DNA of 64,000 nt, taken from assembly GCA_002162075.1 (NCBI GenBank), contig CP021423.1, positions 1,364,001-1,428,000 on the forward strand, written 5' to 3'. A program made the translations under genes and the position numbers. Positions 1 to 64,000 of the stretch are shown in pieces. Below the pieces are notes generated by a model, which searched no databases, had not been told where the DNA came from, and was given only the letters and a program-made list of their open reading frames with translations. The DNA is from Armatimonadetes bacterium Uphvl-Ar1 (GTDB lineage Bacteria; Armatimonadota; Fimbriimonadia; Fimbriimonadales; Fimbriimonadaceae). How positions within the stretch are numbered: position 1 is the first letter of the stretch; each line of letters begins with the position of its first letter.

Positions 1-192
1 TACCGCATCTATCAAGAATCACCAGATGGCTTCCACGAACGCTACGACAGCCTTCTCTCTCGAACGGGAATGGCAATGGCCGCCGACCTCACTCAAGAAT
101 TCGGGATAGATATCACCCAAAAGTCATTCTGGGCTGGCTCTCTCGCCGTCCTTCGTGACGACATCGACGAGTTCTGCAACCTCGTCGGATAG
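1..192 (+). CDS. C-terminal end of M3-family oligoendopeptidase F-like peptidase (partial)
   Basis: An open frame enters from the left edge and stops with TAG at 190-192, giving the last 63 residues of a protein whose start lies outside the window. The tail, with GIDITQKSFWAGSLAVLRDD followed by IDEFCNLV, has the look of the C-terminus of M3B oligoendopeptidases, where a (T/D)..FW..gl..ir..I.eF..L segment closes the helical metallopeptidase fold. The catalytic HExxH motif would lie upstream and cannot be seen. The family cleaves short peptides in the cytoplasm. Recognition rests on one short segment, so the family call is moderate. A strong hairpin follows 3 bases after the stop. Confidence 0.6.
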   Translation, partial: YRIYQESPDGFHERYDSLLSRTGMAMAADLTQEFGIDITQKSFWAGSLAVLRDDIDEFCNLVG

Positions 193-194
193 AT

Positions 195-238
195 TTGTTA
201 ACACGGGAGGGTTCTCATACTCCCTCCCGTGTTAACAA
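195..238 (+). terminator. Strong intrinsic-terminator-like hairpin
   Basis: A perfect 17-bp stem (195-211 with 222-238) and a 10-base loop follow directly after the peptidase stop codon. The stem contains ACGGGAGGG paired with CCCTCCCGT. Only two T residues follow, so it may work as a terminator in either direction or as an mRNA-end stabiliser. Confidence 0.75.
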
Positions 239-306
239 TTGCCCTTCATAACAAAACCCTAACCAATTCTTACCACTCTCATAACATCCCAAGACCAAAT
301 TGAGGG

Positions 307-322
307 CTTGGAGGAATCCAAG
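307..322 (+). promoter_or_regulatory. Hairpin overlapping the Shine-Dalgarno site of the first prepilin gene
   Basis: CTTGGA-GGAA-TCCAAG forms a perfect 6-bp stem capped by a GGAA (GNRA-type) tetraloop. It contains the only ribosome-binding-like GGAGG upstream of the ATG at 328. The same 16 bases recur at 1525-1540, in the same position before the second prepilin gene. Base pairing is seen directly; a role in translation control is inference. Confidence 0.5.
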
Positions 323-327
323 TCATC

Positions 328-1158
328 ATGAAATCAAGAGCATTCACTCTCATTGAGCTATTGGTCGTCATCGCGATCATTGCAATTCTTGCCGCCATTC
401 TGTTCCCGGTCTTTGCGCAAGCAAAACAATCAGCCAAGGTCACCTCTTCCCTGAGCGGAATCAAGCAAATGGCCCTCGGCCTCAACATTTATTCCGCCGA
501 CTACGATGACATGGCTGTCCACGACTACGGCACCAACTACCTCGCCGAAGATACATGGGTCGGAGACATATATCCGTATGTCAAAAACCGAGGCATCTTC
601 TTCGATAAGACAATTGCCGAGCCAAAGGGCACCCAAGACCCTGTCAATGGCGAAATTTTCCCTGACCCGTTCTATCCGGGATTCAATTACAAGTGGCAGT
701 GGATCACCAACTTCTCCCTGAACGTAGACGGCTATTCCCGTTACTTCGGCGGAACGGATTGTCTCACCGCCTTCTCCGGAAGCACCGACCAAGTACGATC
801 CCTCTCGGGTATCGAAGACGTCTCCTCGCGCCTTGCCGTAACACCAACCCGATACGCTAACCTCAACTATTCCTGGATGCGGTTCTATGCATTCGATGCC
901 GCTTGGCCAACCATGGATCGCTACGCAAGTGGATTCAGCTGGTACCAACTCGTCTGGGATGCTCGCCGACAATACGGCAATCGCTTCATCGGAGCATTTG
1001 CAGATGGCCACGCCGGCAAGTTCGGTAAGGAAAAGTTCGTTGGATATTACGCCGACACTCCAAGCCAAAACGAAGCAAACACAACCGCTCAGTTCTGCAC
1101 CGCGATGGATCGAAACGGACGCTGGGCGTTCTGGGGCAAGCCATGGCAAGCAAACTAA
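328..1158 (+). CDS. Type II secretion/prepilin-like protein (N-terminal methylation domain)
   Basis: The 276-residue product begins [15 protein letters not shown], a type IV prepilin signal: a short basic leader, the prepilin peptidase site before F, the conserved Glu at mature position 5, and a long hydrophobic helix to about residue 25, followed by LFPVFAQAK. Such proteins are cleaved and N-methylated by PilD and assembled into pilus-like fibres or secretion pseudopili. The C-terminal part has the FADGHAGK segment typical of the H-x9-DG class of these proteins, although the usual His is replaced by Tyr here. The gene is a close paralogue of 1546-2424, and the region upstream of both is duplicated. 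It overlaps the next small lipoprotein gene by 16 bases. The real substrate or fibre role is unknown. Confidence 0.9.
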   Translation: MKSRAFTLIELLVVIAIIAILAAILFPVFAQAKQSAKVTSSLSGIKQMALGLNIYSADYDDMAVHDYGTNYLAEDTWVGDIYPYVKNRGIFFDKTIAEPKGTQDPVNGEIFPDPFYPGFNYKWQWITNFSLNVDGYSRYFGGTDCLTAFSGSTDQVRSLSGIEDVSSRLAVTPTRYANLNYSWMRFYAFDAAWPTMDRYASGFSWYQLVWDARRQYGNRFIGAFADGHAGKFGKEKFVGYYADTPSQNEANTTAQFCTAMDRNGRWAFWGKPWQAN

Positions 1159-1331
1159 TCATTGCACTGACTGTTGCAACAATCAGCTTCGTTATGATCG
1201 GATGCCAAGGTCAAGCGACTGACGATATGAAAGTCGATGCGCCAACCATGTCGGCCGATGAGCAAGCAAAAATCGAAGGCGGACGCCACGATGAAGCAAC
1301 TCAAGAACGCCTCGACAACCGACCTCGATAA
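1143..1331 (+). CDS. Small putative lipoprotein downstream of a prepilin-like gene
   Basis: A 62-residue protein starts inside the last codons of the preceding prepilin gene, so the two are probably translationally coupled. It has a basic start, a hydrophobic stretch and a lipobox ending IGC at residues 19-21, followed by about 40 polar, charged residues. This predicts a lipid-anchored peptide on the inner or outer membrane. The same arrangement (prepilin-like gene then small lipoprotein) occurs at 31964-33075, which supports the gene being real. An intrinsic terminator follows at 1355-1385. No function can be assigned. Confidence 0.75.
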   Translation: MASKLIIALTVATISFVMIGCQGQATDDMKVDAPTMSADEQAKIEGGRHDEATQERLDNRPR

Positions 1332-1354
1332 AGAAAGACAATCTAGTGCAATTC

Positions 1355-1385
1355 GCCCGGCTTACCCTCAAGCCGGGCAATTTTT
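1355..1385 (+). terminator. Intrinsic terminator, duplicated copy 1
   Basis: The GCCCGGCTT/AAGCCGGGC stem (1355-1363 with 1370-1378) is followed by AATTTTTATT. The surrounding 47 bases (1345-1391) recur without change at 2438-2484 behind the second prepilin gene, so the terminator was duplicated together with the gene. Confidence 0.9.
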
Positions 1386-1524
1386 ATTGCCATCGTTTCA
1401 ACCCAGTGGGCAAATCTGACGAGGACAACCGCTATTAAATCTCGCCACATTAACGTTTCGCCCTCATAACTAAACCCTAATCATTCCTTATTCATGCAAT
1501 AACATCTGAGTTCCAGAGTGGGGG

Positions 1525-1540
1525 CTTGGAGGAATCCAAG
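1525..1540 (+). promoter_or_regulatory. Hairpin overlapping the Shine-Dalgarno site of the second prepilin gene
   Basis: This is the second copy of the CTTGGA-GGAA-TCCAAG hairpin, ending 5 bases before the ATG at 1546. The sequence from GGCTTGGAGG through the start codon and first codons matches the leader at 305-335 almost base for base. Confidence 0.5.
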
Positions 1541-1545
1541 TCATC

Positions 1546-2424
1546 ATGAAATCACGAGCATTCACCCTCATCGAGCTCCTGGTCGTTATTGCGATCATAG
1601 CCATTCTGGCCGCCATCCTTTTCCCGGTCTTCGCTCAAGCCAAAGCCGCCGCAAAGAACACTCAAGACCTCAGCAACCTCAAGAACATCAGCACCTCAGC
1701 CCTCATCTACATGGCTGACTATGATGATCGGTACGTCACAGTTGGTGCATCGGATCCCTACCAAGGTTCAGCATTCAACATCACCCCGACGACGAGCCCG
1801 GCCGGTCCCGCACCCGGAGTGCCCTGGCGAGGATGGGGTCTGTTGCTTCAGCCGTACATCAAGAACAAAGAAGTTTTCCGCTCTCCGCACATGGCTCGAA
1901 CTGGTGCATTCACCGGCACCTGCGCCAACAACGCTGGAGCGCAACTCACCAACAACTACTCAATGAACTGGTTGCTCGGTCGAGACGGCACCTACGGAAC
2001 TGCTGGCGATGGCGGATACGGCACATCACCCGACGGAACACGATTAGATAGTCCAGTGAGCCAAACTGCGGTCAACTCGCCGGCCAATACAATCGCATTC
2101 CTTCTCTCCAACTCGTTGCCTCCGTATGGAACGACCTGGGGCTGCATCTACACCACCCTCGAATCGTCTGACTTTATCAACAAGATTCGATTCCGCGCCG
2201 TTCACCGAGATGGCGGAAACCTCAGCTACGTTGATGGACACGCTAAGTACATTCGGTTCCCCGAAGCGGATGCCGCAAACAACGGTGCGAGCGGACTGCC
2301 TGGTTCCGGATCTGGTCCACGCTTGACCATCTACCACAGCCGATCCCGACAAATCTGGATGCAACCCACGATGCCCGAAAGCACAATGGGTTACAACAAC
2401 TCATCCGCATTCGGCGAAAACTAA
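1546..2424 (+). CDS. Type II secretion/prepilin-like protein with H-x9-DG motif
   Basis: The 292-residue product starts [15 protein letters not shown] like its neighbour at 328, with cleavage site, Glu5 and hydrophobic helix followed by LFPVFAQAK. Near residue 230 it carries a complete H-x9-DG motif (the His of AVHRDGG, then the DG of YVDGHAKY), the signature associated with prepilin processing in Planctomycetes and Armatimonadota. Tandem duplication with 328-1158 is shown by the shared N-terminus, the shared leader hairpin and the identical terminator. The C-terminal two thirds differ clearly, suggesting different surface properties. Unlike copy 1 it has no small lipoprotein gene behind it. 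Confidence 0.9.
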   Translation: MKSRAFTLIELLVVIAIIAILAAILFPVFAQAKAAAKNTQDLSNLKNISTSALIYMADYDDRYVTVGASDPYQGSAFNITPTTSPAGPAPGVPWRGWGLLLQPYIKNKEVFRSPHMARTGAFTGTCANNAGAQLTNNYSMNWLLGRDGTYGTAGDGGYGTSPDGTRLDSPVSQTAVNSPANTIAFLLSNSLPPYGTTWGCIYTTLESSDFINKIRFRAVHRDGGNLSYVDGHAKYIRFPEADAANNGASGLPGSGSGPRLTIYHSRSRQIWMQPTMPESTMGYNNSSAFGEN

Positions 2425-2447
2425 TTTTCAATTCAACAGTGCAATTC

Positions 2448-2479
2448 GCCCGGCTTACCCTCAAGCCGGGCAATTTTTA
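2448..2479 (+). terminator. Intrinsic terminator, duplicated copy 2
   Basis: Same GCCCGGCTT/AAGCCGGGC stem and T-rich tail as at 1355-1385. It lies between the prepilin gene and the convergent metallopeptidase gene, whose stop codon begins at 2477. Confidence 0.9.
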
Positions 2480-4638
2480 TTGCCCGACCGGAAAAACCCA
2501 CTGCCCAACTGTACGAGGCAACGTGCGCCCGGTCAAGAACCGACCCAGCTCATCCACCAATCCAACCGTTGCGATCCCCATCTTAGGGTCGTGCCGAATA
2601 TTCCCGCACCGAAGCCCAACGAACTGATCCGGCCCAATCTGAACAATCCCAACCGCTCCGCCAGACGCCAAATCAACCGAAACACCATCCAAAGTCACCC
2701 GACCATTCTCAAAGACAAACCCCGCCTGACGCCAAAGCGCGGCTGAAGCAGGAACCTGGCTCGGATCACCAACAATCAGCACACCGTTCAAATCGTCTGG
2801 CAAGGCATCAAGCTTTTGCTCCGCATCCATCAAACCTGCCGGATCAAAAACGCGCATTCGTCTCGCGCTCTCATTCCACCGATAACCCAGCCGCTCGCGC
2901 CTTGGCTGCAGCAACCGATCAAATGGATCTACAGAAATCCGCTTTGCATCCCCCGCTCCCGGAATCCGCACGACCGCAACTCCCGCTTGGTCAGGAATTA
3001 CATCCACGTACTCTTCTCGCCAATCCCCTTCCTCCACTCCAATCTCCAACTTAAACCGATACGGCGCCCCCTCCTGACGAACCGTCACAACCAAATCGTT
3101 ACCATCAACAACCGGGCTATCAATCGCAACCGTTGGCCACCCCGTTCGCCGAATCCATTGGTCAAAAAACCACTTCCATTGCGGTCCGCAAATCCGCTCA
3201 TAATCCCCCAATCCCCCGCCGTCCCGACAGGATGTTGGGCAAGCCAAGCTTTCAAAGTCCCGATCATCGCCGAGGTTCCCATTTCAAGCTCTAACTGTTG
3301 CAGAACCACACCTCCCTTGCCATAACCTAATGTGCTTGCGAGACCACCTGTCTCCGCCCCCGCCGTCGCCACCAAACCCCGCTGATATACCGGTGAAGCA
3401 ACTGCCGGATCAACAAAAGCTCTCCGCCGCGCCGCTCGGTCTCCCACACTCCCTTCCCGCGCATAGAGCCCTTCGGAATAAACCGCAAAGCTCTCGTTCC
3501 AAAAAGAATCCAAATAAGTGTTCGGAATCACTCCACCCCACCACGTATGGCTCGGCTCGTGCGGATCTTCGTCTGGCAACCAACCCGTCCCATAAGTTGC
3601 ATAGCTATAAGCCTCCAAGGCCCCACCTCCATAAAGCGGAGTGTCCACTGCCCCGTATTCCCGATAAGGATGAGGCGACAAACTCCCAAAAAATTTCAGT
3701 ACCGGAACAACAAACTCCAGCTGATCGGCCCGATCCTGATCCGAAAGAACCCGGCTCGCCACAAAGTACCGAATCCCGTCTACCGTCCGCTCAGATGACT
3801 TGAAATCCCCCGCGCTGTAACTAAAGTAACTCACCGGAACATCATTCCGATAAGTCACCGTCTTCATACCCGCCCCATCATCAACACTCGCAACCAAATT
3901 CCCTTGACCAACGACCACCCAATTGCTGGGCACCCGTGACTGGGTCGTCAAAGTGGCGGGCAACCGGCCAATACTCGGCCACCAATAGTCGTTTGTAAGC
4001 ATCACTTCCCCATCAACAATCGCCCCTGCAAATCGTGGCCGATTCACAACTCCCGAATAAACCATCGAGTACGAAAACTCCCGCTCCTCACCAACCGGCA
4101 GGCTCACCACTCCGCCCCCCTGCCGAAATGGAACCGGGCCACCACGATCATCAAAAACCGCCTTCACTTCATAGTTATTTGCAAGTCGCACAAAGAACGC
4201 ATCCTTCGCTCCCGCCACATTCTCAAACTTCACCGTCGCCTGAACGTCCACCCGCTTCTCCGCCGTGTCAAACCCCAACTTCATATTCAAATCTCTAACC
4301 AAAACCCCCCTCGTCTCCCGCTCATGCACCAACCGGGTCAAAGTGCGACCATCCCACTCAAAAACCTGGTCGCCATAGTCCTGCGAAGTTAAAGCCGTGT
4401 GAAACACCACAAACCGACGTCCACCCACAAACTCCTTAACCTCGCTCGCTTTCCATCCATATCGCCCGACGCCGAAAGCTCCCTGCCCCCGCAGAAAAGC
4501 AAATTTCCCCGCCAAACTCGGATCCGCTACCCCCTCAATGGCCGCCACATCGCGCTTCTCCGCCCATGCATTGAACTCATCAATCGTCGCCACCCGCAAA
4601 TCTCCCGCAATCCCAACCACTAGAAGCAAGTTCAACAT
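2477..4638 (-). CDS. M1-family metallopeptidase, exported (frameshifted)
   Basis: Two overlapping frames form one protein of about 720 residues. The N-terminal frame carries HEPSHTWWGG and, 18 residues after the second His, the Glu of WNESFA: the complete zinc-binding HExxH-x18-E signature of M1 aminopeptidases. GGALE stands where the family has GAMEN. The start MLNLLLVVGIAG at 4638 gives a signal peptide; an in-frame ATG at 4695 would overlap the tRNA promoter and is less likely. The frame breaks at a run of five Cs (3205-3209 or 3213-3217 on the plus strand): one more base joins AGDWG to GDYERICG and the C-terminal frame 2477-3247, which has the W.DQW.R..GWP element of the family. Single-base loss in a homopolymer is more likely a read error than real decay. 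Confidence 0.8.
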
Positions 4639-4669
4639 CGCCCCAATTGTACGCACGTCCCACCACGCA

Positions 4670-4698
4670 TTGCACGACTTCCAAAAAATTGCCATAAT
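4670..4698 (+). promoter_or_regulatory. Sigma-70-type promoter of tRNA-Met
   Basis: TTGCAC (4670-4675), a 17-base spacer and CATAAT (4693-4698) end 11 bases before the mature tRNA. The predicted start of transcription is near 4705. Confidence 0.6.
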
Positions 4699-4709
4699 AT
4701 CAAGCGCGT

Positions 4710-4786
4710 GGCGACGTAGCTCAGTTGGTTAGAGCGAACGGTTCATACCCGTTAGGTCATCAGTTCAAGTCTGATCGTCGCTACCA
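4710..4786 (+). tRNA. tRNA-Met (CAT anticodon)
   Basis: A full 77-base cloverleaf is present: acceptor GGCGACG/CGTCGCT, D-arm GCTC/GAGC, anticodon arm AACGG-TTCATAC-CCGTT with anticodon CAU, T-arm ATCAG-TTCAAGT-CTGAT, and an encoded CCA end. The first acceptor pair is G-U and base-paired, so this is an elongator-type rather than an initiator tRNA. A tRNA-Ile read with modified CAU is a less likely alternative. Confidence 0.95.
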
Positions 4787-4895
4787 AAAATAATTTTTTG
4801 AAAAAAGTGTTTTGTTTTCCAACTTCCCGGCGTATACTCAAACAGATCGTTCCTCCAAATGATCAACTCGTACATACAAAACATGCCATTCATTG

Positions 4896-4922
4896 CCCCG
4901 GTGCTTGCATCGGGGCTTTTTC
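4896..4922 (+). terminator. Intrinsic terminator downstream of tRNA-Met
   Basis: GCCCCGGTGC pairs with GCATCGGGGC (10 bp with one G-U pair, tight loop) and is followed by TTTTT. The region 4787-4895 between the tRNA and this hairpin shows no convincing gene. Confidence 0.85.
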
Positions 4923-4980
4923 ATGTTTACTCCAGTGCCCTTTTTAGCTTGGAAAAAACACCCACGGAATCTTCTCGGAT

Positions 4981-5553
4981 TTAGCCACTTTCGCTCAACG
5001 CCGTTTCGATTGAATGATTCAAACTTGGACACTGCCGTTGAATCTCCTTCAGTCTCTCCGTTGCCCATTCATGACCACAATCACGAAGACAGCTCAATAT
5101 CCCAATCTCTGCTTCAACTGTTTTCTCAGTCTTGTGGGCATCAAGCAAGAACGGCTCCGCCCGACCCCGGTCAGCATCAAATGCAGCAACATATGCCCAT
5201 TTCCGCGCAATTCCGTGATTTTCTTGCCGCGCCATTTTGCACAAAATCCCGAAATATCTCCTCCCCCCAACCGAAGCGAGCGACGAATACGCAGCACAAC
5301 GCACAACCCAAGACTCATCACCACACGCTTGCTTGAGCGCAAAAATATCTGCCCGAGTTCCATAGAAACCGAGCGCCTCCGTCGCGTCATTTCGGATCGT
5401 CTCATCACAATCAAAAAGGAGATGTCGTGCAACCAGCCTCAAGACGCTCCGAAGCGAACTCGGAACCCGTTCATATGTGTCAGCCAAATCAACTAAATCA
5501 TGTAAGTAGCTGAGTCGGGCCGAACCCAGCAACCGGTCGACGTTCAAGTTCAT
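4981..5553 (-). CDS. HEAT-repeat-like protein
   Basis: The start was set at [10 protein letters not shown] (5553), because its ATG overlaps the TGA that ends the uracil-DNA glycosylase reading frame (TCATGA in the plus strand), a typical coupled stop-start. The 190-residue product has helix pairs such as [15 protein letters not shown] and [17 protein letters not shown], the pattern of HEAT or PBS-lyase-like repeats that make protein-binding solenoids. No signal peptide is seen, so it is probably cytoplasmic. Coupling with a repair glycosylase suggests co-expression, but no repair function can be read from the protein itself. Confidence 0.7.
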
Positions 5554-6256
5554 GACCGACACAACTCCGCAAACCGCCCCATCACCGAATCCAACATCTC
5601 CTCCGTCAACCGCCCCGTAAACGTATTCTGCTGACTCGGATGATAACTCCCCAATATCGTCAATCCCCCCTCTCCGTTTCAATGGAGAGGGGGACGGGGG
5701 GTGAGGTGCGGGAAATCGACACCTCCACACCATGCCCAAACTTCGGCCCCCGAACTCCCAAAAGTCGAAACACCTCCCCCCAAGCAATCCCCCCCAAACA
5801 CAAAACCACCCGCCACTCCCGCAAACTCCAAGTCGCCTCCAACCACCCCCGACAAGCCAACAACTCTTCCGGCAAAGGCTTGTTCCCCGGCGGCGCACAA
5901 TGGCAACTCGCCGTGATCACACACCCCCGAAGTTCCAAACCATCATCCGCCGAAACCGCCTCCGACTGATTCGCCAAACCCGCCCGATGCATCGCCCGGT
6001 AAAGCCAATCCCCACTCCGATCCCCCGTGAACATCCGCCCCGTCCGATTCGCCCCATGCGCCGCCGGAGCCAACCCCACAATCAACCCCCGCCCCTCTGG
6101 ATCACCAAAATTCGGCACTGGCTTCCCCCAATAATCCCAATCCGCAAAACTCTTCCTCTTCGCCTGCGCCACCTCTTCGCACCACCCCCTCAAACGCGGA
6201 CACCGCTCACACGCAACAATTTCCCTATTCAGCGCGTCAAAATTTGAGTGATCCAC
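5550..6256 (-). CDS. Type-5 uracil-DNA glycosylase (frameshifted, with palindromic repeat inside)
   Basis: Residues from 6256 downward show family-5 (UDGb) features: [11 protein letters not shown] metal-cluster cysteines, [19 protein letters not shown] with the active-site loop, RSGDWLYRA, and [18 protein letters not shown]. The enzyme removes uracil and related bases from DNA. The frame stops at 5660-5662, but the next frame continues with [17 protein letters not shown], the conserved C-terminal family motif, and ends at 5550-5552. Between the halves lies a 44-bp palindromic repeat (5665-5708). Adding one G to the six-G run at 5665-5670 makes the whole gene one frame with about 16 extra residues from the repeat. 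So either the gene is broken, or the repeat is tolerated in frame and one base is missing from the assembly. Confidence 0.8.
5665..5708 (+). repeat. Palindromic repeat, type A (inside uracil-DNA glycosylase gene)
   Basis: CCCCTCTCCGTTTCAATGGA opens a hairpin closed by GGAGAGGGGG and is followed by ACGGGGGGTGAGGT. The same layout, hairpin plus CCGGGGGGTGAGGT-like tail, occurs at 6269-6316 and 58624-58667. Confidence 0.75.
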
Positions 6257-6268
6257 TCTCGAGGTTTA

Positions 6269-6316
6269 CCCCCCTCTCCCTAAATTCTTTTAGGGAGAGG
6301 GGGGCCGGGGGGTGTG
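6269..6316 (+). repeat. Palindromic repeat, type A (intergenic)
   Basis: CCCCCTCTCCCTAAA (6270-6284) pairs perfectly with TTTAGGGAGAGGGGG (6289-6303), and GCCGGGGGGTGTGGG follows. It lies between the divergent glycosylase and FmdB-like genes, 15 bases before the start of the latter. Confidence 0.75.
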
Positions 6317-6330
6317 GGTCAAAGCAACAA

Positions 6331-6675
6331 ATGCCAACCTACGAATACGAAAAACTCGATGAACCGTGCGAAATCTGTCCCGGACGATTCGCCGTCATCC
6401 AGGCCCTCTCCGAAGACCCCCTCACCCACTGCCCCACCTGCGGACTCCTCGTCAAAAAAGTCATCTCCGCCGCCAACATCAAAACAATCGCCCCCACCAA
6501 CGCCGACAAAGCCGCCAAACAAGGATTCACAACCTACAAAAAAGCCGAAACCGGAACCTGGGAAAAAGTCGCTGGCGAAGGCGTAGACGTCCTCCAAGGC
6601 ACCCCCGACCAACTCCAACAAGTTCAAGCCGAAAAACAAACCAAATCCAAAAAAGTCATCAACCTCGACGACTAA
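6331..6675 (+). CDS. FmdB-family zinc-ribbon protein
   Basis: The start MPTYEYEKLDE is the standard opening of FmdB-type putative regulators, and it carries two CxxC-like knuckles, CEIC near residue 13 and CPTC near residue 35, which would bind one zinc. The 114-residue length fits, with a variable polar tail rich in Lys and Gln. The longer frame from 6244 was rejected because it runs through the palindromic repeat. The family is associated with regulation of C1-metabolism genes in some bacteria, but a general role is not established. Its stop overlaps the stop of the convergent gene at 6672 by four bases. Confidence 0.85.
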   Translation: MPTYEYEKLDEPCEICPGRFAVIQALSEDPLTHCPTCGLLVKKVISAANIKTIAPTNADKAAKQGFTTYKKAETGTWEKVAGEGVDVLQGTPDQLQQVQAEKQTKSKKVINLDD

Positions 6676-7445
6676 TCCGTCAACCGATTCTCAATCTCAG
6701 ACTCCTCAACCGTTCCCACCGAAGCCGAACCCAAGTTCTTCCGCAAAATCTCCCCCTCCTCCGCAACCCGCTCCGCAATCTGATCCGTCACCGCCCGCAT
6801 CTTCGCCTGACCCGCCTTGCTCAGCCATGTAAAAACCAAGCCCCCCAAAAACAACGCCAAAATCGCAATCGGAACATTCACCGCCGCCGTCGCCCGCGAA
6901 CTCGTATCCCCATCCACCAACATCATCAAACTGATAAATGCAATCATCATCCCCGGATAAAGCCCCGCCATAAACGGCAAAAACATCGTCTGCTTCGAGC
7001 TAATCCGCGTCCGCCCATTCCGGCTCGTCATCTTCAAAGTCCCATAAGCCGTCCCGCTGCTCACCTGCATCTGAACCGTCCGTCCCACCTGAGTCCCCAC
7101 GTTCAATTGTCGCTGACCCCGCGGCCCATGCCCCGCAATCCGTGGCGGCAAAACCTCCGTAATCACGTCAAAATTCTCCGGCGGTAACTCAAAATCCACC
7201 ACCCGCTCAAACTCCGTCGAAAGCGGAATCCCCAAAAACGTCTTCGCCTCCTCCTCCCCACTCGGCACCCCCGCCATCGCCTGATTCAAAAAAGCTGGGT
7301 CAATCCCCGCTTCCGCCGCCATCTTCTCAAGCTCATCAAAGCTGATCCCCGGCGTATAGGCCTCCCCGCCCGCCTTTTCCTGCAACTTAGCCGCCCGCAC
7401 GACCAAATCCGCCGCCTCCTTCTCGCTGAAATACCGCTTACTCAC
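6672..7445 (-). CDS. Two-helix membrane protein, paralogue A of a three-member local family
   Basis: The 257-residue protein has an N-terminal helical segment (RYFSEKEAADLVVRAAKLQE, then a GISFDELEKMAAEAGID helix pair), a middle region FLGIPLSTEFERVVD and LPPENFDVI, a strand YGTLKMTSRNGRTRI, two membrane helices near residues 155-175 and 190-210, and a C-terminal helix EEGEILRKNLGS. The genes at 7945-8652 and 10943-11737 share this order. N-terminal modules of this helical kind precede membrane segments in many uncharacterised bacterial proteins; no enzyme motif is present. A role as a membrane sensor or scaffold is only a guess. Confidence 0.75.
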   Translation of the reverse strand: MSKRYFSEKEAADLVVRAAKLQEKAGGEAYTPGISFDELEKMAAEAGIDPAFLNQAMAGVPSGEEEAKTFLGIPLSTEFERVVDFELPPENFDVITEVLPPRIAGHGPRGQRQLNVGTQVGRTVQMQVSSGTAYGTLKMTSRNGRTRISSKQTMFLPFMAGLYPGMMIAFISLMMLVDGDTSSRATAAVNVPIAILALFLGGLVFTWLSKAGQAKMRAVTDQIAERVAEEGEILRKNLGSASVGTVEESEIENRLTD

Positions 7446-7498
7446 TGATTCCCACCAGTATTACCGATCAACCCCCAATTCCGTTGACTCCAAATTCG

Positions 7499-7849
7499 CT
7501 AACTGGCTAGTCTCGCTGTCATGACCCTGCCCTCCACATACCCATAAGCCATCTCAGAGGGCCATATCGGATCAATCGATGTCCAATTACTCATTCCTCG
7601 GGAGTAATGACGAGCTCTCACATAAACAGAACTCCATTCCACTCCCGTCTGGCGATAACCCCAACCACCAAGCCAGGTGAACGTCTTCCCCTCCATGTTC
7701 CACTGAGTGTAAATGCCACCATAAGGCTCATAGCAGGCATCAGCAATCGGCCAGCCGTTCTGATAGATCTGAATCACACTCCCCAAACGGTCAAGACAAC
7801 GCGAAGAACGAGTTCTCGAATCTGAATGAAAAGCAAATGCCAAAGCCAT
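7499..7849 (-). CDS. RHS-repeat core fragment (remnant)
   Basis: The 116 residues contain DRLGSVIQIYQNG, YEPYGG and YVRARHYSRGMSNWTSIDP followed by YGYVEGRV, the order found in the RHS-repeat-associated core that closes the toxin-enclosing shell of RHS/YD-repeat proteins. Complete RHS proteins have over a thousand residues with many YD repeats upstream and a variable toxin behind the core. Both are missing here, and the end (MTARLAS) lacks the usual DPxG junction. Its ATG follows directly on a TAA (7850-7852) that closes a short frame ending GSGSVSLTVGG, probably another scrap of the same locus. It is therefore best read as a decayed or recombined RHS fragment. Confidence 0.6.
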   Translation of the reverse strand: MALAFAFHSDSRTRSSRCLDRLGSVIQIYQNGWPIADACYEPYGGIYTQWNMEGKTFTWLGGWGYRQTGVEWSSVYVRARHYSRGMSNWTSIDPIWPSEMAYGYVEGRVMTARLAS

Positions 7850-7944
7850 TTATCCACCCACCGTTAAAGAAACACTCCCTGATCCATACAGCTTCAAATC
7901 CACAACCCCAGTATACGGCACCCCTCGCTTCCCACCAAACGAAA

Positions 7945-8652
7945 TCACCGCCCCAACCGATCCTCCAATTCCTCCTCCCCAACCACCAAAGCCCCCTGCC
8001 CCCGAACTTGCTCCTGAACCGACGCCGCCAACTCCTCCACCCGCGCCAAAATTCGCTTCCGATTCAACCGCATCCCCCAACCCACCCCAAAATAAAACAA
8101 CAATCCCATCGAAATCACCCCCTGCAATGCCTGCTCCAAATTTGCCGGATTCTCTTTCAACATCAAAGTAAAAAACATCAAACATGCAATCGCCAAAAGC
8201 GGAAAAAATGGACTCAAACGCATATACGAAATCTTCGACTTTGCCAAGATTCGCGTTCGACCACCCCGGGCCGTAACATCGAGAGTGACATACCGCCAAC
8301 CCTCCCAAAACTCGCGCGTCTCCCGCACCCCCGGCGTCCCACCATCTTCGTAGCGACCCCCCGCAAGCTCCGCAACTTCCTCCAACTGCCCCGGCGAAAG
8401 CTCCCCATCAATCACCCGCTCAAATGTCTCATTCCCCGGCCAACCCCAACCCGTCGCAACGTTGTCCCGCCCCTGGACCGAGCCCGTCCCCCGCGCCAAA
8501 ACCGCCCGCAACTGCTCCGAATCCACCCCCATCTCCCCCGCCATCGCCAAAAGCTCAGATTCGGTGACCAAATCATCATCGCCACCCCCACTTTCAGAAG
8601 CCGCCCGCAAAGCCTCCATCGCCTCCTCCCGTGTGTATCGCCGCTCACTCAC
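7945..8652 (-). CDS. Two-helix membrane protein, paralogue B
   Basis: This 235-residue protein is the most diverged of the three local paralogues. It keeps the N-terminal helical module (RRYTREEAMEALRAA, ELLAMAGEMGVDSEQL), the ETFERVIDGELSPGQLEEV segment that matches EFERVVDxExPPENFDVI in the others, the strand YVTLDVTARGGRTRI, and two hydrophobic helices (about 145-165 and 180-200). The C-terminal amphipathic helix is also kept (RVEELAASVQEQV). The same strand and the same module order as its neighbours point to local duplication. Function unknown. Confidence 0.75.
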   Translation of the reverse strand: MSERRYTREEAMEALRAASESGGGDDDLVTESELLAMAGEMGVDSEQLRAVLARGTGSVQGRDNVATGWGWPGNETFERVIDGELSPGQLEEVAELAGGRYEDGGTPGVRETREFWEGWRYVTLDVTARGGRTRILAKSKISYMRLSPFFPLLAIACLMFFTLMLKENPANLEQALQGVISMGLLFYFGVGWGMRLNRKRILARVEELAASVQEQVRGQGALVVGEEELEDRLGR

Positions 8653-8697
8653 CTCAGGTCATTACGAAAGTGAGACGAAAAGGGTTCTCCTATTTTC

Positions 8698-10872
8698 TTA
8701 CCAGCGACCAATCTCCGCCAGCAAGTAATCAATTTTCATGAAGGGATCTCCGCCCGTCTGCTTCCACCGAACCCGCCCCGCCGAATCGATGAGAATCGTG
8801 GAGTGCAATTCCATATCCTCAAAATCATCATAGGAAGCAAATCGCCGCGCATTTTCATGATCTTTATCCGAAATCAGTTTCAACCCAAACGACGACAAAT
8901 CGTTCGACCGATTCTTCTCCGGTGAATCCGAACTACAAGCCAGTACTACCGTGTTCATTGCTTCGAACTGACTCATCTTTGAATTGATCGCGGCCAATTG
9001 TTCAACGCAGTGTACGCACTGATCAGAAAGGTAGAACACCAGCAGAACATTCTTACCCCGGTAATCTTCAAGCTTCACCGCCTTACCATCAACTCCGACT
9101 GCCGCCAATTTGGGTGCCGCGAATGGCTTCCAGTTACTCGGACCAAGGTGGTCAAGTTTCGCTGGGTCATAGGCTCGCTCGGGTCGCGGAGTGACCGGCT
9201 TTGCAACAGCATCAAGGTTCAAAGCCAAAACATCAGTGATAGGCTTCAATCCCGGATTCGCTCCGCTCCAAACTGCCAACAATTGCCCCGCATATTCCCG
9301 AGCCAAAACCCGGTTTCCTAGTGCTGTCCAACTCTTTGCCAGCCCCGCCAAACACCACGCATCATTGGGTTCTTGCTTCAAGGCAACTTCATAAGCATCA
9401 ATTGCCGCCCGGTGGTCTCCACCATCAGCAAAAACATCCGCAACCAGCCTCATCACTGGCCAAGGATCAAACGGCGGATCATTCGGATAACTGTGCGATT
9501 CTCGGGCCTTGCGCTCTTCTGCCGCTGCTGCCATCAGTATGCTCAACCCTCCCAGCCGATCTCCATCAGAAATCTTAATCCAAGCTTGCGCAACTTGGAT
9601 GATGTTCGGCAGTGGCAATTCGGCTGGTAGTGCCTCTTCGCCCCCCTGACCTTTCTTCATCTGCACGAGCATCATTTCGATGCCTCTCATTTTCTCCTTG
9701 GCTTCTGCTTTGCGGTTGGTTTTCAGCAGAGCAATGACCTCCGCCGAGCCGAACATCATCCCCGCAAAGGGATCATTCGCTGCCATGAGTGTCTTACCAT
9801 CCAATATTTCTTCCCATCGCTCGAACTTCACAAGGGCTCGTAACAATGGAAACTGTGTCCAATATCCATCCGCCGGGTTCATTTCCGGATTGCCAGGGGC
9901 CGCAATCAAATCTTTCGCCCCCTGAATGCTCTCCTCGGCGCGACCAAGCTGCTCCTGAATGTAACAAAGGTAATCCCGGTTGTGGGCATAGTTCCAAGTT
10001 TCATAAGGAAGAGCGAGGCGATTGTTCATGTAGCTCAACTCAACCCGCGTTGCAGAATCCATCGCAATCGCCGCCTCGTGCCACATCCCAACTTTCGAAT
10101 AAATATGACCCGGCATATGCAAGGAGTGACCCGCCCCCGGTGCCGCTTTTCCATAAAGTTCGCAGCTGTTAATCGCTTGCTCCGAACTGACACCATCCCA
10201 GTTGTGAATTCGGGCGTGGTGCGCCCCCGGATGCATCGGCGACAAATTCAAAATACTCATCAACAAAGCATCATTTGCCAGGGGACTTCCATAACCAATG
10301 TTGAACAACCCCAGCAAAGCCTTTGCTTCAATGTCATCAGGGTACTTAACCGAAAGCTGACTCAACTTTTGAACGATCACCTCAACCGGCTTCTCCTCAC
10401 CTCTCAGACAAGCCGCTTCCCAAGCTTCAATGTACATCCGCTCGCGTACCGGCAAACCCTCTTTCCGCTTAACCGCTTCGATCAAAAAGTCTTTGTACCG
10501 CTGGAGCTCTGGCCCCTGGCTCCCCATCGTAAACCAATTCAATCCACATCGCGCCAAACCAAAGTAGACCATCGCATTATCCGGCTCGAGCTTGTGACAC
10601 CACCGAAGCGATCGCTCAGCCTCTTCAAACCAAAAGTTGTGCAACAAGGCATTGGCCTGGTTGTACCAACGCTGAACCTCCGCACTCTCCGTAGTGATCG
10701 GAAAAGGTGCGTCCCCAAGCCCTTCCATCACCCATGGTTTGGATCGCAAACCCGCATCAAATGCCGAGCCATGCTTTGAGTGACCAAGCCGATTTCCATC
10801 GGCAAGCACCGGTGAAATCATTAAACACCCCAAGCTGATTGCCAATAGCGACCGACTTACCGAACTCATCAT
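8698..10872 (-). CDS. Exported TPR protein with C-terminal thioredoxin/AhpC-TSA-like domain
   Basis: The 724-residue product starts with a signal peptide (SLLAISLGCLMISPVLA). Residues of about 65-560 form TPR-like helix pairs (for example FEEAERSLRWCHKLEPDNA and AAIDAYEVALKQEPNDAW) with the histidine-rich segments HPGAHHARIHNWD and HSLHMPGHIYSKVGMWHEAA. From about residue 590 a redoxin fold begins: GVDGKAVKLEDYRGKNVLLV, FYLSDQCVHCVEQL with a CxxC pair, then a peroxiredoxin-like body ending near ILIDSAGRVRWKQTGG. The protein probably acts in the periplasm, combining protein binding with a thiol-disulfide or peroxidatic site. Such TPR-redoxin fusions are common in exported proteins, but the substrate is unknown. 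Confidence 0.8.
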   Translation of the reverse strand: MMSSVSRSLLAISLGCLMISPVLADGNRLGHSKHGSAFDAGLRSKPWVMEGLGDAPFPITTESAEVQRWYNQANALLHNFWFEEAERSLRWCHKLEPDNAMVYFGLARCGLNWFTMGSQGPELQRYKDFLIEAVKRKEGLPVRERMYIEAWEAACLRGEEKPVEVIVQKLSQLSVKYPDDIEAKALLGLFNIGYGSPLANDALLMSILNLSPMHPGAHHARIHNWDGVSSEQAINSCELYGKAAPGAGHSLHMPGHIYSKVGMWHEAAIAMDSATRVELSYMNNRLALPYETWNYAHNRDYLCYIQEQLGRAEESIQGAKDLIAAPGNPEMNPADGYWTQFPLLRALVKFERWEEILDGKTLMAANDPFAGMMFGSAEVIALLKTNRKAEAKEKMRGIEMMLVQMKKGQGGEEALPAELPLPNIIQVAQAWIKISDGDRLGGLSILMAAAAEERKARESHSYPNDPPFDPWPVMRLVADVFADGGDHRAAIDAYEVALKQEPNDAWCLAGLAKSWTALGNRVLAREYAGQLLAVWSGANPGLKPITDVLALNLDAVAKPVTPRPERAYDPAKLDHLGPSNWKPFAAPKLAAVGVDGKAVKLEDYRGKNVLLVFYLSDQCVHCVEQLAAINSKMSQFEAMNTVVLACSSDSPEKNRSNDLSSFGLKLISDKDHENARRFASYDDFEDMELHSTILIDSAGRVRWKQTGGDPFMKIDYLLAEIGRW

Positions 10873-10942
10873 CGCCCGATCATAGCAGAATCCCCTTCTT
10901 TACGCAAATAGTTTTGAAATTCCCGAACGTTCTTCTCGGCTA

Positions 10943-11737
10943 CTAATGATCACTACGGAGGTTCTCGCGTAACTCTTTTTCCGTCTCAACGGAGTCAACC
11001 GCTGACACCGAACCCACATTCTTCCGTAACATCTCCGCCTCATCCACAATCGCCGTTGCTATCCGGTCAAGCTTTTCTGGCAACTTCTCACGATATTTGG
11101 TCAAAAGAGCCCCGAGCCCCGCCCACGACCCCGCCGCCCCAAGTCCCCACAACGACCAAACAAGCGGCCAAAGTTCGGGAGCGCGTTTCGAAGTAATGGC
11201 AATGCCAACAAACATGGTCAGCAAAACAAAGGGCATCCAGATCGCCCACGTCGCAACCATATTGCTCGTCTGCGCCTTGATCCGAGTCCGACCATGCCTA
11301 GAACATACTTCCAAAGAGCCATAAAGCATTCCCTCATAGAATTGACCTTTCATCATTCGCCCGATGATTGATGGCCCGCCAAATCCACCCTGACCCGCCC
11401 CACCACCATAACCCGGATTGTAAAACTCGGGAGCAATCACATCAAAGTTCTCCGGCGGAATCTCCGCATCCACCACCCTTTCAAACTCCTCACTCATGGG
11501 CATCCCCAAAAATCTCTTTGGCTCTTTCGAATAATTCGCCGGCTGACCCGAGCCTCCCGCCAACGCTCTCCGCAAATACTCTGGATCAACCCCCACATCC
11601 TGAGCCATCTTCTGCATCTGCGCCCAGCTCACCCCCGCCGCATAGTTAGACCCATCCCCTTCGGACTCTTGGAGCTTAGCCGCCGCAACAATCAGATTCG
11701 CCGCCTCTTGCTCACTAAAAACGCGTTTCTCGTCCAT
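10943..11737 (-). CDS. Two-helix membrane protein, paralogue C
   Basis: The start MDEKRVFSEQEAANLIVAAA at 11737 overlaps the TGA of the upstream biotin carboxylase gene (TGATG), so the pair is coupled; the ATG at 11779 would lie inside that gene. The 264 residues follow the layout of the other two copies: helical module, FLGMPMSEEFERVVD and IPPENFDVI, strand YGSLEVCSRHGRTRI, two membrane helices near residues 165-185 and 195-215, and a helix EAEMLRKNVGSVS. It is closest to paralogue A, even to the LRKN(L/V)GS tail. A Gly-rich insert (PGYGGGAGQGGFGG) sits in the middle. Confidence 0.75.
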   Translation of the reverse strand: MDEKRVFSEQEAANLIVAAAKLQESEGDGSNYAAGVSWAQMQKMAQDVGVDPEYLRRALAGGSGQPANYSKEPKRFLGMPMSEEFERVVDAEIPPENFDVIAPEFYNPGYGGGAGQGGFGGPSIIGRMMKGQFYEGMLYGSLEVCSRHGRTRIKAQTSNMVATWAIWMPFVLLTMFVGIAITSKRAPELWPLVWSLWGLGAAGSWAGLGALLTKYREKLPEKLDRIATAIVDEAEMLRKNVGSVSAVDSVETEKELRENLRSDH

Positions 11738-13245
11738 CAATTCACCCTGGCATTCCGGAACCCGTCCCCCAATCCCCATGCCGAATAGCTCTCAGCTGCT
11801 GGCCCAGCTCCTGGCGAAACCCCCGATGCTCGCTTGATCAAATCCGCTAGAAAAGCCGGAGGCTCATTTCCCGCCGACCATTCTCCAAACTCTCTCCCCA
11901 AAAACCCTGTGTCGAACCGACCATTCAAGAAATCCACATGAGCCATTACGTCCAGCAAGTACCGTTGGTTGGTCTTTACTCCCAAAATATGCGTATCCCG
12001 CAATGCCGTGTCCATCTTCGCCACCGCCGCTGACCGATCTGCCCCATGGCAAATCAGCTTCGCCAGCATCGAATCATAAAACCGGCTCACCTCATCCCCA
12101 CTCCGATACCCAACATCAAACCGAACCCCATTCCCGACCGGCCCAAGCACCTTGAGTAATCCTCCAATCGAAGGCAAAAACCCGTTGCCCGGATCTTCCG
12201 CAATCAGCCGCACCTCGACCGCATGACCGCGGATCGCCCGCCGATCACCCAACATCAAAGCCTCGGGCAAATCCAGCCTCTCTCCCGCTGCAATCCGTAC
12301 CTGCCACTGCACCAAATCTAACCCCGTGATCAGCTCCGTCACTGGGTGCTCCACCTGCAACCGTGCATTCACCTCCAAAAAATAAAACTCCCCACTCTTT
12401 TCATCAAACATAAACTCCACCGTCCCCGCTCCGTAATAGCCCGCCGCCGCGACCAATTTCCGGCAAGCTGCCTGCATCCGCTCCCACAAATCATCCGTCA
12501 TGATCGGACTCGGAGCCTCCTCCAGAACCTTCTGGTGCCGCCGCTGCAAACTGCACTCTCGCTCAAACAAACACGCTACATTTCCGTGTTTGTCCGCCAA
12601 AACTTGAACTTCAATATGGCGGGGTTGCTCGACGAGCTTCTCCACCATCATCGCGCTCGATCCAAAACCCTTCAGGGCTTCGTCCATCGCCAGCCGACAC
12701 TCCCGATCAAAATCCGCCGCATCCCGAACAACCCGCATTCCACGTCCGCCCCCGCCGGCGCTCGCCTTCAACATCACCGGATAGCCAATCTTCTCCGCCT
12801 CAACCTTCAATGTTTCAGGGTTCGCTCCTGGCTCAAAGAACCCCGGCGTAATCGGCACCCCACTCTCAACCGCCAATTGCTTCGCGTCAATCTTCTCCCC
12901 CAGTCGTCGCATCGCCGCCGCGCTCGGCCCGATAAAAACAATCCCCGCCGCCTCGCAAGCTTCCACAAATTCAGGTCGCTCCGAAAGGAATCCGTAGCCT
13001 GGGTGAATCGCATCCGCTTCCGTTTCTTGCGCCGCCGCGATGACCGCATCAATCTTCAAATAACTCTGGCCCGGCTCCGATCCACCGATGAAAACCGCCT
13101 CGTCGGCGTGGGCAACGTGCATCGCTTCCGCATCTGCCTCGGAATAGACCGCCACACTCCCAATCCCCATTTCCCGCAAAGTCGAAAAAACCCGGCACGC
13201 AATCTCCCCCCGATTCGCCACCAAAACCTTCTGAATCCCACTCAT
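11737..13245 (-). CDS. Biotin carboxylase subunit of an acyl-CoA carboxylase (methylcrotonyl/acetyl/propionyl-CoA type)
   Basis: The protein starts MSGIQKVLVANRGEIACRVF and shows the biotin carboxylase N-domain, the ATP-grasp domain with KASAGGGGRGM, the HIEVQVLADKHGNV segment, ERECSLQRRHQKV, and the active-site region EVNARLQVEHPVTE, then the C-domain GHAVEVRLIAEDP. The reaction is ATP-dependent carboxylation of biotin from bicarbonate. At about 502 residues it lacks the biotin carrier (AMKM) domain found at the end of methylcrotonyl-CoA carboxylase alpha chains, so a separate carrier is needed. The nearby LiuC-type hydratase suggests leucine breakdown, but fatty-acid synthesis cannot be excluded. 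Start 13245 fits the family; 13257 is possible. Confidence 0.88.
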   Translation of the reverse strand: MSGIQKVLVANRGEIACRVFSTLREMGIGSVAVYSEADAEAMHVAHADEAVFIGGSEPGQSYLKIDAVIAAAQETEADAIHPGYGFLSERPEFVEACEAAGIVFIGPSAAAMRRLGEKIDAKQLAVESGVPITPGFFEPGANPETLKVEAEKIGYPVMLKASAGGGGRGMRVVRDAADFDRECRLAMDEALKGFGSSAMMVEKLVEQPRHIEVQVLADKHGNVACLFERECSLQRRHQKVLEEAPSPIMTDDLWERMQAACRKLVAAAGYYGAGTVEFMFDEKSGEFYFLEVNARLQVEHPVTELITGLDLVQWQVRIAAGERLDLPEALMLGDRRAIRGHAVEVRLIAEDPGNGFLPSIGGLLKVLGPVGNGVRFDVGYRSGDEVSRFYDSMLAKLICHGADRSAAVAKMDTALRDTHILGVKTNQRYLLDVMAHVDFLNGRFDTGFLGREFGEWSAGNEPPAFLADLIKRASGVSPGAGPAAESYSAWGLGDGFRNARVN

Positions 13246-13605
13246 TACTAACCCCATTATGGCTCACATAGCCTCTACAAGAATCCCATATCCCCCTCTC
13301 GACTCATCATTGCTCAGGCTCCTAAATCGTCAACCCATAGTAAAGCCAGCCCCTGACTTGAACCGGGGCGGGGACCCAGCCCTGAAGAGAAACAAGCGCA
13401 CACTCTGTGCTTCACCCCCCTTCCCAGATCAAGCTTCTCGAATAGAATTTGCTGCCTGCCTCATGCTTCGTCATCCCCGCGTAGGCGGGGGCCCAGTCCT
13501 CAAAAAAACAAGCGCACGTTCCGTGCTTCAATCCCTCTTCCAAAATCAAACTTCCCGAACAAAACTCGCCGGCAGTCTATCCAATGGCACCCACATAGAG
13601 CATTT

Positions 13606-13653
13606 CCCTCCCCAAAGTTGGGGAGGGTGGCCCGAAGGGTCGGGAGGGGTTGG
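13606..13653. repeat. Palindromic repeat, type B
   Basis: CCCTCCCCAAAGTTGGGGAG closes as a hairpin and is followed by GGTGGCCCGAAGGGTCGGGA and GGGGTTGG. Near-identical copy at 13753-13800; related copies inside the FHA genes at 57353-57390 and 58794-58831. Confidence 0.8.
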
Positions 13654-13752
13654 CTACATCCAATTACTTCCCTCAAACTTAACACTTCCAAAATCAAACT
13701 TCCCGAATAAAACTCGCCTTTCGTTTTTCAAATTACGATCTCCCCAAGCATT

Positions 13753-13800
13753 TCCCTCCCCAAAGTTGGGGAGGGTGGCCCGCAGGGTCGGGAGGGGTTG
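13753..13800. repeat. Palindromic repeat, type B
   Basis: Second local copy, with CCCGCAGGG in place of CCCGAAGGG in the middle. The flanks GGGGTTG-CCACATCCAATTAC also match those of the copy at 13606. Confidence 0.8.
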
Positions 13801-13839
13801 ACCACATCCAATTACGCCCCCAAGTTAAACGAACCAAAA

Positions 13840-14601
13840 TCAAATTCCCCGAACAAAACTCGCCGCGCGCTTATCCAAAAACGCCGCTACCCCTTCCCGC
13901 CCCTCATCCCCCGCTCGAGCCTTCGCCAACAGCCGACTCGTGGCATCCTTATCCATCATGCCCTGCCGAGCGAGCCACTTACTCGTCGCAACCGCTTCCG
14001 GCCCGTTCCGCAGAACATCCGCAATCTTCGCCATCGCGACCTGCCCCACTTCATCCACCCTCGCAACGTCATGAACCAAACCAATTCGCAACGCCTTCTC
14101 GGTTTCAAAAACCTCTCCCGTAGTAAACAACGCCCGCGCATGACCCGCCCCAATCTTTTCAATCACAAACGGGGATATCGTTGCCGGAACCAACCCCAAC
14201 CGCACCTCGCTAAACGAAAATTTAGTCCCCTCAACTGCGACCGCAACATCGGCCGCCGAAACCAAACCGCATCCTCCCCCGAAAGCCGCCCCATGAACCT
14301 GAGCCACGATCACCGCCCGACAATCCACCATCGCCTCAAAGAGCTCAGCCAATTTCAATGCATCCGCCGCATTCTGCTCCTCCGTGTACCCCGCCGCTTT
14401 TCGCATCCAATTCAAGTCACCGCCCGCACAGAAAGCCTTCCCCTCACCTCGCAGCAAAACCGCCCGAACCGACCGATCCAGCCCCAAAAACAACTCCCGC
14501 AAAGCCCCAATCAATTCATCATTGAACGCATTCCGCACATCCGGACGATCCAAAACAACGTCCAACCACTCCCCATGATTCTCAACTCTGAGCATCTTCA
14601 T
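13840..14601 (-). CDS. Enoyl-CoA hydratase, methylglutaconyl-CoA hydratase (LiuC)-like
   Basis: The 253-residue crotonase shows AFCAGGDLNWMRKAAGYTEE, the oxyanion-hole segment GAAFGGGCGLVSAADVAVA, and the SEVRLGLVPATISPFV stretch with the catalytic Glu. The combination of DLNWM and LGLVPATISP is typical of methylglutaconyl-CoA hydratases of leucine degradation. The biotin carboxylase gene on the same strand fits the preceding pathway step (methylcrotonyl-CoA carboxylation), although a repeat-filled spacer now separates them. The gene's 3' end has been copied several times into that spacer. Substrate assignment rests on motif resemblance. Confidence 0.85.
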   Translation of the reverse strand: MKMLRVENHGEWLDVVLDRPDVRNAFNDELIGALRELFLGLDRSVRAVLLRGEGKAFCAGGDLNWMRKAAGYTEEQNAADALKLAELFEAMVDCRAVIVAQVHGAAFGGGCGLVSAADVAVAVEGTKFSFSEVRLGLVPATISPFVIEKIGAGHARALFTTGEVFETEKALRIGLVHDVARVDEVGQVAMAKIADVLRNGPEAVATSKWLARQGMMDKDATSRLLAKARAGDEGREGVAAFLDKRAASFVRGI

Positions 14602-14622
14602 ATTATGCCATTGTCAAACAAA

Positions 14623-14652
14623 ATTGCCCCAACTCACATGAGTTGGGGCAAT
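14623..14652 (-). terminator. Intrinsic terminator
   Basis: ATTGCCCCAACTC pairs perfectly with GAGTTGGGGCAAT (13-bp stem, 4-base loop). On the minus strand TTTTG follows, so it ends transcription of the gene at 14673-15230. Confidence 0.85.
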
Positions 14653-14672
14653 AGAAATGGATACAAGAAGTT

Positions 14673-15230
14673 TTATTGAACGCCCATCTTGTACCGAACG
14701 CTCCCCAAAACCCGATCCACCGCCGCGACACTCTTCGGATCATTCGGATACCCCACCGCCATCACCGCAAAAACCTTGTTCCCATCACCGAGCAAAAAGC
14801 TCTTGAACAAACTCGCCGTATCCCCCGAACCCAGTAAATGAGACTGCAAAACCGTCGGCTTCTCATCGAGCTTGCCAACTTTGCGACCAAGTTCCTTGAC
14901 CGCATCCTCACCCTCACTAATCCCCGTGACCAAATCCTTTGCCACCGTCGCAAGGTGCCGATCACTTGCCACCGTCCCCGCCTTCCCGTGAAAAACCGTA
15001 ATCAGCACAAACACATCATCGTTCTCAAAAGTATAGTCATCCGTCTTGACCACCCAATCTTCCTTGTCCTCGACTTTGGTTTCCCCCGCACTTTCTAAAG
15101 CACCCGGCAATGCAACCGAGAAAGCACTTTTCCCTAAATACTGTCGCTTCCAAGCATCCTGGGCCGCCAAACCAAACCCGGCAACCGCAAGAACCCCCGC
15201 TATAACCAACGCAATTCGTGAACTGTTCAT
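14673..15230 (-). CDS. Exported protein of unknown function
   Basis: The 185-residue protein starts MNSSRIALVIAGVLAVAGFG, a signal peptide or membrane anchor. A GTG four codons upstream is possible but less likely. The mature part is polar, with KSAFSVALPGALE, a YTFENDDVFVLITVFHG stretch and a C-terminal DRVLGSVRYKMG, which is compatible with a compact alpha/beta fold of the kind seen in PsbP-like or DUF1795-like exported proteins, but no family is certain. The region 15243-15280 upstream holds nothing else. It is followed by a strong terminator, so it is the end of its transcript. Confidence 0.65.
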   Translation of the reverse strand: MNSSRIALVIAGVLAVAGFGLAAQDAWKRQYLGKSAFSVALPGALESAGETKVEDKEDWVVKTDDYTFENDDVFVLITVFHGKAGTVASDRHLATVAKDLVTGISEGEDAVKELGRKVGKLDEKPTVLQSHLLGSGDTASLFKSFLLGDGNKVFAVMAVGYPNDPKSVAAVDRVLGSVRYKMGVQ

Positions 15231-15280
15231 GTTCTTAGCCACTTAGACGATTAAATCCTCGGTTCGTATCCATCCAAAAA

Positions 15281-17113
15281 TCACATTCGTCCCTTCTGCC
15301 GAACAGTGATTGTCGCCGGATAATGTGCTCCGCTCAAAGGAATCGTCTCAATCCGAATATCCCGTGCCTCGCCCGGTTTCAGCGATGCTTCAAAAAGGCT
15401 CATTGACTCCTTCGTCTGGAGCATCCGCCCCGGCAAAACCTTGCCATTCACACTAAACAAAGCCCCCGAGTACCCCGCACTCGCCTCAAAAACCACTTCG
15501 ACCGTCGCCGTAACATCGCCCGGATTCTCGATCCGACCTTCAATCACATACTGAACTCCAAAGTTTCCGCTGAGCGGTGGCCCCCCGATCGCGCTCGCAA
15601 TGCTTTCCTGTCCAATCCGCACAAACCCGAGCTTTCCGCCAACCTGATACAAAAATCCGACCTGCTTAGCCGGTTGTGAATAAACATGCTTTTCCTTACC
15701 CACAATCGGCAAACTAAACCGATCCACTCCAATCGCACGCCGTTCAAGCCAGGGCTTGCTACCACTGACCTGTCGCTGCCATTCTCCGCTCACTTCGTTC
15801 GGATAAAGCGCATTGGCCACCAAAACCACATCATCTGCTCCCCCAGGCAACAACCGCAATGTCGCCAATCCACTCGTCGTTAGCTCCGCCGTGATCCGGC
15901 GCATCACAATCGGAACCACCGATCGCGCAGGCACAGTTACCACCGAACCTTGGTAATTTGTCCAATCCGGGAAAAACATCTTCCCCGCTTCAAATCCCGC
16001 CTTCGTCGGATCCAAATGGGGCTCCGGGTCGCCACCCACCAGCCAAACTTTGGCATCCACCGCACTCCTGTTCGCCAAAACATACTGAACAACCAATGGA
16101 TTCGCGGTTTTGTTGCAATGGTGCCAAAGCAAGCGCCCCGGGGTATCAGTATTCAAACGCGCAAAGTAAAGCTGACCCGTCCCCTTCAAGTTTTCCGGCT
16201 CGTTGCTGTACCAAAGAACATCTTCAAAAACTCTCCCCCCGCCGACATTCTTAATCGCGACGTTGACCAATCCCCGACTTTCCGCAAACCCAGGAGCCGA
16301 AACAACCGTCCGAACTTGATAAACCCGGCTTTGCCCCGGAACAAGCGGATCAACCAGCGGAACATCAAAATCAATTCTCGCCCCCGGCTGAGACTCGAGC
16401 ATCGTACTCATCGCCCCACGAATCGTCTCGACAACTAACTCTTTCGATGCTGGGTTTCCTGTTACTTCCGCTTGCAAAGTTTGCGGCAAATTCGCCGAAA
16501 TCGCCATCACCGTAAACGGAATGCTTTGCGTCGTTTCGCCAAGCGACAACATGATCTGCCCCTCACCCATGGCGAGAGGCGTCACCAACAAATCAAATCC
16601 CCGACGCTCGACTTTCACCGCACCCTCTGGCTCAACCGTGATTTGCGCCATCCGCGACTGCGATCCAATCACCCGAACCGTTCGCGATTTCCCTAAGATC
16701 AATTCAACGTTCTCAGTCAAAACCGTAAGCGGCGGAACGTAGAGCGCCTTATTAATTGACCTTGACCATTCTTCTGCCAACGCATCCGGCGTTTTGCCGT
16801 GTGCTTTGGCTTCGGCAACCGTAATCGTGACAATCGTCGTGTCTTGTAAAGCAATCCGCAAACCCGGATCTGCGACTACACGAACTGTCTGACCCCGGCG
16901 AAACCGCTCTAAACTCTTAGCAACGACCGCCACCCGCTCACTTGGCCCCAATCCCCCCGCCGCAGATTTGATTGTTATCGCATCTAACCCGTTGATCACC
17001 AACGTCGAACCCGAAGTCAAAACATCCGCCTCAGCAACCGATGGCGACTGAGTCAACGACAAACCCACAAGGCTCATTGCCACTCCAACCACCGCCGCCA
17101 GTCGCCCGATCAT
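15281..17113 (-). CDS. Large exported protein of unknown function
   Basis: The 610-residue product starts with a signal peptide (RLAAVVGVAMSLVGLSLT). Residues 35-135 (VINGLDAITIKS, GLGPSERVAVVAKSLERF, and DALAEEWSRSINKAL) resemble the periplasmic domain in front of some MscS-type mechanosensitive channels, but no channel follows. The remainder is beta-rich with Ig-like stretches (PAGTGQ..LYFARL, VPARSVVPIVMRRI) and ends close to a TITVRQKGRM tail. It probably acts in the periplasm or at the cell surface. No catalytic motif is visible. It lies 5 bases downstream of a lipoprotein gene on the same strand. Confidence 0.65.
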   Translation of the reverse strand: MIGRLAAVVGVAMSLVGLSLTQSPSVAEADVLTSGSTLVINGLDAITIKSAAGGLGPSERVAVVAKSLERFRRGQTVRVVADPGLRIALQDTTIVTITVAEAKAHGKTPDALAEEWSRSINKALYVPPLTVLTENVELILGKSRTVRVIGSQSRMAQITVEPEGAVKVERRGFDLLVTPLAMGEGQIMLSLGETTQSIPFTVMAISANLPQTLQAEVTGNPASKELVVETIRGAMSTMLESQPGARIDFDVPLVDPLVPGQSRVYQVRTVVSAPGFAESRGLVNVAIKNVGGGRVFEDVLWYSNEPENLKGTGQLYFARLNTDTPGRLLWHHCNKTANPLVVQYVLANRSAVDAKVWLVGGDPEPHLDPTKAGFEAGKMFFPDWTNYQGSVVTVPARSVVPIVMRRITAELTTSGLATLRLLPGGADDVVLVANALYPNEVSGEWQRQVSGSKPWLERRAIGVDRFSLPIVGKEKHVYSQPAKQVGFLYQVGGKLGFVRIGQESIASAIGGPPLSGNFGVQYVIEGRIENPGDVTATVEVVFEASAGYSGALFSVNGKVLPGRMLQTKESMSLFEASLKPGEARDIRIETIPLSGAHYPATITVRQKGRM

Positions 17114-17118
17114 GAAAA

Positions 17119-17535
17119 TTAGCCTTTTGCTTCTTCAGCGCAAGCCATACAAAGGGTCTTGCCACCTTTCTCAACTGCATCATCTTTGGGCAGGTGCCCG
17201 CCACAAGAATCACACCAAACTCGTCCTTCTGGGGCAGGCTTACCCGGCTCTTTCGTGATCATATTTCCCGAACTGTCAATCGAAGGATTTGTCGTCTGCA
17301 GAGTAGTGGATCCAATCACACTCTCCGGAGTCGACTTGCCTGGGCCAGCTTTTCCACTTAAGACTGAATCCTTCAAAGTATTCTCGGTTACACCAAGATT
17401 GTTTCCTTCCTTTGATTCTTGGGCTGTCGCAGGAGTACTTCCGCCCGTCTTGATCAATTCGTCGTCCCCCTTTTTGTTGCATCCCGCAACCAAGAGGCAA
17501 GCCCCAAGCACCAAAGCCACCAGCAAATGTTTCAT
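17119..17535 (-). CDS. Lipoprotein with C-terminal zinc-ribbon-like knuckles
   Basis: The 138-residue product has a lipobox (LLVAGC, Cys at 19), then about 80 low-complexity polar residues rich in Gly, Ser and Thr, and a C-terminal module RVWCDSCGGHLPKDD followed 15 residues later by LCMACAEE: two CxxC pairs that would bind one zinc or form disulfides. It is probably a membrane-anchored, mostly disordered linker carrying a small folded tip. It is followed after 5 bases by the large exported protein on the same strand. Confidence 0.7.
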   Translation of the reverse strand: MKHLLVALVLGACLLVAGCNKKGDDELIKTGGSTPATAQESKEGNNLGVTENTLKDSVLSGKAGPGKSTPESVIGSTTLQTTNPSIDSSGNMITKEPGKPAPEGRVWCDSCGGHLPKDDAVEKGGKTLCMACAEEAKG

Positions 17536-17559
17536 AAATCGTGCTGTAATTATGACGCA

Positions 17560-18393
17560 TCAGCGAACGTCAAACTCCGCCGACCGGGAAACAACCATCC
17601 CATTGCAGCTGCGCACTCCCCGCCCCCATTCCACAAGACCCTGTTCGACCACTTTGCCCGCTGTACTGGACGCATGCATGAACTGACCACTGCCCGAATA
17701 AATCCCCACGTGCGAAAAATCGAGCCATTTCTTGGTCGTGCAAAACGCCACAAAGTCCCCTGGCTTCATTCTAGGTAAAACCGACTCCCAAGCCTCAACG
17801 GGGATTCTCTTAAACCTAATATCCACTAACTGGTTTTCCATCTCCTTTGCTTGCTCCGCAAAGTTGGCGACATATTTACTTGCCGCATAGCCTTCAGGCC
17901 GCGAACTCATATAGCTTGTCTCAGGATCCCACAAAACTCCCTTGGGCCAGTTCTCACTCACAATCTCTATCTTTCCAGATCGCTGGTGAGTGTGCAAAGT
18001 ATCCGTCGTGTAATGCAATCGGCTCCAATATCCATCGACTTTCCCTGCCCGATATCTTGTTTGAGTAACCGCCCGTCTCACTCGGTCCGAGGTCACATCC
18101 GGTGCACACCGGGCCACCGCCCATGCACTTTCCAAAAACGTCACACAATCCAACTTGTCCATATACACCCGACATTGTTCGGGATCACCTTCCAAAGTCC
18201 ACCCAACATAAGGAACACCCATAAACTCACGCCCTGCCGCCACAATTCGATCACCCAAGCCCAAACCAGGCCAACCTCTAGAAACGCCAGCCAATTCCGA
18301 ATAACGATCCCCTAAACATAGAGAAGGCAGGAGCAATGCTCCTGCCGAACGAATTCCCAATCTCAAGATTTCTCGTCTTGGGATCCTCTTCAT
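17560..18393 (-). CDS. N-acetylmuramoyl-L-alanine amidase-like protein (DUF1460 family)
   Basis: The family is recognised from GVPYVGWTLEG, the DCVTFLE segment with the likely catalytic Cys, SRLHYTTD with a conserved His, and FSHVGIYSG near the C-terminus, an NlpC/P60-like arrangement acting on peptidoglycan peptides. The N-terminus MKRIPRREILRLGIRSAGAL has twin arginines followed by a hydrophobic stretch, suggesting Tat export. This start (18393) lies 4 bases behind the stop of the upstream lipoprotein gene; an ATG at 18417 would overlap it by 20 bases. About 277 residues, normal for the family. Confidence 0.8.
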   Translation of the reverse strand: MKRIPRREILRLGIRSAGALLLPSLCLGDRYSELAGVSRGWPGLGLGDRIVAAGREFMGVPYVGWTLEGDPEQCRVYMDKLDCVTFLESAWAVARCAPDVTSDRVRRAVTQTRYRAGKVDGYWSRLHYTTDTLHTHQRSGKIEIVSENWPKGVLWDPETSYMSSRPEGYAASKYVANFAEQAKEMENQLVDIRFKRIPVEAWESVLPRMKPGDFVAFCTTKKWLDFSHVGIYSGSGQFMHASSTAGKVVEQGLVEWGRGVRSCNGMVVSRSAEFDVR

Positions 18394-18397
18394 TTTT

Positions 18398-18871
18398 TCA
18401 AGTGTTTTGGTTGCCATTCGTAACAGTCAGAGTGATCTGCTGATTAACCGATGTGCAAGAACCTTCTTGGACACGAATCGAGATCGTATACGTACCCGGC
18501 TGCACCGATTGTCCGGCAAAAAGATCCCAGTTAATGATCTCCAAATCGTTGAGCGGGATTGTAATCGGGTTCGGAGTGAAAACCGATGTCACTCCCGGAG
18601 GTGCATTCACCAGGGTGATAGTGACAGTTGCATCTCCCGGAGCTCTTGATTGAAGCGCTTGCAAATTGCCGTTTGCAATACTGAATGACGACTCTGTACT
18701 ACCATCTCGGACAACCGTGATCGTACTGGAGGAGCCAATCGACAGATTCGCACATTGAGCAGGATTTCCAGTCCCCGCCGTGTTACCCGCCGGAACATAA
18801 GCCTTGATCCCGCCGCAACCACCCAGCAAGACTGCTGCAAGTCCAAGTGAAGCCCATTGATAAAATTTCAT
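18398..18871 (-). CDS. Lipoprotein with Ig-like/putative surface domain
   Basis: The product has a lipobox LLGGC (Cys at 19) and about 138 further residues rich in Thr, Ser and Asn with alternating beta pattern, such as TITVVRDGSTESSFSI and YTISIRVQEG, ending in a repeat-like QQITLTVTNGNQ. Two cysteines (near 40 and 138) could form a disulfide. This fits a single beta-sandwich on the cell surface. Its start ATG overlaps the TGA of the upstream beta-barrel gene (TGATG), and its stop is close to the start of the amidase gene, so the three probably form an operon. Confidence 0.7.
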   Translation of the reverse strand: MKFYQWASLGLAAVLLGGCGGIKAYVPAGNTAGTGNPAQCANLSIGSSSTITVVRDGSTESSFSIANGNLQALQSRAPGDATVTITLVNAPPGVTSVFTPNPITIPLNDLEIINWDLFAGQSVQPGTYTISIRVQEGSCTSVNQQITLTVTNGNQNT

Positions 18872-19608
18872 CAGAACTTCACCTCAATTCCCGCACCAAG
18901 ACCAAATCCAGCACCAATTCGGTGACTCATGCTGAAGCCGGTCGTGCCACCAAGGGCATTACTAGCCGACACCCAAAACGTTTGCTTCTCCGAAAACTGA
19001 TACCGCAAGGCGAAGCTCAAAACTGTCTGATCTTCCAAGTTTCCGCCAATACCCGCCGTATTCTCTCCTCGAATCATGAAGATTGAACTCGCATCCAAAC
19101 TCAACTGCTCAGAAAGCGGAGTTCGTAGCGCAACTGCCGCTCCAACCAAAGTCACATCATCAGATGTCACACCGGTCGCGCCGAAGAATGCCGAACTCTT
19201 GCCTTCTTGTCCAGTTACTCCAATCGTCCAAGTCCCCGCAACCCTATCTTGAGCCGGAGTACTCGGCAAAGCCGCCCCGAGAGCTACATAAAGGTTCGCC
19301 TTCCGCCAAGCCATTTGCAACTCAACGTCTGTGCCACCCGTCCGGATCGCACCCACCGTCTTACGCTCAGAACCTGAAGCCCGCAAATACAAGTTGATGT
19401 CACGGCTCCAACCGTAGGCCAACGCCAAATCGCCGTAAATTGAAGCCTCATTGCCGTCAAATGACCGGAAACTCAGACTCACTTTCTTCTCTTTCTCTGT
19501 CAAACCACCATTCAAAGTCTCACTCAGATGATTCAACTGAGCAAATGACGCCATCGGCAAGGCCAAAAGCGACAACCCCAAAAGGTGACGAACTGTGATA
19601 TTGCTCAT
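18871..19608 (-). CDS. Outer-membrane beta-barrel-like protein
   Basis: The start MSNITVRHLLGLSLLAL (19608) gives a signal peptide cut after SFAQ; an ATG ten codons earlier lacks support. The 245 residues alternate hydrophobic and polar positions in about ten strand-like stretches (for example ASIYGDLALAYGWSRDINLYL) and end in GIEVKF, a terminal Phe as required for barrel insertion by the BAM complex. The barrel may serve as a porin or as a lipid or substrate channel; no closer family is recognised. The lipoprotein and amidase genes follow in the same operon. Confidence 0.65.
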   Translation of the reverse strand: MSNITVRHLLGLSLLALPMASFAQLNHLSETLNGGLTEKEKKVSLSFRSFDGNEASIYGDLALAYGWSRDINLYLRASGSERKTVGAIRTGGTDVELQMAWRKANLYVALGAALPSTPAQDRVAGTWTIGVTGQEGKSSAFFGATGVTSDDVTLVGAAVALRTPLSEQLSLDASSIFMIRGENTAGIGGNLEDQTVLSFALRYQFSEKQTFWVSASNALGGTTGFSMSHRIGAGFGLGAGIEVKF

Positions 19609-19653
19609 CGTCGTGGAGATTATCACAATCCGGCGCAAATCAGTGGAATTTGT

Positions 19654-21390
19654 TTAGACAATCAAATAATCATCTTCAAGTTCATTCGTCCGGTAGTAAT
19701 AAGGCGTTGCAGACTCAAATTCCCCTGCGCACGTATCCACCATTTTAACCACCGACGACTGACTCTTCTCTCGGATCAACACCAAAATCCGCTCCACCGC
19801 TTCTACCACCGCCCCTTCCTCATCCGAATTTCGAACCGACCATCCTGAACTCCGCAAACTGTCCGCATCGTTCCCCGTTCGACGAACAGAGAGCAAATCC
19901 CGCAATGAGCTTCCAGAAAAGCCCAAATCCATCGCTCGACCAATAATCTCTGGAAATTCCAAACCATCACGCCAGTTCAGTTTAATTTCAACCACTGTTC
20001 GTTCAATCGCGACAATCCGTTCAATTTTCCGCAAAAACCAGCGATCAACTCGACTTGACTTGTGAATCATATCCACATCCCACCCTCGGCGAAGCGCTTC
20101 TGCCAAAGCCCACAGCCGCTCATCTGTCGCGACTCGACACGCCTCTTCCAGCTGTTCTGAGGTCAATAGAGCCATTCCCGCATGGCGCAGATCTTTCTGC
20201 TTGACTTCCAAACCCCGAATCGCTTTCATGAGTGCCGATTCAAAAGTACGGTCTATCGCCATCACTTCCCCCGTCGCCTTCATCTGCGTCGAGAGCTTTC
20301 GATCCCCACCCCCGAATTTATCAAACGGCCACCTCGGAATCTTGACCACACAATAATCCAATGCCGGCTCAAAACACGCTTTCGTTGTTTTCGTAACCGC
20401 ATTCTCAATCTCATCCAGAGTCTTACCCGCCGCAATCTTTGCCGCAATCCGCGCAATTGGGTAACCCGTTGCTTTACTCGCCAAGGCACTCGATCGCGAA
20501 ACGCGGGGATTGACTTCAATCACATAGTAGTCAAAGCTATCCGGATTCACCGCAAGCTGAACATTACATCCCCCCTCGATCCCCAAGCTCGTAATAATCT
20601 TCAGACTCGCCGTCCGGAGCATGTGATATTCAATGTCACTCAAAGTTTGGCTGGGCGCAACAACAATAGAATCTCCCGTATGAACCCCCATCGGATCCAA
20701 ATTTTCCATGTTACAAACCGTGATGCAATTCCCTTTCCCATCGCGCATCACTTCATATTCAACTTCCTTCCAGCCAAGCAAACTCCGCTCGATCATCAAC
20801 TGACTGAGCATCGAAAGTTTCAGCCCCTTTCTTCCAATCTCCCAAAGCTCTTCCCTGGTTCGCGCAACCCCTCCCCCCGTTCCCCCCAATGTATATGCCG
20901 GTCGTACAATACATGGATAAGGAACTTCATCTAAGATTCTTTGCAAATCATCCTCGCTCTCAACGATCCAACTCTCCGGTACTGGTTCATTGATCTCACG
21001 CATCAACGCCCGGAACAACTCGCGATCTTCCGCCTTTTTGATGGCATCCAGCTGAGTCCCCAAAAGCTTAACCCCGTACTTTTCCAAAATCCCCAACCGA
21101 TCCAATTCGCTCGCCAAATTCAACCCTGTTTGCCCCCCCAATGTCGGCAAAAGCCCATCCGGTCGCTCTTTGGCAATCACTCGTTCGCAAAACTCAGGTG
21201 TCAGTGGCTCTATGTAAACCGCATCCGCTGTCTCTTCATCCGTCATGATCGTTGCTGGGTTGGAGTTTATCAGGACAACCGAATAACCTTCCTCGCGCAA
21301 GCTTTGACAGGCTTGACTTCCCGCATAGTCAAACTCTGCCGCTTGACCAATGATGATCGGCCCACTTCCGATGACGAGAATCTTTTTCAC
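19654..21390 (-). CDS. carB: Carbamoyl-phosphate synthase large subunit, N-terminal half (split CarB)
   Basis: From the GTG at 21390 the protein reads [20 protein letters not shown], the usual CarB start, then the ATP-grasp segments ([44 protein letters not shown]) and the oligomerisation domain ending [16 protein letters not shown]. Carboxyphosphate synthesis needs exactly this half. It stops after about 578 residues, where normal CarB (about 1060) goes on to the carbamate-phosphorylating half. The downstream gene is unrelated, and no second half lies in the window. Split CarB is known in some archaea and Aquificales. A 15-20 residue insert ([13 protein letters not shown]) disturbs the oligomerisation domain. 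The start has no clear ribosome site. Confidence 0.85.
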
Positions 21391-21500
21391 TAAAACGGCA
21401 TCATACCGGAACACACCTGGTAAACCCACGGGCAATTTCCCACCCTCAACCTGATAATATATAGGGGTTGTTCGCCCCCCTCGGGCGGAGAGGATCATTA

Positions 21501-23240
21501 ATGAAGAGTCAGTCCCGACGCGGAATCCGCGCCCTCCTTTGTCTTGTTGCCCTGCTCACCCCCATACTTTCAAACGCGCAAGGCTTTTTTGAAACAACCC
21601 CCACTCTTGAGTCCAATCAAGGCCAACTCGTCACCCATTCATCCATCCTCTTCCTCTCTCAAACATTCCAAAATCTCGAATACGGCACCCGAGTCGATCC
21701 CCCAACCGCCGCCGCATTCCATCGCCTCGAATGCTCGCGAGGGACAAGTATCAGCGGAAACCTCGGTGAAGTCGTCTGGGGTGGCGGCCCCTTCCCTGGC
21801 CTCACTCGAATTGGAATCCGCATGAGATTCCGTCCGGTTCCAGACTTCGTCGGTGCCCTCAAGATTACGTTTTTCGCCCGCGTCCCCGGTTCAACAACGG
21901 ATGTCATCACCGACACCAAAATCGTCAGTATCGGCGAACTTCCCCCACCCAGCATGTTCACCCCCGTTCCGAATGAGAACCTCGGAGCCGCCCCCGCATT
22001 CAACGGACGACTCACCACAACATTCGCTCAACAAACAACCTTTGAAGTCGAAGTTACTGGACCAACCAACAAACTCATCACGGTCCCAGCCACGAATACC
22101 GGAACAAACTTCACTCATTACGTCCCCCTCGACGCCGGATTCCAACCCGGAAACTACTCCTGGAGAGTTCGATCCGTAGATGCAAGGGGTCGAAAAGGAA
22201 CGTGGTCAAACCCCGTAGCCAACGTCATCTATGGCGGAATTGACATGGCCGGCTTCGGCTCCCAAACGTTCTTCAACACTCTGCGCAACGCCGGATGGGC
22301 CAGCTTCTTCCAAGCCGCATGGGGTGGCCGAAACATCTGGCCCGATGCTGCCGGAAACCTCGTCAGAGCAAACAACGCTGGCTACAAGGTTGCCGCATAC
22401 GCGTTCCTCAATTTCGACAATGGTTCAACCATCGCCGGAGCCCCGGCAAACCAAACCGGAGCCTGGCAAGTCGATCAAGGCCTCCGCGCGATCGGTTACG
22501 TCAACAACAAGTCATCTCTTCCTTACGACCTCAAATATTTCATGATCGACCTCGAAAATCGCTTCCAGGGCACAATGGCTCCTCAAGACCGGGTTCAGCG
22601 AATCGCCGAAGCCGTCCAACGAGTTCGCAATCTTGGTTTCTGGCCCATGATCTACACCCGCAACGAAGGCTTTAATCAATGGTGGAACGATTACACCGGT
22701 TCCAGCGCCGACTTCCGCGAAATGTACCTCTGGGATTCCAAGCCGGAAACCGCCACCGCCGTCTACAAAGATCACCTTCTTCTTAACGTCGGCGTCCCCT
22801 GGGTGCGCTACGGCGGCTGGGAAGACCGAGGCGGAAAACAATACCTCCTCGATGTCTCAATCGCCGGAGGCCGTGTTGACTTCAACGTGTGGGATCCTGC
22901 CGTCTGGAACGTTCAATCCCCAAATCCCGGCTCGATCAACATTACCCCTGCCAATGTCACCGTCGTGCGCGAAGCCGATAACAGCTACAAAGCGACCGTC
23001 ACCCTCCGCAACACGGGCAACATTGAAGCGTACGCGATTCGCCTCGGTGATGCAACTCTCGGAACCCAATCGGACCTCGGCCGCCAAACTCTCGGAATGA
23101 TCACTCCAAACGGCTCCCGTGCCGGAAACTACACATTCCCCAGCAACACCGGTGCCCCTGGAACATCCGCTTTCCTCGAGTTCACCGTCTGGACAGGCAA
23201 CGGATCCCAAAACCACGGCGTCTGGGTCATTCTCCCGTAG
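21501..23240 (+). CDS. Exported protein with GH25/TIM-barrel-like domain
   Basis: A basic leader and signal peptide ([20 protein letters not shown]) precede an Ig-like region to about residue 240. A TIM-barrel-like domain follows: [42 protein letters not shown] with acidic residues at a strand end, and [11 protein letters not shown]. This order matches GH25-type lysozyme folds, where a DxE pair cleaves peptidoglycan, but the residue match is loose. A C-terminal beta-sandwich ([12 protein letters not shown]) ends the protein at about 580 residues. The start was moved to MKSQSRRG at 21501 because the longer frame includes a hairpin. It is probably secreted and cell-wall related. Confidence 0.65.
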
Positions 23241-23250
23241 ACCAAAGAAT

Positions 23251-23281
23251 TTGCCCCTCAAGCAAATGGTTTGAGGGGCAA
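23251..23281. terminator. Bidirectional terminator between convergent genes
   Basis: TTGCCCCTCAA (23251-23261) pairs with TTGAGGGGCAA (23271-23281), with a 9-base loop. It is placed midway between two convergent stop codons (23240 and 23296). Confidence 0.8.
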
Positions 23282-23295
23282 TTGATTAAAAGTGA

Positions 23296-26201
23296 CTACC
23301 GAATTTCTACTTTCTGCCGAAACTCTTTCCCTGCCACACGCAAGACGAGCTCGTAGTCGCCTTTTGCCACATATTGCGCCCGCCGAGCCGCATAAGGATC
23401 GTTCAAAGCCGTCTTAGGATCACTCGGATCGCCCACCACCGGTGGAGCCTTCGGATCGCCCGCCTTGAGCAGCAATCCATAACTCAAGAAGTTGTATCCC
23501 TTCACAACTTCCACTGCATCATCCCTTGCCGACTTACCAGCTGAATCAACTAAGCTCAATGTTCCCCGTCCAGCAACCGAACTGAACAACTCATTTGTCA
23601 CCATTTGATCCGTATAAGTGTCGTCTGCAAAAGGAGCCGACCGTCGATAAGCCCAACGATCCCGCCCCGACGGAACCGACAAATCAAATACATGAAAATC
23701 TGCGTTCATGATCTCTTCTGTCAATTTCCGAATCGGCTTCACGCTCACCACCCAAACCGACCGCGCATGACTCGCAATCACCATTTCTTCGGCCTTCTCC
23801 TGGATCACCAGGTCGTGAACTGGGGTGTGCGGAATGCCTCTTCCATAGGTCATCCAACTCGCTCCTCGGTCAAGCGTTACATAAACCCCCATATCAGTTC
23901 CAACGTAAAGAACGTTCGGATTCTTCGAGTCCTCGCGAATAGTATTCACCGGCTCAAATGGTAAGTTTGCTGCAATGGATTTCCACGTTGCTCCGAAGTC
24001 TTCGCTCACCCAAACATAGGGAGTCCATTCATCTTGTCGATACCCATTCTGAGTGCAATAAACACGCCCATTCTCGTGCGAACTGGCTACAATCCGCGTC
24101 ACCCATCGATCTTTTGCCGGAGTATCAATTTCTTTCCACGTCAACCCGCTATCCGGCGTAAATCGGACATTCCCGTCATCAGCACCAACATAGATTTGAC
24201 CAAACCGGAATGGGCTCTCATCAATTGTCGTTAGAGTCGAGTGCGGAACATCTCCATTGGGAACATTCTTAGTCAAATCATCGCTCAAAGCCTCCCATTT
24301 ACGGCCCATATCAAACGATCGATGCAATCGCTGACTGCCGATATAAAGAACATCTGGGTGGTGCTTGCTAATCTGAATCGGGCTAATCCAGTTGAACCGC
24401 AGCGGCTCTTCACCCCGAATGTCCGGTGGCCGAACCGATCTTCGCTGGTTCGTCACCATATCAATCACATAATGCGCTCCAAACTGTGACGCCCCATAGA
24501 TAACATCTCCGTCATTCCGAGGGTCAACCGCAATCGCGCTTCCATCCCCACCGCCAATCGCCTTCCAAAGCTCAGGATTCGAAAAACCGGGCCGATAAGT
24601 GCTCGGGCCCATCATCGTGCCGTTATCTTGAAGCCCGCCAATGATGTTGTAAGGCGTTTTGTTATCCACCGCAATCGTCGTGAACTGCCCTACTGACAAG
24701 TTGTTCCAGTGGTTCCAGTTCTCCCCCGCATCAAAACTGGCATAGATTCCTCCGTCATTCCCATTCAGCATGAACCTAGGATTCTTTGGGTCAATCCACA
24801 TGGCATGGTGGTCAACGTGATTCCGACGCGCAATTGATTCCCAACTTTGACCTCCATTCTGTGACCGCAATAGTGGAACTCCAAACGTATAAATCTCTTC
24901 GTGATTCGTGGGATGAACGTAAATCTCATTCCAATAGTAGCCACCGTGGTTGCCAACATCTGGTCGAGCCTTGCGCCAAGATTTCCCTGCATCATCACTG
25001 CGCCAGATCTCCGCATCATTCATATCCGCTTCAAAGACATTAGCATTACGCTTCAGCATCAATTCCGCAAGCGCGGCCTTATCGACCTTCCCCGCCAAAA
25101 CATCCTTCGCAACCTGATCAGGCTTATCATCACTCAAAATCACCGACCGCAAAAATGCCGCCAGAACTTTTTCATCTAAACCCCTGATCCCCTCATCCGT
25201 CAATCGCCGGAACCGACTCAACGTCAAAACCCCATCGGGTTGATACTCATCGTAAGTTCCCGTATCGGGATCACTCGATTGGTTATCGACAAATGCATAA
25301 ACCGTATCAGGTCGGCTCGGAGCAATCGCCAGCGATGTCCGGCCCATCCCGTCTCCATTCGGTAAACCCGAGAGCTTTGTCCAAGTCTTTCCCCCGTCAA
25401 CCGACTTCTGAACCGAACTCCCAGGCCCACTCTCCAAGAAGTTCCACGCCCTCCGATCCCGATCCCACAAGCTGGCGTAGATCACATTCGAATTCCGAGG
25501 ATCAAGGTCAACATCCATCGCCCCCGTTCGGTCATCCCCCCGCAGAATCAATTCCCAACTTTTCCCCCCGTTCTTAGTTCGATAAAGCCCCTTTCTCCTC
25601 CTTGCGAATAAAGTGGACCCAACGCTGCAACATAGACAACTTCTGGATTCTTCGGGTCAATAACCACCTGACCGATGTGGTGAGAGTCATTGAGGCCCGC
25701 GTTCATCCACGTCTTCCCGCCGTCGCGGCTCACAAAAACCCCCGTCCCCGCATAACTTGTCCGCTGGCTATTTGCCTCTCCACTACCAAGCCAAATCGTT
25801 TGCCCGTCGGGGCTCACATCAAAGTCTCCAATCCCAAAGGCACTTTGATTGTCAAACAACGAAGTCCAACTCTGCCCCAAATTATCCGTCACCCACAATC
25901 CCCCGGTCGCAAACCCAACAAACAAACGCTGGGCTCCCACTTCCGACGCCTCAATATCAACAACCCGCCCCCCTTGCGTTTCCGGCCCAACATTCCGCCA
26001 TGCAATCTTCTGGAAAATCGACTCTCCAAGCATCCGCTCGCGCTTCCGATAAGCATCCAATCGAACAGACATCGGCATCGGCCTGACATCTGGTTTATGA
26101 AATTGATCCCGCTCACTCGCTTTCGTCGGGAGAGGCTTCGCCCCCATCGGATCCTGCCCGACCAGCCCCAAACCCACAATCATCGCCGCTACAAAAGCCA
26201 T
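23296..26201 (-). CDS. BNR/sortilin-like beta-propeller protein (frameshifted)
   Basis: The N-terminal frame (25548-26201) has a signal peptide and propeller blades; the C-terminal frame (23296-25551) continues with them. Asp-box motifs repeat throughout: SRDGGKTW, SVDGGKTW, SDDAGKSW, SQNGGQSW, TPDSGLTW, SEDFGATW. The joint product of about 967 residues matches VPS10/sortilin-like exported propellers common in bacteria. The break lies in a four-base run at 25588-25591: one more G turns GERGF into GERGLYRTKNGGKSWELILRG, restoring a perfect Asp box. The tail from about residue 870 is a beta-sandwich (GDYELVLRVAGKEFRQKVEI). It is probably secreted; ligand or substrate unknown. Confidence 0.85.
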
Positions 26202-26630
26202 GCCGCATTATCCCCCCCAACCCACCCCAAATGTCAAAAAGAAGTTATCAGCAATGAATGAACAGAAAGCTTTCTTTTTTGACGGTTCTAGGCAAGATGG
26301 ATGAACCAACGAATAACGGAAAGATTCTGACGAAGATTTTTTGCTATATCTCTCCCCTGATGGGGAGAGCCTGCCCCTGGCTTGAACAGGGGGGAAGGGG
26401 TGGGGAGACTTCAAAGAGTACGTTCGAACTTGTAGGATGTTTGAGCTTTCAACCGAGTCCATTCTCTAAAAACAACCATCATCACCCGAGCAATTCACCA
26501 TCAAATCAGTCAACTCAAAACGGTCATTAAAATCAAAATTCACTCGCTATTCATCAAACTCCGTCAAAACAGGCAACACCTCCCCAAATCCATCAACATC
26601 ACGTCAGCCCAACTCTCAAAAAATGACTTC
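26202..26630. other. Gene-free spacer with one palindromic repeat
   Basis: 429 bases without a credible gene separate the propeller gene from the divergent prepilin gene. The only clear structure is the repeat at 26350-26409. The last 200 bases before the prepilin gene are AT- and CA-rich and presumably hold its promoter, which I could not place. Confidence 0.6.
26350..26409. repeat. Composite palindromic repeat
   Basis: CTCTCCCC-TGAT-GGGGAGAG is followed by a second imperfect hairpin, CTGCCCCTGGCTTGAACAGG, and GGGGTGGGGAG. The first half resembles types A and B; the second half resembles the element at 13345-13382. Confidence 0.7.
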
Positions 26631-27452
26631 ATGCAACGCGCATTCACGCTCATCGAGCTTCTGGTCGTCATTGCCATCATCGCAATCCTCGCCGCAATCC
26701 TGTTCCCTGTCTTCGCACAAGCAAAAAATGCCGCAAAAAAAACTGCCTCCCTGAGTAACGTCAAGCAAATCGGCACTGCCAGCCAAATCTATCTCGGCGA
26801 TTACGACGACACTACCCCGCCTGTCTTCTGGTTCGACCCCAACGCACTCGACCTTCCTACAACTCAGGGCTTCCACTACTTCCCCATCCTCCTCCAGCCA
26901 TATTCCAAAAACAAACAACTCTTCCTGTGCCCCAACGACCGAGCAACCGATCCCGTACTGACCGATCCCATCGGCAAAGGCCGATTCGACCCCGATAGCA
27001 TTTTCCGGGACTACTTCTATGGCGCAAATCCCAGCTACGGATACAACTACCGCTACCTCAACAACTTCCTCGGAACCAGAATCATCGGCGGAATGCCAAC
27101 TCGCTTGTTCAGCGGCGTCAGCGCAACCTCCATCGAGAACGTCTCCCAAACAATCATGTTCGCTGAGGCAACAATGAAAAACCTTCGTGGCGTTCAGTCC
27201 CCAGTCGGTTACTCCCTTATCGAGCCGCCGTTTCCAATCGCCGATCCTGTTCGAGCCGTGTCTTACCCTGGCTGGACGGGAACATTCCCTGACGCTCGCT
27301 CCCAGGGCCAACTCTGGGGCCGGTTTGACCAAAAATCCGTCATTGTCACTTGGCTTGATTCTCACGCCAAGTTCACTCCCATTGCCTCCCTCCGCGCTGA
27401 TGGATCAACCGAAGATCAAGTCAACCGGTTCTGGAACGGCAAAAACCCCTAA
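26631..27452 (+). CDS. Type II secretion/prepilin-like protein
   Basis: The 273-residue product begins [15 protein letters not shown], with the prepilin peptidase site, Glu5 and hydrophobic helix followed by LFPVFAQAK. The C-terminal TWLDSHAKF segment is the DG-like motif with Ser for Gly. It is a solitary copy on the plus strand, with no small lipoprotein gene behind it. Aromatic and Pro-rich stretches in the body ([15 protein letters not shown]) differ from the other four copies, so it probably displays a different surface. Confidence 0.88.
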
Positions 27453-27460
27453 ACCCGCCA

Positions 27461-27509
27461 ATCGAAAAAACCCCCGGTTTGAACGTCTCGTTCCCTGGGG
27501 GATTTCGAT
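27461..27509 (+). terminator. Probable terminator hairpin after the prepilin gene
   Basis: ATCGAAA...CCCCC (27461-27475) pairs with GGGGG.ATTTCGAT (27497-27509) around a long loop. No T-run follows. Beyond it, 27510-27663 shows no gene. Confidence 0.5.
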
Positions 27510-27663
27510 CCTGAGATGTCCGGCTGATTGTTCGATTCGTTCCCGCACTATCGATATAGCTTGTAACCATCTAAATGCTTTATCGTCGAGAATGCACCTC
27601 ACGGGCTTATACAGAGCCATCACATTCTAAACTTCCTTTCCTTAAAAATTTTCCGGGTGCATC

Positions 27664-27699
27664 TTGACAAACAACAGTTATGCAACTATAATGTTGCAT
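27664..27699 (+). promoter_or_regulatory. Consensus sigma-70 promoter with overlapping palindromic operator
   Basis: TTGACA (27664-27669), exactly 17 bases, then TATAAT (27687-27692): both boxes match consensus. The -10 box is framed by the inverted repeat ATGCAAC (27680-27686) and GTTGCAT (27693-27699), an arrangement fitting repression by the ArsR-type regulator encoded two genes on. Transcription would begin at about 27699-27700, at the ATG itself, so the mRNA is probably leaderless. Confidence 0.85.
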
Positions 27700-28134
27700 A
27701 TGCAAAACGAGATTGTTCGAGAACTCATCATCCCCGCTGTCCCTCAAACGGTATGGGATAGATCATTCGCCACTCCCGGTGCCCTATCATCTTGGTTCCC
27801 CGAGAGAATAGAAGGCAACTTTAAATCCGGTGGAACCTTTCTGCTCATCTGGGGTGAGCACCGATGCGAGGCTCGCCTCACCGAACTCAATCCCCCAACT
27901 ACCTTTGCCTATCAATGGCACCCCGGCGAAGCCTGTTCCCTCACTGATTATCCAGAGGAACAGTTCACATCCGTCACTTTCACCCTGCACCCCCATCCCG
28001 ATGGAACCAAAGTGGTCATGACCGAAACCGGATTCGCCAATATCCCGGTGCAACGCCAAGCTATCGCCCTGACCGAAAACACGAGCGGATGGGATGATGA
28101 ACTCAAAAAGCTCATAGCTCAGCATCAAAACTAA
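27700..28134 (+). CDS. SRPBCC/AHSA1-type domain protein
   Basis: The start MQNEIVRELIIPA at 27700 was chosen because the promoter covers the upstream alternatives (TTG at 27664 is the -35 box itself). About 144 residues form a START/AHSA1-like fold: the opening EIVRELIIPAVPQTVWDRSF, the GALSSWFPE helix, EGNFKSGGTFLL, EARLTELNPPTTFAYQWHP, and a C-terminal helix DDELKKLIAQHQ. Such proteins bind hydrophobic small molecules. In the frequent two-gene unit with an ArsR regulator, the ligand is unknown in most cases. The stop TAA is directly followed by the ATG of that regulator. Confidence 0.9.
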   Translation: MQNEIVRELIIPAVPQTVWDRSFATPGALSSWFPERIEGNFKSGGTFLLIWGEHRCEARLTELNPPTTFAYQWHPGEACSLTDYPEEQFTSVTFTLHPHPDGTKVVMTETGFANIPVQRQAIALTENTSGWDDELKKLIAQHQN

Positions 28135-28449
28135 ATGACTAACCAAGTCTTTGCCGCCCTTGCTGATCCCCATCGGCGAGAAATATTGCTCAGGCTCGCA
28201 ACACAAGGTCAGCTCACAACGGGAGAACTAACAGCCGATCTCAATATGTCTCGTCAGGGCGCTACACGGCACCTATTGATCCTGCAGGAAGCTGGACTCG
28301 TCCACAGCCATCGTGAAGGCAGAACGATCTACCGCAAGTTAAATGCAGAACCTCTGCGAGGCACGACAGAGTGGATTCAAAGCCTTGAAATCAAATGGGA
28401 TGCAGCTCTCGATCGACTTTCCAGCACTTACTCGGATCCAACCATGTAG
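28135..28449 (+). CDS. ArsR-family winged-helix repressor
   Basis: The 104-residue protein reads FAALADPHRREILLRLA, LTTGELTADLNMSRQGATRHL and GLVHSHREGRTIYRKLN: helix-turn-helix plus beta-wing of the ArsR/SmtB type. No metal-binding Cys pair is present, as is usual for the subgroup paired with SRPBCC genes, which probably responds to something other than metal. It abuts the AHSA1-like gene (TAAATG), and the palindrome around the promoter at 27680-27699 is its likely operator, giving autorepression. Confidence 0.92.
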   Translation: MTNQVFAALADPHRREILLRLATQGQLTTGELTADLNMSRQGATRHLLILQEAGLVHSHREGRTIYRKLNAEPLRGTTEWIQSLEIKWDAALDRLSSTYSDPTM

Positions 28450-28633
28450 CTGTTTGATCTTCAAAATGCCCAAAGCCGATTCGAGCTAAGCACCGAACAC
28501 TATCTGATTGGATTCGGAATGACAATTGAATGCTCAGAGATATTGAGTGGAAATCATTTCAAGAACTCCAAAAAAATTGACCAACGGTGATCAAAATCAC
28601 AGAACCACCTCGTACCCGTTCGTTTGGCACTTC

Positions 28634-29863
28634 ATGAAGCCATTGTTTTTCATCACCTGTGCTTTCATCATGGCCTCCGCCATAAGTCAAGCAACTGCAT
28701 CAACGCAAGAGTCATTTCCCTGGCACAAATCCGTAGAAGAAGCCCAAGCCGCCTCCACCCAGTCACAAAAGCCAGTTATGCTTTACTTCACCACCGACTG
28801 GTGCGGCTGGTGCAAAATCATGGAGAAAGAAGCCTTCTCCGAAAAGCAATGCATTGCTCAAGCCAGCCTCTACCATCCAGTCAAAATTGACGCCGAAAAA
28901 GAAGGTTTAGAGTTAGCCAAAAAGTACCAAATCGAAGCATTTCCAACCTTTGTCTTCCTGAAGCCAAACGGCGAAGTAATCGCCACAATCGCCGGATATC
29001 GCAAACCCGACGAGTGGCTGGAACGTATCTCACAACTCTTCATCTCTCCTAGCGAGCTAGATCGCATCACTGAAATCCTTAAACAAAATCCCAACGAGCC
29101 TCAAGCCAACGCCGAACTCGCCCTCCGTCTCATCGGCGAAGGCAAAATTGACGAAGCCAAATCCAAACTAGCGATCTCTCGAGCCGCTCAACATAAAAGT
29201 CCCGAATTCGCACGCGCCCTCAGCAACCTCGGCCAAATTATCGCCCGCAGCAATCTCGCCGAAGGCATCGCCCTTCTCGAAGAATCCCTTGCCCAAAACG
29301 ATCAGTCGTCAACATCGGTCACATTTGAACGGATGATCATAGCAAACGTGTATGCCAACAAAGGCGATGACAATATCCCAATTTATCCGCGGGTCTTAGC
29401 TTCCGAATTCACCAGTCCCGAGTTGAAAGCAAAGGTCACCAGGTCAATAAAGTCGATCGAATACACACCCCAGTTGGCAACCCCGGAACAAGTCATTGCC
29501 GCATTAATCAAGCAACTTCAAGCAAACCCGAACCGAGACCCTTACTACTTCACGGCCCTGTTTTATCCCGAAACTCCCATCAGCATGCCATTTGACCGAG
29601 GAAACAACGTGACCATGCTCTACACATCCGTTCCAGACCTCATTCGCGCCCTTGGAATTGATGATTTCAAATCCAAACTAGAAGTTAAAAAACAAGAGGT
29701 CCACCCCGAGCGAAACATCGCCGCCGCAAGACTTGAAGTGAGCATAACTCAAACTTTAAGGGACAACTCAACTCCAACAACCCCCTATGTCTTAAACCTC
29801 CACCTTGTCAAAAACGGTCCGCGCTGGTACATCAGCAGCTTCCACATGGAACCCATTAAGTAA
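28634..29863 (+). CDS. Exported thioredoxin-fold protein with TPR-like region
   Basis: Start MKPLFFITCAFIMASAISQA at 28634 gives a signal peptide; the open frame upstream to 28547 was not used. Residues 35-145 have the thioredoxin fold: FTTDWCGWCKIMEK with a CGWC active site, and the cis-Pro segment IEAFPTFVFLKPNGE. Helical, TPR-like repeats follow (NEPQANAELALRLIGEGKIDEA), and a C-terminal cystatin-like beta domain of about 120 residues ends with GPRWYISSFHMEP. The protein probably acts as a periplasmic thiol-disulfide protein. About 409 residues. Confidence 0.82.
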   Translation: MKPLFFITCAFIMASAISQATASTQESFPWHKSVEEAQAASTQSQKPVMLYFTTDWCGWCKIMEKEAFSEKQCIAQASLYHPVKIDAEKEGLELAKKYQIEAFPTFVFLKPNGEVIATIAGYRKPDEWLERISQLFISPSELDRITEILKQNPNEPQANAELALRLIGEGKIDEAKSKLAISRAAQHKSPEFARALSNLGQIIARSNLAEGIALLEESLAQNDQSSTSVTFERMIIANVYANKGDDNIPIYPRVLASEFTSPELKAKVTRSIKSIEYTPQLATPEQVIAALIKQLQANPNRDPYYFTALFYPETPISMPFDRGNNVTMLYTSVPDLIRALGIDDFKSKLEVKKQEVHPERNIAAARLEVSITQTLRDNSTPTTPYVLNLHLVKNGPRWYISSFHMEPIK

Positions 29864-29877
29864 TCCACTGATCCCGA

Positions 29878-29919
29878 ATCACGGGGAGCGATCCCAAGTA
29901 AAATCCGACTCCCCGTGAT
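29878..29919 (+). promoter_or_regulatory. Hairpin covering the start codon of the ABC-F gene
   Basis: ATCACGGGGAG (29878-29888) pairs perfectly with CTCCCCGTGAT (29909-29919); the GTG start (29915-29917) lies in the 3' arm. It could be a terminator for the upstream gene (no T-run) or a translational control element. Confidence 0.5.
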
Positions 29920-31807
29920 CCTCTCCGTCGCCAACCTGCGCAAACTGTTCGCCGCCGAAATCATCCTCGATGGCGTGACATTCCGCATCGAGAACCGCGA
30001 AAAAGTCGCCCTCGTCGGACGTAACGGAACCGGGAAAACCACCCTCATCAAAATTATCACCGGGCAATATGAACCCGATGGCGGCTCCGTCAACCTCCAA
30101 CGAGGCGCAAAAGTCGGCTACCTACGCCAAGAATCACCCGTCACCCCCGGACGAACCATCCTCCAAGAAGCGCAATCAGGTCTCGAACACCTGCTCGAAA
30201 TCAAAACCCGACTCAATGAACTCACGAAAATCATAGAGAACAATCCAACCCAAGATGATCTCGATGAATTCGCCCTACTCCACGAGCACTTCAATGATCA
30301 GGAAGGCTACTCCGCCGAACGCGATCTTACAAGCATTCTCACCCGAATGGGATTCGAGGAATCCGACTACGAAAAACTCACCGACTCCCTATCCGGCGGA
30401 GAAAAGACCCGCCTCGCCCTCGCCCGACTCCTACTTGAAGAACCTGACCTCCTAATCCTCGACGAACCCACAAACCACCTTGACCTCCAGGCCACCGAAT
30501 GGCTCGAATCATGGATTCGCTCCTATCACGGAGCAATCCTCCTCGTCAGCCACGACCGCACATTCCTCGAAAACACCGCCGGAAAGTTCCTCGAACTCCG
30601 CGCCGGACAAATCACCACCTACGAAGGCGACTACCAAAAATATCTCCAACTCCGCGCCGAAGATGAAGAGCGCCAAGCCGACCTCGCCGCAAAACAAGCC
30701 AACCAAATCGCCAAACTCGACGAATACGTCCGCCGATTTATGAACAGCCAGCGCACCGCCCAAGCCCGCGGTCGCCAAAAGCAGATGTTCAAACTCCAAG
30801 AATCTCAGGTTCAAGCGCCCACATCCGATGCGGGAATGAAAGCCGGATTCGGAAAAATTGAGCGATCCGGAGACATCGTCGTCCGCACTGAAAACCTATC
30901 TGTCGGATTCACTGATGAAACACTTTTCTCCAACCTCAACTGGGAAGTCAGGTTCGGGGAGCGGTGGGGCATCATTGGCGAAAATGGAGCCGGTAAATCA
31001 ACCCTGATCAAGACCATTCTCGGTCGCCAAAAAGCCGTAGACGGCAAGTCAAAACTCGGATCTCGAATTGAACTCGGCTATTTCTCTCAAGATGTCACCG
31101 ACCTTGACCCCACCATGTCCCCCCTTGAGCACATGGTTTTCGAGCTTGGAATGGATGCTGGGCCCGCGCGAAATCTGCTTGCTCGTTTCCTTTTTACGGG
31201 CGACGACGTTTTCCGACCCATCTCATCCCTCAGCGGAGGAGAAAAAAATAAGCTCGTCCTCGCTTCTCTCACCGTCCTCAACCCCAACCTGCTGGTCCTC
31301 GACGAACCCACCAACCACCTCGATATGGACTCCCGAGCGGCCCTTGCTGATGTCCTGAGCGACTATAAAGGAACCCTCATCCTCATCAGCCATGACCGCT
31401 GGCTCCTCCGCCAAGTTACCAATCGCATCCTCGACGTACGCCGCGCTGGCCCCATCGAATACATCAGCGGATATGCCGAATACCGTCGTTCCCAAACGAC
31501 TTCCGTACCGACCAAGACAAAAACTCAAACAGTCACCGCCGTCGTTGAACCAACTCTCACTCCCCGAGAACTCAGCAAAGAAATCGCCCGCCTGCAGACT
31601 GCTGTAAACAAGTCAGAAGAGGCTGTTGCCCAAGCAGAAAACCAAATCTCCCGCATCGAGTCCACTCTTGCCGACCCACCCCCCGAAGCCGACGTTATTC
31701 AACTCAGCCACGATTATCAAGCCGCACAAAAGGAACTAGCTCAGGCAATGAACCAATGGGAAGAAGACACCCTCACCCTCGAAAATCTTCAACGACAACA
31801 AGGGTAA
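29915..31807 (+). CDS. ABC-F family ATPase (ribosome-associated)
   Basis: The 630-residue soluble protein has two ABC domains in tandem: GRNGTGKTT with LSGGEKTRLALARLL and LDEPTNHLDL in the first, GENGAGKST with LSGGEKNKLVLASLT and LDEPTNHLDM in the second. The linker between them (residues about 235-310) is long, charged and helical (DEERQADLAAKQANQIAKLD), and a coiled coil follows at the end. No membrane segments. ABC-F proteins bind the ribosomal E site and release stalled or antibiotic-bound ribosomes. The layout is of the general Uup/YdiF kind; a resistance role cannot be claimed. Start GTG at 29915 fits the family. Confidence 0.92.
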   Translation: MILSVANLRKLFAAEIILDGVTFRIENREKVALVGRNGTGKTTLIKIITGQYEPDGGSVNLQRGAKVGYLRQESPVTPGRTILQEAQSGLEHLLEIKTRLNELTKIIENNPTQDDLDEFALLHEHFNDQEGYSAERDLTSILTRMGFEESDYEKLTDSLSGGEKTRLALARLLLEEPDLLILDEPTNHLDLQATEWLESWIRSYHGAILLVSHDRTFLENTAGKFLELRAGQITTYEGDYQKYLQLRAEDEERQADLAAKQANQIAKLDEYVRRFMNSQRTAQARGRQKQMFKLQESQVQAPTSDAGMKAGFGKIERSGDIVVRTENLSVGFTDETLFSNLNWEVRFGERWGIIGENGAGKSTLIKTILGRQKAVDGKSKLGSRIELGYFSQDVTDLDPTMSPLEHMVFELGMDAGPARNLLARFLFTGDDVFRPISSLSGGEKNKLVLASLTVLNPNLLVLDEPTNHLDMDSRAALADVLSDYKGTLILISHDRWLLRQVTNRILDVRRAGPIEYISGYAEYRRSQTTSVPTKTKTQTVTAVVEPTLTPRELSKEIARLQTAVNKSEEAVAQAENQISRIESTLADPPPEADVIQLSHDYQAAQKELAQAMNQWEEDTLTLENLQRQQG

Positions 31808-31850
31808 CAATCAAATTCATTAACTTTCCCCCCAATGCAAGTAGATAACA

Positions 31851-31872
31851 TATTATTAATATATTAATAATA
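31851..31872. repeat. 22-bp perfect A/T palindrome
   Basis: The 22 bases from TATTATTAAT to ATTAATAATA are a perfect inverted repeat made only of A and T, in an AT-rich stretch 91 bases upstream of the prepilin gene at 31964. It may be part of a promoter or a regulator site. Confidence 0.5.
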
Positions 31873-31963
31873 CAATTAGCTCTGAGATCGTTAAATTTCA
31901 CTCATCTTAACCCTGCCATCATAAATCAGTCTCATAACGTTCTCGTTCGCGAGGACATCCCTT

Positions 31964-32836
31964 ATGAAAAAAGCCTTCACATTGATCGAGCTTTTGGTGG
32001 TTATTGCCATCATCGCCATTCTTGCTGCCATCCTCTTCCCGGTTTTTGCTCAAGCTAAAACCGCTGCAAAGAAAACCCAAGCCCTGAGCAACGCCAAGCA
32101 AATTGGAACTGCTTCCCACATCTACTCGTCCGACTACGACGACCGATTCCCATCGGTCTACGACGGACCGAACTGCGGTGGAGACCCAATCTGCACCATG
32201 TACCCTTACACCAAGAACTTGCAGCTCTGGGTAGGTCACCGACAAAACGGCCGACCTCAAAGCCTCGGCATCAACGCAACAACGGGAGCTATCAACTACG
32301 ACCGCAATGACCTTGGCTACAACTGGGGCTTCGAAATTCGAGCCGCTGAAGGCATGGTTGATGAAGAAAAGTGTGTAACTGGCGGTCCGGTACAAACCTG
32401 TGTCGCAACCGCAATGGGTCGACGATACAACGCTGGGAAGTCAATCACCCAGTTTGCAAACCCGGCTGACTTGTTCGCGTTCGGTAACACCTACGACACC
32501 CCCCGACAAACCATCGGATCGATCGGTTGGTACTTCGATGACTATCCCGGCGGAACCCGAAACAGCGGAATCTACTTCGGTGGAAAGATCACCATGGTGT
32601 TTGCTGACAGCCACGCTAAAGTTGTTGGTTGGAAAGGTGGAACAGGCGGCGGCGCTCTTGCTGGCGAGTCCATCGGTTCACCAGTGAGCTTCGATCAGCG
32701 AGCCAAGGGCTACTGTGCTGATCCGGATGCTGTCATCCGTCCGTTCCCCCGAGATGGCTTCCCTCTCGGCAGCTTTGTCTGTAAAGACTTCGTTGCCCTT
32801 CCGGAAGCAACCGGCGTGACCTGGTGGAACAACTAA
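31964..32836 (+). CDS. Type II secretion/prepilin-like protein
   Basis: The 290-residue product starts [15 protein letters not shown] with all prepilin signals, then LFPVFAQAK and [16 protein letters not shown], nearly identical to the copy at 26631 in this stretch. The C-terminal VFADSHAKV is the DG-like motif with Ser. Several cysteines (for example [12 protein letters not shown] and [13 protein letters not shown]) could form disulfides in the exported domain. GAGGAC upstream of the ATG at 31951-31956 is a plausible ribosome site. A small lipoprotein gene follows after five bases, as behind the copy at 328. Confidence 0.88.
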
Positions 32837-32841
32837 TCAGA

Positions 32842-33075
32842 ATGGCGAGATTCACTACGATTCTTGCCGTTCTCACTTTCTGCACCGTTTCCCTCGTGGG
32901 ATGCGGTGCAGAAGAGCCCACCCCCCCGCCCTCTACAGCCGATCAAGCCGCTGCTCAAGAATCAGCTTCAAAATGGACTCCTGAACAGATGGAGAAATTT
33001 GGACAGCTGAATCGAGAAGCGCGCGGTGAGGGAGAAGCTGGTAAAGGCGTGACCGAAGCCGGCGAAGGAAAGTAA
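32842..33075 (+). CDS. Small putative lipoprotein downstream of a prepilin-like gene
   Basis: The 77 residues begin MARFTTILAVLTFCTVSLVG followed by the lipobox Cys at 21. The mature part is disordered and polar, with EEPTPPPSTADQAAAQ and a Gly/Glu-rich end (REARGEGEAGKGVTEAGEGK). The ATG at 32842 lies five bases behind the prepilin stop; a start at 32824 would overlap it. Paired with the prepilin gene in the same order as at 328-1331, although the two lipoproteins share little sequence besides the lipobox and an acidic, Gln-rich tail. Confidence 0.78.
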   Translation: MARFTTILAVLTFCTVSLVGCGAEEPTPPPSTADQAAAQESASKWTPEQMEKFGQLNREARGEGEAGKGVTEAGEGK

Positions 33076-33086
33076 CCGACAAATTG

Positions 33087-33126
33087 AAAATCCGCTTCCC
33101 AATCGAATGGGAAGCGGATTTTTTTG
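33087..33126 (+). terminator. Intrinsic terminator
   Basis: AAAATCCGCTTCCC pairs with GGGAAGCGGATTTT (14-bp stem, 8-base loop) and runs into seven Ts. Confidence 0.95.
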
Positions 33127-33142
33127 TTCTTGACTCTTAGTT

Positions 33143-34078
33143 TCAAGCTTTCGGCGTCCAACTAAACTCCACATACTTATTCTCAAAACTCCCATCATCA
33201 TAAAGATCAACAATCGCGTACCCATTCCCAAATTCCTGATACTTCCCGCCCCACCATCCGCCACTCACTGCCCCATTACAGAAGTAAGAAACCCCCAAAT
33301 AATCAACTCGATCAGCAAGGTGGATGTGACCACTGAGCGCCAACTTCACATTTGGATGCTTCAAGAACAAATCTTTGATCCGCCGAACATCAATGTGCAT
33401 CCACGCTCCCGGAACTTGCCAGTTCCCCGACTTCTCGTTATCCCCATCCAAAAACGCACACGCACAGAAAATTGGAATGTGACTCAAAACCATAACCGGC
33501 TGTTTATTCGGTGTACCCGTCAAAGTGTCGGCCAACCAACCAAATTGATCATCGTCCAACCGCGCCGTGTATCCGCCACTCCCATCCAACTTCCGGTGCG
33601 TCGAATCTAAAACCACGAACTTCCAACCCGCTTGCTCAAATGCATAATACGGCTTGGCCAATTCCAACACTTCCTGAGCATGGCGCTTCCCAAAGAGAGA
33701 CTCACTCTGATACTTGGAGATATTGTTCCATCCCCAAACATCATGATTCCCGATTGCATAGCGAACTGGAACCCCTGCGCTCGCCCTCACCCCCGCCGTG
33801 AAGAGATCCCACTGCTTCTTCGCCCGGTCAAAATCAGTCCCCAAGGCATCCATAATCAAATCACCACCGCAAAAAATAAAGTCCGGCGAATGGGTCTGGC
33901 AAGCCTCCAATCCTGCCTCAAATCCCGCCTGCGCCCCCTTTTCAGGTTGCACATGCATATCCGTCAAGTGTGCAATTCTCACCGCCCGTTTACGTTCAGG
34001 TAAAGTCAGTCCCAATTTCGCACCTGTCACCGTTGCCAATCCTGCCGCTCCCGCACCCAAAAATTCGCGTCTGTCCAT
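33143..34078 (-). CDS. Calcineurin-like metallophosphoesterase, Tat-exported
   Basis: MDRREFLGAGAAGLATVTGA is a twin-arginine signal. The body shows the metallophosphoesterase blocks in order: HLTDMHV (D-x-H), FIFCGGDLIMD (GGD), YAIGNHDVWG (GNHD), VMVLSHIPIF (H), and LALSGHIHLADR (GHxH), which bind two metal ions. About 311 residues, a usual size. The enzyme would hydrolyse a phosphoester in the periplasm; the substrate cannot be read from sequence. It converges with the lipoprotein gene, with the terminator at 33087 between them. Confidence 0.9.
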   Translation of the reverse strand: MDRREFLGAGAAGLATVTGAKLGLTLPERKRAVRIAHLTDMHVQPEKGAQAGFEAGLEACQTHSPDFIFCGGDLIMDALGTDFDRAKKQWDLFTAGVRASAGVPVRYAIGNHDVWGWNNISKYQSESLFGKRHAQEVLELAKPYYAFEQAGWKFVVLDSTHRKLDGSGGYTARLDDDQFGWLADTLTGTPNKQPVMVLSHIPIFCACAFLDGDNEKSGNWQVPGAWMHIDVRRIKDLFLKHPNVKLALSGHIHLADRVDYLGVSYFCNGAVSGGWWGGKYQEFGNGYAIVDLYDDGSFENKYVEFSWTPKA

Positions 34079-34139
34079 CATAGCCTTTCTAGTATCTCCT
34101 CCGCTTAACTTCGAGAGACGAAGTCACAAAGTGACTTAA

Positions 34140-36574
34140 CTATTTCTTATTCTTACGAAGCCTCACCTGCAAAGCCGAATACCCATCCAACTCAAAATGC
34201 TCAATCCGAATCGAATGCCGACCCGCTAACTCAAGCAAAATGTCGTCTGTTTTGGGGGCATGCCAAGTCCAGTCTTCAAAAACAACCTTCCCGTCAACCA
34301 AAACCCGAACTCCGTCATCGCTGGTAACGCTCAACGTGTATGCGCCAGGTTCGACTGTCACCCTCCCCTCCGCCAATGTCGCAAACGCATTGGCCGTAAC
34401 CCCTTCCGCAGGAGAACCCGACCACGCCCCCTCAAGGGAGCTCATGCGTTGAGAAAAAACCGGCTCACTCTCATAAATCTTCCGAAACTCATCAACCTTT
34501 TCTCGTGGATCAATCTTCGCTCGATCATAGTTGAAGAACGACACCAGCCAATTCACCGCAACTTCATCGTGCGTATAACCAAACGGAACCGCCGTCCCCG
34601 CCGGAGTTTCAACGCCACGATAATCAACCGTCTTCACTCCGGAATAATTCAACGTTATCGAAAACTGCCCCCCTGCCCGAACCAAAATCCGGTCGCCCAT
34701 ATCCCCCGACAACTTGGCAACTCCCGGCTCAACAAATGGCGGTGTCCTCGGAATCACCCCCTGCCAAGCCGGATCAAACTTCGTGTAGTTGCACCCCTCT
34801 GCTGCTGAAAAAGTCCAACCACCCGATTCCGGTCCAGCAACTCGAAACACATAGTATTTCCCGCCGGTCGGCGAGTCATACCAATCCTCAAGCCACAGCA
34901 CTGGCGATCGGAAATCCACCGGACCCCATTCATCCACCAAAATCTCTGTCCGACCCCGCTTCGCATCCGGCCCCAAGAAAGGCACCATTCCTTCGTCCAA
35001 CGGCGCAATGTAGTAAGGTTTCGCATGGAGATCACGCAACTCTTCAGGGCTCATATCATCCTTCGATTTATCCTGAACAATTTTCAAAACCATCGGATTC
35101 CACTTCGACTCCCGCAGAATCTTGCCAAACATGCCTGGATCAGCATCACGCCGAACAACAAGCCCATTGCGCTCCATATACGGCCCAGGAACAGGAACCG
35201 ATTGATCATCCAACACCGTTCCCTTCTGTGTAATCACATCTGGCCATTCAACTCCGCCCGCCCGAGAATAAAATCCACCCTCATCCACCATATCGCGCAC
35301 CCCCTCTCCAAGCTCAAATGCCTTTCCGACCTTCTTCACAAAATTCCCTTTCAGTAACAGATTCCTTGTGGAATCAACAATAAACGCTGTTCCCGGAATA
35401 CCAAACATCACATTATCCTGAATTAAATAATCCCGACTCTTGGTGTCACGTTTTTTCGGATATCCCCACTCGTTCGGTGGCAAACTTTCCCTCATCCACA
35501 AGTGGATTCCATTCGTATCCATCCGGAAAATATTCCCTGAAATCTCGTTGTCCTGACCATGCTCAATCGCAATCGCCTCCCCATTCAAACCAAAGGTGTT
35601 CCCAATAAACTTAGAACCATAGGAATACCCCCCCCAAACTCCATGCCAACATTCCAGAACCAAATTATTGACAAACTGATTGCGGCTAAATGTCGTCTCA
35701 ATCCCATTTGTTGGTGCATGGCTAAAGTCATTACCGTAGAACACATTGTCATTGCATCCTCCCTCACCTGAGTCCATCGTGGACTGACCCGCCCACAAAA
35801 AGAGTCCATCCCCGGAGTGTGTCACTGAGTTATAGGCAACCGTATTCCGCATACACTGCTCGTACATCAATATCCCCGCCGAATCTTGTCCTCTATTATA
35901 AAACCGATGCGAGTACCCTCTCACACACCAATCAACCTTATTGTGCATGACCACATTATCAGAACTGCGGTACATGCCAATCCCAATTGCACTCAGAAAA
36001 CTAAAATCATTGTTCCAAACTTTTCCCTGATGAGAATCTGTCATCATCAACCCACACTGTCCGCCCGTAATCGTAACATTTCGCACTTCAAAATCTCTTA
36101 CTTCTTTCAGATAAACTCCTGCACCAAATCGTAGCCACTCATCGTTCTCGTTCTGATGAAAGCTCATCCAATCAGAAACATCTTCCTTCATCCTGCCGCT
36201 CTTGAGCTTTTGCTTCCAGTTGTAACTCAAGTCAGAATCTAGGAGTCGAAATCCTTCCACTCCGTCAACATAGAGCCCCACCTTGAATCCTCTCACCGTC
36301 AAACCCCGCAACGTGACGTTCTTCCCCCGCACAACAATTCCCACGCCTACTCGGGCGTCAGGGTCAATTGTTGCTGGAGTCCCGCTCAGAATAGACCCGC
36401 TAAAGTCAACCGTAATCTCGTCCCCTTCAATGACAATTGCCGGAGCATCAACACCACCCCCGAAATCAAAAAATCAGCTTTTGCCACTGTCACCGACTCC
36501 CGAATGACCATTCCTTGACTTAGTTTCACTTCCTGCATTCCCACCAATCCAATAATCAGCCCTGCCAGAACCAT
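34140..36574 (-). CDS. Right-handed beta-helix protein with PA14 domain (frameshifted)
   Basis: The main frame (34140-36344 and upstream) has NosD/pectate-lyase-like coils: GKNVTLRGLTVRGFKVGLYV, NDFSFLSAIGIGMYRSSDN, GNDFSHAPTNGIETTFSRN, GNIFRMDTNGIHLW. From about residue 640 a PA14 domain follows (GAYTLSVTSDDGVRVLVDGK, HSIRIEHFELDGYSALQVRL), a carbohydrate-binding fold. The N-terminus, MVLAGLIIGLVGMQEVKLSQ, is a signal peptide in another frame; it joins the beta-helix part (GGGVDAPAIVIEGDEITVDF) if one base is added to the six-A run at 36468-36473 or the C-run at 36457-36461. Together about 810 residues, exported, probably acting on or binding polysaccharide. Confidence 0.78.
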
Positions 36575-36588
36575 ACTCACAAAGAATA

Positions 36589-36615
36589 ACGTACCTGGCA
36601 ATCTGCCAGGTACGT
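36589..36615 (-). terminator. Hairpin, probable terminator of the sigma-factor gene
   Basis: ACGTACCTGGCA (36589-36600) pairs perfectly with TGCCAGGTACGT (36604-36615), with a 3-base loop. On the minus strand it follows the sigma gene by 23 bases and precedes the beta-helix gene start by 15 bases, so it may also shape the latter's leader. Confidence 0.7.
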
Positions 36616-36638
36616 GCATTTCAGTTAAAAATCATGGG

Positions 36639-37232
36639 TTAAGCGGACATTGCCACCAATCCACCATCAAGATCCTTGCGGAGCATCGCCCTGGCGCGGA
36701 ACAACCAACTCTTGATCGTCCCTTCCGGCTTGCCCAAAATCTCGGCGATCTCGTTAACGTCCATATGCCGGTAGTGCCGCATCAAGATAATGTCTCGATA
36801 CCGCTTTGGCAACCGACCAATCGCCGCTCGCAAGGAGTCCGACTCCAAGGAGCTCTCCAAATCATGCGCCACGTCAACGCTTTCATCATAGATCGCATGC
36901 TCGTATGTGTCAATGCTCTCGCTTCGCTTCCGTCGCCCACGAATGATATCCACACTGCAATTACTGCAGATGCGCATCAGCCACGGCAACATCGGTCGAC
37001 CCGATTTGAAGCTACCAATCGCCCGACACGCTTTCAAAAACGTGTCCTGCACAGCATCCTGAGCATCCTCACTATCTCGCAAAATCCGGCTTGCATGGGC
37101 CAGAATAGCTGGTCGGTGCATTTCCACCAGCAATTCAAAAGCCACGCGTTCACCAGCCTGCGCTCGAGCGATCAAGTGTTCCTCCCATTCCGGGATTCTT
37201 TTTAGTGTTGTGTTCTTGCGGTCCACATCCAT
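36639..37232 (-). CDS. RNA polymerase sigma factor, ECF-type
   Basis: The 197 residues contain region 2 (ILRDSEDAQDAVQDTFLKAC, then FKSGRPMLPWLMRICSNCSV) and region 4 (LPKRYRDIILMRHYRHMDVN, EIAEILGKPEGTIKSWLFRA), joined by a short charged linker. Regions 1 and 3 are missing, which defines the ECF group. It would direct polymerase to a limited set of promoters. No anti-sigma gene is adjacent, unlike the pair at 38178-39669; the divergent gene at 37331 has a membrane helix but no anti-sigma motif. A strong hairpin terminates it. Confidence 0.93.
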   Translation of the reverse strand: MDVDRKNTTLKRIPEWEEHLIARAQAGERVAFELLVEMHRPAILAHASRILRDSEDAQDAVQDTFLKACRAIGSFKSGRPMLPWLMRICSNCSVDIIRGRRKRSESIDTYEHAIYDESVDVAHDLESSLESDSLRAAIGRLPKRYRDIILMRHYRHMDVNEIAEILGKPEGTIKSWLFRARAMLRKDLDGGLVAMSA

Positions 37233-37330
37233 ATCGTATCGACTTTCTGTAGTCCACCAAACAAATAGGTCTATAACGGGCCTTTTTATGGTCTAGAGAA
37301 GTAGGACCATTCCAACCGACAATCCCTCCT

Positions 37331-38173
37331 ATGAGGGCCCGCACAATTGCATATATCGCAGCTGCGTGTGCTCCTGTCTGGCTTCTCGCCCTCCTTGCCA
37401 TTCAGGGCCGGTACTTTATTTCCCCCTATTCCGAACTCGAATACGGGCCTTTAATCACCAAAGATATCCTCGCCTACTCCCAACCTCTTAACTTCACCGC
37501 TCATTATCTCGACGCAATCGTCGAACAAGACACGGTCGCCGTGGACAAAGTCGCCAACTATTGGATAAAGCTTCACGAGAACGGCAAGCTGAAAGACATT
37601 GAAATTCTCGCCCTCAACGATCACGGCTTCAGTGGCTTTAGGTCAGAAATCGAGATGTATCGTCGAACCCTGATCTCGGCTATCGATCGCGAGTACTCAA
37701 CTGCCATAAGAAACCAAGATTGGGAGACTGCTTCGATCCGTCAAAACCAAATTCTTCAGATCTGCGAAATTTCCAAGTACAACTCCCCAATCTCGACGGC
37801 TTACAGTGCCCACATGCAACGCCAAACTGTAGAAACCTTTCTGAAGAATCGTCAAAATTTCTCCGAAAGCCAGCAAGATGCTTTTCTCTCGTCCCTAGCA
37901 ACAACCAATCCTGATCCGGAGCGTATCATTCAGGAGTTAACTCGAATTTCTCGTCTTTCGAAACAGGTGGCACCTGATCCCAACATAACTCTTCCATCAG
38001 AATACGAAGTACAACTCGTATTCCAAAATCAATCCGATAAAATTTTTCCGAACAATTCCGCCGAAGCTCAAGGGCTTGTGGTAACCCGGCTGTACAGCAT
38101 CGCTTACCAAAATGAGTTGCAATTTGCCGAGCAGTCCGCGCCGTTCCGTAAAACTCTGCTCGGCCTCAAATAA
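37331..38173 (+). CDS. Membrane-anchored protein of unknown function
   Basis: The 280-residue product has one N-terminal hydrophobic segment (TIAYIAAACAPVWLLALLAI) that acts as anchor or uncleaved signal. The rest is helical and polar, with NYWIKLHENGKLKDIEILAL, YSTAIRNQDWETASIRQNQI and LLSSLATTNPDPERII-like stretches that could be TPR-like, but no family is recognised. It is divergent from the ECF sigma gene, with 98 bases between the starts. Its stop lies four bases before the stop of the convergent anti-sigma gene. Confidence 0.65.
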   Translation: MRARTIAYIAAACAPVWLLALLAIQGRYFISPYSELEYGPLITKDILAYSQPLNFTAHYLDAIVEQDTVAVDKVANYWIKLHENGKLKDIEILALNDHGFSGFRSEIEMYRRTLISAIDREYSTAIRNQDWETASIRQNQILQICEISKYNSPISTAYSAHMQRQTVETFLKNRQNFSESQQDAFLSSLATTNPDPERIIQELTRISRLSKQVAPDPNITLPSEYEVQLVFQNQSDKIFPNNSAEAQGLVVTRLYSIAYQNELQFAEQSAPFRKTLLGLK

Positions 38174-38177
38174 GCAA

Positions 38178-39035
38178 TTATTCGCCCGAAAGGATCGAGA
38201 CTCCGTCCGCTCGGACGCTCAAACTCAATCCATCCTTCTCAAGTTTTGCCGCCCGCGAGGCTTGGTCTCCATCTTTCTCAAACTCCCATGTCACCGTCCG
38301 GCTCAAATCAGCAACACGCAAAATCAAAGGAATTCGGAAGGTATCGGCCATTGCTTGCGCAAGGTCAAGCACCGTTCCCTCACCGATAAACTGATCGCCC
38401 TGAACCTTGCCCGGAACAACAACCGTAAGCATTTCCACGCCATCCTTAGCTCGAACTGCAAAAACTTCGGCCTTGTCCGACTCATTCACCAATTCTCGTG
38501 TCGCAATTCCCGTGTCTAATCGAATTTGACCAAGTTCCGAATCATCGGCAACTTTCACAACCGAATACTCCGTTTCCGGATTCCCCGAGTACTGCAAAAC
38601 CAATCCGCTATCCGTTGGCACGAGGTCAACAACATTCTCAATCTTGGGTTGATTGACCATCGAAGGAATCGTAGATGCTTGCATCGTATCCCCACCCCGA
38701 TTACTCAGGCTAACAACCCCAGCTACCAGTACAAAAGTGGCTGCAGCCCCGACAAATGCAAACTTCCAGCGACCAAAAAATCCTTGCGGTGCCGCCTCTT
38801 TCTCCGCCCAAGCCTGCTTATCCAGCCGAGCCATGATCTGATCATGCAAATCATGAGGCATAGCAATCTCTGGCTCCGGTTCCTCAAACATTTTCAAAAC
38901 CAGACAAAATTCGTCGTACTCCGCCTTTAATCCAGGATTAGCCGCAAGTTCACGCTCAAAGGCTTCTAAAATGCCTCCTTTAAGTTCGCCTTCGTGGTAG
39001 GCGCTGAAAAAATCTCTTGCTTTTGCTGCGTTCAT
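38178..39035 (-). CDS. Probable anti-sigma factor (single-pass membrane protein)
   Basis: The N-terminal 60 residues (ARDFFSAYHEGELKGGILEA, FERELAANPGLKAEYDEF) have the layout of an anti-sigma domain, but without the His/Cys zinc residues of the ZAS type. A membrane helix follows near residues 98-118 (WKFAFVGAAATFVLVAGVVS), and about 165 residues would face the periplasm. The gene lies 49 bases downstream of an ECF sigma gene on the same strand, the classic order of a sigma/anti-sigma pair. The C-terminal part, with TVVVPGKVQGDQFIGEGT and a second beta domain, may be the sensor. Confidence 0.75.
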   Translation of the reverse strand: MNAAKARDFFSAYHEGELKGGILEAFERELAANPGLKAEYDEFCLVLKMFEEPEPEIAMPHDLHDQIMARLDKQAWAEKEAAPQGFFGRWKFAFVGAAATFVLVAGVVSLSNRGGDTMQASTIPSMVNQPKIENVVDLVPTDSGLVLQYSGNPETEYSVVKVADDSELGQIRLDTGIATRELVNESDKAEVFAVRAKDGVEMLTVVVPGKVQGDQFIGEGTVLDLAQAMADTFRIPLILRVADLSRTVTWEFEKDGDQASRAAKLEKDGLSLSVRADGVSILSGE

Positions 39036-39084
39036 CGTGCTCGCTCCTGGGCGTCATGCCATCGCTTGTTTTCCTTTGACCTCA

Positions 39085-39669
39085 TCACAAACTAAATAGT
39101 TCCGGGGACTGGGACAAAATGTCACGCAAAGCAACTCGTGCCCGGTTGAGGCGACTTTTGACCGTACCAATCGGCAGATCAAGCGTCTCCGCAATCTCCT
39201 CATAACTCAGGGCCTCAACGTGATACATTACGAGCATTGCTTGCTGATACTCCGGCATCTGAGCAAGCGCGTTTTGCATCGCTGATTCCCTCGCGTTTCG
39301 CTCCGCAATCTCCGCTGGTCCATCCGCATCATCTTCCCACTGCCGCTCCATATCGCCAGAACCCGTATTCAGAGTCTGATCCAGGCTCACATTCCGCGTC
39401 TCCTTATCACGCTTTTTGCGATCCAAATAGCAGTTCGTTACGATTCGGTAAAGCCAAGTTCCAAAGGCACTTTGACCACGGAAATTCTTCAAAGCCGAGT
39501 TAATCCTTACAAACGCATCCGCAACCACATCCGACGCTAAATCCGGATTGCGGGTGAGCCGAAACGCATACTTGTAAGCTCGTTCCTCATAAAGGCCAAC
39601 TAAGTCATTAAACGCTGAACGATCACCCTTCTGGGCTCGCTCAATCAAAATCAAATCGCGCTGAGACAT
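39085..39669 (-). CDS. RNA polymerase sigma factor, ECF-type (with adjacent anti-sigma)
   Basis: The 194-residue protein shows ECF region 2 (LTRNPDLASDVVADAFVRIN, FRGQSAFGTWLYRIVTNCYL) and region 4 (MPEYQQAMLVMYHVEALSYE, EIAETLDLPIGTVKSRLNRA), with an acidic linker (DMERQWEDDADGPAEI). It is in a row with the DUF4446 gene (its start directly follows that TAG, TAGATG) and the anti-sigma gene downstream, so all three are probably one transcript. The sequence resembles RpoE-like sigma factors that answer cell-envelope stress; the signal here is unknown. Confidence 0.93.
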   Translation of the reverse strand: MSQRDLILIERAQKGDRSAFNDLVGLYEERAYKYAFRLTRNPDLASDVVADAFVRINSALKNFRGQSAFGTWLYRIVTNCYLDRKKRDKETRNVSLDQTLNTGSGDMERQWEDDADGPAEIAERNARESAMQNALAQMPEYQQAMLVMYHVEALSYEEIAETLDLPIGTVKSRLNRARVALRDILSQSPELFSL

Positions 39670-40188
39670 CTATAATCCAATTTTGGGCCGACTTCGACCC
39701 GCAACCGCCTCCTCCAACGCCTGTTCTTCTTCTGCCGTCAAAGATACATCTGAACGACCGGCTCGGAGCGACTTTCCAAAGACCCGACAATCCATCCGTC
39801 CCACCTGGCTCGTCACAATCGCACCGTCACCGTTCTCATCGCACACGGCAAGAGAAAAGCTCTGACCGCCGCCAACATCATTGAACGCGTCATACCGAAC
39901 CAATCCCACATATCGTTTTGATTGCACCAATTTAGCTTCCGCAATCTTCAGACGTTTCTCAACCCCTTCAATGTCATTCTGAAGCTGAGTCCCCATGGCA
40001 AGTTGCTGCCGCAACATCAATTCTAAATTGCCACCCTCAACTCCTTGCGAAAGTTCCTCCCAAAGCGACTCCAATCGCCGATACCGCTTGCTTAACCGAG
40101 CATTCTGAACCCCCAAACCAATTGCCACAATACAAAAAATTCCCCCAATCACAGGAACCACCACCGGATTTGCCGTCAACCACTCCAT
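39670..40188 (-). CDS. DUF4446-family membrane protein
   Basis: A single N-terminal membrane helix (VVVPVIGGIFCIVAIGLGV) is followed by a coiled-coil-like stretch (RYRRLESLWEELSQGVEGGN, LQNDIEGVEKRLKIAEAKLV) and the conserved module VGLVRYDAFNDVGGGQSFSL, DENGDGAIVTSQVGR and SLRAGRSDVSLTAEEEQAL, which defines DUF4446. About 172 residues, typical. The function of the family is unknown; it is often found near chromosome-partition or envelope genes. Here it opens an operon with an ECF sigma factor. Confidence 0.85.
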   Translation of the reverse strand: MEWLTANPVVVPVIGGIFCIVAIGLGVQNARLSKRYRRLESLWEELSQGVEGGNLELMLRQQLAMGTQLQNDIEGVEKRLKIAEAKLVQSKRYVGLVRYDAFNDVGGGQSFSLAVCDENGDGAIVTSQVGRMDCRVFGKSLRAGRSDVSLTAEEEQALEEAVAGRSRPKIGL

Positions 40189-40271
40189 CTTGCTCTAACG
40201 TCACCCACATTTAGGGCCGACTTTGAAGTATAACCCCCAATGGACGGAGTCTAGAAAAAAGGATTCAATCA

Positions 40272-40775
40272 ATGGCCCGAATCGCGAAGAAAAGCACCAA
40301 GAAAAAGGTTGTCGTAACGGGATTTACCGTCTTCCTGCTCTTTGTTCTCGCCTTCGTGATCTTCCTAAGCCAGAACTTCACCACGATCGAAGTGAAAGGC
40401 CCATCAATGGAGCCGACATTCAAAGAAAAAGATCACGTCCTTGTCAGCAAAGCCTATTGGCTGGTCGGTGATCTACGCAAAGGTGACATCGTTGTCGTCC
40501 GAAGCCGCGATGTCAAAGGCGAATACTATATCAAACGGATCAATCGAGTCGGCGGTGAATCCGTTGACTTCATGAACTTGCCGGATAACTACACCCTGAC
40601 CGAAGGCGAATACATCGTCCCCGAAGGCGAATATTACGTTCTCGGTGACAATCGCCCGGCCAGCGAAGACAGCCGCGTTTGGGGCCCCGTCGAAAAATCT
40701 GAAATCATCGGCAAAGTAATCATTATCCAGTTCGGATTTCCCTCCTCCCGAACTGCAGCTGCCAAGGAAGAATAA
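40272..40775 (+). CDS. lepB: Signal peptidase I
   Basis: The 167-residue product has one N-terminal membrane helix (VVVTGFTVFLLFVLAFVIFL), then box B with the catalytic Ser (VKGPSMEPTF), a box D segment with the catalytic Lys (GEYYIKRINRVGGE), and box E (YYVLGDNRPASEDSRVWGPV). It cleaves signal peptides of Sec-exported proteins at the outer face of the membrane, many of which are encoded in this window. GGATT before the ATG serves as a weak ribosome site. It is followed after three bases by the Nudix gene. Confidence 0.95.
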   Translation: MARIAKKSTKKKVVVTGFTVFLLFVLAFVIFLSQNFTTIEVKGPSMEPTFKEKDHVLVSKAYWLVGDLRKGDIVVVRSRDVKGEYYIKRINRVGGESVDFMNLPDNYTLTEGEYIVPEGEYYVLGDNRPASEDSRVWGPVEKSEIIGKVIIIQFGFPSSRTAAAKEE

Positions 40776-40778
40776 GTC

Positions 40779-41252
40779 ATGAGATTCCCGGTTGGCAAAT
40801 ACGGCAACCAAACCATGGAGTTCTTCCCCGCTCCATACCGCGCACCCCTCAGAGCCTTTGCCGCCCTCGTCTTCCCTTGGCAACATGAAAAAATTCTCAT
40901 CGCCGACATCTACGATCGTGGCTGGTGCATTCCATCCGGCCGAGTTGAACCAGGTGAAGAATCACAAGCCGCCGCTATCCGAGAGGCCAAAGAAGAAGCC
41001 GGTGCCATCCTCGGCTGCACCGCATACATCGGCTGTTACCGCATGGCTAGTCCCGTTGAAGTCCGATGGGCCGACGTCTTCGTCGCCGAAGTCAAAACCC
41101 TTAGCGAAATCACCCATACCGACGAATCGTCGGGCCGCAAGTTCTGCACCCTCGACGAACTCCCCGGCTGTTACCACTTGTGGAATCCCCTCACTGAAGC
41201 CGTCTTCAACCACAGCCTCACCATCCTCAACCGAATGAGAGCAATGCAATAA
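40779..41252 (+). CDS. Nudix hydrolase
   Basis: The Nudix box is complete: GRVEPGEESQAAAIREAKEE followed by AGA, matching Gx5Ex7REUxEExGU. It binds Mg2+ and hydrolyses nucleoside-diphosphate-X compounds. The 157-residue length is usual. A preceding GWCIPSG fits an MTH3-like or general ADP-ribose/diadenosine group, but the substrate cannot be set. It lies three bases behind lepB, probably in one operon. Confidence 0.92.
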   Translation: MRFPVGKYGNQTMEFFPAPYRAPLRAFAALVFPWQHEKILIADIYDRGWCIPSGRVEPGEESQAAAIREAKEEAGAILGCTAYIGCYRMASPVEVRWADVFVAEVKTLSEITHTDESSGRKFCTLDELPGCYHLWNPLTEAVFNHSLTILNRMRAMQ

Positions 41253-41257
41253 CCAGC

Positions 41258-42034
41258 CTAAATTGCACTCAAAATGTGATCAACAACTTCCCGTCCGGCT
41301 GAATTCAATGGCATAAACGGCCCCCTCAGCGGCCCAACTTCAATTCCCATCGCTTCAACGATATATTTCCCCACCCTTGCCACACCAGAGTGGCGAATCA
41401 CTGCTTCCAAAACTGGCTTCATTGCTGGCCATTTCTCCAAAATAATCTCCCCTTTCTCCCGACCAAAAATCGCTGCAGGATGGATAACTCCACTCGGTGT
41501 CCAACATTCCCAATTTGCCCCATGCGGAGTGACCGAAAACTGACCCAAATCATGATCCGCAAGCGGCTCGGCACATTTAACCGCCACCGAATCAATGCCC
41601 GTAGATGAAGCCTCTTGCAAAACCCCCATCGGGTCAATCCAACCCACTCCCAAGTTCCCATGACGCCGCACAACGTTCAAATAGTTTCGAGCTTCTTCAA
41701 CCGTCAGATGCCCAACCATCGGCGGGCACAAAATCGCCCCGTTTCCACCATTCGCCGCCGCATCCTGGCAAATATCAATCGCAATCGCCGTCGTCTGTGC
41801 TGTGACATTCACATAAATTGCCATATCCCCAGAATCCCGCATCACCCATTCCAGCAACCGTTTGCGTTCCGCCAAACTTAAGCTCGCAAACTCTCCGGCA
41901 TCGCTCCCAACAACGACCCCTTCTAGCCCCCCTTCACGGTAACGCCGCATCAACCTGGCCAATCGGATCTCGCTGATCGTGGATCCATCATCCGTATAAG
42001 GCGTCACCAAAGGCGCAATCAGTCGCAAACTCAC
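41258..42034 (-). CDS. DHDPS/N-acetylneuraminate-lyase-superfamily aldolase, atypical
   Basis: The 258-residue protein opens LIAPLVTPYTDDGSTI like DapA and has the Schiff-base Lys in VAVKCAEP. The usual TT pair in GTTGE is replaced (VGSDAGEFASLS), and the YNxPxRTG Tyr segment reads VGWIDPMGV, so both Tyr-triad and Thr-pair elements of true dihydrodipicolinate synthase are gone. It is also about 35 residues shorter than DapA. It is thus more likely another aldolase or lyase of the superfamily than a lysine-biosynthesis enzyme. It converges with the Nudix gene. Confidence 0.8.
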   Translation of the reverse strand: MSLRLIAPLVTPYTDDGSTISEIRLARLMRRYREGGLEGVVVGSDAGEFASLSLAERKRLLEWVMRDSGDMAIYVNVTAQTTAIAIDICQDAAANGGNGAILCPPMVGHLTVEEARNYLNVVRRHGNLGVGWIDPMGVLQEASSTGIDSVAVKCAEPLADHDLGQFSVTPHGANWECWTPSGVIHPAAIFGREKGEIILEKWPAMKPVLEAVIRHSGVARVGKYIVEAMGIEVGPLRGPFMPLNSAGREVVDHILSAI

Positions 42035-42066
42035 ACCCTCCAGACGAACCCTTCAACCAATTAGAA

Positions 42067-42836
42067 TCACGCTTTCCGAGCAAAGAGAGCCATTTCCCAT
42101 AGATCAAATGTCGGCTCCGCTCCGATACCCGGACTCAAATACTGCCTGAGCTGTCCCTCGGAATCCAAAATCAACTCACGCAACGTCGGTTTTCGAGATT
42201 CCGGCACATTCATCCTTTCCAGCCAGTCCTCCAAATCTAATGTCTTACGTGTGACATCAACCCATTCGGTGCTGAACCCCGCACCATCCACCAGAGCCCC
42301 CCATTCCGACACGCTCAAATCGTGCCCATGGCTCGGATCGCGGAGGCGTTCAATATGATCAAGCTGTTTCTGAATCCCGCCACTCTCGGGCCAACCGTAT
42401 CAACAACCAAAAACCAGCCGTCCCGCCTGAGAACCCGACCAACTTCCGATACAAATGCCCCCACATCTTCAAAATGATGCGCCGCCAGCCTCGTCACAAC
42501 TCCATCAATCGAGCCATCTTCAAACGGCAACTCTTCCGCTCGCCCCAACCTCTTCTCAATGTTGCCCAGCCCCCGCTCCCTCGAAACTCTCGCTACGATA
42601 TCGAGCATTTCCTGAGTCATATCGTAAGCAATCACGCGATCAACCCTGGGCGAAAATGCAAAGGCCGTGTGTCCCGCCCCCGTACCAACATCCAAAACCA
42701 CTCCCCCAACCGGCTCAATCCGCTGAACCAAGGCAAGCAACTCGTCCGGCTTCGCGTGGGCAGCACTCGTCAGATATTTCTCCGCCACCGGAGCAAAACT
42801 CTCGCGCGGATCACTGGGGCGGTCGCTATCAGCCAT
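42067..42836 (-). CDS. SAM-dependent methyltransferase, class I (frameshifted)
   Basis: The N-terminal frame shows VVLDVGTGAGHTAFAFSPR (motif I, SAM binding), VIAYDMTQEML (acidic motif II) and LPFEDGSIDGVVTRLAAHHF (motif III), of the UbiE/COQ5 or Methyltransf_11 kind, ending at RVLRRDGWFLVVDTVGP. The next frame (42067-42318 and upstream) carries the C-terminal part ESGGIQKQLDHIERLRDPSH to WEMALFARKA. They join if one C is added at the three-base run 42388-42390. About 255 residues then, normal for the family. Substrate unknown. Confidence 0.82.
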
Positions 42837-42841
42837 ATCGT

Positions 42842-44080
42842 CTACCTGATTGTAACGTAAACCACCCGTTGCAACTCCATTTCCCCAATCCGTGCATTCA
42901 AGATCACCGGAAATGTCCCCGTTGCACCACCCGGAATCGAATACTCAACATTAACCTTTGCATTACCCCGCGAGAAGTAGATCAAGAAATCTTCACTCAA
43001 CCCCCGCCGCGAACTCCATGTTTCCGGAAGAACCATGTTGAAATTGCCATTCATTCGCCCCTCTCCCTGGCTCCGCAAAGTGATAGTTCCCTTGATCACT
43101 TGCGGCGCATCAGAATAGCGCAAACTCGTCGGCAATCCAAACTCAAAATCAAGCAAATCCGCAATCCGGAAACTCGTCCGTATCTGAGCTATCCGCCCAT
43201 CCGCTGCCAAAAGCGTCGCCCTCAAAATTCGGTAACCCCCAACCGCATCACTCTTGATTTCACTTTCGTAATCAACAAATGTCCGACCCCGGCGATCTGG
43301 AGTCGGGAACGGAATCGTTACCTGTCGAATAGCATCCCGCGCGAATCCTTCGCCCACGACATCCATGGATTGCAAAGCTGGAGCATCCGATTCCACCTCA
43401 AAATTGAATCGGAACTTGAACGGATCAAGCCGAGCCACATTGCGATTCCGTATCCCCGGTCGCCAAACGAGTCCGCTAAACAAACCCCGGCTCTTATCAA
43501 ACCGAAGTCGCATAAACTGCAAGTTACGCGGCAAGTAGCTTGGCCCGACATCACTTCCCGCCGGAACAACATCAACCCTCACCCCCACACGAGAATCTTC
43601 CTTCACGTCAATCCCCATCGTCTCCGCAGAAAATACAGACTCCAAATTCCAATAGGCGGTACTCGGCTTTGCCGCAACTTGAACTGAATTCGGATACAGC
43701 CTCGGCACCACCCACACCGGCCCACTCCGATCCGTTGCATCCAATTGGCGCACCTCAGCTTTCGGGTTCTCTCCTTCCATCGAAACCCGGATTTCCAAAT
43801 TATCATCCCCCACGAGCCACCCATCCCCGCGAGAATCCAGCGAAATCACAACTTCAAAACCCGGCTTTGGCTTCGCCCCAAAGTAGAGCTTCCCCGGCTC
43901 CCATTGGAAAAACGTCGGCCCATTTTCCGTATCAACAAACTGATCCCACTCCTGATCCGTAACCACCCCGTCTCGGATCGGCGTGAGGGCAAGCCGCAAC
44001 GGGTCAACCCCCGCTTGTGGCTTTAACAAAAACGACTCTTGCCCCCCCAAAAAGGCCATGCACAAAAACGTTGGAATCAC
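42842..44080 (-). CDS. Exported protein with CBM9-like carbohydrate-binding N-terminal domain
   Basis: The 412 residues begin with a short signal peptide (MIPTFLCMAFLGG). Residues 30-190 have the CBM9 or DOMON-like pattern: IRDGVVTDQEWDQFV, LYFGAKPKPGFEVVISLDSR, GDGWLVGDDNLEIRV, with charged and aromatic positions common in sugar-binding folds. The rest is beta-rich (PQVIKGTITLRSQGEGRMNG, VEYSIPGGATGTFPVIL), like an Ig or tail domain. It may be a polysaccharide-binding surface protein. Specific ligand unknown. It lies close behind the divergent tRNA-Trp region and upstream of the methyltransferase gene. Confidence 0.65.
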   Translation of the reverse strand: MIPTFLCMAFLGGQESFLLKPQAGVDPLRLALTPIRDGVVTDQEWDQFVDTENGPTFFQWEPGKLYFGAKPKPGFEVVISLDSRGDGWLVGDDNLEIRVSMEGENPKAEVRQLDATDRSGPVWVVPRLYPNSVQVAAKPSTAYWNLESVFSAETMGIDVKEDSRVGVRVDVVPAGSDVGPSYLPRNLQFMRLRFDKSRGLFSGLVWRPGIRNRNVARLDPFKFRFNFEVESDAPALQSMDVVGEGFARDAIRQVTIPFPTPDRRGRTFVDYESEIKSDAVGGYRILRATLLAADGRIAQIRTSFRIADLLDFEFGLPTSLRYSDAPQVIKGTITLRSQGEGRMNGNFNMVLPETWSSRRGLSEDFLIYFSRGNAKVNVEYSIPGGATGTFPVILNARIGEMELQRVVYVTIR

Positions 44081-44186
44081 TGTACGAATTCAGACTAACT
44101 AACCCCCTCAAACGATTCACCATCGTCCCCCATCCCAGGCCCCACCCCACCGCCCAAACTCACCGGGTATTATCCTGAGTCTAAGC

Positions 44187-44262
44187 AGGGGTATAGCTCA
44201 GTTGGTAGAGCGAAGGTCTCCAAAACCTTAGGTCGCGGGTTCGAATCCTGTTGCCCCTGCCA
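44187..44262 (+). tRNA. tRNA-Trp (CCA anticodon)
   Basis: 76 bases fold as a cloverleaf: acceptor AGGGGTA/TGCCCCT, D-arm GCTC/GAGC, anticodon arm AAGGT-CTCCAAA-ACCTT with anticodon CCA, T-arm GCGGG-TTCGAAT-CCTGT with G-U pairs, and an encoded CCA end. TATTAT at 44169-44174 is a possible -10 box; I saw no matching -35. Confidence 0.95.
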
Positions 44263-44351
44263 GTTTTAACTCTCCCTTTCTAAACAAGGAACCATAAAAT
44301 ACAGAATCTAAACTCTTGATGAGATTCTAAATAAATTCATTGAAGCTTCGC

Positions 44352-44804
44352 TCAACAACACCCACTACCCGGTGTGCAACAACTTTCACCCTTCGCGATC
44401 TGCAAACTAGGAATCCCGCATGCATCTTGCGCCAAACAAGCCGTCTGCTTCGCCGTCAACGCAAACCCCAGTCCGTCAAACTCCAGCCCAAATTTCCCGA
44501 TCGTCCCCTGCTGATATTCAACTTCAATCTCCAAATCGTCACTCTCACCCAAAATCTTCTCTGACATCTCTAAAATTTTCAAAAACTTCTGGGGAGCCAA
44601 CCGATGGTCAAAGTCGTCCGCCGTCCAAAGCTGAAAACTCGCGACTCGTTCATGCCGCTCCACACCTCCGCAATCAATAAAGTGCTTGGTCACAAGCCCA
44701 ACTTCGGTCACATGAAAGTGCTGCGGCACCAATTTCCCCTCCGGCAACCGAAAGCTGATCGACTCCAATCCACCCAAAACCTTCTTTAGCTCTGCAATTT
44801 TCAT
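44352..44804 (-). CDS. DUF6428-like protein
   Basis: The start MKIAELKKVLGGLESISFRL at 44804 is favoured over an upstream ATG at 44891. The 150 residues have PEGKLVPQHFHVTEVGLVTK, FIDCGGVERHERVASFQLW and, near the end, a Cys-rich tail SCCTPGSGCC that could bind metal. The order fits DUF6428, a family of small proteins often found near arsenic- or metal-related genes, but no such neighbours are present here. Function unknown. Confidence 0.68.
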   Translation of the reverse strand: MKIAELKKVLGGLESISFRLPEGKLVPQHFHVTEVGLVTKHFIDCGGVERHERVASFQLWTADDFDHRLAPQKFLKILEMSEKILGESDDLEIEVEYQQGTIGKFGLEFDGLGFALTAKQTACLAQDACGIPSLQIAKGESCCTPGSGCC

Positions 44805-44947
44805 TTCCTTACTCCCACAGTCTAGGCGATTTCCGTTCACCTTAACACTCAACTCTCTCGAATCCCAACTAAACTTGGGATCCCGACCCAAATTCCTGAT
44901 ATCCGAAAAACAAGAAATTTTCGAAGATCAGAAAGCCACCTTCTAAT

Positions 44948-45900
44948 TCAAGAGGATGCCATCGCCAAGGCAATCAGATTGCGGCTCGGCATAAACTCCA
45001 CATCTTCCCGAACCGTCTCCAAAACCGAAACCGGAGTCCCCGGCGACCATTCCAAAAGCCGACCCACAACATCCTCCACTAACTGATCCGGAGTAGAAGC
45101 CCCACTCGTCACCCCCACCGATTTGTACCGATCAATTTCCGAACGTTCCAACTCATCCGGCGACATCACCAAAATTGAATCTGCCCCATAATCCCGCGCA
45201 ACTTCCGCCAGCCGGTTACTATTCGAACTCAAAGTCGATCCCACAACGATCACGTAGTCGCACTGCCGAGCAAGTTCCTTAACTGCCCCCTGCCGATTCG
45301 TCGTCGCATAGCAAATATCCTCCTTCTTCGGTCGCTCCATGTGTGGAAACCGACGTTCCAATACTTCCGTGATTGCCTCGACCTCATCAACACTCAAGGT
45401 CGTCTGAGTAACCAAAGCGAGCCGGTCGTGCGGTGGCAGTTCAACCATTTCCGCCTCCGCCGGTGTCTCCACCAAAATCATCCGGTCTGGTGCCTCACCC
45501 ATCGTCCCCTCCGCCTCAACGTGCCCCCGATGCCCAACATAAACCATCAAAAACCCCTTGCTGGCAAACCGCTTCGCTTCGTTATGAACTTTCGTCACAA
45601 GCGGACAAGTGGCATCAATCACATTCAAACCGCGTCCCGCCGCATCCGACCTTACTTGCGGAGAAACTCCGTGAGCACTAAAAACCACCGTCTTCCCTTC
45701 TGGAATCTCATTCACATCTTCAATAAAAACAACCCCCTTAGATTCAAAGTCTCTGACCACATACTCGTTGTGAACAATGGCATGGCGCACATAAAGCGGT
45801 GCCCATGAATCTTCAAAGCCAAGTTCACCACCTCAATCGCATAGGCCACCCCCGCACAAAATCCCCGTGGTGCCGCCAAAGTAATCGAATCCAATGCCAT
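44948..45900 (-). CDS. ispH: 4-hydroxy-3-methylbut-2-enyl diphosphate reductase (frameshifted)
   Basis: The last enzyme of the MEP isoprenoid pathway. All three [4Fe-4S] cysteines are seen: LAAPRGFCAGVAYAIEVV in the N-terminal frame (45712-45900), NVIDATCPLVTKVHNEA and DICYATTNRQGAVKEL in the main frame (44948-45790), with VTQTTLSVDEVE between. The frames join if one G is added to the three-base run at 45802-45804: LALKIHG then leads into APLYVRHAIVHN. The joint length of about 317 residues is normal. As ispH is essential in most MEP-pathway bacteria, the break is probably a sequencing error. Confidence 0.9.
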
Positions 45901-45948
45901 CGTCTCCTTCCTATTCTACGCGCCCAAACCCATTTCTCCCAAAAATCC

Positions 45949-46712
45949 CTAACCCGGAGTCTTGACAATGAGTCCCTGCCCTGTCGGCAAACTCAAAATC
46001 TTCACTCCCGCCCGCCCTGCAACCTCGTCCATCGCCCGCTTCTGACTCTCGTAACCTCGATAAGCATAGTCGTCTAGCAGAACAATCCCGCCCGTAACCA
46101 TCTTCGGCCAGAAAAACTCAAACGCCGCGACTTCGGGCGGAGCGCAGTTCATATCCAAATGAAGATAAGCCACCTGATCACAATCTACTTCCACCAAAGA
46201 CTCCGGAACCGCGCCAACTACAATCCGAACTCGCTCCCACTCAGAAAAATTCTCACGAACTACATCAACTCCACCTACATAAAACTCTCCCTCATTCCGC
46301 TCCAATATCCCCGCTGCTCGCTCTTCATCGGTCACAAATCGCGAATCAATCCCTGCAAACGTATCCAATAACCAAAACTGCTTCCCTCGCGCATTCCAAT
46401 CCAAAGAGTTCATGATGGCCGAGCTCAAAAAACCCCGGTTCACCCCGCACTCGACGAAATCACCCTCAAGTTTCACCGCAACCGATGCCGCCCAGAGTCC
46501 AACATGAACCCGCCAGTGGAACGAATAATCCGCCTCCGCCGCTTGAATCCCCCTTGCGTAACTTGCAACGAAGTCAGGATCACGTAGAAAATCCGCATTA
46601 TGGATCGTCCGCAAGCCATCCTGATCATAGGTCGGAGTCGGCCCTCTGACCGCGCGACAATTTCAAGTCCCCGTTTCGCAAGCGCACTCTTGATAATTTT
46701 CTTCCAACCCAT
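45949..46712 (-). CDS. TylF/MycF-like O-methyltransferase (frameshifted)
   Basis: Motifs of the TylF/macrocin family: DFVECGVNRGFLSSAIM (SAM loop), FWLLDTFAGID, VAYLHLDMNCAPPEVAA and GGIVLLDDYAYRGYESQKRA with acidic metal-binding residues. The start MGWKKIIKSALAKRGLEI and the main frame are joined if one G is added to the three-base run at 46642-46644, giving SEGPTPTYDQDGLRTIHNAD. Then about 254 residues. Such enzymes methylate sugar or polyketide hydroxyls, often in surface-glycan or natural-product loci; no such cluster is visible here. Divergent from the 1072-residue gene. Confidence 0.82.
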
Positions 46713-46758
46713 CACAAATCAGTATGCGACATAGCTATCCCACAGGTAACCTAAAATA

Positions 46759-49700
46759 ATGCTCACCAGCGTTGTCGCTGCCCTTGTCCTCGCCCAATCC
46801 GCCCCGATGGAGCGACCCCGCGATATTTGGGTCTTCCGAAGTGTTCTCGACGAAAACGCTCGAATGCTCACCGCCGCCCTCAACGAAAAGTTGTGGGTCG
46901 CCTACGACACAAAAACATGTAGTCTCTATAAAGCCTGGACAGGAGGCGTCAAGTTCGACGGCGCGGTTTATACAACCGTTCACGGTCCCCAACCAACCTC
47001 TCTCGGTACTCCATATCTGCTGAACAAAGGAGCCACATGGAGCTTTACCGGGAGCAGTCAGCCTGCCGCCGTCCGGTATCTCGGATACCGTGTCATGGGC
47101 GATCAGCTTACATTTAAGTACGAACTAACCGATCCAACCTCCAAAGCAAAGGCAACTGTCGAAGAGGTTCCTGAATTCGTTAGCGCTGAAAATGACGAAA
47201 TCGGACTCCAACGCACTTTCCGCATCACTGCTCCCGCAAACTTGCAACTTGTTAACCAATCGAACTTCCAAACCACTAAATCCAAGAACACCTTAGACGG
47301 CCCCGGCTCGTTCTCGGCTACTGGATCAACTTTGACCCTAACTTTGCCCTCTGGCACTGCAACCTTCACATCAACATTTCCCATCTCGGGAACCCCCGCT
47401 GGCGTGACTCAGCCCGATGGTGATGGCGACCCTGCTCCGGCCCCGGCTCCTCAGCAAGATGTCAGCAAAGAGCGCGTTCCTGGTCTCTCGCTCCGCCTCT
47501 ATTACACCGGAATCTCAATGAGCGAAATCCCCGAACTGGTTTCCGGTCAAACACCCAACTACAGCGTCATCATCCCCGAAGTCAAACAAGGCAACGACGG
47601 TTTCGGATCATTTGAAGACTACTTCCTCGTCCACGTCACAGGATTCATCAACGTCACCCAGCCCGGAACATACGAATTTGAACTCGGCTCCGACGACGGC
47701 TCTCGTCTCTTCATCGGCGACAACCTCGTAGTCAACCACGACGGCCTTCACGGGAAATCCTTCCGCGCCGGTAAAACCGAACTCAACGCCGGGGAAAACC
47801 CAATTCGAATTGAAATGTTCGAGAACGAAGCGGACGCCGCCCTCGAACTCCGCTGGAAAAAGCCCGGAGATACTACTTTCACTCCGGTTCCGGCATCTGC
47901 CTTCTCCACTCCTGCTGGCGAAGTGCGTGTCACCGCCCCTGGGAAAAAATCCGTAATGGGGATCGATAACTATCGCCCCGGCGATAAACGCCCGCTCGAA
48001 GCCGTCCATCCCGCTTACACGCTTTCTCAAGCGCGCCCCGATTCATTCCAACCCCGGGTAGGAGGCATTGACTTCCTCCCGAACGGCGACATGATCGTCT
48101 GCACCTGGGACGCAGACGGAGCGGTCTACGTGGTCAAACATTGGGACAAACTTCAATATCGCCAGTCTCACCAGCGCATCGCCGCTGGCCTTGCCGAACC
48201 ATTGGGAATTAAAGTTGTCAACGGCCGAATCTTCGTCCTCCAAAAACAAGAGCTCACCGAACTCATCGATATCGACCGGGACGGAACAATTGACGAATAC
48301 CGTTGCATCGCCAATGGATGGGGCGTCACCGCCAATTTCCACGAATTCGCATTTGGACTGTCGTACAAAGATGGCAAATTCTATGGCAATCTCGCGACCG
48401 CTATCAATCCCGGCGGAAGCTCGACCCAGCCCCAAAACCCCGACCGGGGTCGGACTCTCGAAATCGATCCAAAAACCGGCACGTACCGATTTATCCTCAG
48501 TGGACTGAGAACCCCGAATGGAATCGGCTTTGGTGCCTTCGGCAAACTCTACATCTCGGACAACCAAGGCGATTGGCTCCCCAGTAGCAAAATCATGGTT
48601 GTAAAAGAAAATGCGTTCTATGGCAATCGCTCGGTTGAACCCATCGCAAAAGCGGATACTCCCGAAGATCCTCCCGTTGTCTGGCTTCCTCAAAACGAAA
48701 TCGGCAACTCACCAAGCCAAATCGCACCGCTCAACCATGGCCCATACAAAAATCAAATGGTTCACGGTGATGTCACCCACGGCGGGCTCAAACGAGTCTA
48801 TGTCGAAGAAGTCAATGGCGTTCTGCAAGGAACCGTATTCCGCTTCACCCAAGGACTCGAGTCCGGCGTAAACCGGGTCGTTCTCGCGCCCGACGGAAGC
48901 TTTGTCATCGGCGGAATCGGATCATCTGGCAACTGGGGCCAAACCGGAAAACTCCCTTACGGTCTTCAAAGACTTGCCTATAACAACACGTCTGTGTTCG
49001 AAATGCTCACCGTCAGTCCTCGCCGCAACGGCCTCCAACTGACCTTCACCGAGCCGCTCAGTTCCGAAGTCGGAGATTCTCCCAACTACTACCAAGTGAA
49101 GCAATGGAAGTACGTTCCAACGGTGGAATATGGCGGACCAAAAATCGACGAGATTGAACTCAAAGTTCAGTCCGTCTTTGTCAGCTCAGATCGCAAATCT
49201 GTGTTCTTGAATGTCGATGGGCTCAAAGAGGGACACGTCGCTTATGTCCACACGCATCCCAGCCTCCAAAGCGAAGACAAAGAGTTCATCTGGACAACGG
49301 AAGCATGGTCAACAATCAACAAAATTCCTGCAAAGGACGGCCCAGTCCCAATTCGCCGAGTCGAACAACCCACCGAACCTGCTCCCGCGAATGACTTGAC
49401 CTCCAGCATGGATCAATTCACTGGTTGGAACAACCGCCCCATACCAGCTGGCTGGACCCTCCGCGGTGGCCAACTCGACTTCACGCCCGGAGTCGGTGGA
49501 GGTGACCTCAAAACAAAAGACACCTACTCCAATTTCGACCTCTCGTTTGAGTGGCGAGTCCAAGAAGGCGCAAACAGCGGGGTCTTTTACCTTGCGGGTG
49601 ATGACGGCCAATCCCCTGCTTGGTTAACCGCTCCCGAGTATCAGATCCTGCACAACCAAAAGCATGCCGACGGAGCAAATCCAATGACGTCCGCCGCCGC

Positions 49701-49977
49701 AATGTACGCCCTATACCGATGCGAAAACGACTACACCCGTCCCTTCGGTGAGTGGAACGTGGGACGAATAGTCCACAAAGACGGCGTTATCGAGCACTAT
49801 CTCAACCACAAACTAATGCTCCGCGTTGATCTGAATTCTCAAGAATTCAAAGATCGCGTCGCCGAAAGCAAGTTCAAGGATATGCCCCGATTCGGAACCC
49901 TCCGCCGTGGACATATCGTCTTTCAAGACCACGGCGATCGAGTCAGCTACCGCAAAATCCGAATCCGCACAAGCTAA
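46759..49977 (+). CDS. Large exported fusion protein: PA14, PQQ-like beta-propeller and DUF1080 (3-keto-disaccharide hydrolase) domains
   Basis: The 1072 residues start with a signal peptide (MLTSVVAALVLAQS). A PA14 domain lies at about 235-385 (TQPGTYEFELGSDDGSRLFI, IRIEMFENEADAALELRW), a sorbosone-dehydrogenase-like propeller at about 430-740 (GIDFLPNGDMIVCTWDADG, FAFGLSYKDGKFYG, GLRTPNGIGFGAFGKLYISD), a beta-sandwich (SPRRNGLQLTFTEPL), and at about 890-1072 the 3-keto-disaccharide hydrolase (DUF1080) domain (YSNFDLSFEWRVQEGANSGV, EYQILHNQKHADGAN, GHIVFQDHGDRVSYRKI). No cytochrome CxxCH motif is present. The likely role is oxidative or hydrolytic attack on sugars outside the cytoplasm. Confidence 0.88.
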   Translation: MLTSVVAALVLAQSAPMERPRDIWVFRSVLDENARMLTAALNEKLWVAYDTKTCSLYKAWTGGVKFDGAVYTTVHGPQPTSLGTPYLLNKGATWSFTGSSQPAAVRYLGYRVMGDQLTFKYELTDPTSKAKATVEEVPEFVSAENDEIGLQRTFRITAPANLQLVNQSNFQTTKSKNTLDGPGSFSATGSTLTLTLPSGTATFTSTFPISGTPAGVTQPDGDGDPAPAPAPQQDVSKERVPGLSLRLYYTGISMSEIPELVSGQTPNYSVIIPEVKQGNDGFGSFEDYFLVHVTGFINVTQPGTYEFELGSDDGSRLFIGDNLVVNHDGLHGKSFRAGKTELNAGENPIRIEMFENEADAALELRWKKPGDTTFTPVPASAFSTPAGEVRVTAPGKKSVMGIDNYRPGDKRPLEAVHPAYTLSQARPDSFQPRVGGIDFLPNGDMIVCTWDADGAVYVVKHWDKLQYRQSHQRIAAGLAEPLGIKVVNGRIFVLQKQELTELIDIDRDGTIDEYRCIANGWGVTANFHEFAFGLSYKDGKFYGNLATAINPGGSSTQPQNPDRGRTLEIDPKTGTYRFILSGLRTPNGIGFGAFGKLYISDNQGDWLPSSKIMVVKENAFYGNRSVEPIAKADTPEDPPVVWLPQNEIGNSPSQIAPLNHGPYKNQMVHGDVTHGGLKRVYVEEVNGVLQGTVFRFTQGLESGVNRVVLAPDGSFVIGGIGSSGNWGQTGKLPYGLQRLAYNNTSVFEMLTVSPRRNGLQLTFTEPLSSEVGDSPNYYQVKQWKYVPTVEYGGPKIDEIELKVQSVFVSSDRKSVFLNVDGLKEGHVAYVHTHPSLQSEDKEFIWTTEAWSTINKIPAKDGPVPIRRVEQPTEPAPANDLTSSMDQFTGWNNRPIPAGWTLRGGQLDFTPGVGGGDLKTKDTYSNFDLSFEWRVQEGANSGVFYLAGDDGQSPAWLTAPEYQILHNQKHADGANPMTSAAAMYALYRCENDYTRPFGEWNVGRIVHKDGVIEHYLNHKLMLRVDLNSQEFKDRVAESKFKDMPRFGTLRRGHIVFQDHGDRVSYRKIRIRTS

Positions 49978-49987
49978 CTCAAAACGA

Positions 49988-50014
49988 AATGCTCCCTAAT
50001 TTCTAGGGAGCATT
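49988..50014 (+). terminator. Terminator-like hairpin
   Basis: AATGCTCCCT (49988-49997) pairs with AGGGAGCATT (50005-50014), with a 7-base loop. It lies between the convergent DUF1080-fusion and prepilin genes. Confidence 0.7.
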
Positions 50015-50061
50015 CACGGAATCCAAATGTTCAAATGGGACTTGAAGGCGAATAAATTTCG

Positions 50062-50727
50062 CTACTCCAAATCAAAGAACTTGTCCACCGGATTCTGACC
50101 TGCATAAAACTGCCCAAGCCGAACCCGCTTCGAGTGTCCATCCGCCCAGAAAACTGTCGCTCCGCCCGCCCAAGTCAAGTCAGGCCGCCCCCAACAATCC
50201 GTATCCGGCCCACTCGGAGCCAGTAAATGCTTCCCCTCGTCACCACACCAACTTCCCTGGACACTCGATTTCGCCGATACCAAAACCACCGTCTCCGCCG
50301 GACTCCCCACCGCCGTCGAACTCACCGCCGTATGCCCATCAAAGTTCGAAAAATCATAAGCCATAGTTGTCAAATAATCAGCGTTGTATCCAAAATGCGA
50401 AGTCTGCGCTCCGCTCGCATCCGTCTCCGAAATACTTGAACCCGGGCAGAGCCAAATCTGCTTATTCTTCACATAAGGATCAACCATGTCGTGCCAAATC
50501 GGAAATCCTGTATCCGTCGCATAAGCATCCAAAGGGAAATTGTCGTCGTAATCTTGCTGATAAAGCACCATCGCTAGCCCCAGATTGCGCTGGTTACTCA
50601 AGCACTGTGTTGCCTTTGCCGATCCCTTTGCCTGCGCAAAAACTGGGAATAAGATCGCCGCCAAAATCGCAATGATCGCAATGACAACCAACAACTCAAT
50701 CAGCGTAAATCCGCCTCGAAACTTCAC
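50062..50727 (-). CDS. Type II secretion/prepilin-like protein
   Basis: At 221 residues this is the shortest of the five copies. [17 protein letters not shown] has the prepilin peptidase site after Gly and Glu5, then LFPVFAQAK. The body is rich in Asp, Trp and aromatic residues ([20 protein letters not shown]), and the end has [15 protein letters not shown], the DG motif. It stands alone on the minus strand, between the fusion gene and kdtA, without a small lipoprotein gene. Confidence 0.88.
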
Positions 50728-50775
50728 AAGCTTAGTTTAGACTAACCCAGCCCAATAAAACCCACCCAAGCCGAG

Positions 50776-52059
50776 TCAACTTCGACTTCGGCGCGGCGCA
50801 CCCTTAGCCCGGCCGACTGCCGCAACGATCCGATCCGCATATCGGTCACTTGCACCACGATTCCCCGCAACCAAATCCGCCGCCGCTTTCCCCATCCGAG
50901 CACGTTTGCCCGGGTCATTCATCAGCTCAATCAAAGCACCGCGCAACCCATCTGCAGATTCAACTGTCAATGTCGCCCCCACTCGATCCGCCATCTCCGC
51001 TGAGTCTCTAAAATTCATCATGTGCGGCCCGTGAATCACCGGCTTTCCATGCGCCAAGGGCTGCATCAAGTTCTGACCACCGAGCCGATCAAATCCCCCT
51101 CCGATCACCACGACATCCGCGACAGAATAAACCTGTGATAATTCCCCATAACTATCCAAAATCAGATACCGCCCCGATTCACCCTTTGACCGCCTTGCTA
51201 CCCCACCAAACGCACCATCCACGCGGTTCACAAGACCCGGCACGGTTTCCATGTGCCGTGGAGCATGAACCACCCAAACGTCAGACAATCGCTCGTCGTT
51301 CAATGCCGTGACTACAAACTCCTCCTCAATCTCCCCCCTCGTCGAGCCAATGACAACAACAAATGCATCGGCTGGGATTCCCAACTCACCGCGCCACTTC
51401 GCCGCATCCGCATCCACTCCCTCCAGTGCTTGGTCAAACTTACAATTCCCCAAAACCTCCGCCGAGTTCGCGCCCAAACTGACGAATCTCTCCCGATCAG
51501 TCTCGGATTGGACCAAAACTTCGTCAACCATCGCTAACAGGGGTCGATAGAAAAACCCCAATTTCGACGACTTGGGAAACGACCGATCGCTCACCCGTCC
51601 ATTCACAACCAAAACTTCCGCCCCCACCGTTTTTGCTGCCCAAAAAAAGTTAAACCACAACTCAGTTTCCATCACCACAACCGCCTTTGGCTCCACCCGA
51701 GCCATGGCATTCAGAGTAAACCGAACCACATCAATCGGCAGATAAACCAATTGATCAAATAATCCTTCTGCTTGGTTCCGCGCTGTCTCATGCCCGCTCG
51801 AAGTCGTCACGCTCAGCACGATTTCCAGTTCGGGATTACGTTCCCGAATCCCACGCAAAATCGGTAAAGCCGCGACAACCTCACCCACGCTCACCGCGTG
51901 GAACCAAATTCGCTCACTGCCCGGCCCGAGAGCCAGAATCAGATTCCCCTGCCGCTCTTGCCAGTTCACGTTTTCTGCGCGTCGCTTCGCCCGCCAAAGC
52001 ATCCACGGCACCCAAACCGGGCTCAACAAGGTCAAGAGAACGTTATAAACCCAAAACAT
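50776..52059 (-). CDS. waaA: 3-deoxy-D-manno-octulosonic acid transferase (Kdo transferase)
   Basis: The 427-residue GT-B glycosyltransferase has an N-terminal membrane anchor, the HAVSVGEVVAALPILRGIRE segment with the conserved catalytic Glu, TTSSGHETARNQAE, ETELWFNFFWAA, and the C-terminal donor-binding GGGFDRLGGQNLMQPLAHGK. It moves Kdo from CMP-Kdo to lipid A, so this bacterium makes an LPS-type outer membrane. The start ATG directly follows the TAG of purC (TAGATG): the two are co-transcribed and probably coupled. The C-terminal tail is rich in Arg and Ala. Confidence 0.93.
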   Translation of the reverse strand: MFWVYNVLLTLLSPVWVPWMLWRAKRRAENVNWQERQGNLILALGPGSERIWFHAVSVGEVVAALPILRGIRERNPELEIVLSVTTSSGHETARNQAEGLFDQLVYLPIDVVRFTLNAMARVEPKAVVVMETELWFNFFWAAKTVGAEVLVVNGRVSDRSFPKSSKLGFFYRPLLAMVDEVLVQSETDRERFVSLGANSAEVLGNCKFDQALEGVDADAAKWRGELGIPADAFVVVIGSTRGEIEEEFVVTALNDERLSDVWVVHAPRHMETVPGLVNRVDGAFGGVARRSKGESGRYLILDSYGELSQVYSVADVVVIGGGFDRLGGQNLMQPLAHGKPVIHGPHMMNFRDSAEMADRVGATLTVESADGLRGALIELMNDPGKRARMGKAAADLVAGNRGASDRYADRIVAAVGRAKGAPRRSRS

Positions 52060-52953
52060 CTAACTCACAAATGCCCGCCCGGTGATCCGCTCAAACGCCT
52101 CAACATACTTCGCTCGGGTATTCAAAACAACGACCTCTGGCAATACTGGCCCCGGCGGGGTCTTGTCCCATTCCAATGTCTCCAAATAATCCCGGACATA
52201 CTGCTTATCAAAACTCGGTTGAGCCCCTCCTGGGTGGTAAAGATTAGCCTCCCAATAACGGCTTGAATCAGGGCTCAACGCCTCATCAATCCAGATCAAT
52301 CCGCTATCCGTCAGACCAAACTCGAATTTGGTGTCCGCCAAAATCAAACCGGCTCGTTCAGCGTGTTCCGCCGCTTGAGAATAAAGCTTCAATGTCCAAT
52401 CACGAACTTGCGCCGCGACCTCACTCCCCACCATATCCTCTGCCTTTGCAAATGAGATATTTTCATCGTGCCCTTCCTCTGCCTTCGTAGCTGGCGTAAA
52501 AATCGGCTCGGGCAATCGGCTCCCGTCATGCAAACCATCCGGCAAATCAAACCCGTGAACCTTGCCGCCATCCTTCCGATACTCCTTGAAAAGTGAGCCC
52601 GCAATATATCCCCTGGCCACGCATTCAATTGTGAGCGGCCTAGCTTTCCGCGCCACCATACACCTACCCGCTAATTCAGAACGGAAGCTGCCCACCGCAT
52701 CTGCAACCACAGTGTCTTCAATCGAAATCATGTGATGCGGCACGATTTCGGCAAACTTGTCGAACCAAAACGCACTCATTTGGTTCAAAATTCGCCCCTT
52801 GTCCGGAATCCCATTCCCCATCACAACATCAAAGGCACTAATGCGATCCGTCGTCACAATCAACAACTGATCCCCCAAGTCGTAAACTTCCCGAACTTTC
52901 CCCGTCCGGGGCTCCCCCAAATGAATTAAATCCGTCCCAAGCAACGCCGCCAT
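52060..52953 (-). CDS. purC: SAICAR synthase (phosphoribosylaminoimidazole-succinocarboxamide synthase)
   Basis: The 297 residues show GKVREVYDLGDQLLIVTTDR, ISAFDVVMGNGIPDKGRILN, ECVARGYIAGSLFKEY, FTPATKAEEGHDENISF and LADTKFEFGLTDSGLIWIDE, the conserved PurC blocks for ATP, CAIR and aspartate. It makes SAICAR in purine synthesis. The length and the EALSPDSSRYW segment are of the eukaryote-like or cyanobacterial longer form. It is the first gene of a pair with waaA. Confidence 0.95.
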   Translation of the reverse strand: MAALLGTDLIHLGEPRTGKVREVYDLGDQLLIVTTDRISAFDVVMGNGIPDKGRILNQMSAFWFDKFAEIVPHHMISIEDTVVADAVGSFRSELAGRCMVARKARPLTIECVARGYIAGSLFKEYRKDGGKVHGFDLPDGLHDGSRLPEPIFTPATKAEEGHDENISFAKAEDMVGSEVAAQVRDWTLKLYSQAAEHAERAGLILADTKFEFGLTDSGLIWIDEALSPDSSRYWEANLYHPGGAQPSFDKQYVRDYLETLEWDKTPPGPVLPEVVVLNTRAKYVEAFERITGRAFVS

Positions 52954-52997
52954 CCCAAAAAGAATAGCCCCAAACTCCCTATCGAATCTAGGCGGAA

Positions 52998-53498
52998 CTA
53001 GCCCGCACCTTCTGAACGAACAAACCGATCTTCATAGGCCCGTATCTTTCGCGCAATTTCATCGGGATGCCGCTCCGCATACCGCAAAGCCGCCCGAAGT
53101 TCCCCTTCCGTTAGGCCCGTATAAGAATCTTTCAGTGCCTCGATAGAACCTAACTTTCGGAACTCACGTTCAATTTCCCAAACGAAAATCCGACTATCCA
53201 CTAGGCAAGCCACCCCATTCTCATCAACCTCAATCAAGATGGGATTGCCAGCATCTCCCGCATCATTGCGATAAATTTCTAATCGAACCGCCAAGTGAGA
53301 AACGTCAGTCGCCAAACAAACCGCACAATCGCCCTGAGTCAAATCCCCATGCTCAACTGCCATCAAGCATAGTTCCTCATACAACCCGGGATGAAACTCC
53401 CGAATATGACCTGCAATCTGTTCAAATGAATCCGGCTTTGCCCGGGCTAATCGCCGCAATTGGGGAAGCATCCAATGTTCGTTACTAGAATTCGCCAT
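52998..53498 (-). CDS. Protein of unknown function
   Basis: The 166 residues begin MANSSNEHWMLPQLRRLARA and have no signal peptide or membrane segment. The centre is alpha/beta (VSHLAVRLEIYRNDAGD, GNPILIEVDENGVACLVDSR); the end is helical (SYTGLTEGELRAALRYAERH, PDEIARKIRAYEDRF), the latter resembling the C-terminal helices of DUF433-like antitoxins. Two cysteines (CAVCLA) form a CxxC pair. No toxin gene adjoins it. The region 53499-53624 shows no gene. Confidence 0.65.
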   Translation of the reverse strand: MANSSNEHWMLPQLRRLARAKPDSFEQIAGHIREFHPGLYEELCLMAVEHGDLTQGDCAVCLATDVSHLAVRLEIYRNDAGDAGNPILIEVDENGVACLVDSRIFVWEIEREFRKLGSIEALKDSYTGLTEGELRAALRYAERHPDEIARKIRAYEDRFVRSEGAG

Positions 53499-53624
53499 TG
53501 TTCCTGATCAACCTTCCGTGGTTATCAATCCCCCTAATGCGACCTCATTGTCACCAAGGAACCGGACTGAATACGTAATCTGCAGACGCAACGCCGCGCC
53601 AAACTGTTGCAAATTATAACGTAA

Positions 53625-54509
53625 TCACAACAATTCATGCTCTCTCATAAAGCCCAACAACTCCGTCCGGAATACTTCTGGGTGATGTAACCGACCCGCA
53701 CCATGGGTCGAACCATCAAACATCACCGCTCGCACCGGCCCCGTCACCGACTCCTCTAACAACTTTGCTGAACTCGGCGGAACAATTGGATCCTCACTTC
53801 CAAAGAACAGCAACACCGGAATCCGCTTATCTAGCTGAGCCAACGCGTGATCAACCCGAACATCCTCCGGTCGAAATCCCAAAAACCACGGCCCGATCCA
53901 TCCCGTCGGCCGCATCCACTTCGCCGCCATCTCTCCCGCCAAAAATAGCCACCACGCGTCGCTCGCCTCTTTCATTGATCGGAATGGCGCATCCAAAATC
54001 ATGCCATCAAGTTCAAAACCTGGCTCTTCTGCCGCCAAGGCACACGCTACACCCCCCATTGAACTCCCCATCAAAACCACTTTCTTATTCGGAAATTCCC
54101 GCCCTACCCACTCCCTCACCGCCAAAATATCCAGCCGTTCATCTCGCCCCAAGGTCACTTTCGCCGCTCCACTCCGACCATGTCCTCGGTGGTCAAAAAA
54201 GACCATCGTCGCCCCTTCCGGCACCAAAGTCTGTGCGACCGGAACCCACTCACATCGGTTGACCAAATAACCATGTGCGCAAATCACCACGGTCTCACCA
54301 TCCCCTTGCGCCACCCAACCTCGCAGCTCGACCCCATCCGAAGCTTTAACCTCAAATGAACTCTGCCGAAAACCCATCATCCCCGGACTCACAAACTGAT
54401 GAACTCGGATCGGATGCAAGCTGAATTTCACCGCCGCGATTTGAGCCCCCAAGTACAGCAAAAAGGCTACTGCCACTACCGTCAAAATCACCGCGATCAG
54501 AATTTGCAT
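53625..54509 (-). CDS. Alpha/beta hydrolase
   Basis: An N-terminal membrane helix (LIAVILTVVAVAFLLYLGAQ) precedes an alpha/beta-hydrolase fold: oxyanion segment CAHGYLVNRCEW, nucleophile GSSMGGVA, acid GSEDPIVPP and His in DGSTHGAGRL, in that order. About 294 residues. It probably works as an esterase or lipase, anchored in the cytoplasmic membrane; substrate unknown. It is divergent from the ASCH gene, with 63 bases between their starts. Confidence 0.88.
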   Translation of the reverse strand: MQILIAVILTVVAVAFLLYLGAQIAAVKFSLHPIRVHQFVSPGMMGFRQSSFEVKASDGVELRGWVAQGDGETVVICAHGYLVNRCEWVPVAQTLVPEGATMVFFDHRGHGRSGAAKVTLGRDERLDILAVREWVGREFPNKKVVLMGSSMGGVACALAAEEPGFELDGMILDAPFRSMKEASDAWWLFLAGEMAAKWMRPTGWIGPWFLGFRPEDVRVDHALAQLDKRIPVLLFFGSEDPIVPPSSAKLLEESVTGPVRAVMFDGSTHGAGRLHHPEVFRTELLGFMREHELL

Positions 54510-54572
54510 CGTCTCATTTTCCCTGTTTGCGCCATACCAAGCGAAAATTGGCTAAAATCTAGCCTCGCTGTC

Positions 54573-54920
54573 ATGTTCGCACTCAACTTTTACGCCGAAC
54601 TCTACGATGAGTTGCTTCGAGCGGGTCGGAAAACCGCCACAATTCGCCTCGGAGACAAAACCGACAAATACCAAGAAGGCATGGTTGTCTGGGTCACCAT
54701 CGGCCCCAGATTCGGACGTCGGCAAAAACTGTACAGTGCCATTCTCGACCGAGTCGAGTGTAAACGCATCTCCGAACTCAGCCCTCGCGACATCGAGCGC
54801 GAAAATCCCGAGATTCGATCCCAAGATGAAATGATCAGCTTTCTCAGCCGAGTTTATGGCGAGTTCATCACCCCGGCTCACAACGTAACCGTCCTCTATT
54901 TCAGCCGGATCGACGAATAG
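54573..54920 (+). CDS. ASCH-domain protein
   Basis: The start MFALNFYAELYDELLRAGRK at 54573 was chosen because the longer frame from 54399 runs through the start of the divergent hydrolase gene. The 115 residues match the ASCH (PUA-like) fold: KTATIRLGDKTDKYQEGMVV, WVTIGPRFGRRQKLYSAIL, and a C-terminal helical and beta end (ISFLSRVYGEFITPAHNVTV). The fold binds RNA or modified nucleotides; a coactivator or nuclease role is known for some members. Target unknown. Confidence 0.85.
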   Translation: MFALNFYAELYDELLRAGRKTATIRLGDKTDKYQEGMVVWVTIGPRFGRRQKLYSAILDRVECKRISELSPRDIERENPEIRSQDEMISFLSRVYGEFITPAHNVTVLYFSRIDE

Positions 54921-54970
54921 ACCCCCCTGAGCGGAAACATTCTGCCCCTGTCACTCCGTAGACTATCCAA

Positions 54971-56500
54971 GTGTGGATAGCAACCAAAGAGCAGAGTCAA
55001 GAAATTGATCGCCGAGCAACGGAAGAGTTCGGCGTTCCTGCCATGGTGCTCATGGAACGGGCGGGCTTAGCCGTTTTCGAAGCTACGGATCAACTCCTCA
55101 AAGGCCAGGGTCGTGTCATGGTCTTCTGCGGACATGGCAATAATGGCGGAGATGGGTTTGTCGCCGCGCGCATTCTCCTCGAACATGGATACCACGTTGA
55201 TTGCCTCGTCGCCGCTGAAGAATCTCACCTGCGAGAGGAATGTCGCCTCCAAATGCTCCAAGCCCAAGCTCAAGGCGTCCACCCGATATACTCATCCGAT
55301 CCTCGTTTTGAACGCAAGCTTGAATGTCTCGGGCACCATGACTTAATCATTGATGCTCTTCTTGGGCTCGGTGCCGAAGGACAACTGCACGGACCCGTCA
55401 AGGATTCCATCGAAGCGATCAACCGATCCGGTGTCCCCGTCGTCAGTGTCGACGTTCCATCCGGACTTGATTGCAACTCAGGCCAGGACCTCGGTGCGAG
55501 CGTCTGGGCCCTCCGAACTGTCACTTTTGGCCTTCCCAAACCCTTCCTCTTCCAAGGCGTCGGGCTCGAACATTCTGGTTACTGGAGTGTCGCAAAAATC
55601 GGATTCCCACCCGAACTCCTCGCGACGCCATGCGATGCAAAACTCATAGAAAGAGAATGGGTTGCCGGACTCTTACCCGAACGGTTCCGCGACTCTCACA
55701 AAGGCACCAACGGCCGTCTCCTTATTGTCGCCGGTAGTAACCAAATGCGGGGAGCCGCGATTCTTGCCGCCAAAGCCGCCCTCCGATCAGGAATCGGCTT
55801 GATCACCGTTGCCGGAATTGAGTCAGTCTGCCAAGCCGTCATGGCCCACATCCCCGAAGCAACTCTCCTCCCCCTTCCCGAGAGCGAGGGAGTCATAGCC
55901 CCCGAAGCCGCCGACATCATCCTCCACCATCAAGCCCAGTTCAGCGCATCGCTATTCGGCCCCGGATTGGCCCACGAACCGCCAGTTAAGGATTTCCTCA
56001 CTCGTCTCTGGAATCGCTGGGAAGTCCCCAGTGTGATCGACGCCGATGCTCTCAATGCAGTCAGTGCAGGAATAATACTTCCTGCCGCTCCCAGTGTTCT
56101 TACACCCCATCCGGGTGAAATGGCCCGCCTTCTTGGAAAATCGGTTGAAGAAATTCAAGCCGATCGCTTCTCCTCCGCTCTCGCCGCGACCCAAAAATTT
56201 GGCAAAACTGTCCTCCTCAAGGGCCCCTACAGCATCGTCGCTAGTGGCGGTGATCCCATGATGGTCAACCAAACCGGAAACTCAGGAATGGCCTCCGCCG
56301 GTATGGGAGATGTCCTCAGCGGAGTCATCGCAACCCTCCTTGCCCAAGAACTTCACCCCGACGAAGCCGCCGCGGCCGGAATGTACTGGCACGGACTCTC
56401 CGGAGACCTCTGCGCCCAAGAAATTGGCCACATCGGATTCACCGCTCGCGATGTCGCTATTCATTTGCCCGCCGCACGGGCTAAACTCATCGAATCGTGA
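54971..56500 (+). CDS. nnr: Bifunctional NAD(P)H-hydrate epimerase/dehydratase
   Basis: The 509 residues combine the YjeF N-domain epimerase (VFCGHGNNGGDGFVAARIL, VVSVDVPSGLDCNSGQ) with the ADP- or ATP-dependent dehydratase (LLIVAGSNQMRGAAILAAKA, DADALNAVS, VLTPHPGEMARLLG, KTVLLKGPYSIV, NQTGNSGMASAGMGDVLSGV). The enzyme repairs damaged NADHX and NADPHX. The start is GTG at 54971. The final GTGA overlaps the start of the next gene, an FHA protein, so they are coupled although functionally unrelated. Confidence 0.95.
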   Translation: MWIATKEQSQEIDRRATEEFGVPAMVLMERAGLAVFEATDQLLKGQGRVMVFCGHGNNGGDGFVAARILLEHGYHVDCLVAAEESHLREECRLQMLQAQAQGVHPIYSSDPRFERKLECLGHHDLIIDALLGLGAEGQLHGPVKDSIEAINRSGVPVVSVDVPSGLDCNSGQDLGASVWALRTVTFGLPKPFLFQGVGLEHSGYWSVAKIGFPPELLATPCDAKLIEREWVAGLLPERFRDSHKGTNGRLLIVAGSNQMRGAAILAAKAALRSGIGLITVAGIESVCQAVMAHIPEATLLPLPESEGVIAPEAADIILHHQAQFSASLFGPGLAHEPPVKDFLTRLWNRWEVPSVIDADALNAVSAGIILPAAPSVLTPHPGEMARLLGKSVEEIQADRFSSALAATQKFGKTVLLKGPYSIVASGGDPMMVNQTGNSGMASAGMGDVLSGVIATLLAQELHPDEAAAAGMYWHGLSGDLCAQEIGHIGFTARDVAIHLPAARAKLIES

Positions 56501-57690
56501 TTCGAGCGGCCCTCCTCTTCCTCCTCTTTCTCATCGCAAACTTGTCATTCGCCCAATCGGTTCGGACGTTCACTATCACTCCGCCGGGCGAAGGGGGATT
56601 TAGCTATGTCATCCAAAAGCCTGATGAAACCAAAGAACCCCTTGCTATCGAAGGTAAATCCGTAGAAGCCGCCGCTCCAGAAGACCCCAACGGCTACCGC
56701 GTCTTTGTCATCGACACTTCCATCAATCGCGCCGCTTCAGCTGACCTCGTCCAAGTCCTCAAAACCAAAAAATTCACCCCCAAATCCGACGAATTCACCC
56801 TCGTCGCCGAAACAATTTTCCAATTCAACCCAAAGTCGGGGGTAATACCCGCCGCCAATCTCAAAGTCACCTCTGGAAAAGAAGTCATAACAAAACTAAT
56901 CACCGCCCAAAACAACAATCTGGTCTCCATTCGGTTCCTTCCAAACTCCGTGATCTCATATGAAATCACCTATGAAGTCGGCTCAAATCAAAGCCGCCTT
57001 TCCGGAATGGGCGACGCGACAAAAACCGCCGGCGCGTTCACGATTGACATTCCCATTGATGCAGAATTCACTGCAACTGAAGAATCAAGAGTCACCAACG
57101 AAACCCCTACCGCGCCAAAACAGAGTGACGCCAAAAACCCCCTCGTTTCCCTCCTCCAGAACCTCATCGGTCTCGCCCTTGTCGGTGGACTTGCCTATGC
57201 TGGTTATTGGTACTACAAGAACAACCAGAAAGTCGTCGAGAAACTCGCGGATCAAGCCGGGCTCAAACCCCAAGACCCCGCTGATCCGACCGGTGCCCTC
57301 CCCGCCGAACCACCAAAGAAAGACCTCCAAAAGATCGTTTTACAAGATAGTTCCCTCCCCAAGCTTGGGGAGGGCCAGGGAGGGGTTGTCACTCCGACGA
57401 TTGCCGCTACCAAAAACCCCCGCCTCGTCACCCCCGAAGGCAACATCCACCTGATAACCGAAGGCTCCCAAAACGTCGGCCGCGAAGCCGCCGACCTCAC
57501 CCTCGCCGGAGAATCGAGCGTCAGCCGGTCCCACGCCCAAATCACCCGCGAGGCTAACCAAATCACTGTCTCAGATTCCGGCTCGACCAACGGAACCTAC
57601 ATCAACGGAACCAAGATCACCTCTCCCACCGTCCTCAATCCTGGAGATACCGTTCAATTCGGAACCGTTTCGTTCCGATACGAAGAATAA
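56497..57690 (+). CDS. Membrane protein with cytoplasmic FHA domain (1)
   Basis: The 397 residues, starting with GTG overlapping the nnr stop, begin with a signal peptide (AALLFLLFLIANLSFAQ). An extracytoplasmic part of about 195 residues follows, then a membrane helix near 222-240 (LIGLALVGGLAYAGYWYY), a charged linker, and an FHA domain at about 305-397: VGREAADLTLAGESSVSRSH, DSGSTNGTYINGTKI, with the Arg, Ser and Asn of phosphothreonine binding. In the linker lies a type B palindromic repeat read in frame as SSLPKLGEGQGGVV. The adjacent genes (second FHA protein, VWA protein) suggest a phosphothreonine signalling unit; a kinase is not in the window. Confidence 0.88.
   Translation: MIRAALLFLLFLIANLSFAQSVRTFTITPPGEGGFSYVIQKPDETKEPLAIEGKSVEAAAPEDPNGYRVFVIDTSINRAASADLVQVLKTKKFTPKSDEFTLVAETIFQFNPKSGVIPAANLKVTSGKEVITKLITAQNNNLVSIRFLPNSVISYEITYEVGSNQSRLSGMGDATKTAGAFTIDIPIDAEFTATEESRVTNETPTAPKQSDAKNPLVSLLQNLIGLALVGGLAYAGYWYYKNNQKVVEKLADQAGLKPQDPADPTGALPAEPPKKDLQKIVLQDSSLPKLGEGQGGVVTPTIAATKNPRLVTPEGNIHLITEGSQNVGREAADLTLAGESSVSRSHAQITREANQITVSDSGSTNGTYINGTKITSPTVLNPGDTVQFGTVSFRYEE
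57353..57390 (+). repeat. Palindromic repeat, type B (in frame in FHA gene 1)
   Basis: CCCTCCCCAAGCTTGGGGAG forms a perfect hairpin; GGCCAGGGAGGGGTTGTC follows. It matches the tail layout of the copies at 13606 and 13753. Confidence 0.8.
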
Positions 57691-57696
57691 CAAATC

Positions 57697-59163
57697 ATGG
57701 GAAAAATGCTCGGACGCGCCATTTTGTGCGCCATCGCCGGACTCATCGGCTGGCTCATCACCGAGCCCATGCTCCCCAAAGAATTCGCAAGCCCCAACTG
57801 GGCCGCCGCCGAATTCCGCATGGTCATCATCGCCATGCTTTTCACCGGACTTGCCGCCGGGTTCCACCAAGGCTACATGAAAGGCGGTCGCCGCAATATC
57901 CTCCTCGGCCTCGCCCTTGGAGCCGTCTTCGGCACCATCGGCGGCGTTCTTGGCTACCAAATCGGCGGAACCCTCTCCAATGCCCTCTTCGGTTCCGGAT
58001 GGGCTCTCCGCCCCTTCCCCATTATCCCCCGCACCCTCACCTTCGCCATGATCGGAATGTTTCTCGGGGCCGGGGTTGGCGTAACCCAGTTCCGAACCCG
58101 AATCATCATCGCCGGAGCATTCGGTGGACTTCTTGGCGGTGGCATCGCTGGCCTCTTCTTCGATCCCCTCGGCTCAACTGTCGGTCAAATCATTTCCGCC
58201 GGCGGAGAGTCCGGATTCGCTGGACGGGCTCTCATGTGGCCCCTCATGGGCTTCACTGTAGGGCTCTTCACCGCCTGGCTCGAACAAGCCACCCGCCAAG
58301 CGTGGGTGCGCCTCATCGTTGGACGCAACGAAGGCAAGGAGTGGCCCATCGACGCTGCCCAAACCCATCTCGGAAGAGACGAACGCGCCCACGTCCCCCT
58401 CTTCGGCGACCCCAACGTTGCCCCGCTCCACGCCACCATTACCCGCCAAGGCCCCCAATACATTCTTCACGACGCCGGATCCCCCATTGGCACCGGTTAC
58501 CAAGGCGTTCGCATGTCCGCCCCCGTGGCGCTCCAACCCGGCGATTTTTTCCAAATCGGCCCCCACCAACTCCAATTCCTCGTCAAAGGCTCCGCCGCCC
58601 GCCGCATCCAAGAAGGCCGGAATCACCCCCTCTCCGTGCCAATGGAGAGGGGGCCGGGGGGTGAGGTATTGCCCGGTGGCACTAGTGTAACCAGTGTCCA
58701 ACAAAACCACCAACTGCAACCCTTAGGTGGGCATCCTGGACTTGACCCAAGAACGCAAATGGGTGGCACTGGGTTAACCAGTCAAACGAATTGCCCTCCC
58801 CAATCTTGGGGAGGGCAGGGCGGGGTTGATCAAACAGCCTCAGTTGCCAAAACCTACACCCTCGTTGCCCTCGACGGCCCCCTCACCGGACAACGGTTCC
58901 CCATCACCGCCCCGACTGAAGCCGGACGAGAATCCCCTGGCATCAGCCTCGGCTTCGATCCCCAATCCTCGCGCCGCCACGCCCTCATCTCCCCCACCCC
59001 GAACGGCCTCCACATCAAAGACCTCGGAAGCACCAACGGCACCTACCTCAACGGTCAACGCATCCCCGAAGCCGCTGCCCCCACCGGAAGCACCATCAAA
59101 ATCGGCTCAACAACATTCAAAGTTGAATCTCAGAAACAATTAATGGAAAAAGAAATCACTTAG
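57697..59163 (+). CDS. Polytopic membrane protein with two FHA domains (2)
   Basis: The 488 residues start with six hydrophobic segments (residues about 5-205; Gly-rich, such as NILLGLALGAVFGTIGGVLG). A degenerate FHA domain follows at about 215-310 (THLGRDERAHVPLFGDPNVA, LHATITRQGPQYILHD) that lacks the GSTNGT turn. A 95-residue linker then carries four or five palindromic repeat units in frame, and a canonical FHA domain closes the protein at about 385-480 (SRRHALISPTPNGLHIKDLG, STNGTYLNGQRI). So both FHA proteins of the locus have repeats in the linker in front of their last FHA domain. It is 6 bases behind FHA gene 1, and convergent with the lipoprotein gene, overlapping its end by 8 bases. 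Confidence 0.88.
   Translation: MGKMLGRAILCAIAGLIGWLITEPMLPKEFASPNWAAAEFRMVIIAMLFTGLAAGFHQGYMKGGRRNILLGLALGAVFGTIGGVLGYQIGGTLSNALFGSGWALRPFPIIPRTLTFAMIGMFLGAGVGVTQFRTRIIIAGAFGGLLGGGIAGLFFDPLGSTVGQIISAGGESGFAGRALMWPLMGFTVGLFTAWLEQATRQAWVRLIVGRNEGKEWPIDAAQTHLGRDERAHVPLFGDPNVAPLHATITRQGPQYILHDAGSPIGTGYQGVRMSAPVALQPGDFFQIGPHQLQFLVKGSAARRIQEGRNHPLSVPMERGPGGEVLPGGTSVTSVQQNHQLQPLGGHPGLDPRTQMGGTGLTSQTNCPPQSWGGQGGVDQTASVAKTYTLVALDGPLTGQRFPITAPTEAGRESPGISLGFDPQSSRRHALISPTPNGLHIKDLGSTNGTYLNGQRIPEAAAPTGSTIKIGSTTFKVESQKQLMEKEIT
58624..58831 (+). repeat. Cluster of palindromic repeats in frame in the FHA gene 2 linker
   Basis: Within 208 bases lie a type A element (58624-58667, read as HPLSVPMERGPGGEV), a GGTGGCAC..TAACC..GT element (58674-58700, PGGTSVTSVQ), a CATCCTGGACTTGACCCAAG element (58727-58754, GGHPGLDPRTQ), a second GGTGGCAC element (58761-58782, GGTGLTSQ) and a type B element (58794-58831, PPQSWGGQGGVD). 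None breaks the frame. Confidence 0.8.
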
Positions 59164-59848
59164 GATTATGTTTATCAAAAACCTTCTTGACAAACTCATT
59201 GAACTTACGTAACTCAGGTTCGTTAGAGAAATTGCGTGATCTAAACCAATTTTCGCAGTACGTTCTATCCGAACCAGTTAGACCTGTCTTGGATACTAGC
59301 AGATGAAAAGGATAGGAATAGTCTGTCATCTCGTCTGGAATACTTGACAAATATTCCTTCTCTTGGCTTGAGAGCTGATCTTCAATAATTTTCGTGGCCC
59401 GAACCTGATCACGTGCTTTTTGGGAACCGGAAACTTGTTCAACGTCCCCAAAGATCACGACATAATAGTTTAGTAGCAATATTCCTCGATGAACGCCAGT
59501 TTGTGAGTCAAGAATTCCTTTTCGAAAGCTGTCTGTTGCTTCTCTCTGATCAATGAGTTCATGGATGGTCGCACTAAGTCCAATGAAACTAGCTTTAATT
59601 TGGGCTTCACTATCGTGCTCAAGCATTACGCGCTTCCATTGTTCGGTATCGCTGACACTAAATCTCTTCCGGCGGTCAACTTTTGCTCTGAGATCAGCTA
59701 AATTGCCTTGATGCCCTTGGGATTTTTCCAGACGTGAAACAGCTTCCGAGGAAATCTCGACGGATGGCTCCGAACTGGGGGAGCAGCCAACGAAGATCAA
59801 AAGTAGAAAACAGGATGCGCAGCCCGCCACCTTGAAGTATGGTGTCAC
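59156..59848 (-). CDS. Putative lipoprotein of unknown function, AT-richer than its surroundings
   Basis: The 230 residues begin with a lipobox (LLLIFVGC, Cys at 22). The rest is helical and charged (LADLRAKVDRRKRFSVSDTE, VRATKIIEDQLSSQEKEYLS) with no known motif. Base composition is visibly more AT-rich, with third positions often A or T, unlike the C/G-ending codons around it, which hints at later acquisition. It lies antisense between the FHA and VWA genes, interrupting what would otherwise be one block. The region 59849-60027 behind its start shows no further gene. Confidence 0.7.
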   Translation of the reverse strand: MTPYFKVAGCASCFLLLIFVGCSPSSEPSVEISSEAVSRLEKSQGHQGNLADLRAKVDRRKRFSVSDTEQWKRVMLEHDSEAQIKASFIGLSATIHELIDQREATDSFRKGILDSQTGVHRGILLLNYYVVIFGDVEQVSGSQKARDQVRATKIIEDQLSSQEKEYLSSIPDEMTDYSYPFHLLVSKTGLTGSDRTYCENWFRSRNFSNEPELRKFNEFVKKVFDKHNPK

Positions 59849-60027
59849 GGATTATAGTTTAGCCTAAGCACGAATGAAACGCTGGAGCATACATCGTTTA
59901 TCCAGCTCTCCATACCATGCCGCACATTTGGGGTGCCGAACCAAGCTTTTCTTTGCTCATAACCCAATGAATCAATCACCACCCCTTCAAGCGTCATAAA
60001 AACGGGCCACCATCCGATAATCTCCCC

Positions 60028-61428
60028 ATGAACCAAAACGACCCCAACCGCACCATCATTTCCCCGCCGCTCGATCCCAATCGAACCATGATCGGCACCC
60101 CCAACATCAACCAAACCATGGCGATGACTTCCCCTCCAACCGCCGGAGACCCCAACCGCACCGTCGCCTTCTCTCCCAGCCAACCCCTCAGCTTCGTCCT
60201 CACCCCCACCCGAACCGCCACCATGGCGAATGGCCCCGCCCGCGAACAATTCCTCCTCGAAATCACCGCCCCCACCGATGGCGGCCTCCCCGGAATGTCC
60301 ACCGCCGGTGAACGAGCTCCCCTCAATCTCTGCCTCGTCATAGACCGATCTGGCAGCATGGAGGGTCAACCCATCGAGTACGCCAAGCAAGCCTGCAACC
60401 AGCTCGTAGACCTCCTTAGCCCCACCGACATCCTCTCCATCGTTGTCTTCGATGAAATCGTCGAAGTCCTCATGGCTCCTCAGCGCGTCACCGACAAACA
60501 AGCCATCAAATCCGGCATCGCCCAAATCCAACCTGGATACACCACCAACCTTTACGACGGAATCACCCTCGGCTCCCAGCAACTCAGCCAAGCCATCGAA
60601 ACCGGGCGCGTCACCCGCATGGTCGTCCTCACCGACGGCGAACCCACCGCCGGAGTCAAAGATTTCCAACCCCTCGTCGCCCACTCCGGGGACATCAAAC
60701 AACGCGGAATCACCACCACCTACCTCGGTTTCGGAGCCGAATACAACGAAGAACTCCTCGCCGCCATGGCGAAAAAAGCCGGAGGAAACTACTATTACAT
60801 CCCCGAGCCCCAAATGATCCCCGAGATCTTCCGCACCGAATTCAGCAAAATGGTCAGCACCACCGGGGTCAACCTCAAGTTCGACCTCAAAGCCGCCCGC
60901 TGGGTCAGCATCAAAGGCGTCACCGGCTACTCCGGCCCCCTCGGCGAACGCGAAATCTCCGTCAACCTTGCCGATATCGAAAAAGGCACAATGATCGAAG
61001 TTGTTGCTGATTTTGAATTCGACAACCACCCCCTGGGCCATTACCGCGTCGCTTCCGGCAAACTCACCTACGAATCAATCGCTGGCGGAACCCAAGTCGT
61101 TGACGTGGATTTCGTCATGGAATTCACCGCCGATGCGTCTCGCTACGGTGCCCAGCCCAACCCCCGTGTCGACGCCGCTTGGCAGATTTCTGCCGCTTCT
61201 CGCGTAGTCGAAAAAACCATCATGGGCCTCAAAACTCAGGCCATCACCAGCCACGCCGCCCTCGCTGACCTCGCCAAAACCCAGGCTCTCCTCACGTCCC
61301 AAGGCAAAACCGCCGACGCCCAAGAAGTCACGATGGCGATACAAGCCATCCAACGCGGCGACATCGGCTCCGCCGAAAAAACCCTCATGGGCACCATGGT
61401 CCACCTCGACCAAGGGAAATCACAATGA
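60028..61428 (+). CDS. VWA-domain protein with N-terminal DPNRT repeats
   Basis: The 466-residue protein starts with a Pro/Thr-rich stretch carrying three DPNRT(I/M/V) copies (residues about 5, 16 and 41) and one NINQTM variant. A VWA domain at about 105-285 has LCLVIDRSGSMEG (MIDAS DxSxS), YTTNLYDGI and VVLTDGEPTAGV, so it binds a metal ion and a partner. The C-terminal part is a beta-sandwich and a helical tail. No signal peptide is seen; it is probably cytoplasmic. The repeated Thr motifs could, when phosphorylated, bind the FHA domains encoded just upstream. The stop overlaps the start of the antitoxin gene (ATGA). Confidence 0.88.
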   Translation: MNQNDPNRTIISPPLDPNRTMIGTPNINQTMAMTSPPTAGDPNRTVAFSPSQPLSFVLTPTRTATMANGPAREQFLLEITAPTDGGLPGMSTAGERAPLNLCLVIDRSGSMEGQPIEYAKQACNQLVDLLSPTDILSIVVFDEIVEVLMAPQRVTDKQAIKSGIAQIQPGYTTNLYDGITLGSQQLSQAIETGRVTRMVVLTDGEPTAGVKDFQPLVAHSGDIKQRGITTTYLGFGAEYNEELLAAMAKKAGGNYYYIPEPQMIPEIFRTEFSKMVSTTGVNLKFDLKAARWVSIKGVTGYSGPLGEREISVNLADIEKGTMIEVVADFEFDNHPLGHYRVASGKLTYESIAGGTQVVDVDFVMEFTADASRYGAQPNPRVDAAWQISAASRVVEKTIMGLKTQAITSHAALADLAKTQALLTSQGKTADAQEVTMAIQAIQRGDIGSAEKTLMGTMVHLDQGKSQ

Positions 61429-61667
61429 CCATCCCGGTTGAACTCCAAAAAGTACTTTCCATTGATGAAGAAGTCATGCATGGCAAAGTCTGCTTCACTG
61501 GAACTCGTGTCCCCGTCACGGTCTTTTTCGATAACCTCGCCGATGGCATGGGCGCAGCTGAATTCCTAGAAGAATATCCTACAGTAACCGAACACCAGCT
61601 CAATGTTGTACTGAAATGGACGATGAGCCAAGCTGAGCGATCACTGGGTTTAGAATTCGCTTCTTAG
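61425..61667 (+). CDS. DUF433-family antitoxin
   Basis: The 80 residues show the DUF433 pattern: MHGKVCFTGTRVPVTVFFDN, LADGMGAAEFLEEYPTVTE, HQLNVVLKWTMSQAERS, the small DNA-binding antitoxin fold of VapB45-like proteins. The ATG lies in the stop of the VWA gene (ATGA), so the antitoxin is translated with it. The PIN-like toxin gene follows after three bases. Together they are a complete type II module that would bind and mask the toxin and probably autoregulate. Confidence 0.9.
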   Translation: MTIPVELQKVLSIDEEVMHGKVCFTGTRVPVTVFFDNLADGMGAAEFLEEYPTVTEHQLNVVLKWTMSQAERSLGLEFAS

Positions 61668-61670
61668 CAA

Positions 61671-62000
61671 ATGAAAGTACTTCTAGATGAAAACTTACCG
61701 GGGAGTTTACGCCACCGATTGCTCCCTCACGAATGCGTAACTGTTGAGCACATGGGATGGAGTGGAACTAAGAACGGAAAGCTCCTCGCCCTCGCCGAAT
61801 CGAACGGATTTGAATGGCTCATAACTCTCGACGATGATCTTCCACCAGAACAAAACTGGGACACAATTTCCGTCAACGTGATCGTTCTCAAACCCCGCAA
61901 ACAAGGCAAGTCAAGTCTCTATGAGTTAGTACCCAAGATACTCTTGACTATCAATAATCCCGAACCAAAGCAGCTGTCTTGGATTACCTCTGATAATTGA
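61671..62000 (+). CDS. DUF5615 PIN-like toxin
   Basis: The 109 residues show MKVLLDENLPGSLRHRL with acidic residues after the first strand, HMGWSGTKNGKLLALAESNG, and WLITLDDDLPPEQNW with further acidic residues, the Mut7-C/PIN-like nuclease fold of DUF5615 proteins. Such proteins cleave RNA when free of their DUF433 antitoxin, which is encoded three bases upstream. Length is normal for the family and no catalytic acidic residue is obviously missing, so the module may be active. Confidence 0.9.
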   Translation: MKVLLDENLPGSLRHRLLPHECVTVEHMGWSGTKNGKLLALAESNGFEWLITLDDDLPPEQNWDTISVNVIVLKPRKQGKSSLYELVPKILLTINNPEPKQLSWITSDN

Positions 62001-62028
62001 CCGCCACACCAAAATTGGAATCACGACC

Positions 62029-62060
62029 GGGTGGCACGGGTGCTAACCGGTGTTCCAGCT
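62029..62060. repeat. GGTGGCAC-type interspersed repeat
   Basis: GGTGGCACGGGTGCTAACCG followed by GTGTTCCAGCT matches the two copies inside FHA gene 2 (58674 and 58761). It lies directly between the toxin gene and the VWA remnant. Confidence 0.65.
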
Positions 62061-62079
62061 AAATTTGGAACAGCACCTT

Positions 62080-62228
62080 ATTCAGCGTCGTTGACACAAA
62101 TTTCTTCTTCGAATTAAATGCTGATGTACCAGGCTACGGTGCCCAGCCCCCTCCACAGTGAAATCGGCTCCGCCGAAAAAACCGTCATGGGCTCCACGGT
62201 CCACCTCGACCAAGGCAAGAGCCAGTAA
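62080..62228 (+). pseudogene. 3'-end remnant of a second VWA-type gene
   Basis: Two fragments match the C-terminus of the VWA protein upstream. The first reads VVDTNFFFELNADVPGYGAQ against VVDVDFVMEFTADASRYGAQ; the second reads IGSAEKTVMGSTVHLDQGKS against IGSAEKTLMGTMVHLDQGKS, ending in TAA. About 240 bases between them are lost and the frame differs, so this is a decayed paralogue, not a functional gene. The divergence of the first fragment suggests it came from a separate tandem copy rather than from recent slippage. Confidence 0.8.
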
Positions 62229-62251
62229 TTTTGCTTGAATCAAAGAATATG

Positions 62252-62280
62252 CTCCGTATATGATCCATATGGAGTATAAT
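62252..62280 (+). promoter_or_regulatory. Promoter with palindromic operator, CopG-type gene
   Basis: TATAAT (62275-62280) lies 6 bases before the ATG at 62287, so the mRNA is probably leaderless. Directly upstream, CTCC-TAT (62252-62258) and ATA-GGAG (62267-62274) form an imperfect palindrome that covers the -35 region, where no consensus box is seen. It fits autoregulation by the ribbon-helix-helix protein. Confidence 0.6.
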
Positions 62281-62286
62281 TTAAGC

Positions 62287-62682
62287 ATGGCTCTTGACCA
62301 CAGTGAAAAAGTTTCCATCAACGTTGGTACCGTAGATCTCGGACAAGTCGATCTTCTTGTCGAGCAAGGACTGTATTCAAATCGATCCGACTTTTTTCGT
62401 ACTGCGATCAGGAACCAAGTGAAGTCTCATGAGCAAATCATTCAACAGAACATGGCGGGGCGCATGATCTCCCTCGGAATCATTGAGTACTCGAAAGAAA
62501 CGCTTGAAGAGTACGCAGCTTCCAACCAGAAGCTCAACATATCGGTAATCGGCATGGGTTCACTCGCCGATGACGTCACCCCCGAATTGGCCCTTGCAAC
62601 AATTGCAAAAGTTAAAGTGTTCGGCTCCTTTAAGTGCTCGCCTGCTGTGCGTGATGCAATCAAGGATCGCATCATAAAGTAG
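62287..62682 (+). CDS. CopG/ribbon-helix-helix-type regulator
   Basis: The start MALDHSEKVSINVGTVDLGQ at 62287 lies just after the -10 box. Residues 8-50 (KVSINVGTVDLGQVDLLVEQ, GLYSNRSDFFRTAIRNQ) have the beta-strand, helix, helix order of ribbon-helix-helix dimers, of the ParD or NikR-like kind. The C-terminal part of about 85 residues contains a Gly-rich turn (VIGMGSLADDVTP) and a basic end (FKCSPAVRDAIKDRIIK) and could be a ligand-binding or oligomerisation domain. No toxin gene is adjacent behind it. It probably regulates its own promoter palindrome. Confidence 0.82.
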   Translation: MALDHSEKVSINVGTVDLGQVDLLVEQGLYSNRSDFFRTAIRNQVKSHEQIIQQNMAGRMISLGIIEYSKETLEEYAASNQKLNISVIGMGSLADDVTPELALATIAKVKVFGSFKCSPAVRDAIKDRIIK

Positions 62683-62720
62683 TCCCAAGAGCAAAGAGAA
62701 CATGGTACAACACAGTTAAG

Positions 62721-62827
62721 TCGAGGAGCGCTGCGATCGAAAGAGACCAGGCTCGACCACCCCGAACGAACTCGGGACAAGAACTGCGCTCGCAACCAAA
62801 AAAACCGGTTGCGAGCGTTTTCCTTTT
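62721..62827 (+). promoter_or_regulatory. S-adenosylhomocysteine (SAH) riboswitch with expression platform
   Basis: The motif TCGAGGAGCGCTGC, spacer, CCAGGCTCGA matches the SAH riboswitch core found in front of ahcY. P1 forms from TCGAG (62721-62725) and CTCGA (62752-62756); CCCGA/TCGGG makes a further stem (62761-62775); GAGCGC (62726-62731) can pair with GCGCTC (62786-62791) as pseudoknot. The same GCGCTC is also the left arm of a terminator: CGCTCGCAACC (62787-62797) with GGTTGCGAGCG (62807-62817), then TTTTCCTTTT. So SAH binding would prevent termination and turn on ahcY. Confidence 0.9.
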
Positions 62828-62871
62828 AGGACAAGGCAAACGATCCAACCGAAAATCCACTAGGAACACAT

Positions 62872-64000
62872 ATGAGCACCGTCACCCACAACAAAACTGA
62901 CTACCACGTCGCCGACCTGTCCCTTGCCGCGTGGGGCCACAAAGAAATCCGCATCGCCGAAACCGAAATGCCCGGACTCATGGCCATCCGGAAGGAATAC
63001 GCCGCCGAAAAACCACTTGCCGGGGCCCGCATCGCCGGATCGCTCCACATGACGATCCAAACCGCCGTTCTCATCGAAACCCTTGTCGCTCTCGGAGCCG
63101 AAGTCCGCTGGGCCAGCTGCAACATCTACTCCACCCAAGATCAAGCCGCCGCCGCCATCGCCGAGCAAAACATCCCCGTCTTCGCGTTCAAAGGCGAAAA
63201 CCTCGATGAATATTGGGACTTCACCCACCGCATCATGGAATGGCACGACGGCGGAACCCCCAACATGATCCTCGACGACGGAGGCGACGCAACCATGCTC
63301 ATCCTCCTCGGCACCAAAGCCGAAACCGACCTCTCCGTCCTCGATAACCCCACAAGCGAAGAAGCCGTTTGCCTCTTCAACTCCATCCGGAAGAAGCTCA
63401 AAGAAGACCCCACGTTCTACAGCCGGATCAAAGCCAACATCCAAGGCGTCAGTGAAGAAACCACCACTGGAGTCCATCGCCTCTACGAACTTCAGAAGAA
63501 AGGCGAACTGCCATTCCCTTGCTTCAATGTCAACGACAGCGTGACCAAGAGCAAGTTCGATAACCTCTACGGCTGCCGCGAATCTCTGGTTGACGGAATC
63601 AAGCGCGCTACCGACGTCATGATCGCCGGGAAGACCGCCGTTGTGTGCGGATATGGCGATGTCGGCAAAGGCTCCGCTCAAGCTCTCCGTGCCCTCAGTG
63701 CCCAAGTCTGGGTCACCGAAGTCGATCCGATCTGCGCCCTTCAAGCCGCCATGGAAGGCTACAAAGTCGTGACCATGGACTATGCCGCCGACAAGGCCGA
63801 CATATTCGTCACCGCCACGGGCAACTACCACGTCATCACCCACGATCACCTGGTTCGGATGAAGAACAACGCCATCGTCTGCAACATCGGTCACTTCGAT
63901 AACGAAATCGACGTCGCTTCAATGGAAAAGTACGAGTGGGAAGAGATCAAGCCTCAAGTGGATCACGTCATTTTCCCCGACGGCAAGCGGATCATCCTCC
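62872..64000 (+). CDS. ahcY: S-adenosylhomocysteinase (partial, runs off the window)
   Basis: The frame from ATG at 62872 stays open to the window end (376 codons). It reads [75 protein letters not shown], and the NAD-binding [20 protein letters not shown]: all family blocks of AdoHcy hydrolase. It splits S-adenosylhomocysteine to adenosine and homocysteine, keeping methyltransferases free of product inhibition. AGGAAC upstream is the ribosome site. Control by the SAH riboswitch directly upstream fits its substrate. The C-terminal part, about 50-80 residues, lies beyond the edge. Confidence 0.97.

Follow-up and report, generated by a model that had tools for sequence, protein, structure and literature searches.

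The class II intrastrand triplex motif repeats of Escherichia coli, termed TMECO, follow the pattern CCCTCNCCC N3-6 GGGNGAGGG N3 GGGNGAGGG with 9-nt arms and occur in proteobacterial genomes (Holder et al. 2015, PMC4666352). They are reported to be always intergenic and show no strand bias in E. coli (13 plus, 10 minus), and their triplex folding was examined by CD/NMR or DMS footprinting (PMC4666352). Intragenic GTAG/CGTC REPs lie in frame in known genes, including tRNA synthetases, with several copies per gene; the authors suggested that loops and linkers are REP-tolerant, and they described two Xanthomonas species that carry different REPs at roughly the same place in recB (Di Nocera et al. 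2013, PMC3733652). The palindromic elements of Rickettsia (RPE; Ogata, Claverie) are, as cited in PMC3733652, translated in frame in functional proteins.

The window analyzed here is a stretch of 64,000 nucleotides (G000:C1:1364001-1428000) from the 2.985-Mb, single-contig genome of a member of the Fimbriimonadaceae (G000), with G006 as its sister species. At positions 57697-59163 (+) the window carries an intact ORF for a 488-amino-acid, membrane-anchored protein with two FHA-type domains (Pfam PF00498/PF16697). Pfam FHA matched two stretches of this protein (E 1e-25), and Yop-YscD_cpl was assigned to residues 205-295 and FHA to residues 410-470, with a linker between them. The protein was matched in 60 of the 61 relatives searched; named relatives recovered with it include ACE_ARM7 and ACE_ARM8, which are Fimbriimonadaceae MAGs (Armatimonadota), and PNMZ01000004. 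Its upstream neighbor (56497-57690) is a paralogous gene with a single FHA domain. An earlier note on this DNA had described five short palindromic repeats of four kinds, read in frame between the two FHA domains at 58624-58831. Consistently, we found FHA-type domains on both sides and a reading frame that is unbroken through all linker elements; our count, in contrast, came to four elements of three families (A, B, B, and D).

The first of these elements, type A (58624-58668, +), is a putative class II intrastrand-triplex repeat that scored 66.2 bits with covariance model R1. It runs in the order CCCCCTCTCC-GTGCCAAT-GGAGAGGGGG-CCG-GGGGGTGAGG, forms 10/10 triads, and is translated as HPLSVPMERGPGGEV. 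Two REP-like copies of type B follow, GGTGGCACTAGTGTAACCAGTG at 58675-58700 (+) and GGTGGCACTGGGTTAACCAGTC at 58762-58783 (+); they were recognized by their pairwise identity (86% between 58675-58695 and 58762-58782) and by genome pattern matches, and they belong to a sparse family. Type D (58790-58831, +), likewise a putative class II repeat (covariance model R2, 61.6 bits) and backed by an orthologous copy in the sister species, has the order CCCTCCCCAA-TC-TTGGGGAGGG-CA-GGGCGGGGTT, with 9/10 triads by inspection, and is translated as NCPPQSWGGQGGVDQ. A second type D copy (57349-57390, +) occupies the linker of the FHA protein encoded just upstream and is read in frame there as SSLPKLGEGQGGVV. 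The remaining candidate of the earlier note, "C" (CCACCAACTGCAACCCTTAGGTGG; 58707-58730, +), is an imperfect inverted repeat with 5-bp arms, which we rejected as a fourth repeat family because it proved single-copy in copy searches: no second copy was found in the window, nor at ≤5 mismatches in ~15% of the genome, and a genome search with the carrier gene returned no match to the "C" portion. "C" is a case of a G/C-rich, low-complexity linker merely resembling repeats by chance, and the B copies are weak too, with 14 matches in the sampled loci versus 5 for the control and 12 genome matches versus 3 for a reversed-pattern control. As an account of the linker, chance has a negligible probability, and it is refuted for A and D by their scores of 66 and 62 bits and genome E-values of ~1e-15.

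To count families A and D genome-wide, we used covariance models derived from aligned copies and a cut-off of ≥30 bits, which yielded 46 A and 41 D copies in G000 (87 in total). Both repeats are G/C-rich and short (A, ~45 nt; D, ~42 nt), and both consist of a C-rich arm, a loop, a complementary G-rich arm, a short loop, and a further G-rich arm mirroring the preceding one. A and D are real families but not, as in the earlier note, simple palindromes, their order being that of a hairpin plus a mirror-repeat third strand. Among copies with a duplex of ≥8 bp, ≥80% matching triads were present in 39/40 A and 29/36 D copies, as opposed to 35% and 22%, respectively, for shuffled tails, and the mean proportion of matching triads was 97% for A and 92% for D versus 75% and 73% for shuffled tails. 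Both families show the general features of class II, i.e., a Y arm, a complementary R arm, and an antiparallel purine third strand, with G.GC and A/T.AT triads. Their geometry thus fits a class II (purine-motif) intrastrand triplex, and the sequence is such that the G-rich strand could fold in this way.

As in TMECO, the arms of A and D are arranged as arm-loop-arm-loop-mirror arm with a second loop of 2 to 3 nt that is often CCG or TTA, the copies are near-identical, dispersed, and mostly intergenic, and the loci are rearranged between relatives. Unlike TMECO, type A reads CCCCCTCTCC N8 GGAGAGGGGG N2-3 GGGGGTGAGG, with 10-nt arms and an 8-nt first loop that depart from the TMECO pattern; moreover, A and D copies also occur in frame inside genes and are all replichore-oriented (46/46 and 41/41, respectively). 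A type A model search of G041, from another family of the order, gave 126 matches, most at ~40 bits, on both strands and with no evident polarity; this repeat is related to type A yet distinct. Tandem arrangements were also seen, namely, five D elements with a 118-bp period at G000:C1:313982-314506 and a 148-bp tandem pair at window positions 13602 and 13750 that is not found in G006.

Comparison with relatives revealed how the linker acquired its content. In an alignment of 19 orthologues, in which the FHA domains align, A- or D-type linker elements were present only in G000 and G006; in the other orthologues, among them those at 53-68% protein identity, the linker is short and rich in Gln/Pro. 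This agrees with the prediction of the earlier note that relatives would lack the elements or carry different ones. G006, which shares 85-93% DNA identity with the window region, carries an orthologous copy of linker D (C4:219989-220030), and the D of the upstream FHA gene (57349-57390) is also present there. At the corresponding linker positions, G006 has neither A nor either of the two B copies, and D is followed by a different B-like segment (GGTGTAACCAGTGGTACCAGTG). As judged from these alignments, D evidently entered the linker before the split of G000 and G006. Since D is common to both sisters, A and B are present at these positions in G000 but not in G006, and the relatives have plain linkers, the linker appears to have been filled stepwise.

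Our preferred reading, to which we assign a probability of about 0.68, is that a permissive, disordered linker was filled stepwise by triplex repeats (A and D) and by the RAYT-type, REP-like B, with orientation set at the replication fork. More specifically, the disordered FHA linker would tolerate insertions, allowing two kinds of repeat to accumulate in steps, and the G-rich strand of A and D would fold into a hairpin with an antiparallel purine third strand. Insertions elsewhere in genes would be removed by selection, linkers and loops alone tolerating them, and a site once occupied would tend to gain or swap elements, as may have happened in PheT, in loops 2 and 3 of ArgS, and at one intergenic site. 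Orientation would arise at the fork, where copies with the triplex-forming strand on the single-stranded lagging-strand template would most likely be unstable or never made. The piling up of several families in one disordered linker is borne out by the presence of A, B, and D. The proposed resemblance to the Rickettsia elements holds only as an analogy, in that repeats are translated within proteins. A and D are 42-45 nt long, comprise a hairpin plus a third strand, are dispersed mostly between genes, and belong to another phylum; by architecture, the closest systems are intrastrand-triplex repeats for A and D and RAYT-associated REPs for B.

The FHA linker is one among several permissive loops. 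Type A copies lie in frame in pheT, argS, a gene for a GNAT-like protein, and the FHA gene, and type D copies in both FHA genes, argS, and genes for a CrtI-family protein, a phosphodiesterase-like protein, and an APH-like kinase. In the pheT loop between HPLD and RIRVRQPHSPEM, G000 carries A and G006 carries D; G007 and G004 have other sequence there, and the loop is empty in G003, G005, G002, G001, G022, and G011. Likewise, loop 2 of argS holds D in G000, in G006 (followed directly by A), and in G007, and a D-like peptide in G004, G003, and G005; insertions in loops 1 and 3 also differ by species, and up to three loops are occupied. The idea of a landing platform thus extends beyond the FHA linker, as the same PheT and ArgS loops hold different families in sister species. 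These in-frame copies provide a clear case of essential enzymes whose loops have repeatedly gained peptide from mobile noncoding repeats, and the repeat at a given codon position can be seen to differ between sister species. Short hairpin repeats in frame in linkers and loops, and different repeats at one site between species, are features shared with the GTAG/CGTC REPs. In contrast to those REPs, A and D carry no GTAG/CGTC tag in the alignments and have a triplex third strand instead, up to three families occupy one linker, and replication polarity is complete. The argS gene of G000 (C1:2303765-2306320) appears to be split over three reading frames, and the frame changes fall within two groups of clustered D- and B-like elements that contain C7/C8/G8 runs; the cause may be a faulty assembly or genuine frameshifts in this essential gene.

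Exchange was also observed between genes. At site 1870825, the A of G000 corresponds to a D in G006, with altered flanks, and site 1873903 holds A in both. At the former, turnover resembles exchange more than clean insertion, at a resolution short of the breakpoints. Comparing G000 with G006 at three intergenic sites, in pheT, and in the FHA linker, we could read no target-site duplication, which together with terminal inverted repeats would characterize a MITE, and no clean empty site: one intergenic site is shared, one has D in G006 in place of A, and at the others the flanks had diverged. An alternative explanation is replication error, whereby triplex-stalled forks, through template switching or ectopic copying, seed copies and swap A for D. 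The A/D exchange at one pheT loop and one intergenic site, where the flanks changed too, would be in line with this, as would the tandem D arrays at 313982-314506 and at window 13602/13750 and the published instability of TMECO loci (PMC4666352). Microhomology breakpoints, however, were not demonstrated, and independent insertion into a permissive site gives the same pattern; we regard replication error as somewhat unlikely.

We then considered whether the elements are selected to be readable, as the earlier note had asked. Gene calls came from a hexamer model built here rather than from curated annotation, and the sequence contexts covered ~15% of the genome, centered on element copies. Only ~12 of the 87 copies lie in genes, most being intergenic, while 85% of the sampled sequence is coding; genes are thus strongly avoided, and the tabulation of in-gene copies revealed depletion and no enrichment. 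Type D is free of stops in nearly all six frames (24, 22, and 25 of 26 copies in the forward frames and 26, 24, and 25 in the reverse frames), both inside and outside genes, and D copies within genes are found in each of the three forward frames. In type A, the frames that are mainly free of stops are forward frame 0 (24/30 copies) and two reverse frames. The use of forward frame 0 by 4/4 in-gene A copies could therefore reflect no more than the avoidance of stops, although no reverse readings occur. Forward-sense reading was seen in 11/12 in-gene copies, spread over only nine genes, and this bias is suggestive only. Because D is nearly stop-free everywhere and A has one usually open forward frame, the frame can be kept without special selection for a readable frame, which we consider unnecessary.

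It is also very improbable that the linker repeats are selected for the Gly/Pro-rich peptide that they encode, as a form of adaptive protein tinkering. Although in-frame retention in both FHA genes and preservation of D in both sister species would be expected under such selection, unrelated proteins contain the same peptide types, the three frames in which D is read give different peptides, relatives function without the elements, and the majority of copies are intergenic.

Regarding orientation, GC skew in G000 is ~+0.16 to +0.42 on one arm and -0.16 to -0.38 on the other, and its sign changes twice, within 1.01-1.33 Mb and within 2.59-2.73 Mb. When reverse matches caused by the palindrome overlapping itself were excluded along with lower-scoring matches, all copies of ≥30 bits (A, 46/46; D, 41/41) lay on the negative-skew strand; a few of the A/D matches below 30 bits sit on the opposite strand. 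Copies sampled in G006 show the same polarity (A, 21/21; D, 11/11; i.e., 32/32). In other relatives, sampled A copies were polarized in 13/14 (G003) and 4/5 (G005) cases, whereas sampled D copies were unpolarized where skew is weak (G003, 12/24; G004, 3/8; G005, 6/9), indicating that a fork filter would not be universal even within the genus. G000 and its sister have a very strong GC skew (magnitude ~0.16-0.42), with AT skew of opposite sign, and skew is weak (mostly <0.1) in G003, G004, and G005 of the same genus.

Two sources of this polarity were rejected. Genes flanking intergenic copies are on the same strand in 78 cases and on the opposite strand in 64, and gene strands in the sampled loci are split ~55:45; polarity is thus not set by transcription and is no by-product of gene orientation. 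GC skew argues against mutational erosion of wrong-way copies, since both G-rich segments lie on the G-poor strand and erosion would first remove the observed orientation. The positive-skew strand is usually the leading strand, and we assigned the leading strand from GC skew, dnaA not having been located. If the positive-skew strand is indeed leading, the triplex-forming strand would in every case serve as the template of the leading strand, never as the exposed one of the lagging strand. This polarity fits a fork filter, in which the other orientation is unstable or not made, and also an orientation-specific insertion reaction. A stronger version, in which the fork of G000 and G006 acts as an absolute orientation filter that admits the G-rich strand on the leading-strand template only, and loops of essential enzymes are standing sites of in-frame exchange, is offered tentatively, as we consider it rather more doubtful than probable. 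We found no report in the literature of replichore-locked triplex-forming repeats. With all 87 copies in one replication orientation, this genome offers a natural and testable record of the effect of triplexes on replication, which touches on the question of whether intrastrand triplexes form in living bacteria and harm replication.

An insertion reaction of this kind could be supplied by a Y1/RAYT-type transposase that spreads all families through single-stranded insertion at the fork, the orientation lock being its footprint. Members of the IS200/IS605 family insert into single-stranded DNA at the replication fork and leave such an orientation footprint. A gene for a RAYT (REP-associated tyrosine transposase) lies at G000:C1:958834-959400 (-), with several B-type REPs on both sides; its product scores 87.5 bits against NCBIfam NF047646 (cut-off 80). 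The B pattern GGTGGCACTGG..CCAGTG resembles the repeats around this gene, a close variant of the B-type repeats likewise flanks the RAYTs of G003 and G005, and B shows the same polarity as A and D once weak or palindrome-ambiguous matches are set aside. Type B thus resembles the GGTGGCAYTGG..CCARTG repeats at the RAYTs of G000, G003, and G005, although the linker B copies are few and degenerate. A and D, in contrast, are of another type: they have no GTAG- or GTGG-type head, and a pattern scan of Y1 loci detected no A/D hairpins beside Y1 genes, the nearest strong A copies to the RAYTs of G003 and G005 being ~1.5 kb away. As no A/D copy flanks any Y1 gene examined, we rejected the RAYT as the mover of A and D. 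Moreover, G006 harbors 26 A copies with no Y1_Tnp gene detected, and D is unpolarized in G003 despite its RAYTs. In E. coli REPs, the GTAG head marks the active strand; if the GTGG head does so here, the active strand of B would lie on the template of the leading strand, whereas the IS608 rule would place it on the other one. Taken together, such a transposase spreading all families seems distinctly unlikely, more so than replication error. An IS200-like Y1 transposase at G000:C1:447815-448150 adjoins a different repeat, CACCCTGACCCCGGAGGGGTC, with at least 2 copies upstream.

Other repeats were observed in the window. Parts of the 3' end of a von Willebrand-like gene (60028-61428) recur downstream at 62087-62218 (59 nt at 92% and 63 nt at 75%), as if by partial duplication. 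An identical 47-nt repeat pair (AGTGCAATTCGCCCGGCTTACCC...) lies at 1345-1391 and 2438-2484, each copy after one of two neighboring related genes, and the gene family preceding these repeats reappears at 26631 and 31964.
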